Shown: in pieces, positions 1 to 64,000 of the stretch
Layout: the number at the start of each line of letters is the position of its first letter
Position numbering within the stretch: the stretch's first letter is position 1
DNA from: Gardnerella coleohominis
Lineage (GTDB): Bacteria; Actinomycetota; Actinomycetes; Actinomycetales; Bifidobacteriaceae
NCBI RefSeq assembly: GCF_002896555.1
Contig: NZ_MNLH01000002.1
Span: forward strand, 186,001 to 250,000
Length of the DNA stretch: 64,000 bases
Direction of reading: 5' to 3'
The notes under the pieces: generated by a model
Told to the model about the DNA's origin: nothing
The model's input: only the letters and a program-made list of their open reading frames with translations
Databases searched by the model: none
Position numbers and translations under genes: made by a program

Positions 1-1308
1 GAAGCAGGCGGTCCTGATCCTGAAGTTGAAGACGAAGTGATGTTGAAGCGTCACCGTGTGTCAAGAATTTTCTGGAATCATCATTTCTTTGATTATCCTA
101 TCTCTCTTTCGGCGTCAACATTGCGTTCTATGGGATTCGTGTTAACGATGAAAGTTGGCTTTAGCTATTTATGGTCTATGATTCATAAATTGCCTGAAAC
201 GAATCTTGAAAACTTCTATATCAATCGTTTTGGTAGGAAGCTTTATTCGATGTTCTTTGAAGGCTATACGGAAAAATTATGGGGTAGGCATCCTAGCAAG
301 ATTTCCGCAGATTGGGGTGCTCAGCGCGTTAAAGGTTTGAGCATTGTGGAAGTTTTAAAGAATGCTTTTTCAAAGTTAATGCCTAAGAAAAAGGGAAAAA
401 AGAAGGAAGTAGAAACCTCGTTAATTGAGGAATTCTGGTATCCAAAGCTTGGACCTGGTCAATTGTGGGAAACTGTTGAGCGTCGTTGCCGTGAGAATGG
501 TGTTACTGTTCGCACGAATGCTAAGGTTGTTGGAATCTCTCAAAAAGACGGCCATATTTCTAGCGTTACAGTTGAAAATTCTAATGGCGAGCGCTCTGAT
601 ATTTACGCAGATCAGTTTATTTCTTCTATGCCAATCAAAGATTTGGTTGCAGCTTTGGAAGCTGGGGATAAGTCTAAGAATCAGGTTCCTGCAGAAATGC
701 AAAAAGTTGCAGCAGGTTTGCCTTATCGCGATTTTGTGACTGTTGGATTGCTTGTAAAGCGTATGCGTTTGCGTAATACTACTTCTATCCCAACTCTTGG
801 CAACCCGCCTATTGTCCCAGATTGCTGGATTTACGTGCAAGATCCTGGATACAAAGTTGGTCGTTTGCAGATTTTCAACAACTGGAGTCCTTATCTCGTA
901 AAAGACGTGGATAATACTGTTTGGATTGGCCTCGAGTATTTCTGCGATGAGGGCGATGATTTCTGGAATATGAGCGAAGATGAGGCTCGTAAGTCTGCTA
1001 TCGATGAGCTTACTCGAATGCAGGTTATTAACGGTGAGGAAGATGTGTTAGATTCACATCGCGAGCGCGTGCCTAAGGCTTATCCTGCTTATTTTGATAC
1101 TTATGCTCAAATGCCAGAGTTAATTGAATATTTGGATAGCTTTGGTAATTTGTATTGCGTTGGTCGTAATGGTCAGCATAGATACAATAATCAGGATCAT
1201 TCTATGGCTACTGCTATTGAAGCTGTTGATAATATTCGTTCTGGTCGTGAGTCTAAAGAGAACGTGTGGTCTGTTAATACTGAGAAATCGTATCATGAGA
1301 AAAAGTAA
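1..1308 (+). CDS. FAD-dependent oxidoreductase, UDP-galactopyranose mutase / protoporphyrinogen-oxidase-like (5' end outside window)
   Basis: The reading frame is open from base 1, so the N-terminal part, including the expected Rossmann GxGxxG, lies outside the window. About 435 codons are present. The C-terminal motif GRNGQHRYNNQDHS matches the FAD-contacting end of flavin amine-oxidase-like enzymes and UDP-galactopyranose-mutase relatives. The segment FFEGYTEKLWGRHPSKIS is also typical of that fold. Such proteins often sit in cell-surface glycan loci, but no glycan gene is visible in this window, so the substrate is unassigned. A hairpin terminator follows 37 bp after the stop. Family-level identification is fairly sure; the reaction is not. 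Confidence 0.8.
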   Translation, partial: EAGGPDPEVEDEVMLKRHRVSRIFWNHHFFDYPISLSASTLRSMGFVLTMKVGFSYLWSMIHKLPETNLENFYINRFGRKLYSMFFEGYTEKLWGRHPSKISADWGAQRVKGLSIVEVLKNAFSKLMPKKKGKKKEVETSLIEEFWYPKLGPGQLWETVERRCRENGVTVRTNAKVVGISQKDGHISSVTVENSNGERSDIYADQFISSMPIKDLVAALEAGDKSKNQVPAEMQKVAAGLPYRDFVTVGLLVKRMRLRNTTSIPTLGNPPIVPDCWIYVQDPGYKVGRLQIFNNWSPYLVKDVDNTVWIGLEYFCDEGDDFWNMSEDEARKSAIDELTRMQVINGEEDVLDSHRERVPKAYPAYFDTYAQMPELIEYLDSFGNLYCVGRNGQHRYNNQDHSMATAIEAVDNIRSGRESKENVWSVNTEKSYHEKK

Positions 1309-1703
1309 TATCTAAATATTGCTAATCTAATGCCGATTTAATGTTAAGTGGCGGAAATGCGAGTTATTCGATTTCTGCCACTTTTATTTTTATATATGTT
1401 TTATATGTTTTATATTTTTATATATTCCTATATATTTCTACATTTATTAGAAAGTGTTTTATAAAAAGTTTTAATAAAATCTCAAATTGCTTACTTTAAA
1501 TTTTTCATATTTAGTACATAAAATACTGCATTTATCGGCAATATACGGCGTTTTGTGCCGTCTGTATACTGTAGTAATCTTTTATTTGTTCATGCATTGT
1601 ATGAATGATATGTATTGTGCATGAAATTCATGACGGAATTTTCCGTAATCTTCCAGAAAAAGCTCACCGGAGTCTACCCGTGGAGTCGAGGAAAGGCATA
1701 ATT
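1309..1703. other. Intergenic region: terminator and rho leader
   Basis: This AT-rich gap of 395 bp holds the terminator of the upstream gene (1346-1390) and a long low-complexity TATA/ATTT tract (about 1385-1510). Two short hairpins lie just before rho: arms 1589-1596/1618-1625 (TTCATGCA/TGCATGAA) and 1633-1638/1641-1646 (ACGGAA/TTCCGT). A TATACT hexamer at 1565-1570 is a possible -10 box, but I see no clear -35. I find no convincing small gene; the frame upstream of the rho start is treated as leader. Confidence 0.6.
1346..1390 (+). terminator. Hairpin terminator after the oxidoreductase gene
   Basis: The arms AAGTGGCGGAAAT (1346-1358) and ATTTCTGCCACTT (1371-1383) pair over 13 bp with one G:U, and a T-rich tail follows. 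This is a classical intrinsic-terminator layout. Confidence 0.8.
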
Positions 1704-3728
1704 GTGGCAACAAGCCAAAATCTTGAAGATATGAAGCTATCCGAGCTGAAAGATCTTGCGAAGCAGATGGGGCTGCGTGGTACTTCTACTATGCGTAAGT
1801 CAGATTTAGTTTCTACGCTGACTGCAGCGCGCAATGGGGGAGAAGCGCCAGCAGGTGTTACCGTTTATGTTCCTGCAAGTCCTATTCGTTCATCGCAGTA
1901 TTATGATAGCGATTTTGATAACGATAGTTATCCAAATGATAACCGCAGTAGCTATGCGGAGTCTGATGATATTCAGAATAATGAAGATCGCGCTGGTAAT
2001 GATGATGATGCAAGCGTGAATCAATCTGATAATAATAATCGTGAAAATAATCGTATGCTAGAAGATTTAGATATACCTGAGGGTTCTCATTTACGAGATC
2101 GCGGTATGAAAATGCGTCGTCGCCGAGAGTTTGGTAGAGAAATGATTCGTGAAGATGAGAATGAAGACGAGCGCGAAGAATTTAACGATAATGAGCAGTC
2201 TTCCTCCTCTAATTCTTCGTCTGTTTCTTCGCCTGATTTGGATCAGATTCTAGCAACTTTGCCTAATGAAATTGAGGAAGTTCAGTCTGATCGTCGCGGT
2301 GAGTCTAATCGTGAGGGTGATTCTCGTCGTCAAAGGATTTCTCAACGTGATGCAAATCGTGACAGCGGTTCTCGCTCAGATCGTTTCCAGCGTCGCGCTC
2401 GCGGTCGTGTTCGTGATTTTGATGAATCTCAAACAAGCCGTGAGGATCATCCTGAACATTTGGATCGCTCTGACGATTCTCGCGATCGTGACCGTGAGCT
2501 TAGTGAGATACGAGAAGGGCATGATCAATCCGATCGCCAACGTGCACGCGAAGAGGTTAAGGAAGAGCTTGTACCGGTTGCGGGAATTGTAGACGTTATG
2601 GATTCTTACGCTTTTGTGAGAACTTCCGGATACTTACCTGGCCCTAACGACGTTTATGTTTCTATGAGCCAGATTAAGAAGTATGGTTTGCGTAAAGGTG
2701 ATGCTGTTCAAGGCTCTATTCGCGCTCCTCGCGAGGGAGATCGTCGTAATCAGCGTCAGAAGTTTGTTCCTTTGCAAGCAATCGATACGATTAATGGTCT
2801 TAGCGTGGAAGAGGCTCAGTCACGTCCACAATTTGCTAAGCTGACGCCTTTGTATCCTCAGGAGCGTTTGAAGCAGGAAACTACTCCAAATCGTATTCTT
2901 GGAAGAATCATTGATTTAGTTGCTCCTATTGGTAAAGGTCAGCGTGGTTTGATTGTTTCACCTCCAAAGGCTGGTAAGACAATCACCTTGCAGAATATCG
3001 CCAATGCTATTTCTGCTAATAATCCTGAAGTTCACTTAATGGTTGTTCTTGTGGATGAACGTCCGGAAGAAGTGACTGATATGGAACGCACAGTTCAAGG
3101 TGAAGTTATTTCTTCTACTTTTGACCGTCCTGCAACAGATCACACTACTGTAGCTGAATTGGCAATTGAAAGGGCTAAGCGCTTGGTTGAGCTTGGTCAG
3201 GATGTTGTTGTTTTGCTTGATTCTATGACGCGTTTGGCGCGTGCATATAACATTGCGGCTCCAACTTCTGGTCGTATTCTTTCCGGTGGCGTTGATGCTC
3301 AGGCGCTTTATCCTCCTAAGAAGTTCTTCGGTGCAGCTCGAAATATTGAAAATGGCGGTTCTTTGACTATTATTTCTTCCGCATTGGTTGAAACTGGTTC
3401 AAAGATGGATGAAGTGATATTTGAGGAATTCAAGGGCACTGGCAATATGGAGCTTCGTTTGAGCCGCGATTTGGCAGATAAGCGTTTGTTCCCAGCTGTG
3501 GATATTAATTCTTCTGGTACTCGTCGTGAAGAGTTGATTACTCCTGCTCAAGAATTGCCAATTATTTACCGCTTGCGTCGCTTGTTTGGTGGTCTTGAAC
3601 CTGAGCAGGCTTACCAAACTTTGGTGCCTCGTTTGAAGAAGACTGCATCTAATCGCGATTTTTTGGCTGCTATTGTACAGCAAGCGAATAATTCTACGAA
3701 TGGTGGCAATGCTCCAAGTGTTGCTTAA
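1704..3728 (+). CDS. rho: Transcription termination factor Rho
   Basis: Hexameric RNA-dependent ATPase/helicase that terminates transcription. I chose GTG at 1704 because GAGGAAAGG lies about 10 bp upstream and the Rho_N SAP-like helices ([14 protein letters not shown]) begin right after it; this gives 674 aa. Order: Rho_N about residues 8-45; a long Asp/Asn/Ser- then Arg-rich low-complexity insert to about 290; the cold-shock-type RNA-binding domain about 292-365; and the ATPase core with Walker A SPPKAGKT near 420 and Walker B region [10 protein letters not shown] near 500. Basic inserts of this type are common in actinobacterial Rho. The gene appears monocistronic, with its own leader and a hairpin downstream. 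Confidence 0.97.
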
Positions 3729-3748
3729 AATTTAATTGATTTATTCAT

Positions 3749-3800
3749 AAAATTACCCTCTGATTTAATACAATTGTTAATAAATTCAGGGGGTAATTTT
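3749..3800 (+). terminator. Hairpin downstream of rho
   Basis: The 15-bp arms at 3749-3763 (AAAATTACCCTCTGA) and 3786-3800 (TCAGGGGGTAATTTT) pair with one mismatch. The right arm ends in four T. It lies 20 bp after the rho stop and probably ends the rho transcript. Confidence 0.7.
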
Positions 3801-3930
3801 GTATTGTTTGAGAAGAGATTCCAAAAACTTTTGTGTACTTAGATACTTTGTGTGTAGATACTTTTTCTGTACTTAGATGCTCAATATTTATAAAGCTATA
3901 TTTTATATGGAATTATCGTGAATTAATGCT

Positions 3931-3975
3931 AAGTGGCGCTAATTATCGCTAATTAACGCCACTTTGTTTACTTTT
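3931..3975. terminator. Hairpin between rho and the aminotransferase gene
   Basis: The arms 3931-3945 and 3950-3964 begin AAGTGGCG and end CGCCACTT, pairing over 15 bp with one G:U. On the plus strand they are followed by T-rich sequence. The outer arm resembles the terminator at 1346, so hairpins of one type flank rho. It may serve the convergent minus-strand aminotransferase gene, which ends at 3982. Confidence 0.6.
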
Positions 3976-3981
3976 TAATAG

Positions 3982-5184
3982 TTATTTATTTTCGGCACAA
4001 GCAGTCATTGCGAATTTGCGTAATCTTGATACGCCTTCTTTGATATCTTCAGGTTTTCCTGCATATGATACTCGTACGAATCCGCTGCCTTCTTTACCGA
4101 ATGCTTCTCCAGGAACTACAGCCACTTTTTCTTCTGTCAACAATCTATCACTAAATTCTTTAGAGCTTAGTCCTGTTGGTCGAACGTCAACGAAAGCATA
4201 GAAAGCACCTTGAGGTTCAATCAACTTTACTGCAGTGCAATCCGCCAATTCTTCCATAACGATATTGCGTTTGAATCGGTATTCTTCTCGCATTTCTTTT
4301 ACATGATCCAAAGATCCTGTTAATGCCGCAACACCGCCGTATTGAGCTGTTGAATTTATAGAAGAATGTATCATTTCTGCGATTTTACTTGTTTGTTCAA
4401 TCACATCTTCAGTTGAAAGAATGTATCCGATTCTCCATCCTGTCATTGCAAAAGTTTTAGACAAGCTTTCAACAACTATTGTTCTTTCTTTCATTCCCTC
4501 AATTGATGCTATGGAAGGCGCTACCGTTTCAATAGAAACGTCACTTTCTGGATCATTTGAGAACACAAATGGGTGGTAGACTTCGTCGGAAATAGCCCAT
4601 AAGTCGTTGTCAATGCAAACTTTAGCTATTTCCTTGAGTTCTTCCATTGTTGTTACTGCGCCAGTTGGATTTCCTGGTGAATTTAAGATTACAGCTTTTG
4701 TTTTTGGAGTTACAGCTTTAAGTATGTCTTCCGCGTTGATTCGCATTCCGTGTTCTGGTTTTACTGCGACGGTTACTGGTGTTGCGTCGCACATAAGCAC
4801 TCCAGCTTCGTATGATGTGAAGAATGGAGATGGGATAATTACTTCGTCGCCTGGGTCTATAAGTGCTTTTGTGGCCAAATATAAGCCTACTGTAGCTCCG
4901 TCTACTGCTTGAATTTCTGTATCAGGATTGTAAGTTAGTCCTTTAATTCGTTTTGTGTATTCTGCTGCAGCTTTTCTAAATTCTGGTATGCCAAGTACGT
5001 CTGTATATTTTGTTTTTCCGGCTTTTAGTGATGAACATGCGGCTTCAACAATATGTGGCGAAGCGGTTTCGCCAGGTTCTCCAAGGCATAAGGATATTGC
5101 TTCAGGCATTTGTTCAACTCGATCGAATACGTCGCGTATGCCTGATCGTGGTATAGATATCGCGTGTTGTGCCAAAGTCGACAT
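3982..5184 (-). CDS. PLP-dependent aminotransferase (fold type I)
   Basis: The ATG at 5184 is preceded by AAGGAGC at a proper distance; an in-frame extension to 5229 lacks this. The product is 400 aa, the usual length of class I/II aminotransferases. Visible signatures are the substrate-arm region SLCLGEPGE, NSPGNPTGA (Asn/Pro cofactor contacts), ISDEVYHPF (Asp-Tyr pair) and SLSKTFAMTGWRIGY with the Schiff-base lysine near residue 241. It fits the aspartate/aromatic aminotransferase superfamily; the exact amino acid cannot be read from sequence. It is divergent from an Lrp/AsnC regulator, which suggests amino-acid-responsive control of this gene. Confidence 0.9.
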   Translation of the reverse strand: MSTLAQHAISIPRSGIRDVFDRVEQMPEAISLCLGEPGETASPHIVEAACSSLKAGKTKYTDVLGIPEFRKAAAEYTKRIKGLTYNPDTEIQAVDGATVGLYLATKALIDPGDEVIIPSPFFTSYEAGVLMCDATPVTVAVKPEHGMRINAEDILKAVTPKTKAVILNSPGNPTGAVTTMEELKEIAKVCIDNDLWAISDEVYHPFVFSNDPESDVSIETVAPSIASIEGMKERTIVVESLSKTFAMTGWRIGYILSTEDVIEQTSKIAEMIHSSINSTAQYGGVAALTGSLDHVKEMREEYRFKRNIVMEELADCTAVKLIEPQGAFYAFVDVRPTGLSSKEFSDRLLTEEKVAVVPGEAFGKEGSGFVRVSYAGKPEDIKEGVSRLRKFAMTACAENK

Positions 5185-5673
5185 ATAAGCTCCTTTTGCC
5201 TCTAGTGTGTGTATTTTGTGAATTAACACATATTTTGTGATAAATTTTCGTTTATTTTATATGTTTTCTAATAATACTGTTTAGATTTAAGTGTTTATCT
5301 TTATTTGTTTATTTTTATGTGTTTAGTTATTTTTTAGTATATATCTTTTATATGTTACGAATTATTTCCCAATGTTAAATGTTGTTAAATGTTGTTAAAT
5401 ATAGTAGCACTGCTTGATGGTGTGAATTTTACGAAATTGTTAAATATTATCAGTAATCTTTTCTATTAGACCTATAATAATTCTTAAATAACTTCCGAAA
5501 TAAAATAATCTAAGCAAAAGTTTAGGCGCATAAACTTTTGGCAATTTTTTGTTAAAAATAATATTTTTCTTAAATTTTTATTCTTTTTAGCTAAAAAATA
5601 CTGTAAGCTGAAGTGACTGCAGGTGGCGTAGCGTCGATTTCGGCCAACGCTGAATGAGTATGGAGGAGGCCGT
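5185..5673. other. Divergent intergenic region between aminotransferase and lrp-like genes
   Basis: A very AT-rich gap of 489 bp. It contains three 10-bp tandem units of GTTGTTAAAT type (5371-5400) with another GTTAAATA nearby (about 5438), and a 10-bp perfect hairpin followed by T6 (5515-5548, listed separately). No open frame here looks coding. AT-rich phased repeats next to an Lrp-type gene are plausible Lrp binding sites, but this is inference. Confidence 0.5.
5513..5550 (+). terminator. Terminator-like hairpin in the lrp-like gene leader
   Basis: CAAAAGTTTA (5515-5524) and TAAACTTTTG (5531-5540) form a perfect 10-bp stem with a GGCGCA loop, then GCAATTTTTTG. It looks like an intrinsic terminator on the plus strand, although no plus-strand gene lies upstream. 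It could be an attenuator of the lrp-like gene or the end of a small RNA. Confidence 0.45.
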
Positions 5674-6135
5674 ATGACTAGTAATACTAGCAGGATTGAG
5701 AATGGTGCAAGTATGGATTCTACAGATGCAATAATTGTGGATATTCTTGAGCATGATGGACGTGCTACTCTTACACGTCTTGCTAAAGCTTCAGGATTGT
5801 CGGTTTCTGCTGTCCAATCTAGAGTTCAGAAACTTGAACGTAGGGGCATTATTACAGGATATCGTGCGTTAATTGATTATGAACGTCGAGGTTTGCCTAT
5901 TAGCGCGTTTGTTACTGTTACTCCGTTAGATTTTGAACAGGAAGCTACTGTTCCGGCAAAGTTGCAAGATATTCCTGGAATTGAAGCATGCTATTCCATT
6001 ACTGGAAGCCCAAGCTTTATGCTTGTTGTGCGCGTAGCAACCCCAGGTAAGTTGGAAGAATTGATTAATACTATCCACCGTACTGTTCCAGTAAGCACTG
6101 AGACAACGATGGTTTTGCAAACATACTTCGACTAA
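5674..6135 (+). CDS. Lrp/AsnC family transcriptional regulator
   Basis: 153 aa with a strong GGAGGAGG site just upstream. An N-terminal winged HTH (about residues 17-65: TDAIIVDILEHDGRATLTRL, then SVSAVQSRVQKLERRGII) is followed by a RAM/ligand-binding domain (about 75-150, ending in TTMVLQTYFD). It is a DNA-binding feast/famine-type regulator that probably senses an amino acid. It lies divergent from the aminotransferase gene and 3 bp upstream of chorismate mutase, so a link to aromatic amino-acid metabolism is a reasonable inference. Confidence 0.93.
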   Translation: MTSNTSRIENGASMDSTDAIIVDILEHDGRATLTRLAKASGLSVSAVQSRVQKLERRGIITGYRALIDYERRGLPISAFVTVTPLDFEQEATVPAKLQDIPGIEACYSITGSPSFMLVVRVATPGKLEELINTIHRTVPVSTETTMVLQTYFD

Positions 6136-6138
6136 AGT

Positions 6139-6528
6139 ATGAGTGATTTTTCTAATTTTGAGACTTTAGAGTCAGATTCTAATGAGTCGACGATTGACGC
6201 TCTCGAAGTTTTAAGGCATCCTGATTCGGCTGATGCCGTGGAGAAGATTTTCGAGTTGCGTCAATCGATTGACAGCGTTGACGAAGATGTTATTCGCTTG
6301 CTCGCTAAAAGATTTGAATTCACAAAACGCGTAGGAGAAATTAAGGCGCAATATGGTTTTGCTCCTTACGATTCAAAGCGTGAAAAAGAGCAAATTGAGC
6401 GTTTAAATAAAATTGCACAAGACGTTGGTTTAGAAACTTCAATTGCGCAAGCTTATCATGAGTTTGTTGTTTCGGAGGCAAAGAAGAGGCACCAGCGTAT
6501 TGCTGATCGCTCTCAATATGCGCACTAA
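6139..6528 (+). CDS. Chorismate mutase (AroQ type II helical)
   Basis: 129 aa; the ATG follows the stop of the lrp-like gene by 3 bp, so translation is probably coupled. The C-terminal 90 residues form the AroQ fold: ELRQSIDSVDEDVIRLLAKR, then VGEIKAQYG and DSKREKEQIERL, with the expected Arg/Lys/Asp pocket residues. It converts chorismate to prephenate for Phe/Tyr synthesis. The first 40 residues are acidic and unconserved. No prephenate dehydratase domain is fused. Confidence 0.9.
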   Translation: MSDFSNFETLESDSNESTIDALEVLRHPDSADAVEKIFELRQSIDSVDEDVIRLLAKRFEFTKRVGEIKAQYGFAPYDSKREKEQIERLNKIAQDVGLETSIAQAYHEFVVSEAKKRHQRIADRSQYAH

Positions 6529-6544
6529 GCGCAATAATAAGAAT

Positions 6545-7600
6545 ATGACTATTGCAACCGTTGAACGCTATAAGCAGATGCTTAATGCAGCCACTCAAGG
6601 TGGATATGCGTATCCTGCTATAAATGTTACGAGCACGCAAACTTTAAATGCTGCTCTTCAGGGTTTTGCTGAAGCGGAATCTGACGGTATTATCCAAGTT
6701 TCTGTAGGCGGATCCGCATATTTTTCGGGTCAGGCCGTTAATAATCGAGTTGTTGGTTCGCTTGCATTCGCAGCGTTTGCCCACGAAGTAGCATCTAAAT
6801 ATCCAAATATTTCTATTGCTCTTCATACTGATCATTGCGCTGAACCGTATTTGAATGATTGGATTCGCCCACTTCTTGAACATGAAACAGAACAAGTTAA
6901 ACAAGGTAAAGAGCCACTTTTCCAATCTCATATGTGGGACGGGTCAACTGTTTCTTTGAATCATAATTTGGATGTTGCAGAAGAATTACTTGATGCTTCT
7001 GTTAAAGCTCATACAGTACTTGAGATTGAGATTGGCGCTGTTGGCGGAGAAGAAGATGGACATCGCGCGGATATAGACGAGCGATTGTATTCCACTCCTG
7101 AAGATGCATTGCGCGTTGTAGAACGATTAGGATTATGTGAGCGTGGTCTTTATATGGCTGCTTTCACTTTTGGTAATGTTCATGGATCCTATAAGCCAGG
7201 AGTAGTGAAATTGCGTCCGCAATTACTTGAAGAAATTCAAGAAGTTGTGTACAAGAAGTATAAAACTGAGTGTGATTCCCGTAGTTTCGGTGCATCGAAT
7301 AAGCCTTTCCTACTTGTGTTCCACGGAGGTTCAGGATCTCGTCCTGAAGAAATAGCGCAAGCTGTTCGTTATGGCGTAGTCAAAATGAATATTGATACGG
7401 ATACACAATATGCTTTTACGCGTGCTATAGCAGGTCATATGTTCCAAAATTATGACGCTGTTTTAAAGGTAGATGGTGAAGTAGGTGCTAAAAAGCTTTA
7501 CGATCCTCGTTCGTGGGGTAGAGAGGCTGAAAACGCCATGGCTCAAAGAGTAGTTGAAGCGTGTGTACAACTTGGATCTGCTGGTAAAGCGTTGAAATAG
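6545..7600 (+). CDS. fba: Class II fructose-bisphosphate aldolase
   Basis: 351 aa from ATG 6545. The frame extends upstream over the end of the chorismate mutase gene, but conserved sequence begins at MTIATVERYKQML; no strong ribosome site is seen. Zinc-site motifs are present: ALHTDHCAEPYL (His/Asp), EIEIGAVGGEED, GNVHGSYKPG and VFHGGSGS. It splits fructose-1,6-bisphosphate into DHAP and GAP in the cytoplasm. In organisms using the bifid shunt it would serve gluconeogenesis or scavenging of triose phosphates. Confidence 0.95.
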   Translation: MTIATVERYKQMLNAATQGGYAYPAINVTSTQTLNAALQGFAEAESDGIIQVSVGGSAYFSGQAVNNRVVGSLAFAAFAHEVASKYPNISIALHTDHCAEPYLNDWIRPLLEHETEQVKQGKEPLFQSHMWDGSTVSLNHNLDVAEELLDASVKAHTVLEIEIGAVGGEEDGHRADIDERLYSTPEDALRVVERLGLCERGLYMAAFTFGNVHGSYKPGVVKLRPQLLEEIQEVVYKKYKTECDSRSFGASNKPFLLVFHGGSGSRPEEIAQAVRYGVVKMNIDTDTQYAFTRAIAGHMFQNYDAVLKVDGEVGAKKLYDPRSWGREAENAMAQRVVEACVQLGSAGKALK

Positions 7601-7708
7601 TTGCTTTAGCTGTTAAATTTACATTTCTTATTTCTATATTCGGTATGGGCGTCGCGCTAGTCTTGTCGAGTAGGGTTTGTGCGATTTGAGCTGTTACAAA
7701 GCTCATAA

Positions 7709-9022
<1,314 letters not shown>

Positions 9023-9078
9023 GATATAAATTGCTCGTGATTAACTTCGCGTTATTCGCTTCGTATGATTAATTTATC

Positions 9079-9114
9079 AAAACGGCACTTCTAAAATAGA
9101 GTGTCGTTTTGGTT
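9079..9114 (+). terminator. Terminator after purA
   Basis: AAAACGGCACT (9079-9089) pairs with AGTGTCGTTTT (9100-9110), 11 bp with one G:U, ending in TTTTGG. It separates purA from the crcB pair. Confidence 0.8.
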
Positions 9115-9155
9115 TAGTATGAGGTATTTTGTGTTAATTGATAGAGGAGCAAATA

Positions 9156-9698
9156 GTGAGAGAGAATGATAGTAGTCTTAAGTTAAATAGAAACCGAAAT
9201 AGTTCTACTAATCTAGAGCATACTAAAGTTAATAAACGTTCCCCATACACAAATCGTAAGTTGTATTTATTAGTTTTTCTCGGCGGAATGTGCGGAGCGA
9301 TTGTTCGTAGCGTAATATCTGCTATGAGCATAAATTATTCTCTTATGTCTACTAAACTCACGCTTGGCACTTTCTTGTCCAATATGATTGCATGTTTTAT
9401 TTTTGCGATGGTTAGTTCGTTAGTCGTTGCCGCGTGCTCTTCAAAGCGTAAAACTTTATATAGTTATGCTTTAGGAACTGGTTTTTGTGGCGGATTGTCA
9501 ACTATGTCCACTTTCGCTTTAGAAGGCGCTGTTGCATCAATGGGTACCCAAGGAATATTTTCTATTTTGGGAATGGTTTTTTCGGTAGTGATTGCAATTA
9601 TCTTAACTTTTATCGGGATATGGATTGGAGACAAAATCGCTAGCTGCATTCTTTCAAAGCGAGCGAAAAAGTCACCTGATTTAAGAGTAAGGCGGTGA
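9156..9698 (+). CDS. crcB: Fluoride channel subunit CrcB/Fluc, first copy
   Basis: I chose GTG at 9156 because GAGGAGC lies about 6 bp upstream; this gives 180 aa. A hydrophilic N-terminal tail of about 35 residues, longer than usual, precedes four membrane spans. Fluc signatures are present: GGMCGAIVRS, GTFLSNMIACF and GTGFCGGLSTMSTFALE (the FxxS/T region lining the pore). It exports fluoride passively as a dual-topology dimer. The second crcB follows after 3 bp, so the functional unit is probably a heterodimer. Confidence 0.9.
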   Translation: MRENDSSLKLNRNRNSSTNLEHTKVNKRSPYTNRKLYLLVFLGGMCGAIVRSVISAMSINYSLMSTKLTLGTFLSNMIACFIFAMVSSLVVAACSSKRKTLYSYALGTGFCGGLSTMSTFALEGAVASMGTQGIFSILGMVFSVVIAIILTFIGIWIGDKIASCILSKRAKKSPDLRVRR

Positions 9699-9701
9699 AT
9701 C

Positions 9702-10109
9702 ATGCATTTTCTGAATACTGCTTTTATGTTTATTTTGCCGTGTATTTTCGGCGGATTAGGTGCTGTTTGTAGATGCGCTATGACTAAGGGAATAACTAGA
9801 TCCTATGAGAGTAATATTCCTGTAGCTACATTGTGGATAAATTGCATTGCTTCTTTTGCTCTTGGTGTTGCATCTAATTTATTCTTAGCGCTTCATGCAA
9901 TATTGGGAATGAATTTAGTATTCATAATGGTTGTAGGATTTTTGGGAGGTTACTCGACTTTTTCTACAGCAATTTTTGAAGGAGTATATCTCGTTAAAAA
10001 TAGGCGTTTTAAAGACGGAATATTCTTGATTTTCGCTGAGTTAATTCTGCCATTTTTAGCCGCAACTTTAGGATACGTTGGAACTTCTTTTATTGTTTTC
10101 TTATTTTAA
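9702..10109 (+). CDS. crcB: Fluoride channel subunit CrcB/Fluc, second copy
   Basis: 135 aa, preceded by AAGGCGGTG. Four membrane segments with FGGLGAVCRCAMTKG, ATLWINCIASFALGV and VGFLGGYSTFSTAIFEG. Paired crcB genes encode the two oppositely oriented halves of a heterodimeric fluoride channel. No fluoride riboswitch signature is visible upstream of the pair. Confidence 0.92.
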   Translation: MHFLNTAFMFILPCIFGGLGAVCRCAMTKGITRSYESNIPVATLWINCIASFALGVASNLFLALHAILGMNLVFIMVVGFLGGYSTFSTAIFEGVYLVKNRRFKDGIFLIFAELILPFLAATLGYVGTSFIVFLF

Positions 10110-10206
10110 AGTCTAAATATTTTATATTCTGCTGTAATTTATTATTTGTTGGAATGTTAGAATATTTCATGTTTTGTTTGCTATTTGATTCAAGAATAGG
10201 TTTGCA

Positions 10207-11589
10207 GTGATTCGGGAAAAAGTTAGCGATTGTGTGCACAGCATTGATTTGAGCTTTAGAAATACTATTAATCGTTTTCATTGGAAACTAGTAGGTGCAG
10301 GTGCACTAGTCGGTATCGTTTCGGGAATATTAGTTGTTTTGTATCGTGCTGGTATTGAATATGGTACAGATATAGCCCGCTGGGTTTATTCACAAGTTTG
10401 GAAGCAACCTACTAAAATATCGCTAATTATATTATTTGTTCTTGTTGTGTCTGCTGTGATAATAGGCGCGTGCATAGGGTGGATGAGCCGAAAAGAGACG
10501 ATGGCGTCTGGAAGTGGTATTCCTCAAGTTGTTGGATATGAAAATCGCGGTTTAAATATGCGATGGAATACAATACTTCCAGTGCGATTTGTAGCCGGCC
10601 TTATTGGTTCCTTGCTCGGACTTTCATTAGGAAGGGAAGGCCCTTCTATTCAAATTGGTGCGTGCGGCGGTCAGATGCTTTCGCGAATTTTACGCGGAAA
10701 ATCATCTCACGGAGATGAATCTGAGCACTATATGGTTACAGCTGGCGCTGCAGCTGGACTTTCTGCGGCTTTTAGCGCTCCGCTTTCAGGATTGATGTTT
10801 GCACTCGAAGAAGTTAGACATGGTTTATCTTCTTCAGTGCTTATTATTGCAGCGGTTGCTTCGTTGTGCGCCGATTTTGTTGCTCAAACTTGTTTAGGAT
10901 TAAAGCCGGTTTTAGATTTTGGCAATATTCCTGATTTACCAATCAGTTTGCATTTTTGGATTATTCCATTAGGTGTTTTTGCAGGTTTAATAGGTTCTTT
11001 AATGAATCGTTCATTGCTTGGATTGCAAACTTTATATAAGCATATGCCGAAATGGTCTCCAACAATAATTGCATGTCTTATAGCTATACCAGTTGGACTT
11101 TTTATTCCAGAAGTTTTGGGTGGCGGATCTAACTTAGTGCGCCTTTCAGAATATGGGAAGATAAGTTTTAGTTTCCTTTGCGTTCTATTTATAGTAAAAA
11201 TGCTTTTTACTTCAACTAGCTTTGGATGTGGTGCTCCTGGCGGTATTTTCATGCCAATTCTTGCTGTTGGTGCACTTGCTGGTGGCGTAATGTCAAGGTT
11301 TATAACTTTGCATTTTGGAGTTGATTCAAAGTTTATATCCGTATTCGCTGTGTGCGTAATGGCTGGTACATTATCTGCTTCTGTTAAGGCTCCGCTTACT
11401 TCAATTTTGCTAACTGTTGAAATGTCTGGAACGCTAATTCACATGTTGCCTGTTGCAGCGTCTGCTTTTATAGCTCTTTTAGTGTCTGATGCTTTGAAAA
11501 CTAAGCCTATTTATGGTGAATTACTTGAGCGTTATATTGCAGAACACGATAACGATCCTTCTGTTTTTGTGGATAAGTCTGTGAATTAG
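10207..11589 (+). CDS. CLC-family chloride/proton antiporter
   Basis: 460 aa from a GTG start with only a weak ribosome site. All CLC selectivity motifs are readable: GSGIPQV (central Ser), GREGPSIQIG (gating Glu), the inner-gate FALEEVRHG (Glu-Glu, the proton-path glutamate) and GCGAPGGIFMP. The canonical Ser and gating Glu argue for a chloride-type antiporter rather than a fluoride-type CLC, although it lies next to two crcB genes. About ten or more membrane helices are evident and no CBS domain is present. Confidence 0.92.
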   Translation: MIREKVSDCVHSIDLSFRNTINRFHWKLVGAGALVGIVSGILVVLYRAGIEYGTDIARWVYSQVWKQPTKISLIILFVLVVSAVIIGACIGWMSRKETMASGSGIPQVVGYENRGLNMRWNTILPVRFVAGLIGSLLGLSLGREGPSIQIGACGGQMLSRILRGKSSHGDESEHYMVTAGAAAGLSAAFSAPLSGLMFALEEVRHGLSSSVLIIAAVASLCADFVAQTCLGLKPVLDFGNIPDLPISLHFWIIPLGVFAGLIGSLMNRSLLGLQTLYKHMPKWSPTIIACLIAIPVGLFIPEVLGGGSNLVRLSEYGKISFSFLCVLFIVKMLFTSTSFGCGAPGGIFMPILAVGALAGGVMSRFITLHFGVDSKFISVFAVCVMAGTLSASVKAPLTSILLTVEMSGTLIHMLPVAASAFIALLVSDALKTKPIYGELLERYIAEHDNDPSVFVDKSVN

Positions 11590-11591
11590 TG

Positions 11592-11631
11592 AACTTCTGA
11601 CCACATTGATTAAAAAATATTGTGCTATGGA
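11592..11631 (+). promoter_or_regulatory. Shared upstream element of tad block 1
   Basis: AACTTCTGACCACATT (11592-11607) is followed 18 bp later by an extended -10-like TGCTATGGA (TATGGA 11626-11631). The same 16 bp recurs exactly at 15871-15886 before the pilin-like block, again with TATGAA 17 bp downstream. The usual TTGACA is absent, so the 16-mer may be an activator site or an alternative -35. Confidence 0.65.
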
Positions 11632-11654
11632 TTTTGTTGCTATGTAATAGTTCC

Positions 11655-12968
11655 ATGCATGATTTAAATAATATAAATAACGCCAATAACGCCGCTATCG
11701 CTAATTCGAATTTATCGGATTCGTATGCGAATTATAGGCAGCAGCTGAATAATGGCCGTTTTGCAGACAATGAATTAGACGATCGTACGATTTTATCTTC
11801 GTATAGCGCTTTTGATGATAATTTTCTTGAAAGTAATGTTTTTGGAAAACTTTCTGATAATTATGATTCGGAATTTTCTGACTCGAGTGATGTAACTGAA
11901 AAATCAGACGATTCGTCTGGAGGCATGTCTGAAGGTTCGTCTGAAAGTTCGTCTGGAGCTTCGTCTGAAGGTTCGTCTGAAAGTATTTATGCTAGTAGAG
12001 CTACTGTTTATCCGCATGCTGCTGCTATCTCGCTTTTTGGCAAAGATTATTCATACGTTTCTCCAGAATTATTTCCTTCGAATGTAATAGTTGGTTCTTC
12101 TGCAATTGATGGTGTTGGGCTTAGTACAACTCTTGCAATGTTATCTTTGCATTTAAGCTCGTGTGGTTATTCTGTAGCTTTTGTTGATGCTGATATTCCT
12201 CATGGCGGTTTAGATGTTTTGCTCGGCTTAGAATCAGATGAAGGCAGAAGATTACAAGAAGTTGAAGCTCCATTAGGTAAATTAGACGGGCATGTGTTAA
12301 AAGATGAGCTTATTTATTGGAATGGGGTTGGTGTTCTCGCTTACGCTCCTTGGCGAGCAATTGGTCGTATTATCCCAAAGAATGATTCTGATATAAAAAG
12401 CGAAGATGTTAAGAATATAAGTGATTCTTTATTTTTAAAGCCTTGGTTATTAGATTCTGCAATTCGTGGTTTAGCTCAGTGCCATGATTTTGTGATTGTT
12501 GATGTGGGTGCTGGCATGAATGCTTTTAATGTTTTTAATACAATTCCAGGTTTAGCTTATTGCTTTAGTGTTTATGCTAGTGAACTTTCCGTTTTAGGAA
12601 TGGCTCGTATGCGCGCGTATAATTATCAACTTTCTGTTGTAAAAGAATTGTTGATCGAACGCCTGTCTTCTTGTTCTTCTAAAGAAGCTAGAGAAGAAAT
12701 TTTTAAAGATATTATTAAAATCGGTCGCGAGTCAGTTGTTGTTGGGATTATGCCTCATGGCTTATCTGCAAAACTGTGTGTTGTTGATTGCGATGAAGCT
12801 TCGCAGTATTTGTCTAAGAATGTTATGGGTCCTATTAAATACAATTCGCGCATGCACGAAGACATTATTGAAGGATACGGTATTCGTAAAATCCCTACGT
12901 CTTTACGTCAAGTGATTGAGCGATTAGCGAATTGCGTTTCTGAATTTTGTTTATCTGATGACGAGTAA
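11655..12968 (+). CDS. Tad-locus Ssd/TadZ/CpaE-like P-loop protein (degenerate ATPase)
   Basis: I chose ATG 11655 (437 aa) because the candidate -10 box at 11626 would make an upstream GTG at 11622 untranscribed. The first 115 residues are acidic and Ser/Asn-rich with a repeated SSE/GS pattern (11911-11984). The rest is a MinD/ParA-like fold: VIVGSSAIDGVGLSTTLAM, then FVDADIPHGGLDVLLG and later FVIVDVGAG. The P-loop lacks the usual lysines, so ATP hydrolysis is doubtful. Actinobacterial tad loci regularly carry such a gene directly before tadA; it is thought to place the pilus machine. The next gene follows after 117 bp of tandem repeats. Confidence 0.8.
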   Translation: MHDLNNINNANNAAIANSNLSDSYANYRQQLNNGRFADNELDDRTILSSYSAFDDNFLESNVFGKLSDNYDSEFSDSSDVTEKSDDSSGGMSEGSSESSSGASSEGSSESIYASRATVYPHAAAISLFGKDYSYVSPELFPSNVIVGSSAIDGVGLSTTLAMLSLHLSSCGYSVAFVDADIPHGGLDVLLGLESDEGRRLQEVEAPLGKLDGHVLKDELIYWNGVGVLAYAPWRAIGRIIPKNDSDIKSEDVKNISDSLFLKPWLLDSAIRGLAQCHDFVIVDVGAGMNAFNVFNTIPGLAYCFSVYASELSVLGMARMRAYNYQLSVVKELLIERLSSCSSKEAREEIFKDIIKIGRESVVVGIMPHGLSAKLCVVDCDEASQYLSKNVMGPIKYNSRMHEDIIEGYGIRKIPTSLRQVIERLANCVSEFCLSDDE

Positions 12969-12974
12969 ATCGGA

Positions 12975-13068
12975 ATGAGAATTTGGGGATATGAGAATTT
13001 GGGGATATAAGAATTTAAGTATGAATTTGGGGATATGAGATTCCAGCTATATGAGAATTTATTGGGAT
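12975..13068 (+). repeat. Six degenerate tandem units of about 16 bp between ssd-like and tadA
   Basis: The unit ATGAGAATTTGGGGAT occurs perfectly twice in tandem (12975-12990 and 12991-13006). Four diverged units follow, starting at 13007, 13021, 13035 and 13051, each beginning ATAA/ATGA. Each good unit couples a GGGGAT run to an ATG, like the ribosome sites of tadC and the TadE-like gene. Confidence 0.8.
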
Positions 13069-13085
13069 AAAGTGAAGGGAATTGC

Positions 13086-14255
13086 ATGATTTTAGATAGC
13101 AATAATAAATCTTTAGCGCAGATTACAAATAATCGTAATTTTAATCATGATTCAGAGTTAAGTTTTTCTTCAAAATCTTCTTGTGTTCGAGATATTGATT
13201 TTGGGGTTTTACAAGAGTTTGTTAACGATTCGCGCTTAACAGATATGGTTATTACTGAAAATGGTCGTTTGTGGGTGGATTATGGGGAAGGATTGAGGGA
13301 GCGTTTTTCAAGAATCCCAATGAATAATCCTCATGTGCTACGTAAGTATGCTGTTTGGCTTTGTGCTCAGTTGGGTAAACGACTTGATGACGCATGCCCT
13401 ATAGCAGATGTGTCTAGTGCGTCTGGGATAAGAATACATGCAATTTTAGCTCCAATTGTATCTATGGGAGCTGTGATAGCTGTTCGTTTTCCTTCTCAAG
13501 GAATTTGTAGTTTAGACATGCTTTATAAAAAAGGTATGTATTCGTTAGAGATGAAGTATATTCTTTCGTCTCTTGTTCGTATGCGAGCAAATATATTGAT
13601 TACTGGAAGTACGGGGTCTGGAAAAACAACTTTAATGAAGGCTTTACTTTCTGAAGCAGATGGGAATGATCGCATAGTTTCTGTTGAAGAAACAAGGGAA
13701 TTATGCGGTTTGAAAGGCGATTACGTATCTTTAAGCACGCGTGAATCAAATGTAGAAGGTAAAGGCGAAGTTGGTTTACCTGAACTTGTAAAAGCAACTT
13801 TGCGTATGCGCCCAGATCGTATAGTTCTTGGGGAATGCAGAGGTGAAGAAATAGCTGATTTGTTACGTGTTTTTACATCAGGACATCATGGTGGCATGAC
13901 TACATTACACGCAGATGATGTTTATAAAGTTCCAGCAAGGCTTATGGCTTTAGGATTATTAGCAGGATTGCAGCCGAGAGCCTTGTGTGCTTTAGCTGCT
14001 GGTGCTTTTGATGTAGTAATTCATGTTGAACGAATAAATAATAAGCGCATGATTCGTGAAATTGGTGTGCTTAGTAGCGGTTCGGATGATTATTCTCGTT
14101 TTGCAGGTTTTAACAATAATGCTGAAAATATGGTGTTACAAGGTATTCCGGTTATTCAAATGGTTGAAGATAAGGGAGTTGGTAATTTTCACTTAAAAGC
14201 TACAAAACTTTGGCCTGTTTTTGCTGGAAAGTGGAAGTTGATAAAAAGAAGGTGA
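13086..14255 (+). CDS. tadA: Tad pilus assembly ATPase TadA/CpaF (secretion-type ATPase)
   Basis: 389 aa, with AAGGGA before ATG. Walker A is [11 protein letters not shown] at about residues 173-183. Other signatures are VSVEETREL (Asp-box region), LVKATLRMRPDRIVLGECRG (Walker B) and GHHGGMTTLHAD (His-box). The N-terminal domain carries DMVITENGRLWVDYGEG. It is a hexameric cytoplasmic motor that drives pilus assembly. The next gene starts 3 bp after its stop. Confidence 0.95.
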   Translation: MILDSNNKSLAQITNNRNFNHDSELSFSSKSSCVRDIDFGVLQEFVNDSRLTDMVITENGRLWVDYGEGLRERFSRIPMNNPHVLRKYAVWLCAQLGKRLDDACPIADVSSASGIRIHAILAPIVSMGAVIAVRFPSQGICSLDMLYKKGMYSLEMKYILSSLVRMRANILITGSTGSGKTTLMKALLSEADGNDRIVSVEETRELCGLKGDYVSLSTRESNVEGKGEVGLPELVKATLRMRPDRIVLGECRGEEIADLLRVFTSGHHGGMTTLHADDVYKVPARLMALGLLAGLQPRALCALAAGAFDVVIHVERINNKRMIREIGVLSSGSDDYSRFAGFNNNAENMVLQGIPVIQMVEDKGVGNFHLKATKLWPVFAGKWKLIKRR

Positions 14256-14258
14256 TTT

Positions 14259-14861
14259 ATGAGTAAAACTAGATGTATTGAGGAAGCTCTTGCGAGTTTA
14301 TCTGCTGCGCTTTCTTCGGGCGCTCAATTTCATGATGTGATTTTTGGCGCAGTATATGTTGAAAAAGCGGATTCTGATAATTATTATTCTGAAAAATCAT
14401 ATCAATTTACGAGTATGAGTGCAGAAATTATTGCTAAGTGGCTGCGCGCTCGTTGCGAATCTTATAGCAGTAAGAAAAATAAAAGTGCAATTGATAATGA
14501 TATAAATAATATTGCTTATTCTTTGATGGCTGCGTATAAGCTGAGCAATAATCTTGGATGCTCTATGGCTGATTGTGTAGATGCTGTAGCTGACTCGTAC
14601 CATTATCAATGCAAATCGGAAGCTTTACGCTCTGAAGTTCTTGCAATGCCGCAAGCGACTATAACATTGTTAACAGCTTTGCCTTTATTGACTTTAATTG
14701 CTGGAGAAATTATGGGAGCAAATCCCTTGTTATTTCTTATTTCTTCTCCTAAAGGATGGTGTATGTTAACAGTCGGTTTATTTAGTTATATTGCAGGTGT
14801 GATCTGGGTTAAAACTATGATGTCTAAATCGCGGAAAAACATGATGATTGATAACGAATGA
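14259..14861 (+). CDS. Type II secretion F-domain protein, TadB-like
   Basis: 200 aa, with AGAAGGTG before ATG. The central part (NNLGCSMADCVDAVADSYHY and SEVLAMPQATITLLTALPLL) matches the T2SSF helical domain. Two C-terminal membrane segments follow. It is short for TadB, and no N-terminal membrane pair is visible, as is common in actinobacterial tad loci. It is an inner-membrane platform protein for the TadA motor. Confidence 0.85.
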   Translation: MSKTRCIEEALASLSAALSSGAQFHDVIFGAVYVEKADSDNYYSEKSYQFTSMSAEIIAKWLRARCESYSSKKNKSAIDNDINNIAYSLMAAYKLSNNLGCSMADCVDAVADSYHYQCKSEALRSEVLAMPQATITLLTALPLLTLIAGEIMGANPLLFLISSPKGWCMLTVGLFSYIAGVIWVKTMMSKSRKNMMIDNE

Positions 14862-15058
14862 AATCAAGCGTTTATATGTATTTATATGTGTTTACAAGTG
14901 TTTACATGTATTTTGCGCGTTCAATGTTGTTTTAATCTTGGTTTGTTCTTGGCTTAGCGTTTGATTTTGTTTTTCTTGATCTCGTTTTAGAGCGTAGAAA
15001 GTTAGTTTGTTTATCGACTATAAAATCGTGGATTTAATTATAAAATTTGGGGGATTTT

Positions 15059-15778
15059 ATGAGTGGTGTTAGCTCTATTAATGTTATGAATGCTTTAGAG
15101 CAGCTGTTTTTAATAGCATGCCTGATAAGCATTATTGTATGGAATTATGAAAGCTATAGACGAGGTTATGATTCGTTGCTAGAGCGTGAATCTAAAGATG
15201 TAATGGCTTTAAATAAAAGTTATGATTATCGTAAAAAATCAGTATCTATTAACTCAATTCTAGGTTTAAATATGATTATAGTTGCGCTATCAAGTGGCGC
15301 TTCTTTACCTTATGCTTTAGATGCTGTTGGAAGTGTTTTTTCAGAAAGTAAAGGATTATGGTTACGAGCTGTTTCATACGCGCTTATGCGTGGTAGTACA
15401 TGGAGGGAAGCTTGGTCTCCGACTTATGTTTTATGCGATTTTGACGTTAGTTTGTTTGATTGCAATATGAGTAAAGCTTCAAAGAATTTAACTGATAGGA
15501 ATCGTAACTTACGTTTAAGGTTTAAACGTAATAAAAGCTCTTTCCCTTTGCTTGCTCAATGGTTGTCGACTTCATTGCGAGAGTCGTGGGATAATGGCGT
15601 TCCAGCGTTGCCGGTATTGAAAGCAGTGTTAAAAAATTATGGCGATAGTATGCGAAATATTGCTAAGCAAGAGGCGGCAAAATTATCTGTTAGATTACTG
15701 TTGCCAGTGGGTTTATGTTTTCTACCTGCATTTATTAGCATAGGTATTTTGCCAACGGTTGCTTCTTTTATGCAGTAG
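15059..15778 (+). CDS. Type II secretion F-domain protein, TadC-like
   Basis: I chose ATG 15059 (239 aa) because TTTGGGGGATT sits 7 bp upstream. One N-terminal membrane segment (LFLIACLISIIVW), a basic stretch, a T2SSF-type amphipathic region (LIVALSSGASLPYALDAVG-like) and a C-terminal hydrophobic segment are present. It is probably the second platform protein beside TadB. It is separated from the TadB-like gene by 197 bp containing repeated TTTATATGT/TTTACA words. Confidence 0.8.
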   Translation: MSGVSSINVMNALEQLFLIACLISIIVWNYESYRRGYDSLLERESKDVMALNKSYDYRKKSVSINSILGLNMIIVALSSGASLPYALDAVGSVFSESKGLWLRAVSYALMRGSTWREAWSPTYVLCDFDVSLFDCNMSKASKNLTDRNRNLRLRFKRNKSSFPLLAQWLSTSLRESWDNGVPALPVLKAVLKNYGDSMRNIAKQEAAKLSVRLLLPVGLCFLPAFISIGILPTVASFMQ

Positions 15779-15870
15779 AAGTTTTAAGACGGAAATTTTA
15801 TCAAATATATAAAAATTTAGATTAGAACTTTATGTTTTCGCCTTGTTTTGCTTATTTTTCAATGCATATT

Positions 15871-15909
15871 AACTTCTGACCACATTAATAAAAATTGCTT
15901 TGTTATGAA
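15871..15909 (+). promoter_or_regulatory. Shared upstream element of tad block 2
   Basis: AACTTCTGACCACATT (15871-15886), then 17 bp and an extended -10-like TGTTATGAA (TATGAA 15904-15909). It is identical over 16 bp to the element before the first tad block and lies about 70 bp before the pilin-like gene. Confidence 0.65.
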
Positions 15910-15975
15910 GATTATCTATGTGAAAATAACGATATCCGAAAATTTCGGATTAAATAAAAAGAAAGGTTGACAATA

Positions 15976-16251
15976 ATGGTTGGGGCTGTACAAAAATTGT
16001 GCACGTGGGGCTGTTTGAGTTCTATGCGCATTAGCTCATTGTTATTGAATGCAGAAGAATCGTTATGCTGTGCAACTGAGAAATGGTATAAGAAATTGAA
16101 ATCTAAAGATAGTGGTGCTGTTACTGCAGAATATGCTGTTGTGCTTATTGCAGCTACAGGATTTGCTGCTCTTTTGGTTGCTATATTGAAATCAGACGCT
16201 GTTCGTAACATGCTTAACGATTTAGTAAAACGCGCTTTGCATATTGAATAA
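15976..16251 (+). CDS. DUF4244 / Flp-pilin-like small protein of the Tad locus
   Basis: 91 aa from ATG 15976, with GAAAGG 9 bp upstream. After a 45-residue basic leader comes DSGAVTAEYAVVLIAATGF, a prepilin-like motif with Glu five residues into the hydrophobic helix. The C-terminus is a short amphipathic tail. DUF4244 proteins occupy this place in actinobacterial tad loci and are candidate major pilins. No prepilin peptidase gene is in the window. Confidence 0.85.
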   Translation: MVGAVQKLCTWGCLSSMRISSLLLNAEESLCCATEKWYKKLKSKDSGAVTAEYAVVLIAATGFAALLVAILKSDAVRNMLNDLVKRALHIE

Positions 16252-16315
16252 GTAGAAGAGTATTGAATGCTCGTTGCATAAATTTAATAACGTTGATATT
16301 TTGGGGGAATTATCT

Positions 16316-16678
16316 ATGTTAAATAAGCAAAAAAGAGCAAAAGGTTATTTTGATAGTGGTGCTGTTACAGCGGAATTTTCTGTGGTTTTGCCCGCTGTAG
16401 TTGTACTTGTACTGGTTCTATTTGGCGTTGGTCGCACAGTAGTATGCATAATGAATTGTCACGACGCTGCTCAGCAAGTGGCTTATCATTTGGTTGCATA
16501 CAAAGACAGTACGCCTTTGGAAGATGTTGTACATAAGATTGCAGGTCCAGAAGCATCTTTGAATATTAAAAAATATGGTAACAATGTTGATATTTCAGTA
16601 AGTTGCCCTGTTATTCCAGATCCTATGCATATTCTTCCAACAGTAGTTCATAGTGATATCAAGCAGATAGTTACATGA
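16316..16678 (+). CDS. TadE-like minor pseudopilin
   Basis: I chose ATG 16316 (120 aa) because GGGGGAA lies 7 bp upstream. The motif DSGAVTAEFSVVLPAVVVLV is the TadE-type processing site plus transmembrane helix. A Cys pair (CIMNCHD) follows, then a small soluble domain. It repeats the SGAVTAE motif of the preceding gene, so both are likely processed by one peptidase. Confidence 0.85.
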   Translation: MLNKQKRAKGYFDSGAVTAEFSVVLPAVVVLVLVLFGVGRTVVCIMNCHDAAQQVAYHLVAYKDSTPLEDVVHKIAGPEASLNIKKYGNNVDISVSCPVIPDPMHILPTVVHSDIKQIVT

Positions 16679-16723
16679 AATTTAATTTATGTTCAACGAG
16701 ATAATAATTAGAAAAGTATTGAA

Positions 16724-17188
16724 ATGACACAATATAGCAAAAGCGTATTGCGTAAGATTGTAATGCTTTTAAAAAGTATTACTTCGTATTGTAAATTATC
16801 CTCGGCAAAAAACTATTGTCGTAAGGATAAATGCTTGCATAGAGCAGATGATGGTTCGGGGACTATGTTGGGGATAGGGTTGATAATCGTCGTCTGCTCC
16901 ATGCTTATTTTGTCCGTAAATATAGGATACGTGTTAGTTGAAAAGCATAGAGTTCATGCTGTAGCTTCTTCCGCGGCACTATCAGGAGCTAGAGTATTAC
17001 AAAAAATGGATGGGAACAATGAGTGCGCTATTGCTCAAAGTATTATTTCTGCCAATGGAATAACTCTGGAATCGTGCAAATCAGAAAATGATGATGTGAC
17101 TTTAAAAGTAAATCTTCAAACTAGAATCCCATTTATTCCTAAGATTGTTGAAACTGTTAAAGCTGGATTGATTTCATGCGATGAGTAG
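16724..17188 (+). CDS. Rv3654c-family TadE-like protein
   Basis: 154 aa with no strong ribosome site. A basic N-terminal region of about 45 residues precedes DGSGTMLGIGLIIVVCSMLI, a TadE/G-like helix, and then VHAVASSAALSGARVL, typical of the Rv3654c family. It is the last gene of the tad block and probably an exported minor component of the pilus. Confidence 0.85.
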   Translation: MTQYSKSVLRKIVMLLKSITSYCKLSSAKNYCRKDKCLHRADDGSGTMLGIGLIIVVCSMLILSVNIGYVLVEKHRVHAVASSAALSGARVLQKMDGNNECAIAQSIISANGITLESCKSENDDVTLKVNLQTRIPFIPKIVETVKAGLISCDE

Positions 17189-17321
17189 CAGAATGCTGAT
17201 ATGTCAATAAAAATATGCTGTATTGATGCTTGTTAAGTGTAGTATTATAAGAGTTTTACGGTAGTGGATTCTGCTAGGCTTAAAAGGCTATATGTTATTA
17301 ATCAGGTGATGGTGGGTAGTT

Positions 17322-19826
17322 ATGGCTCTTGCATTGTATAGACGGTATCGTCCGGATACATTTGATGGTCTTATAGGTCAAGATCAGGTAACTATTCCAT
17401 TATGTAGAGCGCTTGATCAAGGGAAAATTACTCACGCATATTTATTTTCAGGTCCTAGAGGATGTGGAAAAACAAGTTCAGCGCGAATACTGGCTCGTTG
17501 TATAAATTGCGAAAAAGGTCCAACATCTCATCCTTGTGGAAAATGTCAAAGTTGTAAAGATTTAGCTACTGGCGGGTCTGGGTCTGTAGATGTTGTAGAA
17601 ATAGATGCTGCAAGTCATAACGGTGTCGATGATGCTCGCGAATTACGCGAACGTGCAGGATTTGCTCCAGCTAGAGATAGATATAAGATTTTCATACTAG
17701 ATGAAGCTCATATGGTTACTCCGCAAGGATTTAATGCTTTGCTAAAGATTGTGGAAGAGCCTCCTGAGCATGTTATGTTTATTTTTGCAACTACTGAGCC
17801 AGATAAAGTAATCGGGACTATTCGTTCTCGTACTCATCACTATCCATTTAGGCTGGTTCCTCCTGAAATAATGGGTCCGTATGTTGAAGAAATTTGTAAG
17901 AAAGAAAAAATAGAACCAGAACCGGGAGTATTAAGGTTAGCTATGCGCGCTGGCGGTGGTTCTATGAGAGATACTCTTTCGATTTTGGATCAGCTCATGC
18001 TTTGTGCTGTAAATGGGAAAATTTCATTAGATTCAGCTGTAGCTTTATTAGGTTTTACTCCAAGTTCGCTTATTGGAGAAGTTATAGACGCTTTAATTGA
18101 TCACGATGGAGCGAAACTTTATGAAGTTGTTAATAGAGTAGTTGTTAGTGGTTTTGATTCTCGCAAGTTTGTGGAAGATTTGCTTGGTCGCATGCGAGAT
18201 TTGCTGCTTATTGTTTCTGCTGGAATTGATGCAACTTCTGGATTGTTGGATGATTTAGCTCCAGAGGAATTGTCTGAATTAAAGCGTCAGTCAGAAAAAT
18301 TGAATCTTGTTGATTTGTCGCGCATGGCAGAAATGACTAATTCTGCGTTAAGCGGTATGGCAAGTGCTGTTTCGCCTAGAATGAACTTGGAAATTCTTAT
18401 GGCTCGTTTACTTTCTGAGCATGAGGATCGAGTTTCATCTTCTCAAGCAGTGAATAATTATTCTGCGGAAACTAAAAGTGGTTTTGCGGGTGCAAGAAGA
18501 AATCGCTCTTCTGCTAATTCAACCGTTAATAATGCTGTTAATAATGTTGTTAATAATACTTCCAATAGCAATGTTAACAAGAATATGCCGATTATTCCTG
18601 AAAATCATTCAAATAAATCTGAAGAAAATAATACCGTTAATATTCAAGAAGAATCCGGTTGGCCAGATATTCAGACTCAGCAATCAAGTGAGAAAAATTC
18701 AAATAATAGTCCTAGTGTGAATCAAATAGAAGATAATTACGCGTCTAAATCACCTAAAAAACAACTTACTACAGATGATATGTGGGATAAAGTTGTTTCA
18801 ACGTTGCCTGAAGATGTAAAAGAATACGTATCGAAAGATTGCGTAACAAAAGTATATCTTGTAAAAGGAGCTAATGGAAAGCAACGTCTTGTTCTAACTT
18901 TCAATAAACCAATAAATCAGTACGCTTTTGCGCTCGCAATATGTACTACTGATCCTTATGAAGGGCAGAAAGTTCCGGTTGTTGTTATGAATGCTGTGAA
19001 GCGCGAGTTTGGAGCTAATTGCATGATTGCTCCGGATTCTGTTGCTTCAGATGGCGAAACTGTAGAAGTTGTTACTAAGATGTCTCCAGAAAGATTACGT
19101 CAAGTTAAGCGTGAAGTGCTTATGCGTAAAACTGGTTCTGTTTCCGGATTTGCATCTTCTGCAACTTCTAATAAGACGGTGAACACTGATAATCCTGAAA
19201 ATAATCCTGAAAATAATCCAGAAAAGAACAAACCTGAAGAATTGGGTTTTCAGAAAGCTGATGGCTACGCAGCGTCAGTTGAAAGTACAAATACTGCGGC
19301 TGATTATAGCGTGCTAGCTTCTTCAGATGCTTGGGCAGATGTTTCTTCGATGCCAGTATTGGATTCACACTTAAATTCTGAAACTGAAACAGAGTCTGAA
19401 GATGTTGAGCAAAAAAGTAATCAGAATATTCAAAAGGATTTTAGTAATACTCAAAATATTCCGCATGAAAATAAATCTGATCGAAACGCTTTAGATAAAT
19501 CTGACTCGAATGAAGCTAACTTAGATAAATTTGGTTCTAATGAATCTGGTTCTAACGGATTTGGCTCTAACGAATCTAGATTTATCGAATCTAGCTCAGA
19601 TAAATCAGACTTAGATGAAAATATTGGTATTTCTTACGCAAATTCAGACGAGTGTTCTTTAGAAGACAAATCTTTAGATAGTATTGTTGAAGTTAGCGAT
19701 GAAGAAATTAAAAAAATGTTTGAAGTAAAAGAAGTTCAAGATTTTTCTGCAGATGATTCTCGGAATCCTAAAAATTTCGGTAAGAAAAAGAAGACTTTTG
19801 ATTCATACCGTTCAAAGGAGGAATAA
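17322..19826 (+). CDS. dnaX: DNA polymerase III subunit gamma/tau
   Basis: 834 aa clamp-loader ATPase. Walker [12 protein letters not shown] is near residue 45, the zinc site [19 protein letters not shown] near 65-83, Walker [10 protein letters not shown] and sensor IFATTEP. After residue 370 the sequence turns low-complexity: [12 protein letters not shown] repeats (18520-18560), NPEN repeats (19190-19230) and GSNES/DKS repeats (19500-19620). A conserved-looking island about 485-610 ([14 protein letters not shown] onward) is probably the tau domain contacting other replisome parts. recR follows after 2 bp. Confidence 0.96.
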
Positions 19827-19828
19827 AA

Positions 19829-20437
19829 GTGCGAAATACATCGTTATATGATGGCGCAATTGGTCGTCTTATAGATGCGTTTTCGCATTTGCCTGGGATT
19901 GGTCCTAAAGGCGCGCAGAGAATAGCATTTTATATACTTTCAGAACCAGATTCAGAAGTTCAATCTTTAATTGAAGCTATTAACGACGTAAAAGAAAGTG
20001 TGCGTTTTTGCGACATTTGCGGCAATGTTTGCGAGCAAAGTCCATGCAAGATTTGCGAAGATCCACGTCGTGACCATACGAAAATTTGCGTAGTCGAAGA
20101 GCCAAAAGACATTATGAGTATTGAGCGTACGCATGAATATTCAGGCGTGTACCATGTGCTCGGAGGAGCTATTAATCCTATGGCCAATATTGGTCCAGGT
20201 GATTTGAAAATTACTCAATTACTTGAGCGTCTTAAAGATCCATCTGTTAAAGAAGTTATTTTGGCTCTTGATCCAAATATTGAAGGCGAAGCTACAGTCA
20301 CATATTTGGGAAGACTTCTTGAGCCTCTTGGAATAACAATCACTCGACTCGCAAGCGGTTTGCCTGTTGGAGGAGATTTGGAATATGCGGACGAAATGAC
20401 GTTAAGTCGCGCTTTTTCAGGTCGACAATCTGTTTAG
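19829..20437 (+). CDS. recR: Recombination mediator RecR
   Basis: 202 aa, GTG start with AAAGGAGGAATAAAA just upstream inside the dnaX end. It has the HhH region [16 protein letters not shown], a zinc finger [16 protein letters not shown] and a Toprim domain (ICVVEEPKD...[12 protein letters not shown]). It works with RecF/RecO to load RecA at gaps. Translational coupling to dnaX is the classic arrangement. Confidence 0.97.
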
Positions 20438-20546
20438 TATCTGACTAACGAAATAATAATAGAGCATAGTTGATAATCTGACTATCGAAGGGCTTAGTGC
20501 ATTAATGCGCATGAGATTTTGCAAACGTAAGGTCAAGGGGTGAAAA

Positions 20547-21311
20547 TTGGCTCTTATTGTACAAAAGTATGGCGGATCGTCCGTTGCGGATACGGATGCT
20601 ATTAATCGAGTAGCTAAGCGTATTCTTGACACAAAATCTAAAGGTCATGATGTCGCTGTTGTAGTTTCAGCAATGGGAGACACTACTGACGATCTAATAG
20701 ATCAAGCGATGAGTGTCAATGCTCATCCTCCTGCTCGCGAAATGGATATGCTTATGACAGCAGGTGAACGAATTTCTATGAGTTTACTTGCGATGGCTAT
20801 TCATGCTCAAGGATCTCACGCTTATTCTTTTACAGGCTCTCAAGCTGGATTTATGACAGATACGCAATATGGCGCTGCTCATATTCGTGCAGTTAAGCCA
20901 GATCGTGTTCGCAGAGCGCTTGACAAGGGCAGTGTTGCTATTGTTGCCGGATTCCAAGGAATTAGCGAAGTTGGGGATGACACTACTCTCGGTAGGGGTG
21001 GTTCGGATACTTCTGCTGTAGCTCTCGCAGTTTCTTTAGGCGCTGATATATGTGAAATTTATACGGATGTAGATGGAGTTTTTACTGCAGATCCGCGCAT
21101 TGTGCCGACTGCAAAGCGCATTCCTGTAATCGATTATGATTCAATACTTGAAATGTCATCTTGCGGATCGCGTGTGCTTGCTTTGCGCTGCGTTGAATAC
21201 GCTCAACGCTTTGGCATGCCTTTGCATGTAAGAAGCTCGTTCTCTCACAGGAACGGAACACTTATAGTCCCAAATAATATTGATCCGGATAATTTACCTA
21301 ATTTGAATTAG
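20547..21311 (+). CDS. lysC: Aspartate kinase, catalytic part only
   Basis: 254 aa from a TTG start; AAGGGG lies 8 bp upstream and conserved [15 protein letters not shown] begins there. Kinase motifs: KYGGSSV (phosphate loop), [39 protein letters not shown] and [15 protein letters not shown]. It phosphorylates aspartate for Lys/Met/Thr synthesis. It ends right after the kinase domain; the two ACT domains normally fused in this protein are encoded by the next gene. Confidence 0.93.
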
Positions 21312-21374
21312 AAAATATAAAAATAAAATACTGGCAGATAATATCAAATTATCTTCGAACTTAAGGCGGTAATA

Positions 21375-21944
21375 ATGGTAAATCATGATATTCTTTCGAC
21401 TATGGGTGATTTATTCCCTGATTTAGGTCAGGAAACTCCTGTTATTTCTGGAGTTGCACATGATCGTAGTGAATCAATGATTACAGTTCGCGGTATTCCA
21501 GATATTCCTGGTATGGCTGCAAAAGTATTTACAACTCTCGCAAAAGCAAATGTAAATATTGACATGATTGCGCAGGCAAGTGCTTCCACTGGTACGGCAG
21601 ATATTTCTATTACTGCTCCTGGAGCGTCAATGGGAGCGGTTCGTAAAGTTTTAGAAGAAGCGCATGATGAATTGAAGTTCACTTCTATGGATGTTGTTCC
21701 GGTAGTAGGAAAAGTAGCTGTTGTTGGCGTTGGTATGAAAACACATTCAGGTCTAGCTGCTACGTTCTTCACAGCTTTAAGTGAGCATGGTATTAATACT
21801 TTGATGATATCTACTTCCGAAATTCGTATTGCAGCTATAGTTCCAGTTGAACAAATAGATGAAGCTGTTCGCGCTTTGCATACTGCATACGGTTTGGATG
21901 CAAGTCAGGTTGAAGCAGTAGTGTACGGCGGAAGTGGACGCTGA
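21375..21944 (+). CDS. Aspartate kinase regulatory (beta-like) subunit, two ACT domains
   Basis: 189 aa, with AAGGCGGT before ATG. Two ACT repeats: about residues 36-105 (ITVRGIPDIPGMAAKVFTTL) and 115-185 (VAVVGVGMKTHSGLAATFF...GINTLMISTSEIRIAAIV). These match the C-terminal half of actinobacterial LysC, which binds Lys/Thr for feedback control. It lies 63 bp after the kinase-only gene. A separate, non-overlapping gene differs from the in-frame overlapping alpha/beta layout of Corynebacterium. Confidence 0.9.
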   Translation: MVNHDILSTMGDLFPDLGQETPVISGVAHDRSESMITVRGIPDIPGMAAKVFTTLAKANVNIDMIAQASASTGTADISITAPGASMGAVRKVLEEAHDELKFTSMDVVPVVGKVAVVGVGMKTHSGLAATFFTALSEHGINTLMISTSEIRIAAIVPVEQIDEAVRALHTAYGLDASQVEAVVYGGSGR

Positions 21945-22037
21945 AATTGGCGTTGAAATGTACTCGGGAATGTACTCGGAAATTATAGAAAACACAGAAA
22001 TATAGAAACCATACGTACTTATTTTAAGGGAGTATTG

Positions 22038-23105
22038 ATGACAATTATCAACGAAAAAGGCGTGAATGTGGCAGTACTTGGCGCAACTGGCCAAGTTGGT
22101 ATGGTAATGCGTCGCGTGCTTGACGAACGCAATTTCCCAATAAAAGATTTACGTTTTATGGCTTCCGCTCATTCTGCTGGCACAGTCCTACAATATTGCG
22201 GCAAAGACGTAGTCGTAGAAGATGTAGAAAAGGCAGATTTGCACGGAATTGACATAGCTATTTTTTCTGCAGGCGGCGGAACGTCAAAAATCTGGGCTCC
22301 AAAATTCGCTGAAGCTGGCGCAATCGTAGTAGATAATTCTTCGCAATGGCGAATGCATAACGATGTGCCTTTGGTTGTTGCGGAAGTAAACCCTGAAGAT
22401 TTAGATACAATTCCAAGAGGAATAGTAGCAAATCCAAATTGCACAACTATGGCTTGCATGCCTGTATTAAAGCCGCTTGCTGATGCTTTTGGATTAAAAC
22501 GTTTAATAGTTTCGTCTTATCAAGCTGTTTCTGGCGCTGGTCGAGCCGGAGCTTTGCAACTTATGAACGAAGCACAGTCTGCATTAAATCAAGGAGCAGA
22601 TAAACTCGTTTTCGACGGTAGCGCAATAGATTTCCCTGAGCCTACAAAGGTTGCTCGTACTATTGCTTTTAATGTAGTGCCTTTTATTGGTTCAATAGTC
22701 GATGACGGTTCTGAAGAAACTGACGAAGAACAAAAATTACGCAACGAAAGTCGTAAAATTTTGCATTTGCCAAATCTTGCAGCATCATGTACTTGTGTGC
22801 GCGTAGGCGTTTTCACTGGTCACGGTATGAGCGTAAACGCTGAGTTTGAGCATGATGTAACTCCAGACATGGCTCGCGAAGTATTGAGCAACGCTGAAGG
22901 AGTTGAACTTAACGATATCCCTACTCCTCAGCTAGCAGCAGGAAAATCTGCAAGTTATGTTGGCAGAATTAGACAAGATCAAGCAGTCGATGGAAATAAA
23001 GGATTGACGCTTTTCATTACTAACGATAATTTGCGAAAAGGTGCTGCATTGAATGCTGTGCAATTGGCTGAAATTATTGCTAAAAAGCGTAATTTCCTAA
23101 ACTGA
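22038..23105 (+). CDS. asd: Aspartate-semialdehyde dehydrogenase
   Basis: 355 aa from ATG 22038 after AAGGGAG. NADP-binding VAVLGATGQVGMVMRRVLD; the catalytic Cys in VANPNCTTMACMP at about residue 137; SYQAVSGAGRAG; and the substrate region CVRVGVFTGHGMSVNAEF. It reduces aspartyl phosphate to the semialdehyde. With the two preceding genes it forms a Lys/Thr/Met precursor operon. Confidence 0.97.
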   Translation: MTIINEKGVNVAVLGATGQVGMVMRRVLDERNFPIKDLRFMASAHSAGTVLQYCGKDVVVEDVEKADLHGIDIAIFSAGGGTSKIWAPKFAEAGAIVVDNSSQWRMHNDVPLVVAEVNPEDLDTIPRGIVANPNCTTMACMPVLKPLADAFGLKRLIVSSYQAVSGAGRAGALQLMNEAQSALNQGADKLVFDGSAIDFPEPTKVARTIAFNVVPFIGSIVDDGSEETDEEQKLRNESRKILHLPNLAASCTCVRVGVFTGHGMSVNAEFEHDVTPDMAREVLSNAEGVELNDIPTPQLAAGKSASYVGRIRQDQAVDGNKGLTLFITNDNLRKGAALNAVQLAEIIAKKRNFLN

Positions 23106-23157
23106 TTATGATTATATTGCGCTCGCGATTATGTAAGATTTTGCGTAAACTGGAATT

Positions 23158-23778
23158 ATGTCAATAGCATCTGAAGAAATACAGCAGCAACTCGATCGTA
23201 TAGTGGCACTTGGGTATCCGGATGTGGCAGATATGAGCGCTGCTGCATTCCGTTCTCTTGCTAAGCCCTTGATACAAGCGCTTGAGAAAAACGATTTAGG
23301 CACTAATATTCTTCTTGTTCCAACTCGCGAATTAGTTTCACCTGAATCTTTAATTTCAAGGACGAGTATAAATCGCATGGCAGGTTTTACGACTATGCCT
23401 CCGCGCGATATAGCTAGTTTTCTTCCACATGACGGCTTTGAGCCACCTGAAGGACCTTTTTACGTTGCTATTGACCCTAATGTTGGTACTTCTTATGTGA
23501 ACCGTGAGCCGGATGTAGCTCGTAAACTAATAGATTCGGATGAGCGTTTGCCTCTTACTTTAGAAGAAGGGTTAGCAATTGTTACTCAACATCCGGATTG
23601 GTTAGAAAATAAAAGTGGTTTTAATCTTTTAGGTTCTAGAAGTACTGATGGACGCGTCCCAAGTATTTGGATGAGTCAAGGAGCTCCGCGATTAGGAGCA
23701 GTGTGGCCTAATTCAAGGCATACTTGGCTTGGTAATGCTTATTGCACCGCTCGTAGAGGAGTTTCACTTTTACATTAA
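23158..23778 (+). CDS. DUF5701 family protein, function unknown
   Basis: 206 aa. The sequence (RMAGFTTMPPRDIASFLP, FYVAIDPNVGTSYVNREPD, IWMSQGAPRLGAVWPNSRHTWLGNA) matches the actinobacterial DUF5701 family. It has no membrane segment or recognised catalytic motif. No good ribosome site precedes ATG. It follows asd by 52 bp but its role is unknown. Confidence 0.8.
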   Translation: MSIASEEIQQQLDRIVALGYPDVADMSAAAFRSLAKPLIQALEKNDLGTNILLVPTRELVSPESLISRTSINRMAGFTTMPPRDIASFLPHDGFEPPEGPFYVAIDPNVGTSYVNREPDVARKLIDSDERLPLTLEEGLAIVTQHPDWLENKSGFNLLGSRSTDGRVPSIWMSQGAPRLGAVWPNSRHTWLGNAYCTARRGVSLLH

Positions 23779-23952
23779 AGGTATTGCAATTTATAACATT
23801 TATTAATTATCTTTTAACTTTCACAATGGTGTGTTTGGAAGATAATTTTAGTAATATTGTGATAACAAGTTATCGCGTTGATTAAAGAATTTTTAAATTT
23901 ATTTAGGCGTATCGTATTTTTATAAATCATAAGTTAATAATGAAGGTGGATC

Positions 23953-24654
23953 GTGTCGTATATAACGTTTGATCATGTTGTTAAAGAGTACCCATCTGGA
24001 TCTAGCGTTGTTCGTGCTCTTGATGATGCTAGTTTTACAGCTGAAGTTGGTCAACTTACAGTAATCCTTGGGGCATCAGGTGCTGGAAAAACTACGGCAT
24101 TAAATATTTTGGGCGGTATGGATACTGCAACCAGCGGCAAAGTTATGGTTGGCGATTGCGATGTAACTAAGCTTAATGCCAAGGGTTTGGTGAAGTATCG
24201 TCGTGAAGATATAGGATTTGTTTTCCAATTCTATAATCTTGTTCCAAATCTTACTGCTTTAGAAAACGTTGAACTCGCGTCACAGATTTGTGCAGACCAT
24301 TTCGATCCAGCCCAAACACTTATTGATGTGGGATTGGAAGATCGAATTAATAATTTCCCTTCGCAGCTTTCCGGAGGCGAACAGCAGCGCGTATCTATTG
24401 CACGAGCTCTTGCAAAAAAGCCTAAATTATTGTTATGCGATGAGCCTACCGGCGCTTTGGATTATGAAACAGGTAAATCAGTTTTGCAATTATTGCAAGA
24501 TATTTGCAGATCCGAAGGCATGACTGTGTTAATTATTACACATAATGCTGCAATCGCGCCTATGGCACATAAAGTTGTGCGTTTTCACTCTGGCAAAGTG
24601 ATAAGCGAAACTGTGCAAGAAAATCCTACCGCAATTGCGAATATCGAGTGGTGA
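23953..24654 (+). CDS. ABC transporter ATP-binding protein, MacB/LolD type
   Basis: 233 aa, GTG start after AAGGTGG. Walker [14 protein letters not shown]-loop [10 protein letters not shown], signature [15 protein letters not shown], Walker [14 protein letters not shown]-loop IITHNAA. The family powers extracytoplasmic FtsX/MacB-type permeases that move or release substrates outside the membrane rather than importing them. The cognate permease starts 6 bp downstream. Confidence 0.95.
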
Positions 24655-24660
24655 TATGCA

Positions 24661-27432
24661 ATGTGTGCTAAGAGTGTAACGGATAAAAGTGTAACGTTAA
24701 AAAAATCAGACGATGAAATCACAAATCGTGAAGAAAGGCGCAAAAATACTAATAGGAATAGGCGCAATCATTCGATTCTTCCAATAGTTTTTATTAGTGC
24801 CGTGCGAATGTGGGCACATGAGTGGCGTAGATTTTGCATATTAGCTGTTATAGCAATGCTTGGCGTTGCTGTTATGACAGGTATTTACGCTGGATGCAAC
24901 GATATGCTTCTCGGCGCTAACGATATGTACGACAAGCTTAATTCTTATGATTTACAGATTGTGTCTACATTGGGATTAACGAAAGAAGACGTTGATTCAG
25001 TTAGTAAATTGCCAAGTGTAAAAGAAGTCGATGCAGAAAAATCCTGGAAAGCTACAGCTAAGCCATTAGGTGACAATACTGATTCATATGCTTTGAATCT
25101 TATTCAATACGATCATGCTAATAAAAGTATAAATCGCTTACATTTGTTGCATGGGAATATGCCTAAGAATAATTCTGAAGCTGTTGTAACACAAAGATTT
25201 TTACACGACAGCGGATTGCGTATTGGAAGTATAATCAACGTAAATATAGAAAAAGATGAAAAAACTTCCGAAAATTACAAGCTGCGTATTGCGGGTAGTG
25301 TGCTTGATAGTGATGATTTGGGTAACGCAAACGGATACCAATCTAAGGCTTTTCGTAATTCTGTTACTTCAAGATATAAAGTTTTTACTTCTGCTGTGCC
25401 AAGTAATTCAAAAGATTCTCCATATACAGCAATATCTGTAAAGCTAAATAAATCTCATAGCGTTAATGTTTTTTCGCAATCCTATAGAAATATTGTTGAA
25501 AAGGCATCTGAACAAATTCGAGATAAAGTAGAAGAAAAACGTGAAAAAGAGCGGCGCAATCAAGTTGTTGATGATTACACAAATAAAGAAGTAGATCGAG
25601 CTATAGCTAATATTCCAACACTTAAAAACGCTCCTTCTGAAATCATTGAGAATAGTCGAAATCAGATTCGTAAAAATATCAAAAAAGAAGTAGAAAAACG
25701 AGTTCCTCAAGCTAGATGGCATATTATTACTCGAATATCGAATGGCAGCTATGCGAGTTTGAGATCTGATGTTGCATCAATACAATCTCTCGGATACGCT
25801 TTTCCAGCCGTTTTTCTCGTTGTCGCTATGATGATGAGTTTAACTGCTATGGCTCGCATGGTCGAAGAAGAACGAGGTTTGATTGGCACTTATTTAAGTT
25901 TGGGCTACGGTAGAACGGCTGCTGTAACTAGACATGCTTTCTTCGCTATTTTTGCTTGCTTTATAGGCGGTGGAATTGGCGATATTGTGGGCTTTTTGGC
26001 TATACCATCGCTTTTGCTTAAAATTTTGCGTGGATTATACACAGTGCCAGGAGTAACGCTAAGATACGACTGGTTATATGGTTCTTTATGTGTATTTGCG
26101 TTCGTAATACCTGTTGCAATATGCACGATAGTTGTGAGTTGGAAAGAAACCAAGCAAGTACCTGCAGCTTTATTAAGGCCAAAATCTCCTAAAGCTGGTT
26201 CACGTGTGCTTCTTGAAAGATTGCCATTCATATGGAATCGTCTTAGTTTCTTAAATAAAGTTGCTATACGTAATCTGGCTCGTTTTAAAGGCCGATTATG
26301 CATGACTATCGGTGGAGTTGCAGGTTGCACCGCGCTTATAGTGTGTGCTCTAGCTTTGAACGATACAGTAGCCACTTTAGGTATTCGTCAATATGATGGA
26401 ATTTATAAATACGATATGATCGCTATTTCATCTACTGATTCGTTTAAAAATATTAAGAAAATAGTTGATAAAGATCATTCTAAAAATCTTATTGAAACTA
26501 TACTTCCTGCATATGTGAGTTCTGGAGAAATTTCCAAAGTAAAGTCAAATTCTGCAAATGATAAATCTGAGAATCGTAGCGTTGGAGATTCTGAGAGCGT
26601 TCAAATGATTGTAGTCAAAGACGTGAATACTTTGTCTAAAATAGTGAAATTGCAGGATATAGATAATAATTTTAAAAATATCGTGCTTAATGATGAGGCT
26701 CCTTTGCTTTCACAAAGTGCTGCAGCTTCATTAGATATTTCGCGAGATAGTGAAATTTCTATAACTAATGTTTCTCTTAAACGCGCAAAAGTACGTGTGC
26801 GAGCAATTGTGCGCAATCTTATTGGGTCTAATATGTATATGACTTCGCGTTGCTACGAACGTCTATTTGGAGTTAAAAGTAATGAAAAAGTAGATCAAAA
26901 CGCATTTTTGCTTCGTTTGCGTGGAAATAATGATGAAAAAATAAAGTATGCTGAAAAGTTTGCTGATTTTGATGGCGTGCTTTCAGTAATGAATATTGCT
27001 CGAATGAAGCGTGACTTCAGTTTCGATTTAATGAATGCTGTAGTTGGACTTATAGTTACGCTTGCAGCAGGACTAGCTTTAGCAGTTCTGTTTACGCTAG
27101 CAAGTACTAATATTTCTGAGCGCACTCGTGAAATAGCAACTTTGAAAGTACTAGGTTTTTATAAGCGAGAAGTGCATGCTTATGTTCATAAAGAAATGCT
27201 TACTCTAACGATTATTGGTATTTTACTTGGATTGCCTTTAGGAAGACTTATTGCAGGGTTGCTTACTAGTGCTTTGCGTATGCCATCTTTGTATTTTGAA
27301 GTTGAGGTAGCTCCATTAAGTTACTGTATTGCTGCACTTATTACGTTAATATTTGCTTTAATCGTGCAATGGTCAACTAATCCAGCTTTGGATCGAATCG
27401 ATCCTGTTAGCTCGCTTAAAAGCGTTGAATAG
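24661..27432 (+). CDS. ABC transporter permease, FtsX/MacB type with large extracytoplasmic domain
   Basis: 923 aa. A basic cytoplasmic N-terminus precedes the first membrane helix (FCILAVIAMLGVAVMTGIY). A large outside domain follows, including a charged helical stretch (about residues 285-350, rich in EK/KE) likely to form a coiled coil. Two FtsX core blocks are present, near residues 385-490 and at the C-terminus (NISERTREIATLKVLGFYKREV). Two FtsX blocks in one chain mean it may act without a second permease. Substrate unknown; a peptide, lipoprotein or antimicrobial role is only a guess. Confidence 0.9.
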   Translation: MCAKSVTDKSVTLKKSDDEITNREERRKNTNRNRRNHSILPIVFISAVRMWAHEWRRFCILAVIAMLGVAVMTGIYAGCNDMLLGANDMYDKLNSYDLQIVSTLGLTKEDVDSVSKLPSVKEVDAEKSWKATAKPLGDNTDSYALNLIQYDHANKSINRLHLLHGNMPKNNSEAVVTQRFLHDSGLRIGSIINVNIEKDEKTSENYKLRIAGSVLDSDDLGNANGYQSKAFRNSVTSRYKVFTSAVPSNSKDSPYTAISVKLNKSHSVNVFSQSYRNIVEKASEQIRDKVEEKREKERRNQVVDDYTNKEVDRAIANIPTLKNAPSEIIENSRNQIRKNIKKEVEKRVPQARWHIITRISNGSYASLRSDVASIQSLGYAFPAVFLVVAMMMSLTAMARMVEEERGLIGTYLSLGYGRTAAVTRHAFFAIFACFIGGGIGDIVGFLAIPSLLLKILRGLYTVPGVTLRYDWLYGSLCVFAFVIPVAICTIVVSWKETKQVPAALLRPKSPKAGSRVLLERLPFIWNRLSFLNKVAIRNLARFKGRLCMTIGGVAGCTALIVCALALNDTVATLGIRQYDGIYKYDMIAISSTDSFKNIKKIVDKDHSKNLIETILPAYVSSGEISKVKSNSANDKSENRSVGDSESVQMIVVKDVNTLSKIVKLQDIDNNFKNIVLNDEAPLLSQSAAASLDISRDSEISITNVSLKRAKVRVRAIVRNLIGSNMYMTSRCYERLFGVKSNEKVDQNAFLLRLRGNNDEKIKYAEKFADFDGVLSVMNIARMKRDFSFDLMNAVVGLIVTLAAGLALAVLFTLASTNISERTREIATLKVLGFYKREVHAYVHKEMLTLTIIGILLGLPLGRLIAGLLTSALRMPSLYFEVEVAPLSYCIAALITLIFALIVQWSTNPALDRIDPVSSLKSVE

Positions 27433-27514
27433 TAACACAAATCGTGAAATATGTAATGAAATAGTTAAGGGTACCTATAAAATTGGGAATTCGTGGTAAA
27501 CAAGGAATGGAGTT

Positions 27515-29104
27515 ATGGTAATGAGCAGTATTGTCGATAGTGGCACAAAAGCGGATTCTAACAGTACAGAATCTTCTGCTGCAGAAACCAGTAGTAATCC
27601 ATCCGATATTCAAAAATCTTCTGGAAAGTCATCTAATGACGCTAGCAATACTAATGACGCTAGCAATAAGATGGAAAGAAGTCTTACTAAGCGTCACGTG
27701 CAATTTATTGCTATTGGTGGAACAATTGGTACAGGCTTGTTCCTTGGTTCTGGAAAATCTATTAGCTTAACAGGCCCGAGTATCGTATTTGTTTACATTA
27801 TTGTTGGATTGATTATGTTCCTGCTGATGCGTGGCATTGGCGAACTTATGTATAAGGATCCGAACCAGCATACTTTTATTAGTTTTATCACGCGCTATCT
27901 TGGCAGAGGTTGGGGTAATTTTGCCGGATGGTCGTATTGGTTTGTACTTGTGCTAATTGGCATGAGTGAAATTACGGCAGTTAGTACGTATTGCGTTACA
28001 TTCTTCCAAACTTTCGATATTGATGTAAGTCATTGGAAATGGTTGATAGAAGTAGTATTTTTAGCTGCTTTAGTGTGCATAAATTTGGTAGCTGTAAAGC
28101 TATTTGGAGAAACTGAGTTTTGGTTCTCAATGATTAAAATCACGCTAATTGTTGTTCTTATTGCTACAGCAATCGTCATGGCTTTAATCGGATATCATTA
28201 CTCTGCAACTCCTTTGCATGGTGGTGTAATAAGTCCTGCTGGTCACGCTGGATTAGATAATATTTTCAATAATTTCTCGCTTATGCCAAACGGCTGGCTT
28301 GCTTTCTTGATGAGCTTCCAAATGGTGTTTTACGCGTACCAGCTTATTGAGTTTGTTGGTGTGACTGTTTCGGAAACTAAGAACCCTCGTCAGGTTTTGC
28401 CAAAGGCTATTAACGAGATTATTGTGCGCGTACTGGTTTTCTATGTTGGCGCTCTTATAGCGATTATGCTTATTGTGCCGTGGCAGCAGTTTAAGGCTAC
28501 GAATGCAGAAGGCGTATTTATGTCGCCATTCATTATGGTGTTCCAGTATGCTGGAGTGCAGTGGGCTTCTGCGCTTGTGTTCTTTGTGGTTATTACAGCC
28601 GCTTCTTCTGCACTTAATTCTTTGTTGTATTCTGCTGGTCGCCACATGTATCAGATTGCTCTTGAGTCACCTTCGCCTCTTTTGGGTAAGTTGCGTAAGG
28701 TTTCGCGTACTAAGGTTCCTGCTAATGCGATTTTGTTCTCAGCTGCTTTGATTCTTCTTTCGCCAATTATTAATTCGATTCCTGGCGTTCACGGTGCGTT
28801 TATTTTGTTTGCTTCTGCTTCTTCTGCGGTAATAATCATGATTTATATTTTGATTATGGTTACGCATCGTAAGTATCGTGAATCTGCTGATTTTCTGCCA
28901 GACGGTTTTGTTATGCCGCATTATAAGCTTTTGAATTCGATTACTATAGCGTTCTTTGTTTTTGTGTATGTGACTTTGTTTATTAGCGACGATACGCGTG
29001 CTTCTGCAATTGGCGGCTTAGTGTGGCTCGCATTGTTCGGTGGATACTGTGCCTTGCATCAGCATTGGCAGAATCGCGATTTAGCTAAAGCATTAGGCAA
29101 ATAA
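27515..29104 (+). CDS. Amino-acid permease, AAT/APC family
   Basis: 529 aa. A Ser/Asn/Asp-rich cytoplasmic tail of about 52 residues contains a perfect 18-bp tandem duplication (27633-27668, DASNTNDASN). Conserved APC sequence starts at KRHVQFIAIGGTIGTGLFLGSG, with about 12 membrane helices. ELMYKDPNQHTFISF and FEIVGVTVSE-like EFVGVTVSETKNPRQVLPKA match the AAT subfamily (GabP/RocE/CycA relatives). It is a proton-driven importer; the amino acid cannot be decided. A nearby second ATG (27521) is an alternative start. Confidence 0.92.
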   Translation: MVMSSIVDSGTKADSNSTESSAAETSSNPSDIQKSSGKSSNDASNTNDASNKMERSLTKRHVQFIAIGGTIGTGLFLGSGKSISLTGPSIVFVYIIVGLIMFLLMRGIGELMYKDPNQHTFISFITRYLGRGWGNFAGWSYWFVLVLIGMSEITAVSTYCVTFFQTFDIDVSHWKWLIEVVFLAALVCINLVAVKLFGETEFWFSMIKITLIVVLIATAIVMALIGYHYSATPLHGGVISPAGHAGLDNIFNNFSLMPNGWLAFLMSFQMVFYAYQLIEFVGVTVSETKNPRQVLPKAINEIIVRVLVFYVGALIAIMLIVPWQQFKATNAEGVFMSPFIMVFQYAGVQWASALVFFVVITAASSALNSLLYSAGRHMYQIALESPSPLLGKLRKVSRTKVPANAILFSAALILLSPIINSIPGVHGAFILFASASSAVIIMIYILIMVTHRKYRESADFLPDGFVMPHYKLLNSITIAFFVFVYVTLFISDDTRASAIGGLVWLALFGGYCALHQHWQNRDLAKALGK

Positions 29105-29430
29105 GTTTAAATATGCGCATGCGTTGATATGCGCATGTGTTGATTTTGCATGCTCTAATATGCAAAAGATAGTTACTAAAAATAAAAAATAGTTACTAAA
29201 AATAAAAGATAATTATCGTTATCAATATCATTTTTGTAATATTTGCGTGTTTTTTGCGTCTAACTATATCAATCTACTTGATATATCGATATCATGATGA
29301 TTAGTGTCTGTTTGAGGGATAGTGCATATAAGGGGAATGCACTATAGATGCGAAATTTTGATTAGTGAATTATTAGTTAATAATTAAAAGATTTTTGCGC
29401 ACTAAGTAGGGGAGTGCGGAAGGAGATGCG
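29105..29430. other. Iron-operon upstream region
   Basis: 326 bp without a gene. It has a 17-bp direct repeat ATATGCGCATG-GTTGAT near 29112-29146, two and a half tandem copies of a 20-bp AGTTACTAAAAATAAAA-type unit (about 29167-29210), overlapping GATAAT/TATC hexamers (29208-29230) and TGATATATCGATATCA (29279-29294). The hexamers resemble a Fur-type box. Confidence 0.6.
29208..29230. promoter_or_regulatory. Candidate Fur-like iron box
   Basis: GATAATTATCGTTATCAATATC-like sequence contains a run of GATAAT-type hexamers in both orientations. It lies about 200 bp before the FTR1 gene. No DtxR-type TTAGGTTAGGCTAACC site is seen. The site is a prediction from hexamer resemblance only. Confidence 0.4.
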
Positions 29431-31146
29431 ATGAGCGCGCCTACAAAACAACGTCGGATTTTATCTGGTGTTTTCGCGCTAGCAATATTATTCACATGCG
29501 CGATGCTTTGCACTTGCTCATTATTTGCTACTTCTGATGCTTCTGCAACAGATGCTGACAAAGTATATTCAACTTGGACTTTTGTTTCCGATGCAATTAA
29601 TGACGAATTACAGCAAGGCAAAAAAGAATACACAGATGGAAACAATTCTGGAGCTTCTACAAGATTTCAAGCTGCTTATAATTCAGTTTATGTAGCTTCA
29701 AACTTTATAACAGTTGTTCGAGATACTATTGGTCAAGATAAAGTCCAATCGCATTTCAACCAATTCCAAGAGTTGCAAACGCTTGTATTTCAACAAAAGC
29801 AAAGTAATAAAATCGATTCAGTTATAGACTCTCTCGAAACAGATATTCGTGAAACAGCTTCTAAACTTGATTCAAATCCTAAACTAGATAAGCCTGACGT
29901 TTATGCTCGTAAGTTAAGAGCACAAATTCAATCTGAACGCAAAAAACTTGACGCAGTGAAAAAGAAAAATCTTGGTCGAAATGGCAGAACGTGGAGTCAA
30001 GTAGCCCAAGAAATGAATGCGATTCTAGACAAATCGTTGCGAACTTACGAGTCTGCAAAAGGTAATAAAGCTCAAGTTTCTAGCGCTGTCGATTTAATCA
30101 ACAATGCTTATTATCAGTATTACGAGAAGCTTGGATTTGAAAAAAACGTGATGAACGCAATTAGCGGAAGCCGCGTTTCAACTGTCGAATACCAGTTCAA
30201 AGAATGCCGTCAAACTATGAATAATGCTGGTACGATTGACCAAGCTAGGAAGTTTGTAAAAGATCTTAAAGCTATGCTTGTTGAAGACGCGGCAAAACTC
30301 GATGCTGGTGCATCTTCAAATGCGAATCCTTTGATGCAATTCATAACAAGCCCATTTGGTCAAGCTTTTGTGATTTTGCTTCGAGAAGGATTAGAAGCTT
30401 TGCTCGTAGTTGCAGCAATTATTGCGTACCTGATTAAATCTGGTCATAAGAAAATGGTTAAGTATATTTACTTAGGACTTGTGGCTGGAATTATAGCTTC
30501 ACTAATTGTTGCTGCACTGTTTGGTCTTTTGTTCAACGGTTCCGGACCTCAACAAGAGATTACAGAAGGCGTTGTTGCACTGTTTGCAATGCTTATGCTT
30601 CTTTACACGAGCAACTGGATGATTTCTAGATCTTCAGTGCAAGCGTGGAATAAGTATATTAGCGAACAAACAGCATCAGCTGTATCAAAAGGAAGCTTGA
30701 TCTCGCTTGCGTTACTCAGTTTCCTTGCAGTATTTCGCGAAGGCGCTGAAACTGTAATATTCTATCAAGCTATTTTTGCTGTATCGAACGGTGCTGACTC
30801 CACGATCTGGGGAGGATTTATTGCAGCTGCATTAGTGCTTGTAATAATATTCTTGCTAATTCGTTTCGCTTCAGTACGCATACCAATTCGACCATTCTTC
30901 ACTGGAACTAGCGCGCTCATGTCCATCCTTGTAGTGATTTTTGCAGGCGGTGGCGTGCACGCGCTTATTGAAGGTGATGCGCTCGAAGGTATTTATATTC
31001 AAGGCTTGCCAACTAACGATTGGCTTGGGTTCTATCCATATGTTGAGACGATTGTTGCGCAAATTATAGCTGCAATCGTTGTAATTTCACTGCTTTGCGT
31101 ATCTATTGCGCGAAGTCGTGGAAAACGTGCGATAGAAAGCAAATAA
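29431..31146 (+). CDS. FTR1-family iron permease with N-terminal extracytoplasmic helical domain (FetM-like)
   Basis: 571 aa, with AAGGAG before ATG. A signal peptide (ILFTCAMLCTCSLFATSDASA) precedes a helical outside domain to about residue 290. Then come about seven membrane helices with the two iron-coordinating RExxE motifs, REGLEALLV and REGAETVIFYQ. The fold imports iron across the membrane. It is first in a seven-gene operon and is followed by P19, as in FetMP systems. Confidence 0.93.
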   Translation: MSAPTKQRRILSGVFALAILFTCAMLCTCSLFATSDASATDADKVYSTWTFVSDAINDELQQGKKEYTDGNNSGASTRFQAAYNSVYVASNFITVVRDTIGQDKVQSHFNQFQELQTLVFQQKQSNKIDSVIDSLETDIRETASKLDSNPKLDKPDVYARKLRAQIQSERKKLDAVKKKNLGRNGRTWSQVAQEMNAILDKSLRTYESAKGNKAQVSSAVDLINNAYYQYYEKLGFEKNVMNAISGSRVSTVEYQFKECRQTMNNAGTIDQARKFVKDLKAMLVEDAAKLDAGASSNANPLMQFITSPFGQAFVILLREGLEALLVVAAIIAYLIKSGHKKMVKYIYLGLVAGIIASLIVAALFGLLFNGSGPQQEITEGVVALFAMLMLLYTSNWMISRSSVQAWNKYISEQTASAVSKGSLISLALLSFLAVFREGAETVIFYQAIFAVSNGADSTIWGGFIAAALVLVIIFLLIRFASVRIPIRPFFTGTSALMSILVVIFAGGGVHALIEGDALEGIYIQGLPTNDWLGFYPYVETIVAQIIAAIVVISLLCVSIARSRGKRAIESK

Positions 31147-31268
31147 GCAAAATAGAAATAAACAAAATAAAAAATAATAAATAAAAAAACTAATTAATAA
31201 CAAATTAATAAACAACAAATAATAACAATTAAATAAAATAACCAATCAATCAATAGAGAAGGTTAAAT
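31147..31268 (+). repeat. A/T-only spacer between FTR1 and P19 genes
   Basis: The 122-bp spacer is nearly G-free, built of AAATAA, AAACAA and TTAATAAC words, ending in a good AGAAGG site before P19. It carries no frame. It could favour ribosome or RNase access and give differential expression within the operon. Confidence 0.5.
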
Positions 31269-31901
31269 ATGAAGAATAATAAAATGATGGCAATTGCTGC
31301 ACTTGCTCTTGCTGGTCTGCTTGCGCTTGCTGGCTGCGGCTCTAACGGTAATTCTGCTAAAAATGATGCTAAGCCACAGGCTGCAGAGCAGAAGGCTGAT
31401 GACAAAGGCGGCGATAAGGGCTTTGAAGAGGTTCCAGTTGGTCCTCACCAAGATCAGAACATTGGACCTCTTACTATTGGCGCTGTTTACTTCCAGCCAG
31501 TTGATATGCTCCCAGCAGGTATGGGCTTGAAAGCAAGCGAAGCAAGCTTCCACCTTGAAGCAGATATTCATGCTAACGAAAAAGGTACAAAGCTTGGTTA
31601 TGGTAAGGGCGAGTTCATCCCAGATCTGACTGTAAACTATGAAATTGTTGATAAGGCAAGTGGCGAATCAGTTGTTAAGGGTACGTTTATGCAGATGAAT
31701 GCTTCCGACGGCCCTCACTATGGCGCAAATGTTAAGTTAGACAAAGCTGGTTCTTACAAGCTTGTTCTTTCAATCGAATCCCCAGAAAAGAAGGGTTGGA
31801 TGCTTCACGTCGATCCTGCAACTGGTGTGACTGGTCGCTTCTGGACTGAGCCAATTAAGGCAACATTCGACGATTGGAAGTACACTCCTCGTCAGTGGTA
31901 G
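31269..31901 (+). CDS. P19/Tpd-family periplasmic-type iron-binding lipoprotein
   Basis: 210 aa. Signal peptide with lipobox LALAGC at Cys23, then a charged Lys/Asp/Ala linker. The P19 domain contains the metal ligands: Met/His-bearing VYFQPVDMLPAGMGL, HLEADIHANE, ASDGPHYGANVKL and LHVDPATGVTGRFW. P19 proteins bind iron (with copper) at the membrane face and feed FTR1-type permeases. Codon use is noticeably more G+C-rich and regular than its neighbours, suggesting high expression. Confidence 0.93.
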   Translation: MKNNKMMAIAALALAGLLALAGCGSNGNSAKNDAKPQAAEQKADDKGGDKGFEEVPVGPHQDQNIGPLTIGAVYFQPVDMLPAGMGLKASEASFHLEADIHANEKGTKLGYGKGEFIPDLTVNYEIVDKASGESVVKGTFMQMNASDGPHYGANVKLDKAGSYKLVLSIESPEKKGWMLHVDPATGVTGRFWTEPIKATFDDWKYTPRQW

Positions 31902-31904
31902 TCA

Positions 31905-31975
31905 TAGCTAGTTAATAATTAGCAATTAGTTAATAATTAGCGATTAATTAATAATTTTAGTAAATAACAAGTAAT
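31905..31975 (+). repeat. Tandem TTAATAATTAGC repeats between P19 and DUF2318 genes
   Basis: The unit AGTTAATAATTAGC(A/G)ATT recurs about three times in tandem (from about 31910 to 31955) and decays into TTAATAATTTTAG. It is non-coding and followed by AAGGAGGGAG for the next gene. Confidence 0.6.
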
Positions 31976-31991
31976 AGCAAAGGAGGGAGTT

Positions 31992-33263
31992 ATGCTCAGA
32001 CTGTTCGTAGCAGTATTACCCGGGCTACTCCCTCTTGCTTTACTTACTATGGGCTTAAGTTCTTCGTTAACTGTTGGCGAAGGACGTGATAAGCCTATTT
32101 CTTCACATTGGAGATTATACGGTCTAATAACTGGCACTGTTATTGCATTGATTTTTGCATCTTTACGTGCAGCTGTTGTAATTAATCAACGTAATTTCAT
32201 AAACATGCCAGTTTTATGTGTGACTGTACCAATCGATATTGCTGCGATTTTAGTAGTAATTTTCTCTCACAGAATCGTAAGCAATTGGCGAAAAAATCCG
32301 ATTGCAATACACGTATGTAACGCAATAGGCGCGTGCTGCTTAGCTCTTACAGTTTTTTACGCATTGCCAGATGTTATTCTTCAACTTACGATTTTTGTAG
32401 ATTCAAGTACGCCGCCTTTTACATCCGACATGCTTTTGCGTGCTCTGGGATTTGTGCTTGGGATAATTGCAGCCATTTGCTTAAGTCTTATGGCTCGTCT
32501 TTTGCGTAATACTGCAGATAAAAAATCTTTTACAGTTGCAGTTGTGTTAAGCATGATAATTTTGCTTATACAACACATAACGTCACTTTTGCAAATTATG
32601 CAAGGAAGCATACTGCTTTATATCGATGACTTTTCTTTCAGTATTCTCGTTTGGCTTATAAACAATGCTCCAATAATGATCATGGCACAGATGTGCGTAT
32701 TTATGATTCCTGCAGTTGCATCTCTTGTAATAGGATTCAAAACGGCTGTAGTTGGAGAAAATGCTGCTGAAATTCGTGCCAAGCGTGCTTTTAAAAGAAA
32801 ATCTCGCAAGTCTGCTCTTGCAGCGCTATTAGCGTCAATTACGATAATACTCACGTTAACTGTTGGCGTATCTGTTATGAATATCAAACCTACGCTTACA
32901 CCACCTGAGCCATACGAATTGCATGATGGTATTGCAACCATTAATTATGTGCAAATTTCGGATGGGCATTTGCATCGCTTCCAATATAAAGCAAAAGATG
33001 GTACCGTAATGCGTTTCATAATTATTAAGAAAAATGGTGGAGCGTATGGAGTTGGCTTGGATGCTTGCGAAAATTGTGGAGACGCAGGATATTACGAAAA
33101 AGATGGGAAAATTATTTGCCGCAAATGCGATGTAGCTATTAATTTAGCGACTATTGGATTCAAAGGCGGATGTAATCCAATTCCATTCCCATATAAAGCT
33201 GGTCATGGAAAGATAACTATTCATACAGCTGATTTAGATGCGCTTAGCTCGCATTTTAAGTAA
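31992..33263 (+). CDS. DUF2318 membrane Fe-S-containing protein
   Basis: 423 aa, with AAGGAGGGAG before ATG. About nine or ten membrane helices, then a C-terminal outside domain from residue 300. DUF2318 cysteines are plain: LDACENCGDAGYY, IICRKCDVAINLATIGFKGGCNPIP. CxxC, CxxC and a later Cys suggest a metal or Fe-S site. The family is regularly found with FTR1/P19 genes and is thought to move electrons for iron reduction; that role is inference from context. Confidence 0.88.
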   Translation: MLRLFVAVLPGLLPLALLTMGLSSSLTVGEGRDKPISSHWRLYGLITGTVIALIFASLRAAVVINQRNFINMPVLCVTVPIDIAAILVVIFSHRIVSNWRKNPIAIHVCNAIGACCLALTVFYALPDVILQLTIFVDSSTPPFTSDMLLRALGFVLGIIAAICLSLMARLLRNTADKKSFTVAVVLSMIILLIQHITSLLQIMQGSILLYIDDFSFSILVWLINNAPIMIMAQMCVFMIPAVASLVIGFKTAVVGENAAEIRAKRAFKRKSRKSALAALLASITIILTLTVGVSVMNIKPTLTPPEPYELHDGIATINYVQISDGHLHRFQYKAKDGTVMRFIIIKKNGGAYGVGLDACENCGDAGYYEKDGKIICRKCDVAINLATIGFKGGCNPIPFPYKAGHGKITIHTADLDALSSHFK

Positions 33264-33275
33264 GGGAGGGTTGCT

Positions 33276-34634
33276 ATGTTTATGATTCGCATGGTTGCTA
33301 AATCCCTTTTAAAGCAGATAAAAAAGCGTGTTTTAATTGCGTTCGTTGTATGTTTGAGTGCATGCGTAAGTGTTGCAATGCTTAGCGTTGTTTATGATGT
33401 TGGAGACAAGATAAACGCTGAATTAAGTTCTTATGGTTCTAATATTGTAGTTCAGCCAAAATCTAACGCTGTTGTTAATGATTTGTACGCTTCTCGAGAA
33501 CAGTCTATAGATTCGTATTCGCATAATTTGGCCGACGCTGAAAGTAAAGAGTCTACAGCTTTTTTGAAAGAATCAGACGCATCAAAAATAAAAATGATTT
33601 TCTGGGCGTTTAATATTACAAATTTTGCTCCAAAAATAACGGTTCACGCTAATTTAGAATCTAAAGATTCTGAGAACGCCAAGACTAAAGATTCTGGAAA
33701 CTTAGTTGTTCCTATTGTTGGAACATGGTTTAATCGCAAGCTTGTATTAGCTTCTGGAGAAACTACAGTAGTTGGCGTACAAGGCATGAGATCTTGGTGG
33801 AAGATTAATTCAGGCCGATGGGCGAGAGATAAAAATTCTGAAGCTATGGTTGGAATAAAACTTGCGCAAAATCAGAATATAAAATTAGGAAAATATATAA
33901 AACTGAAGCGTGATAATCGATATGTTTCATTGCGAGTAGTTGGAATATATGATTCAGGTGATGATGACGATAACGCTTTGTATGCAGATTCTATAGAAGC
34001 GCAGAAGATTGCAAATAAGCCGAATATGGTTGATTCTATTGAAGTAAAAGCGCTTACAACTCCTGAAAATGATTTGGCTAGAAAAGCTGCAAAAAATCCG
34101 GCGGCGCTAAGTCAAGAAGAGTGGGAAACTTGGTATTGCACGGCTTACCCGAGTTCTATTACTTACCAAATTGAGGAGGTAATTCCGGGAGCTGTAGCAA
34201 AACAAGTTCGTCAAGTTGCGGCTCTTCAGGGTAACGTATTAAATAAGACTCGTGCTGTTATGGTTTTGATGACAGCTTTAAGTTTGATCGCTGCGGCTGT
34301 TGCTGTTGCAAATCTTATGGCTGCCACGATTTCTGAGCGATCAGGCGAATTAGCTTTGCTTAAAGCATTAGGTGCGAAGGATGGTGCAGTTGCGCGTTTA
34401 ATGCTTATGGAGACAGCTGTTATCGCATTTGTTGGAGCTGTTGTTGGAATGCTATCTGGCTTCGCTGTGGCTCAAATCATTGGTTTTGCTGTGTTTAAAT
34501 CTGCTATTTCGTTTAGGCCTATGGTGTTTGTTCTCGTGTTTGTATTACTTGCGTTAACTGTTTTGGTTGCTGCTGGTTCGTCTATTCGTTCAATTCTTCG
34601 CGTACGTCCGGCGGAGGTGCTTCATGGCAGGTAA
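33276..34634 (+). CDS. FtsX-type ABC permease 1 of iron operon
   Basis: 452 aa, with GGGAGGG before ATG. One N-terminal membrane helix (VLIAFVVCLSACVSVAML), an extracytoplasmic MacB-like domain (about 45-310), and three C-terminal helices with ISERSGELALLKALGAKDGAVARLML, the FtsX signature. It overlaps the next gene by 11 bp, so the two permeases are probably made together as a heterodimer. Confidence 0.92.
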   Translation: MFMIRMVAKSLLKQIKKRVLIAFVVCLSACVSVAMLSVVYDVGDKINAELSSYGSNIVVQPKSNAVVNDLYASREQSIDSYSHNLADAESKESTAFLKESDASKIKMIFWAFNITNFAPKITVHANLESKDSENAKTKDSGNLVVPIVGTWFNRKLVLASGETTVVGVQGMRSWWKINSGRWARDKNSEAMVGIKLAQNQNIKLGKYIKLKRDNRYVSLRVVGIYDSGDDDDNALYADSIEAQKIANKPNMVDSIEVKALTTPENDLARKAAKNPAALSQEEWETWYCTAYPSSITYQIEEVIPGAVAKQVRQVAALQGNVLNKTRAVMVLMTALSLIAAAVAVANLMAATISERSGELALLKALGAKDGAVARLMLMETAVIAFVGAVVGMLSGFAVAQIIGFAVFKSAISFRPMVFVLVFVLLALTVLVAAGSSIRSILRVRPAEVLHGR

Positions 34635-35940
34635 ATTACATAGAATATTCCGCAAATCGTATATGACATCCAATAATACGATGTTTATTACGATGCTTTT
34701 AAGCGCTGTGTTTCGTCGCAAATCGCGTGCTGTAATGGCTGTTGTAGCAACGCTTGTTGGTGCTGCTACGCTATTTTGTTTGGCTGCAATTTGCCTTGTT
34801 GTTCCTCAGCAAATGAGTGATGAAATGCGCTCATATGGAGCGAATATTATCGTAACTCCTTTGGAGGGCGAGTGGAAAAACGGCATTGATCGCGCGATGG
34901 TTTTGCACACAAACGATATGGTTCTTGCAAAAGGTGCCATGCGTTCTGCTACGTATCGTTATGAAAACGTGCGTATTAATGCAGCTCCGTATGTGCTTGC
35001 TGGAATTGATGTTCGCTCAGTGAAGTCGCTTAATAAGCATTGGAATGTTGACGGATCTTGGCCGAGCTCTGGGAATGTTATGGTTGGACGAGATGTTGCT
35101 TCGGCTATGGGCTTGAAAATTGGTTCTCGTATTGCGATTGCCTATCGATCTTCGGATAATACTATTGGATCGCATAAGCCTGCAGAGAAGCCTGCTGGTA
35201 AGTCTGCAAATAAATCTGCAGATAAACCAGCGCAAAATTCCTCTCAAAGTTCTGCGCAAAATAAGCTTGTTGAAGGCAGAGTTTCAACGGATATTATGGA
35301 TACTAGCGGCACAACTTTTCGCGTTTGTGGAATCTTAGATACAGGCGGACCTGAAGATGCTATGCTGTATGCGCTTAATGGAGATGTGAATACTCTTACG
35401 GGAGTTAAGCGTGGAGCTGATGTAATCGCTTATTCTTCTTCTGCACCTAGCGTTGATGCGGTTGTTAGAAGTATTAACGATATGACTTCTATGCGTGTGC
35501 GCGCTCAGCAGGTTACTAAAGTTACCGCTGCTGATAAGGGTATCGTAACTATGCTTCGCAGCCTGTTTTGTATAGTATCGCTTGTTGTTTTGGTGCTGAT
35601 GATGGTTGGCGTGAGTACTACTATTTCTTCGATTGTGCAACAGCGTCGAAATGAGATTGGCTTGCGTAAAGCTTTGGGCGCAAGTGCTAGAAGTATTGGC
35701 GTGGAGTTCACTGCAGAAGCTGGATTATACGGTTTAGTTGGTGGTATTGCTGGCACGGCAGTTGGATACGTGTTCGCGCGTTTGCTTGCAGCAATGGTAT
35801 TCGCGCGAGATTTGGGCGTGAATTGGTGGCTAGTCGCGTTCTCTATTGTGTTTAGCGTTGCTGCGTCTTGTGTTGCTGCATTACCGCCTGTTTTGCGAGC
35901 TTCAAAGATTGATCCTGCGATTGTGCTTCGAGAAGAATAG
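34624..35940 (+). CDS. FtsX-type ABC permease 2 of iron operon
   Basis: 438 aa. I chose ATG 34624 because GCGGAGG lies 6 bp upstream in the end of permease 1. Same layout as its partner: helix 1 (AVMAVVATLVGAATLFCLAAI), outside domain, and three C-terminal helices with QQRRNEIGLRKALGASARSIG. The outside domain contains a Lys/Pro/Ala repeat (KPAEKPAGKSANKSADKPAQ, coded 35178-35237) not seen in permease 1. Confidence 0.92.
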   Translation: MAGKLHRIFRKSYMTSNNTMFITMLLSAVFRRKSRAVMAVVATLVGAATLFCLAAICLVVPQQMSDEMRSYGANIIVTPLEGEWKNGIDRAMVLHTNDMVLAKGAMRSATYRYENVRINAAPYVLAGIDVRSVKSLNKHWNVDGSWPSSGNVMVGRDVASAMGLKIGSRIAIAYRSSDNTIGSHKPAEKPAGKSANKSADKPAQNSSQSSAQNKLVEGRVSTDIMDTSGTTFRVCGILDTGGPEDAMLYALNGDVNTLTGVKRGADVIAYSSSAPSVDAVVRSINDMTSMRVRAQQVTKVTAADKGIVTMLRSLFCIVSLVVLVLMMVGVSTTISSIVQQRRNEIGLRKALGASARSIGVEFTAEAGLYGLVGGIAGTAVGYVFARLLAAMVFARDLGVNWWLVAFSIVFSVAASCVAALPPVLRASKIDPAIVLREE

Positions 35941-36014
35941 TTGTTGAATGTGAGTTTATTAAGAAGTGTGAGTTTATTAAGATTTTTAGTGAAGATTTTA
36001 GTTAAGGATTTAAT

Positions 36015-36860
36015 ATGACAGAGAATATAGAAAATAAGCCGGAGAGCACGAAAGCTACGCCAAAAATGCTGTTGACTTTGGATCATATTTCCAAGATTTA
36101 CGGCTCTCTTCGAGCTGTCGACGATTTGTCGATTACTGTTCCTCAAGGTCAGTGGCTTTCAATTGTTGGTTCTAGTGGCTCTGGTAAGACTACTTTGATG
36201 AACATTATTGGTTGCATGGATTCGCCATCTAAAGGCTCAGTGTCTTTGCAAGGTCGCAAACTTGAGGATTTGAATGCTGGCCAACTTGCAGATGTTCGTA
36301 AAAATGTGATTGGTCTTGTATTTCAAAAGTTTTATCTTGTGCCGCATTTAACAGCAGTTGAAAATGTGATGGTTGCGCAATACTATCATTCTGTTGTTGA
36401 TGAAGCTCAAGCGATGGATGCTTTGGAGCGAGTTGGATTGAAGGATCGCGCTCACCATTTGCCAAGTCAGCTTTCTGGTGGTGAGCAGCAGCGTGTATGC
36501 GTTGCTCGCGCGCTTATTAATTGCCCTAAATTGCTTCTCGCGGATGAGCCGACTGGTAATTTGGATGAAAAAAATGAGCAGATTGTGCTCGATTTGTTTA
36601 AGCAGCTGCACAATCAAGGAACTACGATTATTGTTGTAACTCACGATTCTCTGGTTGCTCAGTGCGCGGATCGTGAAATCATGCTTAACCACGGTGTGCT
36701 TGTTGGGGAGCGTTGGAATAATGAGGATGCGCGCAAGGCGTATGAGTCGATTGGTGGAAAACCTGCGTTTACGAGTGCTCACGTTGATGAGAGTGTTGCA
36801 GAAGCTTTGCAAGACCATGAGCCTACTAAGTCTCCTAAATTAGCGGATTTAGCTGATTAG
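36015..36860 (+). CDS. ABC transporter ATP-binding protein of iron operon
   Basis: 281 aa. Walker [14 protein letters not shown]-loop [10 protein letters not shown], signature [15 protein letters not shown], Walker [15 protein letters not shown]-loop VVTHDS. The C-terminal 55 residues extend past the core domain. It energises the two FtsX-like permeases upstream. In the spacer before it GTGAGTTTATTAAGA occurs twice (35949-35963 and 35968-35982). Confidence 0.94.
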
Positions 36861-36905
36861 TCGCGCAAGATTTTAAAATATATAAGATTTAAAGGCGATG
36901 ATTTC

Positions 36906-37505
36906 ATGATTTCGGATAATATCTTTCACGATGCTTCACAGCATGATTTGAAGTCTAAAAAAGTTGCAAAAACTGTTGCTGCGCTTGCTGTTATAGCTGC
37001 ATCGTCTGCTATGTTGTCCGCTTGTGGAGAGCCAAAAGCTGTTCCTATGAACGATGAGTTCGCTGGCAATTCTGGTCAAAGCGCGGATGATGGCGGTAAT
37101 CCTTCGGGGAAGTACGATGCTGGCGCTCAGCAATCTCAGTCTTCCGCGCAAAGTGAAAATTCTGGGGATTCTAAAAACCAGTCTAAAACCGATACTGGCA
37201 ATTACAAAGATGGCGATTACAAAATCAAAGCCACGTATGGTCCTGTTGCAGAAGATAGTTTTGATGTGAATTTAAGTATCGCTAGTGGCAATGTGAACGG
37301 TGTTGAAATCACGCCTCATCCGTTTACGCCGATTTCAAAAAAGCACATGAACGCTTTTGCTAGCGCTATCTCTGGAAAAATAGTTGGAAAACCACTAAAA
37401 GATTTGCATATTTCGGTTGTTGCTGGAGCAAGTTGGACTAGCGATGCCTTCAACAAAGCGCTTGATGTTGCTCGCCAAGAGGCTTCAATTCAATCCGCGC
37501 AATAA
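36906..37505 (+). CDS. FMN-bind domain lipoprotein
   Basis: 199 aa. The lipobox SAMLSAC sets Cys at about residue 40, after a long cytoplasmic N-terminus. A Ser/Gln/Asn-rich linker leads to an FMN_bind domain (about 100-195) ending in VVAGASWTSDAFNKAL. In flavinylated homologues this is usually GATxTS; here the first Thr is Ser. It is the last gene of the iron operon, and an extracytoplasmic electron carrier fits the DUF2318 neighbour. Confidence 0.85.
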   Translation: MISDNIFHDASQHDLKSKKVAKTVAALAVIAASSAMLSACGEPKAVPMNDEFAGNSGQSADDGGNPSGKYDAGAQQSQSSAQSENSGDSKNQSKTDTGNYKDGDYKIKATYGPVAEDSFDVNLSIASGNVNGVEITPHPFTPISKKHMNAFASAISGKIVGKPLKDLHISVVAGASWTSDAFNKALDVARQEASIQSAQ

Positions 37506-37642
37506 TATTGAACAAACTTAATTTATTAATATAACCGTGATTTAACGTTAATAGTAACATTTTCGAAGTAATGCCATCAGCATAAAAATTCGTATTCCAT
37601 TTATGGTCATAAAATGTTGAATATTTCATATAAAATATTCCC

Positions 37643-38414
37643 ATGCAAATTCTTTTTTTGGACGAGAGTGGAACTGCTCCTAAACGTGATGCTGTAGAGC
37701 AAAATCCTTATTTTGTTTTGGGCGGATTAGTCATTCCAGAATCGCAATGGAAATCATTACAAAGTAATCTGCATGGATTAAAAAAGAAATATGGGATTGA
37801 AGGGGAAGTTAAGTGGCGTTATTTTATTAATCATCCATTAAGCAACAAGACCACGCCTCTTTCTAATTTGAGTGTTGATGAATTGAATGAATTGCGTGAG
37901 GATCTGTTTAAGCTGATTTCGGAAAATGAAGATTTTAAAATTATTGCTGCTGTAGTGAACACTAAGGAGTATTACGATAAATATAAAGATTGCAATGCTG
38001 AAAATATGTATCACACTGCATTTGAAAAAATATGTGAACGTTTTCAGTATTATCTTCAAGATTTAAGCAAAAATGCTGGTACAAAAAGTTTATGGAATGA
38101 TAGTTATTGATGCTCGTAATAGTAAACAAAATAAGCAGCTTGACGATTTCCATTTTGATTTACTTAATAATCATGACTCACATCGAGCTGATTATAACAA
38201 TCTAATTGAAGGATTATTTATAGCAGCTTCGCATCACAGTGTAGGTGTGCAGTTTGCAGATTTAGTTGCAGGAGCAGTTTATAGAAAATGTTCTAAAGGA
38301 GATTCAACTTTTTATAATATGATAAGAAATAACGTTCGTAGAAATAGTCAAGGTAAAGCGGAAGGATTTGGAGTAGTGGCTGTACCTAGTGGTAGCCGTA
38401 TTATTGAAAAGTGA
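37643..38414 (+). pseudogene. DUF3800 protein gene with a single frameshift
   Basis: The first frame (37643-38110) encodes MQILFLDESGTAPKRD, the acidic start typical of DUF3800, and stops at 38110. A second frame continues the family (MIVIDARNSKQNKQL, HHSVGVQFADLVAGAVYRK) to 38414. Dropping one A from the A5 run at 38083-38087 joins them into about 256 codons, the normal length. DUF3800 proteins are RNase-H-like and often lie in accessory or defence regions. This could be a broken gene, a phase-variable tract or a sequencing error. Confidence 0.8.
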
Positions 38415-38510
38415 AATAATAAAAATAGACGCCGTGTTGAAGATTAACCTCAAACCTGCAATATGGCGCAGTCACGACGTATGCAAATTATATCATAAAT
38501 TGCTTATTGT

Positions 38511-38993
38511 TTGCAATATTGTGTTTTGGTACTACAACCACCTTACTCCTTGACTTCAAGAATAGTGCCTTCGTTGCGAATCATTATTGCTGTTATAGCT
38601 CCGTTTGCTGCCATAATTTGCGAGCAGCTTGGGTATTATGGCTCGATAACAGTTAATGATGAAAGTTCATTAAGTAACGATTTTGCTGTATCTGCAATAG
38701 TTGATGCCGAAAAAGCTCAATGTGCTATTCGCATGTGCAGCGAGCTGCTTACTAATATTTGTAAGCATTGCGCTACTAGCGTTGACTTTTCTATGAATGT
38801 TACTGTTGATGAGCGCGAATGCAAAATAATGTGCATGAATTCGATTTCGACGTTGAATAAGTTTGGCGAAAGGCTTGTTTTTGGCAAAGGTCTACTGTTT
38901 CACAAAAAATCTGTGGAACGTTTAGGTGGATCTTTAAGCGCGCAAAAAGATGATGACACTTGGCTGGTCAATGTTGTTATTCCGCTAAACTAG
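38511..38993 (+). pseudogene. Histidine-kinase C-terminal fragment, paralogue of the kinase at 45445
   Basis: From about 38610 the frame aligns with the C-terminal third of the kinase at 45445-46617. Shared elements are LGY-GSI, SELLTNICKHC (compare RELLANVKKHA), MNVTVDERECKIMCMNS (compare MNVMLNDHECHITCINS), RLVFGKGLLFHKKSVERLGG and WLVNVVIPLN. The sensor, the phosphorylated-His region and a response regulator are missing. It is a decayed duplicate of that two-component system. Confidence 0.75.
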
Positions 38994-39011
38994 CATCACT
39001 CAAACTCTCGA

Positions 39012-39058
39012 TTTATCGTGGCAGTTTTTGCTAATTTTGCGATTTTTGCCACGATAAC
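39012..39058. repeat. 47-bp inverted-repeat element, copy a
   Basis: Arms TTATCGTGGCA and TGCCACGATAAC flank a TTTTTGC/TTTTGC-rich centre. It lies 19 bp after the kinase fragment and 25 bp beyond the stop of the convergent ATPase gene. Orientation by its centre is opposite to copies d and e. Confidence 0.9.
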
Positions 39059-39082
39059 GCACAGATTATTTATTCTAGTTTT

Positions 39083-40333
39083 CTAAAAAATCTGCTTATT
39101 TTTAATAAAATCTGCAATGTTTACGTGCTTAATGCCGTTACGTTTTTGTATAAGCGAATCCATGGTCATAACATATTTTTCATAATTATCATGAATAGCT
39201 TCTAAAGCCCTATACTCGCGATCTTCTGTTTCCCGACTCAACAAAATCGTATAAGCTACTTGCACGTAAGCATAATCCATATCTGCATTGCGCAGAATGA
39301 AATCGCACTCCAACTTTCCAATACGTCCAACGCTTACAGAGTATCCAAAGCTTTTAGCATATAAGTACACAATATTTTCCAAAGTAGGACCATAGTTTAT
39401 GCGATTATCCGTATTTAGAGCGTAATAAAAACTTAAATCTGCTAAGTAATACTTCTTTTCTCCAGAAAGAGCACGCTTTGATTTCATATCGAAACGTGGG
39501 CATTCATAAATGATTTTCGCATCTGAAAGAACACGAATATACCTTGCTAAAGTAGTACGACTTATAGCTAATCCATTCTTCTTTAAAGATTCACACAAGC
39601 TATTGATACTAGTCGTAGCGCCAAAATTGTTAATAATATAGTTACGTACCGCTTCAAACGCTTGCGTATCTTTAATTTTTACTCGAGTTTTAATATCTTT
39701 ATCAAAAATTTCTTTAATAACATTACTTACATACGTTCGTTTGTCGCCCATATTATCTATGGAAACAGTACGAGGGAAACCACCTTCGAGAATATAATTA
39801 TTAAGCTCTTTACTAATGTCGGAATCTACTGGTTGATCATAGAATTTTTTGAAATCTTCATACTCGTCAAAACTTAGCGGAAACATCTCAAATTCAAGAT
39901 ATCTTCCAGTTAATTTTGTTGCTAATTCGCCACTTAACAAGTAAGAATTAGATCCCGTTATAAAAATAGAATATTCGCCTTCTTCTCGAAATCCGTTTAC
40001 TACTTCTTCAAATCCTTTAACATTTTGTATTTCATCTAGAAACACGTATTTTAAGCCGCTAGTATTAGTAAGTTTTTCTATAAGAGCGTCAAGCTGATCG
40101 GCTGTTTTTACATTTCTGTATTCGCGCTTATCAAGATTTATATAAATAATATTAGATTCTGGAACTGGATTATTTCGTTCTTTAAGCTCATCGATAATCG
40201 TGCGCATAAGACTTGATTTACCACATCTGCGAATGCCAGTAATCACTTTTATAAGATCGCTATCATCGTAAAACGCGCGAATTTTGCTAAGATACTTTTC
40301 GCGGCGATACAGTTTTTCTTGATTCACGGTCAT
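39083..40333 (-). CDS. AAA_14/DUF4143 ATPase
   Basis: 416 aa, with AAAGGAT before ATG on the minus strand. Walker A VITGIRRCGKSSLMR, Walker B YVFLDEIQNVKGF, sensor FITGSNSYLLSGEL and arginine-bearing LTGRYLEFEMFPLSF. C-terminal DUF4143 about residues 200-350 is a winged-helix plus nuclease-like fold, ending YVQVAYTILLSRETEDRE. Such proteins are widespread accessory ATPases with no settled role; some are linked to defence or toxin-antitoxin-like loci. Confidence 0.9.
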   Translation of the reverse strand: MTVNQEKLYRREKYLSKIRAFYDDSDLIKVITGIRRCGKSSLMRTIIDELKERNNPVPESNIIYINLDKREYRNVKTADQLDALIEKLTNTSGLKYVFLDEIQNVKGFEEVVNGFREEGEYSIFITGSNSYLLSGELATKLTGRYLEFEMFPLSFDEYEDFKKFYDQPVDSDISKELNNYILEGGFPRTVSIDNMGDKRTYVSNVIKEIFDKDIKTRVKIKDTQAFEAVRNYIINNFGATTSINSLCESLKKNGLAISRTTLARYIRVLSDAKIIYECPRFDMKSKRALSGEKKYYLADLSFYYALNTDNRINYGPTLENIVYLYAKSFGYSVSVGRIGKLECDFILRNADMDYAYVQVAYTILLSRETEDREYRALEAIHDNYEKYVMTMDSLIQKRNGIKHVNIADFIKNKQIF

Positions 40334-40407
40334 AGCAAAATCCTTTTACAAGAGCCAAACGCCTTTTTCGTATTGGCGTATGAGTTATATTATATCGCAA
40401 AAACCCA

Positions 40408-40454
40408 GTTATCGTGGCAGTTTTTGCTAGATTTGCATTTTCTGCCACGATAAC
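40408..40454. repeat. 47-bp inverted-repeat element, copy b
   Basis: Perfect 13-bp arms GTTATCGTGGCAG (40408-40420) and CTGCCACGATAAC (40442-40454). It lies between the divergent starts of the two ATPase genes, 74 bp from the first. Confidence 0.92.
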
Positions 40455-40494
40455 GTGTGATTGTGTTGAGTATATTGCAAAATAATATAATTTA

Positions 40495-40522
40495 GATTAT
40501 TATAATTACGATTATAATAATC
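40495..40522. promoter_or_regulatory. Perfect 12-bp palindrome upstream of the second ATPase gene
   Basis: GATTATTATAAT (40495-40506) and ATTATAATAATC (40511-40522) with a 4-bp centre. It lies 85 bp before ATG 40608 in an otherwise AT-rich stretch. Operator or cruciform; no regulator is identified. Confidence 0.6.
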
Positions 40523-40607
40523 GCGATTATATTAAATAGAGCGTATATTCGTCAGCAATAAGATGCGCTGAAAAATATGCAATTATTGGCGTAGCGACAG
40601 GTGGAAT

Positions 40608-42059
40608 ATGGTTTTTGTTGGCAGACAAGACGAGTTACAAGTACTGGAAAAACTGTATGAAAACAGCAAGCACTCGTTCCAGATGGCAATAGTTTATGGC
40701 CGAAGACGAATAGGAAAAACTTCGCTTATTTCACAATTTTGTAAAAATAAGCGCGCAATACTTTTTACTTCTCGCGAACAAACTAATATCGAGAATTTGC
40801 GTGATTTCTCGCGAACTGTGTACGATTTCTTCAATCTACCGTCAACTACAGGATCGTTTAATAATTGGAACGACGCTCTCGATTTTATTGCACGACAATC
40901 TAGTAGCGCAAATCAAAGCGCTTCTCAATCCCCACTTATTCTAGTTTTTGACGAATTTCCTTACGCAGCTCAAGCAGATAAATCCCTAGCGTCAACATTC
41001 CAAGTTGCAATAGATCATAAATTTAAGAACGCGAACATGACTCTTATTTTGTGCGGCAGCAACGAAGGATTCATGGAAAGTGAAGTTCTTGGTAAAAAGA
41101 GTCCGCTTTACGGAAGACGTACCGCACAGATTCGTTTGCAACCATTTGATCTTTTTGAAGCATCTGAACTTATGCCAAATAATGCTACTTGGGAAGATAA
41201 AATCAACTATTTTGCATCCCTTGGAGGAACACCATACTATATTGAACAGTTAGATAATAAGTCTTCGTTTGCGGAAAATCTTGAGCAGTTATGCTTTAAT
41301 ATTTCGGGAATTTTGTACGCTGAACCAGACATGCTTATGCGACAAGAATTGCGCGATCCGTCAACATACAATAGTGTGCTCAATGCTCTTGCAACTGGAT
41401 GCAATACTCCAACTTTAATATCGGATCGTATTGGATTGCCGGCTACATCAGTGAACGTGTATTTGAAAACATTAGAAGGCCTCGGATTAATTGAAAGAAA
41501 TATTCCATTCGGCATGAATCCACTTCATTGCAAAAAAGGATTATGGCAGATTTGTGACCCATTTTTTGCGTATTGGTATAGGTTTGTAGCGCCTAATAAA
41601 GGATTGATTGAACGCGGACTTTCACACGCTGCCGCAAGTAGTGTTCTTGGTGGCGAACATGAAGTATTTAGTACTTTTGTAGGTCAACAGTTTGAGAAAA
41701 TGTGCGAACAGTGGATTGTGCGCCAATGCAAAATTGGCAGAATGGACTTTTTGCCAACTAAGTTAGGTAAATGGTGGGGTGCTGATTCTATTGCGCGCGA
41801 ACAAACTGATATCGATATTGTTGCAGAAGACGATATTAACAAGCAGCTTCTTATTGCAGAATGTAAGTGGCGTAATAATCTTAACGAAGCTGAAGCAGTG
41901 AGCAAGTTGTTGCAGCGAGCAACTTTAGTTGAGAATGCAAAAAATCGCGATTATAAGAAAATATTTATGTTGTTTACAAAGTATCCAACTTCTTATAATC
42001 CTCGTCATGCTAAAACAAGCATCAACTTTGTTGACGCGCAAACAATGTTTTTTAATTGA
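40608..42059 (+). CDS. Archaeal-type ATPase with DUF234-like C-terminus
   Basis: 483 aa, with AGGTGG before ATG. N-terminal FVGRQDELQVLEKLYE and Walker A VYGRRRIGKTSLISQF, Walker B LILVFDEFPYAAQ, sensor LILCGSNEGFM, then LYGRRTAQIRLQPFD. A winged helix (about 260-305) and a restriction-nuclease-like C-terminal part (TDIDIVAEDDINKQLLIAECKWR) follow. The D...E-C-K pattern looks like a PD-(D/E)xK nuclease core. Its role is unknown; the type is common in accessory regions. Confidence 0.88.
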   Translation: MVFVGRQDELQVLEKLYENSKHSFQMAIVYGRRRIGKTSLISQFCKNKRAILFTSREQTNIENLRDFSRTVYDFFNLPSTTGSFNNWNDALDFIARQSSSANQSASQSPLILVFDEFPYAAQADKSLASTFQVAIDHKFKNANMTLILCGSNEGFMESEVLGKKSPLYGRRTAQIRLQPFDLFEASELMPNNATWEDKINYFASLGGTPYYIEQLDNKSSFAENLEQLCFNISGILYAEPDMLMRQELRDPSTYNSVLNALATGCNTPTLISDRIGLPATSVNVYLKTLEGLGLIERNIPFGMNPLHCKKGLWQICDPFFAYWYRFVAPNKGLIERGLSHAAASSVLGGEHEVFSTFVGQQFEKMCEQWIVRQCKIGRMDFLPTKLGKWWGADSIAREQTDIDIVAEDDINKQLLIAECKWRNNLNEAEAVSKLLQRATLVENAKNRDYKKIFMLFTKYPTSYNPRHAKTSINFVDAQTMFFN

Positions 42060-42106
42060 TTACGAGACAATAGTTGCGAGACTATATTGCGTAGCAATAA
42101 TCACAA

Positions 42107-42133
42107 GTTATCGTGGCAGAAATTGCAAAATTG
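42107..42133. repeat. 47-bp inverted-repeat element, copy c (left half only)
   Basis: GTTATCGTGGCAG followed by AAATTGCAAAATTG matches the left half of copy f. The right arm is gone; directly after it lies the 14-bp palindrome of the toxin-antitoxin unit. It begins 48 bp after the second ATPase gene. Confidence 0.85.
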
Positions 42134-42147
42134 TATCCTGCAGGATA
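42134..42147. promoter_or_regulatory. Perfect palindrome, likely toxin-antitoxin operator
   Basis: TATCCTGCAGGATA is a perfect 14-bp palindrome 10 bp before the ATG of the toxin remnant. HigA-type antitoxins repress their own promoter through such sites. Confidence 0.55.
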
Positions 42148-42157
42148 AAATATTTTT

Positions 42158-42208
42158 ATGGAGATACTTAAAACAGATGAGTATCGCAATTGGATGAAAA
42201 AATGGTAA
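42158..42208 (+). pseudogene. HigB/RelE-like toxin N-terminal remnant (16 codons)
   Basis: The frame MEILKTDEYRNWMKKW then stop matches the start of addiction-module killer proteins (pattern TDEFxxWLxxL). Normal length is about 100 residues. The stop overlaps the start of the antitoxin gene, which keeps the usual toxin-antitoxin order. The toxin body has been deleted. Confidence 0.6.
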
Positions 42209-42489
42209 ATATAAGTAAATGGGATGCGAGTGAGTATCTTGAGGACAATGATGATGTTATTGCGTATCTCAATGCCGCAGCAGAACTTAACGATCCTCGC
42301 TTGTTGCAAGCTGCCATAGGTGATATTGCAAAAGCTCGAGGAATGAAAGAGATTGCTCAAAAAGCTGAGGTCGGAAGGGAAAGCCTTTACAAAAGCCTAA
42401 GACGAGACGGCAATCCTAGTTTTCAGACTATTGCGAAGGTTGTTCAAGCGTTAGGCGGACGCATTGCAATAGAACCTGCAAATGCGTGA
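42202..42489 (+). CDS. Addiction-module antidote protein, HigA-like
   Basis: 95 aa from ATG 42202. SKWDASEYLEDNDDVIAYLNAA followed by an HTH (MKEIAQKAEVGRESLYKSL, then GNPSFQTIAKVVQALGG) is the pattern of HigA-type antidotes paired with HigB-like toxins. The partner toxin is reduced to 16 codons, so this is an orphan antitoxin that may still bind the upstream palindrome. Confidence 0.88.
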   Translation: MVNISKWDASEYLEDNDDVIAYLNAAAELNDPRLLQAAIGDIAKARGMKEIAQKAEVGRESLYKSLRRDGNPSFQTIAKVVQALGGRIAIEPANA

Positions 42490-42497
42490 TATACCCA

Positions 42498-42544
42498 TTT
42501 ATCGTGGCAAAAATTGCAAAAATCGCAAAAACTGCCACGATAAC
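42498..42544. repeat. 47-bp inverted-repeat element, copy d
   Basis: Arms TTATCGTGGCA and TGCCACGATAAC with an A-rich centre (AAAATTGC, AAAATCGC). Starts 9 bp after the antitoxin stop. Confidence 0.9.
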
Positions 42545-42636
42545 TCGGTTAAAAATATGGCGTTACAATTCTTTGTTGCTTTTACACTACAAAAAAGATG
42601 AAATGTTAGTATGAAAGCAACAGAAGTGAGGCTATT

Positions 42637-43227
42637 GTGTCAAACAAAGAGATACTCCTTAACTATTTAGATAATAATCATGGAATAATTACATACAAGG
42701 ATTGTAAAACATTAGATATTCCAACTATATATTTAACTCGTTTGAAAAACGAAGGTGTTCTTAATCGAATTGAAAGGGGGATTTTCCTCTCTTCCAATGG
42801 TGATTATGACGAATATTACTTCTTTCAATATCGTTATCCACAGGCCGTATTCTCTTATGTTTCAGCTCTTTATCTTCAAGGTTTTACAGATGAAATTCCA
42901 CAACATCTTGAAGTAAGCGTTCCTAGAGGATATCGTTTTAATAATCCACCCTCAAATTTAGCTATTCATTGGGTTTCAAGATTGTATAGCAAGTTAGGCG
43001 TCACTACAACGGCTACCCCAATGGGGAATGAAGTACGTGTCTATGATTTTGAACGTATTATTTGTAATTTTATAATAAACAGAAACAGTATTGATTCTGA
43101 ACTTTTTGTTAAAACTCTTCAAGCTTATAGTAAGTATAACGGGAAAGATCTTATAAAACTTCATGAGTATGCAACAAAAATGAATATATCCAATAAAGTT
43201 AAGCAAACACTGGAAGTGCTATTGTGA
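42637..43227 (+). CDS. AbiEi-type antitoxin/transcriptional regulator
   Basis: 196 aa, GTG start. N-terminal winged HTH (ILLNYLDNNHGIITYKDCKT, then YLTRLKNEGVLNRIERGIFL) and an AbiEi domain (FSYVSALYLQGFTDEIP, EVSVPRGYR, VRVYDFERIICNFI). It is the antitoxin of AbiE-type abortive-infection systems, where the partner AbiEii is a nucleotidyltransferase toxin. Here only a short tail of a partner remains downstream. Confidence 0.88.
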   Translation: MSNKEILLNYLDNNHGIITYKDCKTLDIPTIYLTRLKNEGVLNRIERGIFLSSNGDYDEYYFFQYRYPQAVFSYVSALYLQGFTDEIPQHLEVSVPRGYRFNNPPSNLAIHWVSRLYSKLGVTTTATPMGNEVRVYDFERIICNFIINRNSIDSELFVKTLQAYSKYNGKDLIKLHEYATKMNISNKVKQTLEVLL

Positions 43228-43356
43228 ATAAGATAAAATTAACAGTGGCAAAATTATTCGAAAAAATATAGTTATACAAAAGAAATAACATTTTCAAGCG
43301 TACTTGATGAAATTATAAACTTATTAAACGTTCTTAACGCTAAGCAAGATGACTAA
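43224..43356 (+). pseudogene. Remnant of an AbiEii-like toxin gene
   Basis: A GTG at 43224 overlaps the abiEi stop, as in intact pairs. The frame reads MNKIKLTVAKLFEKI then stops at 43271. Removing one A from the A6 run at 43261-43266 lets it run on as YSYTKEITFSSVLDEIINLL to 43356. This resembles the C-terminus of AbiEii-type proteins. At about 43 codons against roughly 250-300 it is a heavily deleted relic. Confidence 0.5.
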
Positions 43357-43391
43357 ATTTTGTACCCATTGGCGACGAAGCGACAATTCTG

Positions 43392-43409
43392 GCGACATAA
43401 AAATGTCGC
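43392..43409. terminator. Short hairpin after the abiE remnant
   Basis: GCGACAT and ATGTCGC pair over 7 bp around AAAA. It is followed by TTTACG, so terminator strength is doubtful. Confidence 0.4.
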
Positions 43410-43520
43410 TTTACGTCATATCTCTCATGCTCATTCTTGACAAACTCATACAACAACTTTAATATTTTTAATAAAAGTTTAATTTAATTAAAGTTTTATA
43501 GGTTGACGAAAGGGGGTGAT

Positions 43521-43814
43521 ATGGATCATATTCCAAAATGGATGGCTAATCTCACAGACGAAGATATGTCGTTTATAAAGAACTTTGTATTATCGTCTGG
43601 ATCGTTAAAAGAAATGTCGCAAATGTATCAAGTCTCTTATCCAACGATGAGAATCAGGCTTAACAAGCTCATTGAAAAACTGCGCATAAGCGATAATGAA
43701 CCAGAAGACCCGTTCGTTCTTTTAGTAAAGAGTCTTGCTATTGACGATAAATACGATGTTGACACAGCTCGAACACTCATAAACGAATATAGAAAAAGAA
43801 AGGATGAATCATGA
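43521..43814 (+). CDS. DUF2089 family protein
   Basis: 97 aa from ATG 43521, with AAGGGGGT 6 bp upstream. PKWMANLTDEDMSFIKNFVLSSGSLKEMSQ followed by YPTMRIRLNKLIEKL is the DUF2089 helical segment, a sigma-factor or HTH-like fold; the zinc-ribbon part seen in some members is absent. It probably binds DNA. The next gene overlaps by 4 bp, so the pair is coupled. Confidence 0.8.
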   Translation: MDHIPKWMANLTDEDMSFIKNFVLSSGSLKEMSQMYQVSYPTMRIRLNKLIEKLRISDNEPEDPFVLLVKSLAIDDKYDVDTARTLINEYRKRKDES

Positions 43815-43984
43815 GCTATGCATTATTTGGTCCAATAATTGACATTCTTATTGCACTTGTTATATGTGCTTTAGTGTTCTTTATTGCAAGAAGTCTTATT
43901 CGATATGCGCATTCTCTTAAGAAAGACGATAAGTCATCTAAGCAGTCTGCAGAAGATAAAAGAATTGCGTTACAGGACTTATAA
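43811..43984 (+). CDS. Small single-span membrane protein
   Basis: 57 aa. ATG overlaps the DUF2089 stop in an ATGA junction. One membrane helix (IIDILIALVICALVFFIARS) is followed by a charged tail (KKDDKSSKQSAEDKR). Coupling suggests it anchors or senses for the DUF2089 regulator, but no family is recognised. Confidence 0.65.
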   Translation: MSYALFGPIIDILIALVICALVFFIARSLIRYAHSLKKDDKSSKQSAEDKRIALQDL

Positions 43985-43999
43985 AACACAAAATACCAA

Positions 44000-44046
44000 G
44001 TTATCGTGGCAAAAATTGCAAAATTAGCAAAAACTGCCACGATAAC
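44000..44046. repeat. 47-bp inverted-repeat element, copy e
   Basis: Arms GTTATCGTGGCA (44000-44011) and TGCCACGATAAC (44035-44046). Its sequence is nearly the reverse complement of copy a. Starts 16 bp after the small membrane protein gene. It is followed by 55 bp also found after copy f. Confidence 0.92.
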
Positions 44047-44062
44047 TTCATAAGCACGCCTC

Positions 44063-44101
44063 TATTTAAAAATAGTTCCAAAACGGAAATATTCTTAAAT
44101 A
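44063..44101. promoter_or_regulatory. 39-bp inverted repeat, copy 1
   Basis: 17-bp arms TATTTAAAAATAGTTCC and GGAAATATTCTTAAATA around AAAAC, two mismatches. A second copy lies at 46859-46897. Together they bracket the two-component gene block. Confidence 0.7.
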
Positions 44102-44173
44102 TTGATTGCTGAGAACATACAAACTGCTAATAGTAAAAGTTTTTAAAAAGTTTTCTAAAAGCACTATCGTTAA

Positions 44174-44191
44174 AAATAGGTACACCTATTT
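44174..44191. promoter_or_regulatory. Palindrome upstream of the two-component gene block
   Basis: AAATAGGT-AC-ACCTATTT is a perfect 8+8 palindrome, immediately before TGTATAGAT, a possible -10. It lies about 70 bp before the first gene. A NarL-type regulator site is a fair guess. Confidence 0.5.
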
Positions 44192-44260
44192 GTATAGATA
44201 AAATCTGCACGTTAGTATGTTGGTAATTTACAAAACGAGAATCACGAGGAGGTGCTTATT

Positions 44261-44722
44261 ATGACTAATCCTTTGCGCGGTATACGAGAAGAAGATATCG
44301 TCAAGTACTTTAAAGAGCACAATCTTTCAGTTGATAAAACGTATGTATTTACCATGAAATACGACCCTTGGTGGAAAGATTTAATCAAACTATTTTTGTT
44401 ACCTAAATTATTCTATGTAGCACAAAGCGTTGATGCGCGTATTGTTGCTGCCACTGATAATGAGTTTATTGTTGTTAATCCGAATGTCATTTTAGGCTCG
44501 GGTAATCTAGCTAAATTAGACGATAAGCATCTTCGTCGTATTGCGTGGAATCAACTCACTAATTTTGAAGTTATAAATAAGCCAACAACTCAAATAATTC
44601 GCTTTACTGTCAATAGTAAAACCGAAGAATGGAGTGTGCCAACGGAAAGTGCTAGCGTATGGCACTTTAATGTGTACAATCTTGATAATTTGAGAAAAAC
44701 AGTACAATCGCACATCTCTTGA
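44261..44722 (+). CDS. Small protein of the two-component block, possible PH/GRAM-like fold
   Basis: 153 aa from ATG 44261, with AGGAGGTG 6 bp upstream. The middle (RIVAATDNEFIVVNPNVI, then HLRRIAWNQLTNFEVI) has the alternating strands of bacterial PH/GRAM-like domains. No membrane helix is obvious. I do not recognise the family; it lies 34 bp before a response regulator and may take part in the same signal path. Confidence 0.55.
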   Translation: MTNPLRGIREEDIVKYFKEHNLSVDKTYVFTMKYDPWWKDLIKLFLLPKLFYVAQSVDARIVAATDNEFIVVNPNVILGSGNLAKLDDKHLRRIAWNQLTNFEVINKPTTQIIRFTVNSKTEEWSVPTESASVWHFNVYNLDNLRKTVQSHIS

Positions 44723-44756
44723 TAATCGGATTCTAAAACAAGATACCATATATTGT

Positions 44757-45410
44757 ATGAACACCACTTACGCAATTGTTGATAATGACACGCTTGTATT
44801 GCGATATATGCAACTTCTTCTAAAAAGTCGTTTGCCTGAAAACTTTGTTTGTGCATGGATGTGTTCTTCTGCAAAACAAGCTATTCATCGTTGCGTTACA
44901 GAAAATACTCCTGACGTACTTTTAGTAGATATGTCAATGAGAGAAATGAGTGGCGTTGATGTAATTAAAGCAATTCGCGAGCGCAATGGCGATATTGTTT
45001 TAATTGGCATTACTTCCTACATGTTAGATGAATACGTATTGCAAGTTGCTAAGTCGGGTGGTCAAGCGTTAATACATAAAGACAATTTATCAGACGTAGT
45101 TGCAGCTATCCAATCGCGCGCAACAAGCTACGGGTGTCCAGAATTGCCACAATATATTGACTATTTTCACACTCCGCAAGAATCATTTAATATGATTTCT
45201 CAACTTCCGAAGACTTCAGTTTTGTCTCCTCAAGAATCGGAAATTATGCGCTTGTGCAAACAGGGGTATTCTACGAAAGAGATTGCAGATCAGCTTAATG
45301 TGAAAGTTTCAACAGTAAACACGCATTTACGGCGTATTTACGGAAAACTTCAAGTCCGAAGTCGTATGCAGGCGCTTGCCGCGCTCGCAAAGTATTCGCA
45401 TGACATATAA
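44757..45410 (+). CDS. NarL/LuxR-type response regulator
   Basis: 217 aa. Receiver with TYAIVDNDTLVL, phospho-acceptor Asp near residue 58 (VLLVDMSMREMSG), GITSY and KSGGQALIHKD. C-terminal LuxR HTH (LSPQESEIMRLCKQGYSTKE, then VSTVNTHLRRIYGKL). No ribosome site is clear before ATG. It is paired with the histidine kinase 34 bp downstream. Confidence 0.95.
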   Translation: MNTTYAIVDNDTLVLRYMQLLLKSRLPENFVCAWMCSSAKQAIHRCVTENTPDVLLVDMSMREMSGVDVIKAIRERNGDIVLIGITSYMLDEYVLQVAKSGGQALIHKDNLSDVVAAIQSRATSYGCPELPQYIDYFHTPQESFNMISQLPKTSVLSPQESEIMRLCKQGYSTKEIADQLNVKVSTVNTHLRRIYGKLQVRSRMQALAALAKYSHDI

Positions 45411-45444
45411 CGTGTAAGAAATTAACGTGTAAAAGTAGGTAGTT

Positions 45445-46617
45445 ATGAAATTATTAACGCGTATGATCAATTTTTTGCCGCATGATGCCTGGCGGAAAAT
45501 TGGAATTGGTGTGATCATAAGTTGTACTTTGATTCTTGAGATTTGTTCCTATAATAATCTTCATTACTACTCTAATTGGCATGCCATTACGGTTGAAATA
45601 GTATGGATTGTAATCTGCTTATGCATTGCAATATGGCCACGTAAAGCATCTTTTATTGTACTTATTTGGATGCCGTTGGTAATTATTGCGCCCAATATCA
45701 ACTATTCATCTATGATGCTTACCATATTGATTTGTTTGGCAATTGCTGTAATTACTCAACCTTGGTACACAGTGCTTTCTTCTTGCGGAGTTTCTTCATG
45801 GTTCTTTATTATATGCGATTTTCAAAACGCTTATGTGTTAGCGTGGTGGCTTCTTATCACTCTTATTTCTAGCGCAATCGTAAAATACTATATTTCTACT
45901 ATTCACCAACAGCAGGAACAGTTATTTGCACAGCGTTACAACGTTTTTCAAAAATATGCCACTATTGCCGCAATTCGCATGCACGATGAAGTAACTAATG
46001 AGCTTTCCAACATTATGATGATGGCTCAACAATCTATTGAACCTCAAACAACTCATGAGCAAGAACACGAAAATTCGCGAGAGATTCTTCAACGTGCTAC
46101 TACAACTCTTCATAGAGCACGTAATATCATTTCTCTTCTTGACAATGCTACAACTATAAGCACTGGCGATGTTATGCAATCGACTACATGTTATAAAGAT
46201 TTTTGTACAGGCTTACGCGTTTTATTTGACTGTGAACAAAAGTCGTTTGAAAAGCTTGGCTATATTGGTTCCATTGACTTTAGTAGTGATTTAGCTGCTG
46301 AAGATTCTCGGTCAATCCATTTGCCTTTTGAAGAATGTGCTCAAATTGAGTATATTTGCCGAGAACTGCTTGCGAACGTAAAAAAGCATGCTGCAAAGCC
46401 TAAAGAATACGCTATGAATGTAATGCTTAATGACCATGAATGTCATATTACGTGTATAAATAGTGCACAACGAGGTATTCTTGCTAACTTGCAATTAGGA
46501 TATGGACTGCGTTTTCATAAGATACTTGCGGAACGCGTTGGCGGAACTTTTAAAGTTATTGAAGATGGCGATTCGTGGATTATTAATGTACACGTTCCAC
46601 TTCATGTAGAGAAATAG
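45445..46617 (+). CDS. Sensor histidine kinase, HisKA_3-like
   Basis: 390 aa. About five or six membrane helices in the first 150 residues, then a cytoplasmic dimerisation part with IRMHDEVTNELSNIM, where His near residue 178 is the likely phosphosite. An ATPase domain with N-box CRELLANVKKHA and a poorly conserved G-region (LGYGLRFHKILAERVGG) follows. It partners the upstream response regulator. A decayed paralogue lies at 38511. Confidence 0.88.
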   Translation: MKLLTRMINFLPHDAWRKIGIGVIISCTLILEICSYNNLHYYSNWHAITVEIVWIVICLCIAIWPRKASFIVLIWMPLVIIAPNINYSSMMLTILICLAIAVITQPWYTVLSSCGVSSWFFIICDFQNAYVLAWWLLITLISSAIVKYYISTIHQQQEQLFAQRYNVFQKYATIAAIRMHDEVTNELSNIMMMAQQSIEPQTTHEQEHENSREILQRATTTLHRARNIISLLDNATTISTGDVMQSTTCYKDFCTGLRVLFDCEQKSFEKLGYIGSIDFSSDLAAEDSRSIHLPFEECAQIEYICRELLANVKKHAAKPKEYAMNVMLNDHECHITCINSAQRGILANLQLGYGLRFHKILAERVGGTFKVIEDGDSWIINVHVPLHVEK

Positions 46618-46657
46618 TCATTGTGCAAGAATAAATTATTGTGCTTTCTTGCGCTTT

Positions 46658-46719
46658 AATCGAGTATTTGGACGCTTTTTAATCGAGTATTTGGACATAT
46701 TTCAATCGAGTATTTGGAC
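46658..46719. repeat. Three direct repeats with 23-bp period
   Basis: AATCGAGTATTTGGAC occurs exactly at 46658, 46681 and 46704, each followed by a variable 7-bp spacer. The regular two-turn spacing is iteron-like. Confidence 0.9.
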
Positions 46720-46795
46720 GAACCTTTGCGCGGCAGATGCAAATAAGCGGTTAATCTGTGATGCAGAATGCTGTTTCGTTGCTATTTTATATCGA

Positions 46796-46842
46796 GTTAT
46801 CGTGGCAGAAAATGCAAAATTATCGAAATCTGCCACGATAAC
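46796..46842. repeat. 47-bp inverted-repeat element, copy f
   Basis: Perfect 14-bp arms GTTATCGTGGCAGA (46796-46809) and TCTGCCACGATAAC (46829-46842). It is the last copy, before the nrd genes. Confidence 0.92.
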
Positions 46843-46858
46843 GCCATAAGTGCGGGGA

Positions 46859-46897
46859 TATTTAAGAATAGTTCCAAAATGGAAATATTCTTAAATA
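46859..46897. promoter_or_regulatory. 39-bp inverted repeat, copy 2
   Basis: 17-bp arms TATTTAAGAATAGTTCC and GGAAATATTCTTAAATA around AAAAT, one mismatch. It has the same spacing from copy f as copy 1 has from copy e. Confidence 0.7.
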
Positions 46898-46904
46898 ATT
46901 AAAT

Positions 46905-46942
46905 AAAAAAGAGGTTGCTTATGAAAAGTACATAAGCAACCT
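46905..46942 (-). terminator. Terminator of the nrdHIEF operon
   Basis: Read on the minus strand, AGGTTGCTTATG and CATAAGCAACCT form a perfect 12-bp stem, followed by CTTTTTTATTT. It lies 43 bp after the nrdF stop. Confidence 0.92.
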
Positions 46943-46984
46943 GATTAATTAACTAATTAACGAAGCAATGAAGCAACTAAGCGA

Positions 46985-48064
46985 TTAGAAATCCCAATCG
47001 TCGTCGTCAGTTTCAACAGACTTGCCCATAATGTAGCTGGAACCAGAGCCGGAGAAGAAGTCGTGATTTTCGTCGGCTGCAGGAGATAGAGCTGCGAGAA
47101 TTTCTGGGCTTACGTGAGTTTCTTCTTCGCTGTACTTTGCAGGGTAGCCAAGATTCATCAAAGCCTTGTTAGCGTTATAACGCACGAAGTCAAAAACGTC
47201 ATCGTGGAAGTCAAATCCTTCGTAAATCTGACCAGAATACTCAACTTCCAAATCGTACAAAGTATCAAGCAAGTTCATAGTGAACTTTTCAAGATTCTTC
47301 TTATCGTTCTCGCTTCTAAACTCCAAACCGCGCTGGAACTTGTAGCCCGAGTAATAGCCGTGAATAGCTTTATCGCGCAAAATCAAGCGAATCATATCTG
47401 CAGTATTCATCATCTTACCGCGAGAAGCAAAGTAAAGCGGAAGATAGAAGCCCGCGTAAAGAAGAAGTGAAGAAAGCATGGTCGCCGCAATCTTGCGCTT
47501 AAGCGGATCTTCGCTCTCGTACTCACAAAGCACGGTGGTAACTCGCTGCTGCAAAACGTCGTTTCCAACAGCCCAACGATAAGCTTCGTCAATCTCTTCG
47601 CTAGAGCAAAGAGTGGAGAAAATAGAGGAGTAGGAGCGAGCGTGAATCGACTGCATAAAAGCAATATTCGTGTAAATAGCCTGCTCGTGCTCAGTGCGAG
47701 CGTGCTCAATCTGGCAAAGCTCACCAATAGTTGCCTGGCTGGTATCAAGCAAAGTCAAGCCTGTAAAAACGCGAGTAGTAGTCTTGCGCTCAAGGTCGGT
47801 GAGGGAACGCCAAGAAGGAATATCGTTGCTCAGCGGAACCTTTTCTGGAAGCCAGAAGTTAGCAATAAGACGATTCCAAACGTCCAAATCCTTGTCGTCA
47901 ACAATATTATTCCAATTAACTGGGCGCACGCGCGAACCGTGATGATAGCGATACTGAGCTGGAGTGATGGAAGCTGCCATCATCTCGTCGCTTGCGATTA
48001 CGCGATTCGTGCCGAAAGGCTTATCGAGACTGCTTCTAAGCTCGGTTGGGCTGAGTTCTGTCAT
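46985..48064 (-). CDS. nrdF: Class Ib ribonucleotide reductase, beta subunit
   Basis: 359 aa, with AGGAGT before ATG. Ferritin-like helices carry the metal ligands: LIANFWLPEKVPLSND, QIEHARTEHEQAIY (Glu/His), IHARSYSSIFSTL and DKAIHGYYSGYKFQRG (Glu/His). The C-terminal ETDDDDWDF is the tail that binds NrdE. It holds the metal/tyrosyl radical for deoxynucleotide synthesis. Confidence 0.97.
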   Translation of the reverse strand: MTELSPTELRSSLDKPFGTNRVIASDEMMAASITPAQYRYHHGSRVRPVNWNNIVDDKDLDVWNRLIANFWLPEKVPLSNDIPSWRSLTDLERKTTTRVFTGLTLLDTSQATIGELCQIEHARTEHEQAIYTNIAFMQSIHARSYSSIFSTLCSSEEIDEAYRWAVGNDVLQQRVTTVLCEYESEDPLKRKIAATMLSSLLLYAGFYLPLYFASRGKMMNTADMIRLILRDKAIHGYYSGYKFQRGLEFRSENDKKNLEKFTMNLLDTLYDLEVEYSGQIYEGFDFHDDVFDFVRYNANKALMNLGYPAKYSEEETHVSPEILAALSPAADENHDFFSGSGSSYIMGKSVETDDDDWDF

Positions 48065-48147
48065 AATTACTCCTGATTTTGTGTTTACGTTTTTATAAAA
48101 TTTTTAAGTTTTTGATTTGGCGTTCGAAAGATTTGCAACCATAAGGT

Positions 48148-50370
48148 TTACAGCGTGCAGCTTACGCAACCCTCGATTTCAGTACCTTCCAAAGCCTTCT
48201 GGCGAATACGAATGTAGTAAAGAGTTTTAATTCCCTTACGCCACGCGTAAATCTGAGCCTTGTTCAAATCGCGAGTAGTAGTAGTGTCTGGGAAGAACAA
48301 AGTAAGTGACAATCCTTGATCCACATGCTGAGTTGCTTCAGCGTAAGTATCAATAATCGCCTTCCAGCCAATCTCGTATGCATCCTTAAAGTACTGCATA
48401 TTGTCATTCGTCATATAAGCGGCAGGGTAGTAGACGCGACCAACTTTGCCTTCTTTACGAATCTCAATACGCGAAGCAATCGGGTGAATCGAACTTGTGG
48501 AATGATTGATGTACGAGATTGAACCAGTTGGAGGAACAGCTTGCAAATACTCGTTGTAAATGCCATCGCGCAAAATCTCGTCGCGCAACTGCTCCCAGTC
48601 TGAAACGGTTGGAATTGCAACGTTAAAACGAGCAAACAAATCACGAACCGCTTGAGTGCGAGGTTCCAACGAGCGGCTGCCATCTGTGTACTTATCGAAG
48701 TAGTTGCCTTTGCTTGCAGGCTTAGCGTAAGCGCTAGTCTTAAAGCTTGCAAAAGCGCGGCCGCGCTCTACAGCCAAAGCGTGAGAAGCCTTATAAGCAT
48801 GGTAAGCAACAGTCATAAAGTACATGTCTGTAAAGTCAAGAGCTTCCTCGCTTCCGTACTGCATATGCTCACGCGCAAGGAAACCGTGCAAATTCATTTG
48901 ACCCAAGCCAATAGCATGACCTTCTTCGTTACCGCGACGAATCGAAGGCACGGAATCAATCGAAGTGTGCTCGGAGACAGAAGTGAGCGCGCGCACAGCC
49001 AAATCAACGCTTGCGCCTAAGTCGCCATCCATTGCCTTAGCAATATTAAGAGAGCCAAGATTGCAAGAAATATCGCGTCCAACGTGGCTATAAGACAAGT
49101 CGGCGTTATAAGTACTTGCTTCCTGAGTTTGCAAAATCTCGGAGCACAAGTTGCTCATAGTAATGCGACCCTCAATAGGATTCGTGCGATTCACAGTATC
49201 CTCAAACAAAATGTAAGGGTAGCCGGATTCAAACTGAATCTCTGCAAGAGTCATAAAGAATTCGCGAGCGTCGATGTACTTCTTGTGAATGCGAGGATTT
49301 GCAACCATCTCATCGTAATGTTCGGTAACAGAAATATCTGCGAAAGGCTTACCGTACTCGCGCTCAACGTCGTAAGGGCTAAACAAAGCCATCTTTTCCT
49401 TACGCTTAGCAAGTTCGAAAGTAATATCTGGAATCACAACGCCCAAAGAAAGCGACTTAATACGAATCTTCTCGTCTGCGTTCTCGCGCTTAGTGTCGAG
49501 GAAACGCATAATATCCGGGTGGTGAGCGCTAATATACACAGCGCCGGCACCCTGGCGAGCGCCAAGCTGATTAGCGTAAGAGAATGAATCTTCCAAAAGC
49601 TTCATAACAGGCACAACACCACTCGACTGATTCTCGATGCGCTTAATAGGAGCGCCAAGTTCGCGCAAATTGGTAAGTAGCAGAGCAACGCCGCCGCCGC
49701 GCTTAGAAAGTTGCAAAGCAGAATTAATTCCGCGCGCAATGGATTCCATGTTGTCTTCCAAACGCACAAGGAAGCAGCTCACAGCCTCGCCGCGCTGAGC
49801 TTTACCAAGATTTAAGAACGTTGGAGTGGCTGGCTGGAAGCGACCTGCAAGCATCTCGTCCAAATAGTTGAGAGCTGCTTTTTCGTCGCCGTCTGCGAGT
49901 TCCAAAGCGACTGCAGCTGCGCGCTGAGCGAAGTTTTCCAAATATTGCTTGCCGTCAAAAGTCTTCAAAGCGTAAGAAGTGTAGAACTTAAAAGCTCCCA
50001 AGAACGTGCCAAAAGTGTGGTGAGCAGCTTCTGCGTGCTCGTAGAACTTATCGAGAAACTCGTCGCTGTACTTTCCGAACACGTTGCCGTTGTAGTAGTA
50101 GTTGTTAATCAAATAGTTCAAGCGCTCGCTAGTGGAAGCAAACTTCATACTGTGTTCTTGCACGTAACCCGAAACGTAAAGCTTTTCTGCTTCTTGATCT
50201 TTATCAAACTGAATGCCTTTTTCTGGGTCAAAAAGGCCGAGCATAGCGTTAAGAACGTGGTAGTCGCGGCTATTGCGAATGCGCTCGGCAGTGCTGCTAG
50301 TAGTGCTGGCAGTGTCAGTGTTATCAAGATTAAGCGCAGTAGATTCGCTCATCGGATCCGTGCTATTCAT
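48148..50370 (-). CDS. nrdE: Class Ib ribonucleotide reductase, alpha subunit
   Basis: 740 aa, with AGGAAAGG before ATG on the minus strand. Catalytic features are [15 protein letters not shown] (active-site Cys), [36 protein letters not shown] and C-terminal EGCVSCTL, the redox Cys pair re-reduced by NrdH. It reduces ribonucleoside diphosphates. No N-terminal ATP cone is seen, as expected for class Ib. It is G+C-richer than nearby accessory genes. Confidence 0.98.
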
Positions 50371-50445
50371 GGGTTTTATTCCTTTCCTAGTGCGTTAGTT
50401 TTGTTTTTCAAACGCTGGTTGTTTTGTTGCTTATGTATCTTTTGT

Positions 50446-50946
50446 TTATTTCGTTTCTTCTGTTTCTTTTAGTTGTCTTAAAAATCTTGGTATTCCCTGT
50501 GCTACTTTTTCAATATCTTCTTGAGTTCCCGTGAGCTCAAACGAATACATATTTGGAATTCCGCACTTTCCAGAAATTTGACCGCCTGCAGCGCAATATG
50601 CTTCTCCAAAATTTGTATTTCCGGAAGAAATTACTCCGCGAATAAACGAACGATTTTCGCGATTATTTAAGAATTTGCGCACTTGAATCGGTATCGCTTT
50701 CTTAATGTTTCCACCGCCGTAAGTCGGAACAATCAAAACGTATGGTTCGCGTACGTTTAGTTCTGGTTCTTTTGGGCGAAGTGGTATGCGATAAACGTTC
50801 ACATTACTGCTTGGAAAGTCGCAATTTTTCACGAATCTCAATGTGTTTTCGGAGACGGAAGAAAAATAGACTACAGCTCCGATTGATTCGCCTTGTGCGC
50901 ATGCTTCTGGCTCACTTGGTTGTGTTATATCTTCTTGTTCACACAT
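50446..50946 (-). CDS. nrdI: Flavodoxin-like NrdI
   Basis: 166 aa. After a 22-residue acidic leader, VVYFSSVSENTLRFV binds FMN phosphate, followed by VPTYGGGN and GVISSGNTNFGEAYCAAG. NrdI supplies oxidant for assembly of the Mn-tyrosyl cofactor in NrdF. ATG lies 2 bp after the nrdH stop, so translation is likely coupled. The leader makes it slightly longer than usual. Confidence 0.95.
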   Translation of the reverse strand: MCEQEDITQPSEPEACAQGESIGAVVYFSSVSENTLRFVKNCDFPSSNVNVYRIPLRPKEPELNVREPYVLIVPTYGGGNIKKAIPIQVRKFLNNRENRSFIRGVISSGNTNFGEAYCAAGGQISGKCGIPNMYSFELTGTQEDIEKVAQGIPRFLRQLKETEETK

Positions 50947-50948
50947 TT

Positions 50949-51209
50949 TTATGCTTCTTTTGCTGTTTCTGCGGAAGTTCCGAGTTTGTCTGCAATTTGT
51001 GCGATTAAATCTGGGCGGTACCCACTCCAGGATGCGTCTGGAGCAATAACCACTGGAGCTTGACGGTATCCAGCATTTTTTAACTGTTCGAGTGATTCAG
51101 GGCTTTTTGACAAGTCCACAGTTTCGAAGTTCACGCCAAGTTTTGTGAACTGTCGCTTAGTGGCATCACACTGTGGGCAATGAGGTTTGGTAAACACTGT
51201 AATAGTCAT
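50949..51209 (-). CDS. nrdH: Glutaredoxin-like NrdH redoxin
   Basis: 86 aa from ATG 51209, with AGAGGAG upstream. FTKPHCPQCDATKRQF holds the CxxC redox site (CPQC), and then come YRQAPVVI and WSGYRPDLI, typical of NrdH. It reduces NrdE. The frame is open further upstream to 51362 but that part overlaps the candidate NrdR boxes and is treated as promoter region. Confidence 0.96.
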   Translation of the reverse strand: MTITVFTKPHCPQCDATKRQFTKLGVNFETVDLSKSPESLEQLKNAGYRQAPVVIAPDASWSGYRPDLIAQIADKLGTSAETAKEA

Positions 51210-51658
51210 TTCAATCTCCTCTGGTGATGGGGAATTTTTAATTCCGTGTTGTATCGACAAAAGCCAAATAGCCAGCATACTACCAATAAGTACTATTTGT
51301 AGTGGTGTGTCGAACATACAATCACTACATATAGTTATTGTCAGAATTGCTAAAAATAGCATTTTTGTAAGCGTGTCGTGCTGATTAAGAGATTTTGGAT
51401 GATATTTTGGAAGTGTATAAATGTAATCTATATCACAAAATTTATTATCTGCGTTTAATTATTTTAAAACTGGATTTCCTTGTGCACATCGGTAGATAAA
51501 ATTAAAAAGTGCGTTTCTTGAAGGGGCGTAACGCGAAAGAATCGTGCATGTTTTATTAGTAATGCAAATTCTTTAAATTACTTGGGCGCGTGCAAATTGC
51601 TTTAGTATGCAAAGCTCGTGCAAATAATATAACAAGATAAAAGATAAGAGGTGTCATT
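51210..51658. other. Divergent region between nrdH and gnd
   Basis: 449 bp. The nrdH side carries two NrdR-like boxes (51291-51336). The gnd side (51400-51658) is AT-rich with repeated GTGCAAAT words (CGTGCAAATTGC, CGTGCAAATAAT, about 51590-51625) and ends in AAGAGGTG for gnd. Confidence 0.7.
51291..51336 (-). promoter_or_regulatory. Pair of NrdR boxes before nrdHIEF
   Basis: TACTATTTGTAGTG (51291-51304) and CACTACATATAGTT (51323-51336) match the NrdR consensus CACWATATATWGTG at 11 and 12 of 14 positions. Their starts are 32 bp apart, about three helical turns, as NrdR box pairs often are. They lie 82 bp upstream of nrdH. Confidence 0.75.
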
Positions 51659-53113
51659 ATGACGGAAGCCCAGGCAAATATTGGCGTTGTTGGTTTGGCG
51701 GCTATGGGGTCGAATTTAGCGAGAAATCTTGCGCATCACGGCAATACAGTTGCTGTTTACAATCGTCATTATTCACGCACCGAAACTTTGATGAATGAGC
51801 ATGGCAGTGAAGGTGCTTTCGTTCCTGCTAAAACTGTTGAAGAATTCGTGGCTTCTCTAAAGCGTCCACGCACCGCAATAATTATGGTAAAAGCTGGCGC
51901 TCCTACTGATGCTGTTATTGAAGAACTTGCAAATGCTATGGAGCCGGGAGATATTATCGTAGACGGCGGAAACTCTTATTTTGAAGACACGATTCGCAGA
52001 GAGCGTGATATTCGCGCGCGCGGTCTTCATTACGTTGGTTGCGGTGTTTCTGGCGGCGAAGAAGGTGCTTTGCGTGGTCCTTCGATGATGCCTGGTGGCA
52101 CTGAGGAATCTTGGAAGACTCTTGGTCCTATTTTGAAGTCTATTGCTGCTGTTGCTGAAGGTGAGCCTTGCGTAACCCATATTGGCACTGATGGTGCTGG
52201 TCACTTTGTGAAAATGGTTCACAATGGCATCGAGTATTCGGATATGCAGCTTATTGCCGAAAGCTACGATTTAATGCTTCGCGGTTTGGGAATGAAGTCC
52301 GACGAAATTGCAGACGTATTTAGCGAGTGGAATAAGGGCGAACTTGATTCTTATTTGATTGAGATTACGGCTGATGTGCTTCGTCAGAAGGATGCTAAGA
52401 CTGGTAAGCCTTTGGTTGAAATGATGGTGGATCACGCTGGCATGAAGGGCACTGGCACTTGGACTGTACAGTCCGCGCTTTCTCTTGGAATACCAGTTAC
52501 CGGTATTGCTGAAGCTGTGTTTGCTCGTGGACTTTCAAGCCAGGTTGCTTTGCGTGAAGCTGCTGAAAACCAAGGTTTAACTGGCCCAGACATGCATTTT
52601 GATTTGAACGATGCTGAGCGCAAGGCGTTTATTGAGGATATTCGCCAAGCTTTGTACGCTTCTAAGATTGTTTCTTATGCTCAGGGATTCGACGAGATTG
52701 CGGCTGCTGCGATTGAGCATGATTGGAAGATTGACCAGGCTGCGGTTGCTCGCATTTGGCGTGGTGGATGCATTATTCGTGCTCAGTTCTTGAACCGTGT
52801 TTCTGAGGCTTTTGAGTCTGGTGAAGCAAGCGTTTCTCTGCTTTTTGCTCCTTACTTTAAGGATGCAATTGAAAAGTCTCAAGCTGCTTGGCGTCGTGTT
52901 ATTGCGCGTGCAGTTGAGCATGGCGTGCCTGTTCCAGCATTCTCTAGCTTGCTTGCATACTACGATGGCTTGCGTTCCAAGCGTTTGCCAGCTTCGTTGA
53001 TTCAAGCTCAGCGCGATTTCTTCGGCGCACACACTTACGGTCGCATCGACGAGCCAGGCGTATTCCACACTTTGTGGGCAGATCCTAATCATCCAGAAGT
53101 AAAGCAAGACTAA
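51659..53113 (+). CDS. gnd: 6-phosphogluconate dehydrogenase, decarboxylating
   Basis: 484 aa, with AGAGGTG before ATG. N-terminal Rossmann GVVGLAAMGSNLARNLA with NR for NADP, GGNSYFEDT, GVSGGEEGALRGPSMMPGG and catalytic GHFVKMVHNGIEYSDMQ. C-terminal dimer region ends DFFGAHTYGRIDE. It oxidises 6-phosphogluconate to ribulose-5-phosphate. It converges on pgl, with a shared hairpin between. Confidence 0.98.
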   Translation: MTEAQANIGVVGLAAMGSNLARNLAHHGNTVAVYNRHYSRTETLMNEHGSEGAFVPAKTVEEFVASLKRPRTAIIMVKAGAPTDAVIEELANAMEPGDIIVDGGNSYFEDTIRRERDIRARGLHYVGCGVSGGEEGALRGPSMMPGGTEESWKTLGPILKSIAAVAEGEPCVTHIGTDGAGHFVKMVHNGIEYSDMQLIAESYDLMLRGLGMKSDEIADVFSEWNKGELDSYLIEITADVLRQKDAKTGKPLVEMMVDHAGMKGTGTWTVQSALSLGIPVTGIAEAVFARGLSSQVALREAAENQGLTGPDMHFDLNDAERKAFIEDIRQALYASKIVSYAQGFDEIAAAAIEHDWKIDQAAVARIWRGGCIIRAQFLNRVSEAFESGEASVSLLFAPYFKDAIEKSQAAWRRVIARAVEHGVPVPAFSSLLAYYDGLRSKRLPASLIQAQRDFFGAHTYGRIDEPGVFHTLWADPNHPEVKQD

Positions 53114-53134
53114 ATCAAAATAATATTTAGAACA

Positions 53135-53172
53135 AGCAGGCCTCTGCATAATAATGCAGAGGCCTGCTAGTT
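53135..53172. terminator. Bidirectional terminator between gnd and pgl
   Basis: AGCAGGCCTCTGCAT (53135-53149) and ATGCAGAGGCCTGCT (53154-53168) form a perfect 15-bp stem with an AATA loop between convergent genes. It is one of the strongest hairpins in the window. Confidence 0.9.
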
Positions 53173-53213
53173 ATTGTTCTGAGTATTATGCATGTTGCTA
53201 AGAGCTATGCAGA

Positions 53214-54038
53214 TTATTGGATTGCAGCTTGCAGTGTGCCTGCGGTGGTCATCCAAGAGATTTCGTCAGTTCCGTTTGCAAAAGATGCAGGATATTCCGG
53301 ATTATCCGCACTCGAAAGTACGTTCATTAAAGCAGCACCCTTTTCTGCACCAGCAGTCAAGAACCAAGTGCGGCGACTGTGAGCTAATACAGGAACAGTA
53401 AGCGACAATCGCATTGGTGGAAGCTTAGGGGAGTGGTTTACGCCAACAACAATGCGCTCGCGATTATTGACCTGTGGCAATCCTGGGAAAAGTGAAGCCA
53501 TATGCGAGTCCGATCCCATGCCGAGAATTGCTAAATCAAACACTGGCTCTTTGCCAAGCAATCCTATGATTTCTTCCTCATAGTCGCGTGCTGCATCATC
53601 TAAAATAGCATCATTTTCAGCGTCGCTGGCTGCTGCAATTTCCTTTGCGCTACGCTCATCTGCAGGCATCTCGTGAATATGAGATTCTGATAAAGCTTTA
53701 TGAGAAGTAAGTAAGTCAAGCAGTGCTTTGCGAGTCTTGCGTGCGTTGCGATCCTCGCTATCGTAAGCTACGAAACGCTCATCTGCCCACCAAATATGCA
53801 CTAGATTCCAATCAATCACCGTCAAAAGTGGGTTGCTGGCAAGCATTTGGAACATGCGTATTGAGTCCGTACCGCCAGTAATAAGTAAATGGAATGGTTT
53901 GTCGAGATTGTGCACATTAGCTTGTGACTCCATAACAAGAATTGCCAAGCGTTGAGCTGCAATGGCTGAAAGCACATCGGGATTATTGTAGCAGTAAACG
54001 CTTGCTTTATGTGCAAAGGTGACTTCATTATCTGCCAT
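53214..54038 (-). CDS. pgl: 6-phosphogluconolactonase
   Basis: 274 aa. I chose the second ATG (54038) because GAGGAA is only 1 bp from the first but about 7 bp from this one. Motifs: HLLITGGTDSIRMFQML (sugar phosphate loop; GGT is usual), VHIWWADERFV, DLAILGMGSDSHMASLFPG and LSLTVPVLAHSRRTWFLTAG. It hydrolyses 6-phosphogluconolactone, the product of Zwf. Confidence 0.95.
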   Translation of the reverse strand: MADNEVTFAHKASVYCYNNPDVLSAIAAQRLAILVMESQANVHNLDKPFHLLITGGTDSIRMFQMLASNPLLTVIDWNLVHIWWADERFVAYDSEDRNARKTRKALLDLLTSHKALSESHIHEMPADERSAKEIAAASDAENDAILDDAARDYEEEIIGLLGKEPVFDLAILGMGSDSHMASLFPGLPQVNNRERIVVGVNHSPKLPPMRLSLTVPVLAHSRRTWFLTAGAEKGAALMNVLSSADNPEYPASFANGTDEISWMTTAGTLQAAIQ

Positions 54039-54204
54039 ATTCATTTCCTCAATTTCTTATTTTTAAACGATTCGTGCGCTACTTTTAATTTCGCTTTAGT
54101 TTCCTAGTGTTTCACTTATGTAATGTTTCATTTAAGCATTACTTTACTTTACGTGTCACTCCACTTATGTAGTGTTTCACGTAATGTATCACGTAACGTA
54201 TCAC
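54039..54204. repeat. Repeat-rich spacer between pgl and opcA
   Basis: The spacer carries CACTTATGTA-TGTTTCA twice (from about 54115 and 54162) and three tandem 12-bp units: GTAGTGTTTCAC, GTAATGTATCAC and GTAACGTATCAC (54169-54204). The last unit reaches into the opcA stop. Confidence 0.7.
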
Positions 54205-55142
54205 GAATTTTCGGTTGGATTATCTCGTACAAGTTGCGCATAAATTTCGTCAGGATCAATTCTACGCAATTCTTCGCTTAAGCAATCATCCAGAGTACGA
54301 ATAGGAAGCGCAATAGGCTGTGCAGCTTGACCAGGAAGACTAATCATAGCCTGATCGTCTCCAGCAGGGCGAGTAAGTGACAATATGCCATCTTCTCGCT
54401 CAAATGTAACTGAATTAATAGCCTTAGCTTTAGGATCTTCCACTATTTCTACAGGCACATGCAAACTGCTCTTAAGCCAAGCTGCAAGCAAATGCAAAGA
54501 TACGTAGTGAGTAGGGCCTACAACTTTCGCTCTAAGAATAGGCAAATGCGGAGGCTGATCAAGCATAGAAGCAAGTAACGCACGCCAAGGAGTTAAACGC
54601 GTCCAAGATAAATCAACATCTTTAGGAGACCAGTTTTTGCGCAGGTTTTGAACAGTTTTAAGAGTATCGTCTGATCGCTGTGCGTCAGTAATTCTGCTAC
54701 TTGCCATGGCTCCAAGCAAATCGTGAGCAGGATCTTCAGGAGCATTAGTCGGCCACCATGCCACAATCGGAGCATCTGGAACCAGTAGAGGAATAACAAG
54801 TGTATCCGGATGGCGAACTAAGCCATTATGCGGATACAAAATAATAATTTCACCAGCTCCAGCATCCGCGCCGAAACGCACTTGAGCGTCAAGATTCGGA
54901 ACAATTTCATCGTGTTCAGCTGCGTGCTCACTAGACCAATCGCGAACAATTGCAATAACACGGCAAGGATGCTCACGGCTAGCATTATTCGCAGCTTCAA
55001 GCGCATGCTCTAACTCTTTAAGAGTTGTATCAATAAGCAAAGTAAGCACGCGACCAGTAGCAGATTCACCGCGCTCTTCGTGTAATTCGTCGATTTTAGC
55101 CGCGATTTTGCTTGTATTAGTATCAGGAAGATTGATAATCAT
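54201..55142 (-). CDS. opcA: Glucose-6-phosphate dehydrogenase assembly protein OpcA
   Basis: 313 aa from ATG 55142, with GGAGG 6 bp upstream. ATG overlaps the zwf stop (ATGA). VRFGADAGAGEIIILYP, LVIPLLVPDAPIVAWWPTNAPEDPAHDLLG and SRITDAQRSD are typical of actinobacterial OpcA. It aids assembly or activation of Zwf. The Lys/Asp-rich C-terminus is unremarkable. Confidence 0.95.
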   Translation of the reverse strand: MIINLPDTNTSKIAAKIDELHEERGESATGRVLTLLIDTTLKELEHALEAANNASREHPCRVIAIVRDWSSEHAAEHDEIVPNLDAQVRFGADAGAGEIIILYPHNGLVRHPDTLVIPLLVPDAPIVAWWPTNAPEDPAHDLLGAMASSRITDAQRSDDTLKTVQNLRKNWSPKDVDLSWTRLTPWRALLASMLDQPPHLPILRAKVVGPTHYVSLHLLAAWLKSSLHVPVEIVEDPKAKAINSVTFEREDGILSLTRPAGDDQAMISLPGQAAQPIALPIRTLDDCLSEELRRIDPDEIYAQLVRDNPTENS

Positions 55143-56719
55143 GGCAGCCTCCAATGGCGATTATCTCGAGCAAGCATAGCATCAGCCTCTGCAGGACCCC
55201 ACGTTCCAGCGCGATATGGTTGCGGTTGTGTGCCAAGCGAGCTCCAGAATTCCTCAATAGGGTCGAGAATTTTCCAACTTAAATCTACTTCTTGCGTAGT
55301 TGGGAATAGCGGCGGCTCGCCAAGAAGTACGTCAAGAATTAATCGCTCGTAAGCTTCAGGGGAATTTTCTGTAAAAGAGCGTCCGTAACTAAAGTCCATA
55401 GAAACGTCACGCACTTCCATAGCAGTTCCGCCAGGAACTTTCGCACCAAAGCGCATAGTAACACCCTCATCAGGCTGAACTCGAATCACAATAGCGTTAC
55501 TACCAAGTTCTCTTACGGCAGTAGACTCAAACGGCAAATGCGGAGCACGCTTAAAAATAACAGCAATTTCCGTAACGCGTTTACCTAAACGTTTACCTGT
55601 ACGCAAATAGAACGGAACTCCAGCCCAACGTCGAGTATCAACATCCAGTCGTACTGCAGCATACGTTTCAGTAGTGCTTTTAGGATCAATTCCTTGTTCT
55701 TCCAAGTATCCAACAGCTTTGTAAGAGCCCTGCCATCCTGCTGCATATTGTCCTCGAGCAGTATTGGCAGCCAAGTCTTGAGGAAGTCTGATTGCGGATA
55801 GAACTTTCGTTTTTTCAGCAGTCAAATCACTAGCGCGGAAACTTACAGGCTCTTCCATAGCAGTAAGCGCCATAAGCTGAAGCAAATGGTTCTGAATCAC
55901 ATCACGAGCAGCACCTATTCCATCGTAATAACCGGCACGTCCGCCAATTCCAATATCTTCAGCCATCGTAATTTGCACGTGGTCAACATAATTCGCGTTC
56001 CAAATCGGCTCATACATTGCGTTAGCAAATCGGAAAGCCAGCAAATTTTGCACAGTTTCCTTGCCTAAATAATGGTCAATTCGGAACACAGAATTAGGAT
56101 CAAAAACTTCAGAAACAACGCGATCTAACTCTCGTGCGCTCGCTAAATCGTGTCCAAAAGGCTTTTCAATAATTACGCGACGCCAAGCATGTTCAGAAGA
56201 GTGCGAAAGGCCTGATGCTGCAAGTTGTTGTGCAACAACCGGGAAGCTGGAAGGCGGAATAGACATGTAAAAAGCGTGATTTCCGCGAGTTCCACGATCC
56301 CTATCTAGCTCGTTCACTGTTTTGCTTAAACGCTCAAACGCGGATGCGTCGTCAAAAGTACCGCGCACGAAACGTATGCCTTTAGCAAGATTAATCCAAG
56401 TTGACTCACGAAATGGCGTTCTACAATGTTGCTCAATATTCTCGCGCACAAAGTTTACGAAATGCTCATCCGTCCAATCGCGTCTTGCAAAACCAGTTAA
56501 ACCAAATCCTGGAGGCAAAAGCCCGCGATTAGCTAGATCATATACAGCTGGCATAAGTTTTTTGCGCGCTAAATCGCCAGTAATGCCAAAAATTACTAGG
56601 CTGCACGGGCCTGCAATACGAGCTAAACGCAAATCACGCGGATCGCGCAAAGGATTCGTCCAAGTAGATGCGCTTTCCTCATCGCCTTGCAAATTACGTA
56701 GTGTCCTCAACTCAGTCAT
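55139..56719 (-). CDS. zwf: Glucose-6-phosphate 1-dehydrogenase
   Basis: 526 aa. GITGDLARKKLMPAVYDLANRG (NADP fold), catalytic RIDHYLGKETVQNLLAFRFAN, then VQITMAEDIGIGGRAGYYD and PFYLRTGKRL. It is the first step of the oxidative pentose phosphate pathway. With opcA and pgl it forms an operon opposite gnd. Confidence 0.98.
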   Translation of the reverse strand: MTELRTLRNLQGDEESASTWTNPLRDPRDLRLARIAGPCSLVIFGITGDLARKKLMPAVYDLANRGLLPPGFGLTGFARRDWTDEHFVNFVRENIEQHCRTPFRESTWINLAKGIRFVRGTFDDASAFERLSKTVNELDRDRGTRGNHAFYMSIPPSSFPVVAQQLAASGLSHSSEHAWRRVIIEKPFGHDLASARELDRVVSEVFDPNSVFRIDHYLGKETVQNLLAFRFANAMYEPIWNANYVDHVQITMAEDIGIGGRAGYYDGIGAARDVIQNHLLQLMALTAMEEPVSFRASDLTAEKTKVLSAIRLPQDLAANTARGQYAAGWQGSYKAVGYLEEQGIDPKSTTETYAAVRLDVDTRRWAGVPFYLRTGKRLGKRVTEIAVIFKRAPHLPFESTAVRELGSNAIVIRVQPDEGVTMRFGAKVPGGTAMEVRDVSMDFSYGRSFTENSPEAYERLILDVLLGEPPLFPTTQEVDLSWKILDPIEEFWSSLGTQPQPYRAGTWGPAEADAMLARDNRHWRLP

Positions 56720-56818
56720 AAGTACTATCGTAATGTTTCTAGGCTATTTTTACACGCGCTTTAGCATTTTTGTTATAGGCTTTTCTTGTAACAAACGCAA
56801 ATTCCTAGAAAAATCGCC

Positions 56819-59356
56819 TTATAATCCGCATACCGCAAGTCGAATCATTCTTGCAAATTTAGGGCCTCCGATAGGAGTTAAATGCACTCCGTCATCAGTC
56901 AAATATTCAGAATGACCGTTGCTTAAACCATGCCAATCAATAATTCCAACGTTTTTGTGTGTCGCTGCAAATTCACGTAGTTTGGCATTTGTTGCATCCT
57001 GCCATGGCTGAGGCACACGTGTTGTAACAAAGTAAACTGGTTTTCCATGTGCTACGTCAACCAGGTGTTGAAGCAAAGAATCATTATTAGGAGGTCCATT
57101 TGTTCCGAGAGCATATACTACAGCGCTACCTTTATGGCCTTCTGATAAATCTTTTTCGAATGCATCTGCGCCTTGATAAATTTGTCTGCTGACTTTTCCA
57201 TCTACAAAAGCGTTAGGCATTACTTCCAAAATATATGGTTTTGCGCCTTCAGTTATAGAATCTCCGACCATCATTATCTTTGCAGAGCAAGTATCTTTTT
57301 TGCTATCGAACTTGAATGTCGACGTTACGAGATTTTCTGGCACTTTCTCAGCAATAGGATTAAGTATTCTTTGCTTTGCTGGAATAGGCGGATTCTTACC
57401 CTTCTTTATATTTATAAGTTTTCCAGTAAAACGACGCTTTGCTACAGTCTTATTCGCAGAACCATTTTTATTACTATGATTTGAATTATTTTGATTGTGT
57501 TCTGACTTTTGGTGTGAAGATCTTGCTACAGCTGAAAGTTCTGGTCGCAACTGTACGGCGCGTTCATGAGCAATATTCTTCCAATTTAACGGCAATACTA
57601 TTAGAGCAACCGTAGTTGCTGCGCATACTACTATGAAAAGATCTCTAGCTGCAGATGTTAGGTTTACCGATTTGCTAGATACATTAACGTTAGCGTCCAC
57701 TGCATTTGACGCGTTCAAAGAGAACTTTCGCTTAACTAGAGGCATTTCAAATATACGGTAGAAGCATTCTGCAACCACAACTGTAGCTAAGAATTGCAAT
57801 ATTTGCTCCCACCAAGGCGCAAGATTTGTGCGCGTCGCAGGATTGAAAATCTCAAGCAATGGGAAATGAACTAAATACAATGCAAATGATCTTTTGCCAA
57901 GATATTTAAAAGGCGCTAATCCAAGAATCTTATAGCACAAGTTATCTTTTTGGCAGCATGCCCATAGTGCTATTGATGAAACAATTGCAATAAGTGTATA
58001 TCCGCCATAATTAAGCCAATATGACATGCTATCCGCGTAAACGTATCCAACAATAAGTACGACTATAGAAAGCAAACCTATTATTGAGCGGATCCACGAT
58101 GCTAATGGAGTAAAAGTATGAGTGAGTTTCTTCGTATTATTAAAAATATTCTCAGGCAGTTCTCTAATTTCAGATTTAGCGTATGTGTTATTAGTTTCGC
58201 TAGAGTATGAATCCGAGTATGCATCGCCAGAAACATTATTAGGATTGTTTTCAGAATTTGAATCCGAAAAATCTATTTGCAGTCCAGCTCGTAAATCTTG
58301 CGGAATATTATATTCATCGTTATTAAATTTATATGAAGAATTAAATTTATCTTCTGAATTAATTGAAGAATTACCGTTTGATACGTTTCGACTATTTTCT
58401 AATTTATTAGACTGTTTTAAATCTTCCCCAGAATAAGCGTTTTCTTGAGATAAAATTTCTCTCTTGTTTTCTTTATTGCTTAAAACATATGTAAAAGTAT
58501 CTGCAACAAGCCCTCGGATACTACCTTTAGAGAACCATATTGAATACATTGCTAAAAGCGCGCCGATTAAAAATTCTGATCCTCGCGTATCAAGCGAATA
58601 GTAGACGCGAGCTATAGTCATGCCATTGCCGTGCATGAATGTAATAGCAGCCGTTGTTATCACTGAAGCAATAGTTAATAATGCTGTTATTCCAATTCGT
58701 ATGAATTTAGAATGAACAAGCTTTATAAGCGCCCATAATATGATTGGCCATATTACAAAAGCTTGCATTATAAGGCCTAGATACCATAAGTGTTTAATAG
58801 GGGATGGCAGACCCGCTTCGTCAAAGTATGAGACTTTTCGAAGAATATAAGCCATATTGCTAAAGAATCCTGCTCCTGAGAGCGCGTCAGATTGTAATTT
58901 AGGCAATAAGCTTGGAGCAAACAGCCATAATATTGGTGCGCTTAAAGCAATAGTTCCAAGTGTTGAAGGCCAAATCCTTTTAATTCGATTCCATAAATAC
59001 TTAAAGTAATGAATATGTAAGTCGCGGCTATAGATATGTAGTAGCGAAATTGTGCTGAAATATCCAGCTAAAACAAGGAATAAAGTTACTCCTAAGAATC
59101 CGCCTTGAAGCATTGCTGGGCGCAAATGGAATGCTACGATTCCGATTATTGCCAATGCTCGTAATCCATCTATAGCAGGATTTCTGTAATGACTGCACTT
59201 ATTTTTATTATCTTCCGAGGAATTTCTATTAGCGTTCTCGCCCATATTGGGTGTGAGATTTTCAGATTTTCGTGTGCTTAAATTATCTTTCTCAGAAAAG
59301 GTCATACTTGCCTGCGGAATAACGGGATTTTTACCCGTTTTTTCTTTTGCCATCAT
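56819..59356 (-). CDS. OafA/YrhL-type membrane acyltransferase with C-terminal SGNH domain
   Basis: 845 aa. Acyltransferase-3 part from residue 60 (IDGLRALAIIGIVAFHLRP with catalytic His; LFLVLAGYFST) with about ten membrane helices. An Asn/Ser/Glu-rich insert of about 120 residues (roughly 290-410) interrupts it. A basic linker leads to an SGNH domain: MMVGDSITEGAKP (Ser), YALGTNGPPN (Asn) and DDGVHLTPIG (Asp/His). It likely O-acetylates cell-wall or surface glycan outside the membrane. Residues 1-55 are low-complexity. Confidence 0.9.
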   Translation of the reverse strand: MMAKEKTGKNPVIPQASMTFSEKDNLSTRKSENLTPNMGENANRNSSEDNKNKCSHYRNPAIDGLRALAIIGIVAFHLRPAMLQGGFLGVTLFLVLAGYFSTISLLHIYSRDLHIHYFKYLWNRIKRIWPSTLGTIALSAPILWLFAPSLLPKLQSDALSGAGFFSNMAYILRKVSYFDEAGLPSPIKHLWYLGLIMQAFVIWPIILWALIKLVHSKFIRIGITALLTIASVITTAAITFMHGNGMTIARVYYSLDTRGSEFLIGALLAMYSIWFSKGSIRGLVADTFTYVLSNKENKREILSQENAYSGEDLKQSNKLENSRNVSNGNSSINSEDKFNSSYKFNNDEYNIPQDLRAGLQIDFSDSNSENNPNNVSGDAYSDSYSSETNNTYAKSEIRELPENIFNNTKKLTHTFTPLASWIRSIIGLLSIVVLIVGYVYADSMSYWLNYGGYTLIAIVSSIALWACCQKDNLCYKILGLAPFKYLGKRSFALYLVHFPLLEIFNPATRTNLAPWWEQILQFLATVVVAECFYRIFEMPLVKRKFSLNASNAVDANVNVSSKSVNLTSAARDLFIVVCAATTVALIVLPLNWKNIAHERAVQLRPELSAVARSSHQKSEHNQNNSNHSNKNGSANKTVAKRRFTGKLINIKKGKNPPIPAKQRILNPIAEKVPENLVTSTFKFDSKKDTCSAKIMMVGDSITEGAKPYILEVMPNAFVDGKVSRQIYQGADAFEKDLSEGHKGSAVVYALGTNGPPNNDSLLQHLVDVAHGKPVYFVTTRVPQPWQDATNAKLREFAATHKNVGIIDWHGLSNGHSEYLTDDGVHLTPIGGPKFARMIRLAVCGL

Positions 59357-59711
59357 GCCTGCAATTCGTTCCGTTAAGTACTTAACTAAGTGTATTTTCT
59401 TACAAAATCAGAATGATAATAACTACTTATTAAGACACTATAATGCGTTAAGCGTGTCTTAATTTTCTAACTAATAATTGTTGAAATAGCGCGATAATCA
59501 TGTCTTATGCTTAAGTATTTTGTTAGGTTTTTATATTTTTCCAAAGTCTTTTTCTAACTTATTTTTGATTAATTGTTTATCTTTAATTTTAACTATTTTA
59601 GTTCGTCATATTTTAATTTCTACTATTTTAATTTTAACCATTTTAATTTCTACTCTTTGGCGCGCGGTAAAGTAATAGAGAAAATTATTGCCATGCGCTA
59701 AAGGAGTAAAA
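59357..59711. other. Divergent region between acyltransferase and ppa
   Basis: 355 bp without a gene. It holds the palindrome GTTAAGTACTTAAC (59373-59386), a 10-bp inverted repeat (59429-59463) and an AT-rich tract with repeated TTTTAATTTCTACT words (59580-59655). AAGGAG (59701) serves ppa. Confidence 0.7.
59429..59463. promoter_or_regulatory. Perfect 10-bp inverted repeat upstream of the acyltransferase gene
   Basis: ATTAAGACAC (59429-59438) and GTGTCTTAAT (59454-59463) flank 15 bp that contain TATAAT. It lies 73 bp upstream of the acyltransferase start. Operator-like; regulator unknown. Confidence 0.55.
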
Positions 59712-60206
59712 ATGGCTGAAACTTTTAATGTTGTTGTGGAGATTCCACGCGGTTCCAAGAACAAGTATGAAGTAGATCACGAAACTGGTCGCGTATTCTT
59801 GGATCGCACTCTTTTCACAGCTATGGGTTATCCAGATGATTACGGATACATTGAAGGCACTTTGGGCGAAGATGGCGATCCACTCGACGCTCTCGTTATG
59901 CTTCCAAATTCCGTGTTCCCAGGATGCGTTGTTGAGTGCCGCGCTGTTGGCTTGTACCACATGGTTGACGAAGCTGGCGGAGACGATAAGGTTTTGTGCG
60001 TCCCAGCTGACGTTCGTTTCGACGACATCAAGGATATCGATGACGTGAATGAGTATCACAAGGCTGAAATCAAGCACTTCTTCGAGCAGTACAAGGCTTT
60101 GGAACCAGGTAAGGAAGTTCTTCCTGGTGATTTCTGGGCTGGCGTAGAGCAGGCTGAAAAGGAAATCGTTGCAGCTCGTAAGCGCTTGGAAGAAAGCGAA
60201 AAATAA
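59712..60206 (+). CDS. ppa: Inorganic pyrophosphatase, family I
   Basis: 164 aa from ATG 59712, with AAGGAG 5 bp upstream. [35 protein letters not shown], and metal-binding [12 protein letters not shown] (DxDPxD type) are intact. It hydrolyses pyrophosphate and pulls biosynthesis forward. G+C-richer codon use suggests high expression. Confidence 0.98.
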
Positions 60207-60214
60207 TTGAATTA

Positions 60215-60250
60215 ATGCAGTAGATTGTTGAATCTACTGCATTTTTTTTT
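60215..60250 (+). terminator. Terminator after ppa
   Basis: ATGCAGTAGATT (60215-60226) and AATCTACTGCAT (60231-60242) pair perfectly over 12 bp, followed by nine T. Strong intrinsic terminator. Confidence 0.95.
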
Positions 60251-60282
60251 ACCTATATTCATTTTATTTCTTTTATTATAGA

Positions 60283-60654
60283 TTTATTTACCAGATACGT
60301 TTTGCTACCAGTTAGGCAGAGATTTAAGATTTTTCGCCCAGAGCGAAATGTATCGCTCGCGCGTTACAGCGCGCTCACGTCTTCGCTTGCGTTGAAAGTC
60401 CACTGGACTTTCAACTTTGAGCAAGCTCACTCATCGAAGTGCATTCGCGCGCTACGCTTTAAGCGCTCATGCAAGTCGATTCGCAGCACGAAGTGGTGAT
60501 TCATTGAGCGAAGAAGGAAAATTGAAAAATCTCGGTGATTAACCGAAGATTAAAAGACTAAACATGCCAAGAGCTGTCGGAGTTTCTCTTAGAGCAATGT
60601 AAAAATCTTGCGATGAGAGAAACTCCGACAACTCAGCAACATTAGACAGGAAAA
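60283..60654. repeat. 372-bp repeat, copy 1
   Basis: It matches 63365-63736 at a constant offset of 3,082 bp with no gap and about 12 substitutions, nine of them near the ends. It contains several perfect hairpins: GAGCGA/TCGCTC, GTTGAAAGTCCA/TGGACTTTCAAC and, near the 3' end, GTCGGAGTTTCTCT/AGAGAAACTCCGAC (60576-60589 and 60616-60629). Its G+C is higher than that of nearby spacers. A 65-codon frame crosses it but looks fortuitous. No known RNA family is recognised. Confidence 0.93.
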
Positions 60655-60692
60655 GCTCACGCAAAAATTGATTTAGTGATGAGATTATTGCA

Positions 60693-61388
60693 TTATTTTG
60701 GGGCTTTAAAACTAGGACAAGTAAGTCTTAATGGGCACTCATAACAGTGCGGATTACGCGCAGTGCATACAGTTCTTCCATGCAAAATTAATCTATGCGA
60801 AAGATTAGTCCATTCGTCAGGTGGAAAATACTTAGTTATATCGCGTTCAATTTTTGCTGGATCAGGATTTTTACTACTCCAATCCTTACGCCAACGCAAT
60901 CTTCCTGTAACTCTTATCACATGCGTATCAACTGGGAAGCCAGGAATATTAAAAGCATTACCTAAAACAACATTAGCTGTTTTCCTCCCAACTCCTGGAA
61001 GAGAAGTCAAATCCTTCATTGTATTAGGAACAACACCTTTGTATTCCTCAACCAATTTAATTGAAAGCATAACAATATGCTGAGCTTTTACTCTATAAAA
61101 TCCTAAAGAATGAATTAAATATTCAACTCTGCTAATTGGAGCTTTAGATAAAGAAAGCGCGTCTGGAAATTCAGAAAATAAATCTTTAGTGACTTCATTA
61201 ACGCGTTTATCTGTTGTTTGCGCGCTTAAAACAGTAGCAATTAATAGCTCGAATGGATTATTGAAATTAAGAGCACATTTTGGGGATGGGATACTTTTAC
61301 AAAGCAACGCATACTCATTATGAATACGCGTTGAAAGAGCACTTCTATTACTTTTATTACTTCTGTTAGAAGATTCAAGCACAATCAA
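60693..61388 (-). CDS. nth: Endonuclease III
   Basis: 231 aa. In-frame starts are TTG 61388 and GTG 61382; no ATG lies before the conserved domain. HhH motif LPGVGRKTANVVLG with catalytic Lys, FPVDTHVIRVTGRL with catalytic Asp, and the 4Fe-4S cluster CTARNPHCYECPLRLTC (C-x6-C-x2-C-x5-C). It removes oxidised pyrimidines from DNA. It follows the glnR-like gene by 1 bp and is probably cotranscribed. Confidence 0.96.
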   Translation of the reverse strand: MIVLESSNRSNKSNRSALSTRIHNEYALLCKSIPSPKCALNFNNPFELLIATVLSAQTTDKRVNEVTKDLFSEFPDALSLSKAPISRVEYLIHSLGFYRVKAQHIVMLSIKLVEEYKGVVPNTMKDLTSLPGVGRKTANVVLGNAFNIPGFPVDTHVIRVTGRLRWRKDWSSKNPDPAKIERDITKYFPPDEWTNLSHRLILHGRTVCTARNPHCYECPLRLTCPSFKAPK

Positions 61389-61389
61389 C

Positions 61390-62310
61390 TCAGCTTCTCA
61401 TTGCAGATCTTGCTGCAAGTCTTGAAACCATAGCAGACTTTCTATGGGCAGAAGATATTTCGCGCAACTCGGCTGCTGCAGCCTCATCAATGTCATCGTC
61501 GTCTGATTTAAAAGTTTCGTCATAATCTTCTTGAGAAGGTTGAATTAAAGAATCAGAAACAACATGATCGCCAACATTAGCGTCAATGCCTATAGGAATA
61601 TCCTCAGGCGGATCAAAACGATATCCAACGTTTCTCACAGTACCAATCACATGCTCGTATTCTCCGCCGAGCTTAGCGCGCAGCCTTCTAATATGCACGT
61701 CGACAGTACGAGTTCCGCCGTAGTAATCGTATCCCCACACTTCTTGCAATAAATGAGCGCGAGTGAATACGCGACGAGGATGCTGTACAAAATACTTTAA
61801 TAATTCAAATTCTTTATAAGCTAAATCAATAGGCTGATCATGCAAAGTAACCGTATAACCGCGAGTGTCAACAACTAAATCTCCTGCGCAAACACATCCG
61901 TCGCCAGAAACTTCAACGTCCTCTTGAGATGATTCTTCTTGACGCGAAGTAGCCTCAACAAAACGACTACGCTGTGCTACAAGTCTTAAACGTCCCTCAA
62001 CTTCTGCAGGTGAAGCACCGGTTAGAATCACATCCGAAACTCCCCAAGCCGCATTTACTACAGTAAATCCGCCCTCTGTAAGGATAAGAATAACGGGCGC
62101 TTGTACTCCGGAAACTCGCAATAAATTGCATAATGATTTTGCTGTTGCTAAATCGTCTCTTGCGTCCATAAGAAGAACCGTGCGCTCTGGCATTTTGACA
62201 AAACTAGAGGAATCTAACGGTAATACGCGAACGCGATGAGATAACAACGTAAGCGAAGGAAGAACCATGGCAGGCGAGGCACAGGAAGTCATCAAAGTGA
62301 TGTCTGTCAT
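61390..62310 (-). CDS. GlnR-like OmpR-family regulator
   Basis: 306 aa from ATG 62310, with GGAGGT 6 bp upstream; an in-frame extension upstream has no ribosome site. The N-terminal receiver-like domain (LLMDARDDLATAKSLCNLLR, LILTEGGFTVVNAAWGVSDV) matches the atypical GlnR receiver, which lacks the normal phosphorylation pocket. Winged helix: FELLKYFVQHPRRVFTRAHL, TRTVDVHIRRLRAKL. C-terminal tail is acidic. GlnR proteins control nitrogen genes in actinobacteria; targets here are unknown. Confidence 0.88.
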   Translation of the reverse strand: MTDITLMTSCASPAMVLPSLTLLSHRVRVLPLDSSSFVKMPERTVLLMDARDDLATAKSLCNLLRVSGVQAPVILILTEGGFTVVNAAWGVSDVILTGASPAEVEGRLRLVAQRSRFVEATSRQEESSQEDVEVSGDGCVCAGDLVVDTRGYTVTLHDQPIDLAYKEFELLKYFVQHPRRVFTRAHLLQEVWGYDYYGGTRTVDVHIRRLRAKLGGEYEHVIGTVRNVGYRFDPPEDIPIGIDANVGDHVVSDSLIQPSQEDYDETFKSDDDDIDEAAAAELREISSAHRKSAMVSRLAARSAMRS

Positions 62311-62576
62311 ACATACCTCCAAGCCAAAAAGGTTTACGCCTAACACGCTCTTACTAGAAGTGTAGTCCATAGTGCGAAGATTAGGAAAATTAGACGATAC
62401 TAATAAAAAATTTTTTATCTAAACACTCATATCAAACTTTTAAATAAACAAAAGCATTCTAAGCTAAAAGTATGTGTTATATAATGGTTTAATACTGTGA
62501 CACATAAGTAGCAAACATGCGCCTTAAAACATAATAGAAATAATAACGACGCACGATATGCGTAATAGGAGAAGGT

Positions 62577-63305
62577 ATGGATAATACAACTACCACACAA
62601 AAACCGGTGACTGCATTTGCAACAATTGCTGTCACTCAAATTTTTTCCGTGGCTGTTATGTTTATAGCTGCAATTCTTCCTTTTTCTACGTTAAAAGCAA
62701 GTATGCTAGTTTGCGCACTAATCTTGCTTGTGTTCTTTACGCTATGGCCTTTAAAAGGCGGTAAATCAGATCGCACTATAGCTTTTGTTGCAGGAATCTC
62801 ATCTCTTTGGTGTGCAGCTCTATCGCTAAGAGGATTATTGCCTAATAGTGTTATAGACAACAATGATTCAGTATCAATGTCTCAGTTCATTGCAGCTATG
62901 AAGCCTTATGAAAAATGGGCTGTATCTTTTGCACTTATACTTGTTGCAGCAACTTTTGTAAGTTTCGCTCGCCAAATGTTAAGAGAAAAACGAACTAACC
63001 TTGTGCGAAATATTTCTCACACTCTTACAGCAAGCGTTGCAACAGCTGCATTGCCTGGTTGGCTGTTCCTGCCTTCTATAATTCGGTTTATGCCATCTTT
63101 GCGTAACGTATATGGCGGTTGTGCTGTAGCGGTGATTTGCATTTCGCTAATCATAGTATTTTCAGGAATGGCGCATTTGTGGAATAAAAATGCACAATAT
63201 GATGCCAAGTGCATAAAGCCAGAAATAGGAATGGCGTTATTGCCAGTAATGCTTTCAGGAATGCTTATTTATGCGGCTGGATTAGGAATGTTATTAGTTG
63301 CATAA
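62577..63305 (+). CDS. Polytopic membrane protein, unknown
   Basis: 242 aa, with GGAGAAGG before ATG. About six or seven hydrophobic helices (IFSVAVMFIAAILPFST, MLVCALILLVFFTLWPL, and others to the C-terminal IYAAGLGMLLVA). I do not recognise a family. It is divergent from the glnR-like gene and lies between the two copies of the 372-bp repeat. Confidence 0.8.
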   Translation: MDNTTTTQKPVTAFATIAVTQIFSVAVMFIAAILPFSTLKASMLVCALILLVFFTLWPLKGGKSDRTIAFVAGISSLWCAALSLRGLLPNSVIDNNDSVSMSQFIAAMKPYEKWAVSFALILVAATFVSFARQMLREKRTNLVRNISHTLTASVATAALPGWLFLPSIIRFMPSLRNVYGGCAVAVICISLIIVFSGMAHLWNKNAQYDAKCIKPEIGMALLPVMLSGMLIYAAGLGMLLVA

Positions 63306-63364
63306 TCTTATGATTTTGTTTTAAATAACAAAAGTTTGAAACTCGAATAAAATAAGCCGATGGG

Positions 63365-63736
63365 TTTATTTACTAAATACGCTCTGCTATCAGTTAGGCA
63401 GAGATTTAAGATTTTTCGCCCAGAGCGAAATGTATCGCTCGCGCGTTACAGCGCGCTCACGTCTTCGCTTGCGTTGAAAGTCCACTGGACTTTCAACTTT
63501 GAGCAATCTCACTCATCGAAGTGCATTCGCGCGCTACGCTTTAAGCGCTCATGCAAGTCGATTCGCAGCACGAAGTGGTGATTCATTGAGCGAAGAAGAA
63601 AAATCGAAAAATCTCGGTGATTAACCGAAGATTAAAAGATTAAACATGCCAAGAGCTGTCGGAGTTTCTCTTAGAGCAATGTAAAAATCTTGCGATGAGA
63701 GAAACTCCGACAACTCAGCACCATTAAATAGGAAAA
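63365..63736. repeat. 372-bp repeat, copy 2
   Basis: Direct copy of 60283-60654, about 97% identical, same length. The hairpin arms are unchanged in both copies. Substitutions cluster in the first 25 bp and the last 15 bp, with only three between. Confidence 0.93.
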
Positions 63737-63777
63737 TCCTGCAAAAATATGTATGGGTTTAATGATGCGCATTAATG

Positions 63778-63806
63778 TTGCGTTGTTATTCTCATAGTGA
63801 TATAAG
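63778..63806 (+). promoter_or_regulatory. Promoter of the last gene
   Basis: TTGCGT (63778-63783), 17 bp, TATAAG (63801-63806). The start of transcription would fall within a few bases of ATG 63816, so the messenger may be leaderless; no ribosome site is present. Confidence 0.6.
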
Positions 63807-63815
63807 ATATCCCAT

Positions 63816-64000
63816 ATGTCAAAAAGTAGGTATTCTCACTATAGTCATAGGCGTAATAATAAATTTACCCCGTGGATTGTGTTTATAGCGGTTTTCGCAA
63901 TTCTATTATCTGTTATGTGGTTCGGATGGCAAATAATAAACGGAAGACCTATACTTTCGCAAATACCTACATTCAGTTCCGTTAGCGGAAAAACCGTTAC
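63816..64000 (+). CDS. Start of a gene for a membrane-anchored protein (3' end outside window)
   Basis: 61 codons are visible. A basic N-terminus (MSKSRYSHYSHRRNNK) is followed by one membrane helix (WIVFIAVFAILLSVMWFGW) and an outside segment. This is the layout of a signal-anchored exported or cell-wall protein. The family cannot be told from this part. Confidence 0.7.
   Translation, partial: MSKSRYSHYSHRRNNKFTPWIVFIAVFAILLSVMWFGWQIINGRPILSQIPTFSSVSGKTV

Follow-up and report, generated by a model that had tools for sequence, protein, structure and literature searches.

Our results showed that the direct repeat pair in the window (the whole 64-kb stretch of DNA analyzed) probably belongs to a non-autonomous, modular, hairpin-based family of interspersed DNA repeats in Gardnerella-type Bifidobacteriaceae, a family that can be compared with the mosaics known as BOX or REP/BIME. 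Copy 1 (60283–60654, + strand) lies between the convergent genes ppa and nth, and copy 2 (63365–63736, + strand) lies upstream of a solute-binding protein gene. They have the same orientation and align without gaps at an offset of 3,082 bp, with 360 of 372 bases identical (96.8%), as a first-pass annotation of this DNA had described (ungapped, about 97%). The 12 differences are distributed as 5 in the first 30 nt, 4 in the middle 322, and 3 in the last 20; just outside both copies, identity drops to 1–5 of 10 bases per 10-bp step. Folding of the repeat gave z = −7.3 on either strand compared with 100 shuffled sequences, none of which was equally stable. The annotation had also stated that the stems are free of substitutions. 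The two stems that it named are perfect in both copies, but a G at 60425 in copy 1 is replaced by T in copy 2, which breaks one base pair in the outer stem that encloses a 25-nt palindrome, and the stems of other genomic copies carry changes. Two features had been missed: the repeat is built as a mosaic from units that can be separated and that occur in tens of copies, and the segment enclosed by the two copies has the opposite orientation to that in related genomes.

For the modular analysis, the 372-bp query was split into A (1–68), B (69–201), and C (202–372). In copy 1 these modules occupy 60283–60350, 60351–60483, and 60484–60654, all on the + strand; module B of copy 2 is at 63433–63565 (+). 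Module C holds a long terminal hairpin, found at 60571–60634 in copy 1 (arms 60571–60597 and 60608–60634) and at 63653–63716 in copy 2. The 133-bp unit B sits within an A/C shell, which elsewhere, without B, measures about 244 bp. In the 26 A/C rows listed (24 main elements and two partial extra C ends), the spacing from A to C was 5 bases in 10 rows, 24–31 in 4, 133 (this B) in 3, 147–158 in 4, and 394–502 in 3. Among the loci read, unit B occurred alone or clustered, in its own genome and in other, related species. A/C shells around a different middle were likewise present in other species.

The genome that contains the window is a 1.67-Mb draft in 47 contigs. BLAST with the repeat gave 107 pieces in it (40/67 candidates scored), some of them hairpins that match their own complement. 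When 61 genomes of the genus were drawn, this one included, repeat matches appeared in 8 (a single weak one in G058), and B-like pieces were present in six other Gardnerella-like genomes. The covariance model R1 found at least 55 matches in the own genome and, again as lower bounds, 22–80 in 11 related genomes: at least 32 in G009, 31 in G014, 40 in G022, 58 in G031, 31 in G044, 42 in G046, 48 in G122, 22 in G123, 80 in G124, 35 in G088, and 56 in G103. The last five were grouped with Gardnerella by inference, with copy number and gene order among the grounds. Six other Bifidobacteriaceae had at least 1 (G058), 4 (G115, G017, and G099), 8 (G001), and 0 (G084). All R1 counts are lower bounds, with 150 of the 706–1,056 candidates scored per genome. 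Judged from search listings, the open-access PMC literature yielded no description of these repeats.

The 43 places examined in the own genome comprise 12 between convergent genes, 26 between tandem genes, 4 between divergent genes, and 1 undetermined, with simple long open frames used as gene calls. Thirty-nine overlap no open frame of at least 90 codons beyond its last 40 bases; L011, L026, L061, and L065 overlap short frames of 90–126 codons that are probably spurious, and L017, L022, and L023 overlap the ends of flanking frames by 16–35 bases. Three aligned blocks of one 18-kb locus show 93–96% identity between G031 and G044, and these close genomes differ at another locus. There, G031 has 568 bases that include three units where G044 has 41 bases, between flanks that are 96–97% identical; judging by this alignment, the difference could be a gain in G031 or a deletion in G044. 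In a second presence/absence comparison (L042 vs. G044), N masking covers a large part of the site.

The gene order around the pair is ppa (inorganic pyrophosphatase, 59712–60206, +; PF00719), copy 1, nth (endonuclease III-like, 60693–61388, −; PF00730, PF00633), a glnR-like regulator (61390–62370, −; PF21695 GlnR_1st, PF00486), a gene that the first-pass annotation named a predicted membrane protein (62577–63305, +; no Pfam match), copy 2, and the solute-binding protein gene (+; PF00496), whose start occupies 63816–64000 and which continues past the window end. Six relatives have ppa followed by the membrane gene (−), glnR (+), nth (+), and then the solute-binding gene (+). Nine further genomes have glnR, nth, and the solute-binding gene co-directional and in the same order; the membrane gene is reversed in 6 of them, forward in G017, and in 2 of the 9 was not found within the fetched flank. 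Since the glnR–nth–solute-binding order is conserved in 15/15 other genomes, the order in the window is derived, and the block at 60655–63364 is the inverted segment. The presence of nth in those 15 genomes and in the window lends no support to the proposal that nth, the glnR-like gene, and the membrane gene are prone to deletion.

The repeat copies are located at both breakpoints of the inverted block, as direct repeats. Chance is a poor explanation for this, because just three copies of this A-B-C subtype were found in the genome. At the corresponding locus, R1 had no match in the 18-kb stretches of the six relatives, and modules A and C had none in the relatives' nth loci. The readable gaps look empty (five between ppa and the membrane gene, with that of G044 masked, and six between nth and the solute-binding gene). 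Simple homologous recombination does not account for a direct pair on either side of an inverted segment: copies in inverted orientation would be the outcome both of recombination between inverted repeats and of replicative transposition, and exchange at the inner palindromes would produce hybrid palindromes. A possible route to direct copies leads through arrays in which units lay in both orientations, with subsequent loss. An assembly misjoin in the 47-contig draft is an unlikely source of the inversion, because a misjoin at direct repeats yields a deletion, not an inversion.

The predicted fold of module B consists of three hairpins, which in copy 1 are P1 (60359–60374), P2 (60382–60429), and P3 (60430–60484). 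P2 has an outer stem, an internal loop of 5–6 nt on its 3′ side, and the inner 25-nt palindrome (60391–60415; 63473–63497 in copy 2). We aligned 40 copies of unit B from several genomes, some of them collected through the exact 19-mer of the apex, and applied a structure hand-written from these same sequences. Row L067 (not B-like), rows L045 and L059 (unrelated 3′ part), and row L118 (chimeric 3′ part) were removed, as were copies that were nearly identical or contained N. In this alignment, 87.8% of 1,527 cells were paired, and 29 of 39 pairs had changes on both sides (177 such cells); the covariation across copies is real. The covariation score was 0.317, compared with 0.109 in shuffles (0/500 as high) and 0.034–0.067 when partners were slid; a structure derived from the aligned sequences favors true over slid partners, and kinship can raise the score above shuffles. 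For further pair types, 26/500 shuffles reached the observed level. The palindrome and outer stem of P2 (helices 1 and 2) were the criterion for copy selection, which biases P2 pairing upwards. P3 (helices 3 and 4), whose pairing was outside the search criteria, had double changes in 17/20 pairs, a figure slightly favored by the removal of L045, L059, and L118.

The kind of pairs found bears on whether this fold acts in DNA or in RNA. On the + strand, 1,337 cells were Watson–Crick, 4 G-T, 27 A-C, and 159 other. A-C cells on the + strand are G-T on the minus strand, so the minus-strand fold is likelier, if one strand folds; wobble-type pair positions number 15 on the minus strand vs. 4 on the + strand. 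G-U pairs are rare on either strand (0.3% of paired cells on the + strand and 2% on the minus strand), and a hand count of the 16 tandem contexts in which B has one orientation only, leaving out the mixed-orientation units of L005 and L060, placed the minus-oriented strand of the unit 8 times with and 8 times against transcription. Because wobble is rare and orientation to genes is even, DNA hairpins are favored over RNA for unit B.

The main rival to an element acting at the DNA level is a structured non-coding RNA, or a 3′ element of mRNAs, present in many copies with its fold selected in the transcript. We consider this unlikely, for the two reasons just given, although it would agree with the strong covariation, with the few divergent contexts (4/43), and with the bias of 27 G-U cells on the minus strand vs. 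4 on the + strand, as expected if the minus strand folds. Each copy also has a terminator-like site on the minus strand (60547–60531 in copy 1 and 63629–63613 in copy 2), which would suit RNA and counts against the DNA-element reading; the region has 6 such sites vs. a shuffled mean of 3.0. A promoter-like match on the minus strand (60720–60692) points into copy 1, but promoter-like sites in the region number 5 vs. 9.5 expected, and none was found inside copy 1 or copy 2. The search of the 64-kb window against Rfam gave 0 matches at the gathering cut-off, in agreement with the earlier statement that no known RNA family is evident. At a relaxed threshold (E up to 5), copy 1 matched mir-883, tp2, and freshwater-2, all three below the cut-off, and eight repeat-bearing loci gave five tRNAs at the gathering cut-off and nothing else; identity with an Rfam structured-RNA family was therefore rejected. 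The first-pass annotation had left the choice between a structured RNA and a non-autonomous element. The repeat is indeed repeated, structured, and probably non-autonomous; it is the RNA side of that choice that the rare wobble and the even orientation weaken.

The covariation could also arise without selection on structure, if template-switching during replication perfected imperfect palindromes. Stems that are nearly all Watson–Crick and, on the + strand, 177 doubly changed cells vs. 4 one-sided ones are what such a process would produce, but the one-sided cells reach 27 when the other strand is read. The 3′-side internal loop of P2 and the order of P2 then P3 are kept while the stems change, and mismatches in the terminal hairpin of module C are left uncorrected in other copies. 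Template-switching without selection on structure appears quite improbable.

As to a mobilizer, the earlier remark that no transposase is evident holds for the two transposase families searched: the Y1 (RAYT) transposase, PF01797, was absent from 7/7 Gardnerella-like genomes (the control was positive in 5/14 named genomes), which rejects a RAYT/REPIN identity, and the IS110 transposase was absent from 12/12. Terminal inverted repeats (TIR) were not significant, with 232/2000 shuffles aligning as well, and inspection of the 26 A/C rows by eye revealed no target-site duplication (TSD) at their ends, where the boundaries are ragged. A MITE that an IS transposase mobilizes in trans would be small, mostly intergenic, multi-copy, and different between close genomes, as these repeats are, but with no significant TIR, no TSD seen, a middle that varies by module rather than one fixed length, and neither of the two transposase families searched, it is a very improbable identity. 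The same absences, together with the direct orientation of the copies, also count against the DNA-element reading.

Under the DNA-element reading, the A/C shell, the three-hairpin unit B, and other units would move as DNA into sites between genes and join up in different combinations. Recombination between copies would keep the units similar. That the stems stay almost strictly Watson–Crick would most likely reflect a unit that works, or is copied, in the form of a folded single strand of DNA. A pair of near-identical A-B-C composites would have become fixed at the ends of the membrane gene–glnR–nth block, inverted in this lineage, and may have had a causal role in its inversion.

The apex of unit B has matches beyond Gardnerella. 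The exact 19-mer GAAAGTCCACTGGACTTTC was found in at least 109 stretches, against roughly two that chance would give in 257 Gb. The titles of the matches listed name, among others, Bacteroidales, gammaproteobacteria, Candidatus Kaiserbacteria, Christensenella, Bifidobacterium, and Gardnerella. In some Bacteroidales, the 19-mer lies inside open frames. It was present in 20/189 Bifidobacteriaceae genomes (reversed control, 0). Its surroundings were compared with 500 plain shuffles in 47 non-redundant contexts of 127, Gardnerella and Bifidobacterium included: GTGA was found upstream in 19/47 (shuffled mean 5.2, maximum 12) and GCGA downstream in 21/47 (shuffled mean 6.4, maximum 15). A full-unit model run on 25 loci chosen from the 19-mer matches had its best match in Bifidobacterium (3.9e-09); outside that genus, the best was 2.9e-04 (Paracoccus), and many matches were the apex alone. 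The Y1 transposase was present in 10 of the 20 genomes behind 19-mer matches, a set that includes Bifidobacteriaceae. Viral contigs gave 0 matches to the 19-mer, a result of little weight, since a made-up control palindrome also gave 0. A tRNA origin of the apex was considered and rejected: tRNA genes are present in 8/15 loci scanned, in some cases far away from the unit, and absent from 7/15.

That the palindromic apex of unit B is a member of a cross-phylum class of single-stranded-DNA hairpin repeats is a tentative and doubtful proposal. If true, distant bacteria would share a machinery that copies folded hairpins, is also able to flip neighboring genes, and leaves direct copies at both breakpoints; if the apex were one system across phyla, an undescribed mechanism would be indicated. 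Small interspersed repeats shape regulation and rearrangement, and the spread of families that lack a transposase is still unexplained. With tens of copies, a site that differs between close genomes, a covariance model, and a polarized rearrangement with copies at its breakpoints, spread and rearrangement are directly testable in Gardnerella-type bacteria.

Several known repeat systems resemble this family in part. Rickettsia palindromic elements (RPE) are palindromic units located within open frames, a likeness to the apex 19-mer in some Bacteroidales, whereas most of the places in the own genome (39/43) are outside the frames considered. The repeats were not filed as REPIN or MITE because the defining features tested, Y1 and TIR, failed.

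REP, BIME, and REPIN repeats are closer, with palindromic units that are clustered and lie mostly between tandem or convergent genes, as do the places here (26 tandem and 12 convergent of 43). In the part of the REP literature represented by PMC3733652, REPs are described as palindromic, intergenic between tandem or convergent genes, and clustered, with some families inside genes and families in distant phyla, and G-T pairs are often observed in GTAG repeats (PMC3733652). Unit B differs in its rare G-T pairs and in its size, of about 105–133 nt with three hairpins vs. a palindrome of 20–40 bp, and REPIN/RAYT systems differ through the Y1 transposase that the seven Gardnerella-like genomes searched lack. 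For the GTAG or CGTC motif that REPs of these superfamilies carry unpaired at one end, the observations are that many unit B copies read GTCGTCGCGC at the foot of P3, a CGTC partly paired in the model, and that GTGA and GCGA are enriched beside the apex across taxa. Gardnerella and Bifidobacterium are not mentioned in the main text of PMC3733652 or PMC12306157.

BOX elements (boxA-boxB(n)-boxC) of Streptococcus pneumoniae and S. suis are described, in the portion of PMC3049150 drawn on here, as folded, with outer modules and a variable middle, over-represented between convergent genes, clustered, inserted into one another, and possessing TIR and TSD (PMC3049150). TIR and TSD separate them from the Gardnerella repeats, in which none is established, and so does the middle unit B, which also occurs alone. 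The likeness, drawn from these descriptions, lies in folded, clustered elements with modular outer units and a variable middle, as in the A/C elements. By this analogy, the closest kinds would be the BOX and REP/BIME repeats, and the element appears to behave most like BOX or BIME mosaics.

Units carrying the apex of the B unit (the 133-bp three-hairpin module of the 372-bp repeat) adjoined tRNA-His genes at loci L119, L134, L171, and L188, and a tRNA-Thr gene at locus L137 (Coxiellaceae). At each of these loci, a duplicate of the 5′ portion of the tRNA gene lay on the opposite side of the apex unit.

The apex 19-mer, the palindromic apex of the B unit, also occurred within predicted coding sequence. 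At the Bacteroidales loci L107, L173, and L183, a unit with this 19-mer lay in frame, close to the N-terminus of predicted proteins, within a stretch that resembles a signal peptide (e.g., MKKSELLFSASLSKVHWTFFILLAAAMMTVGC). Some other Bacteroidales loci had the 19-mer in tandem units of 40–42 bp.

In the related Gardnerella-like genome G031, contigs C5, C6, and C8 started or ended no more than about 12 bases from B units; therefore, these repeats limit draft assemblies. Within the window, short AT-rich direct repeats were present at 59582–59656, upstream of the inorganic pyrophosphatase gene ppa (59712–60206, + strand).

G031 and a second related genome, G009, had a segment of about 560 bp at one common intergenic site (L081:16620–17179 and L076:17303–17866, respectively), which was absent from three relatives. 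This segment reads like a putative small toxin–antitoxin pair of the RelBE type.
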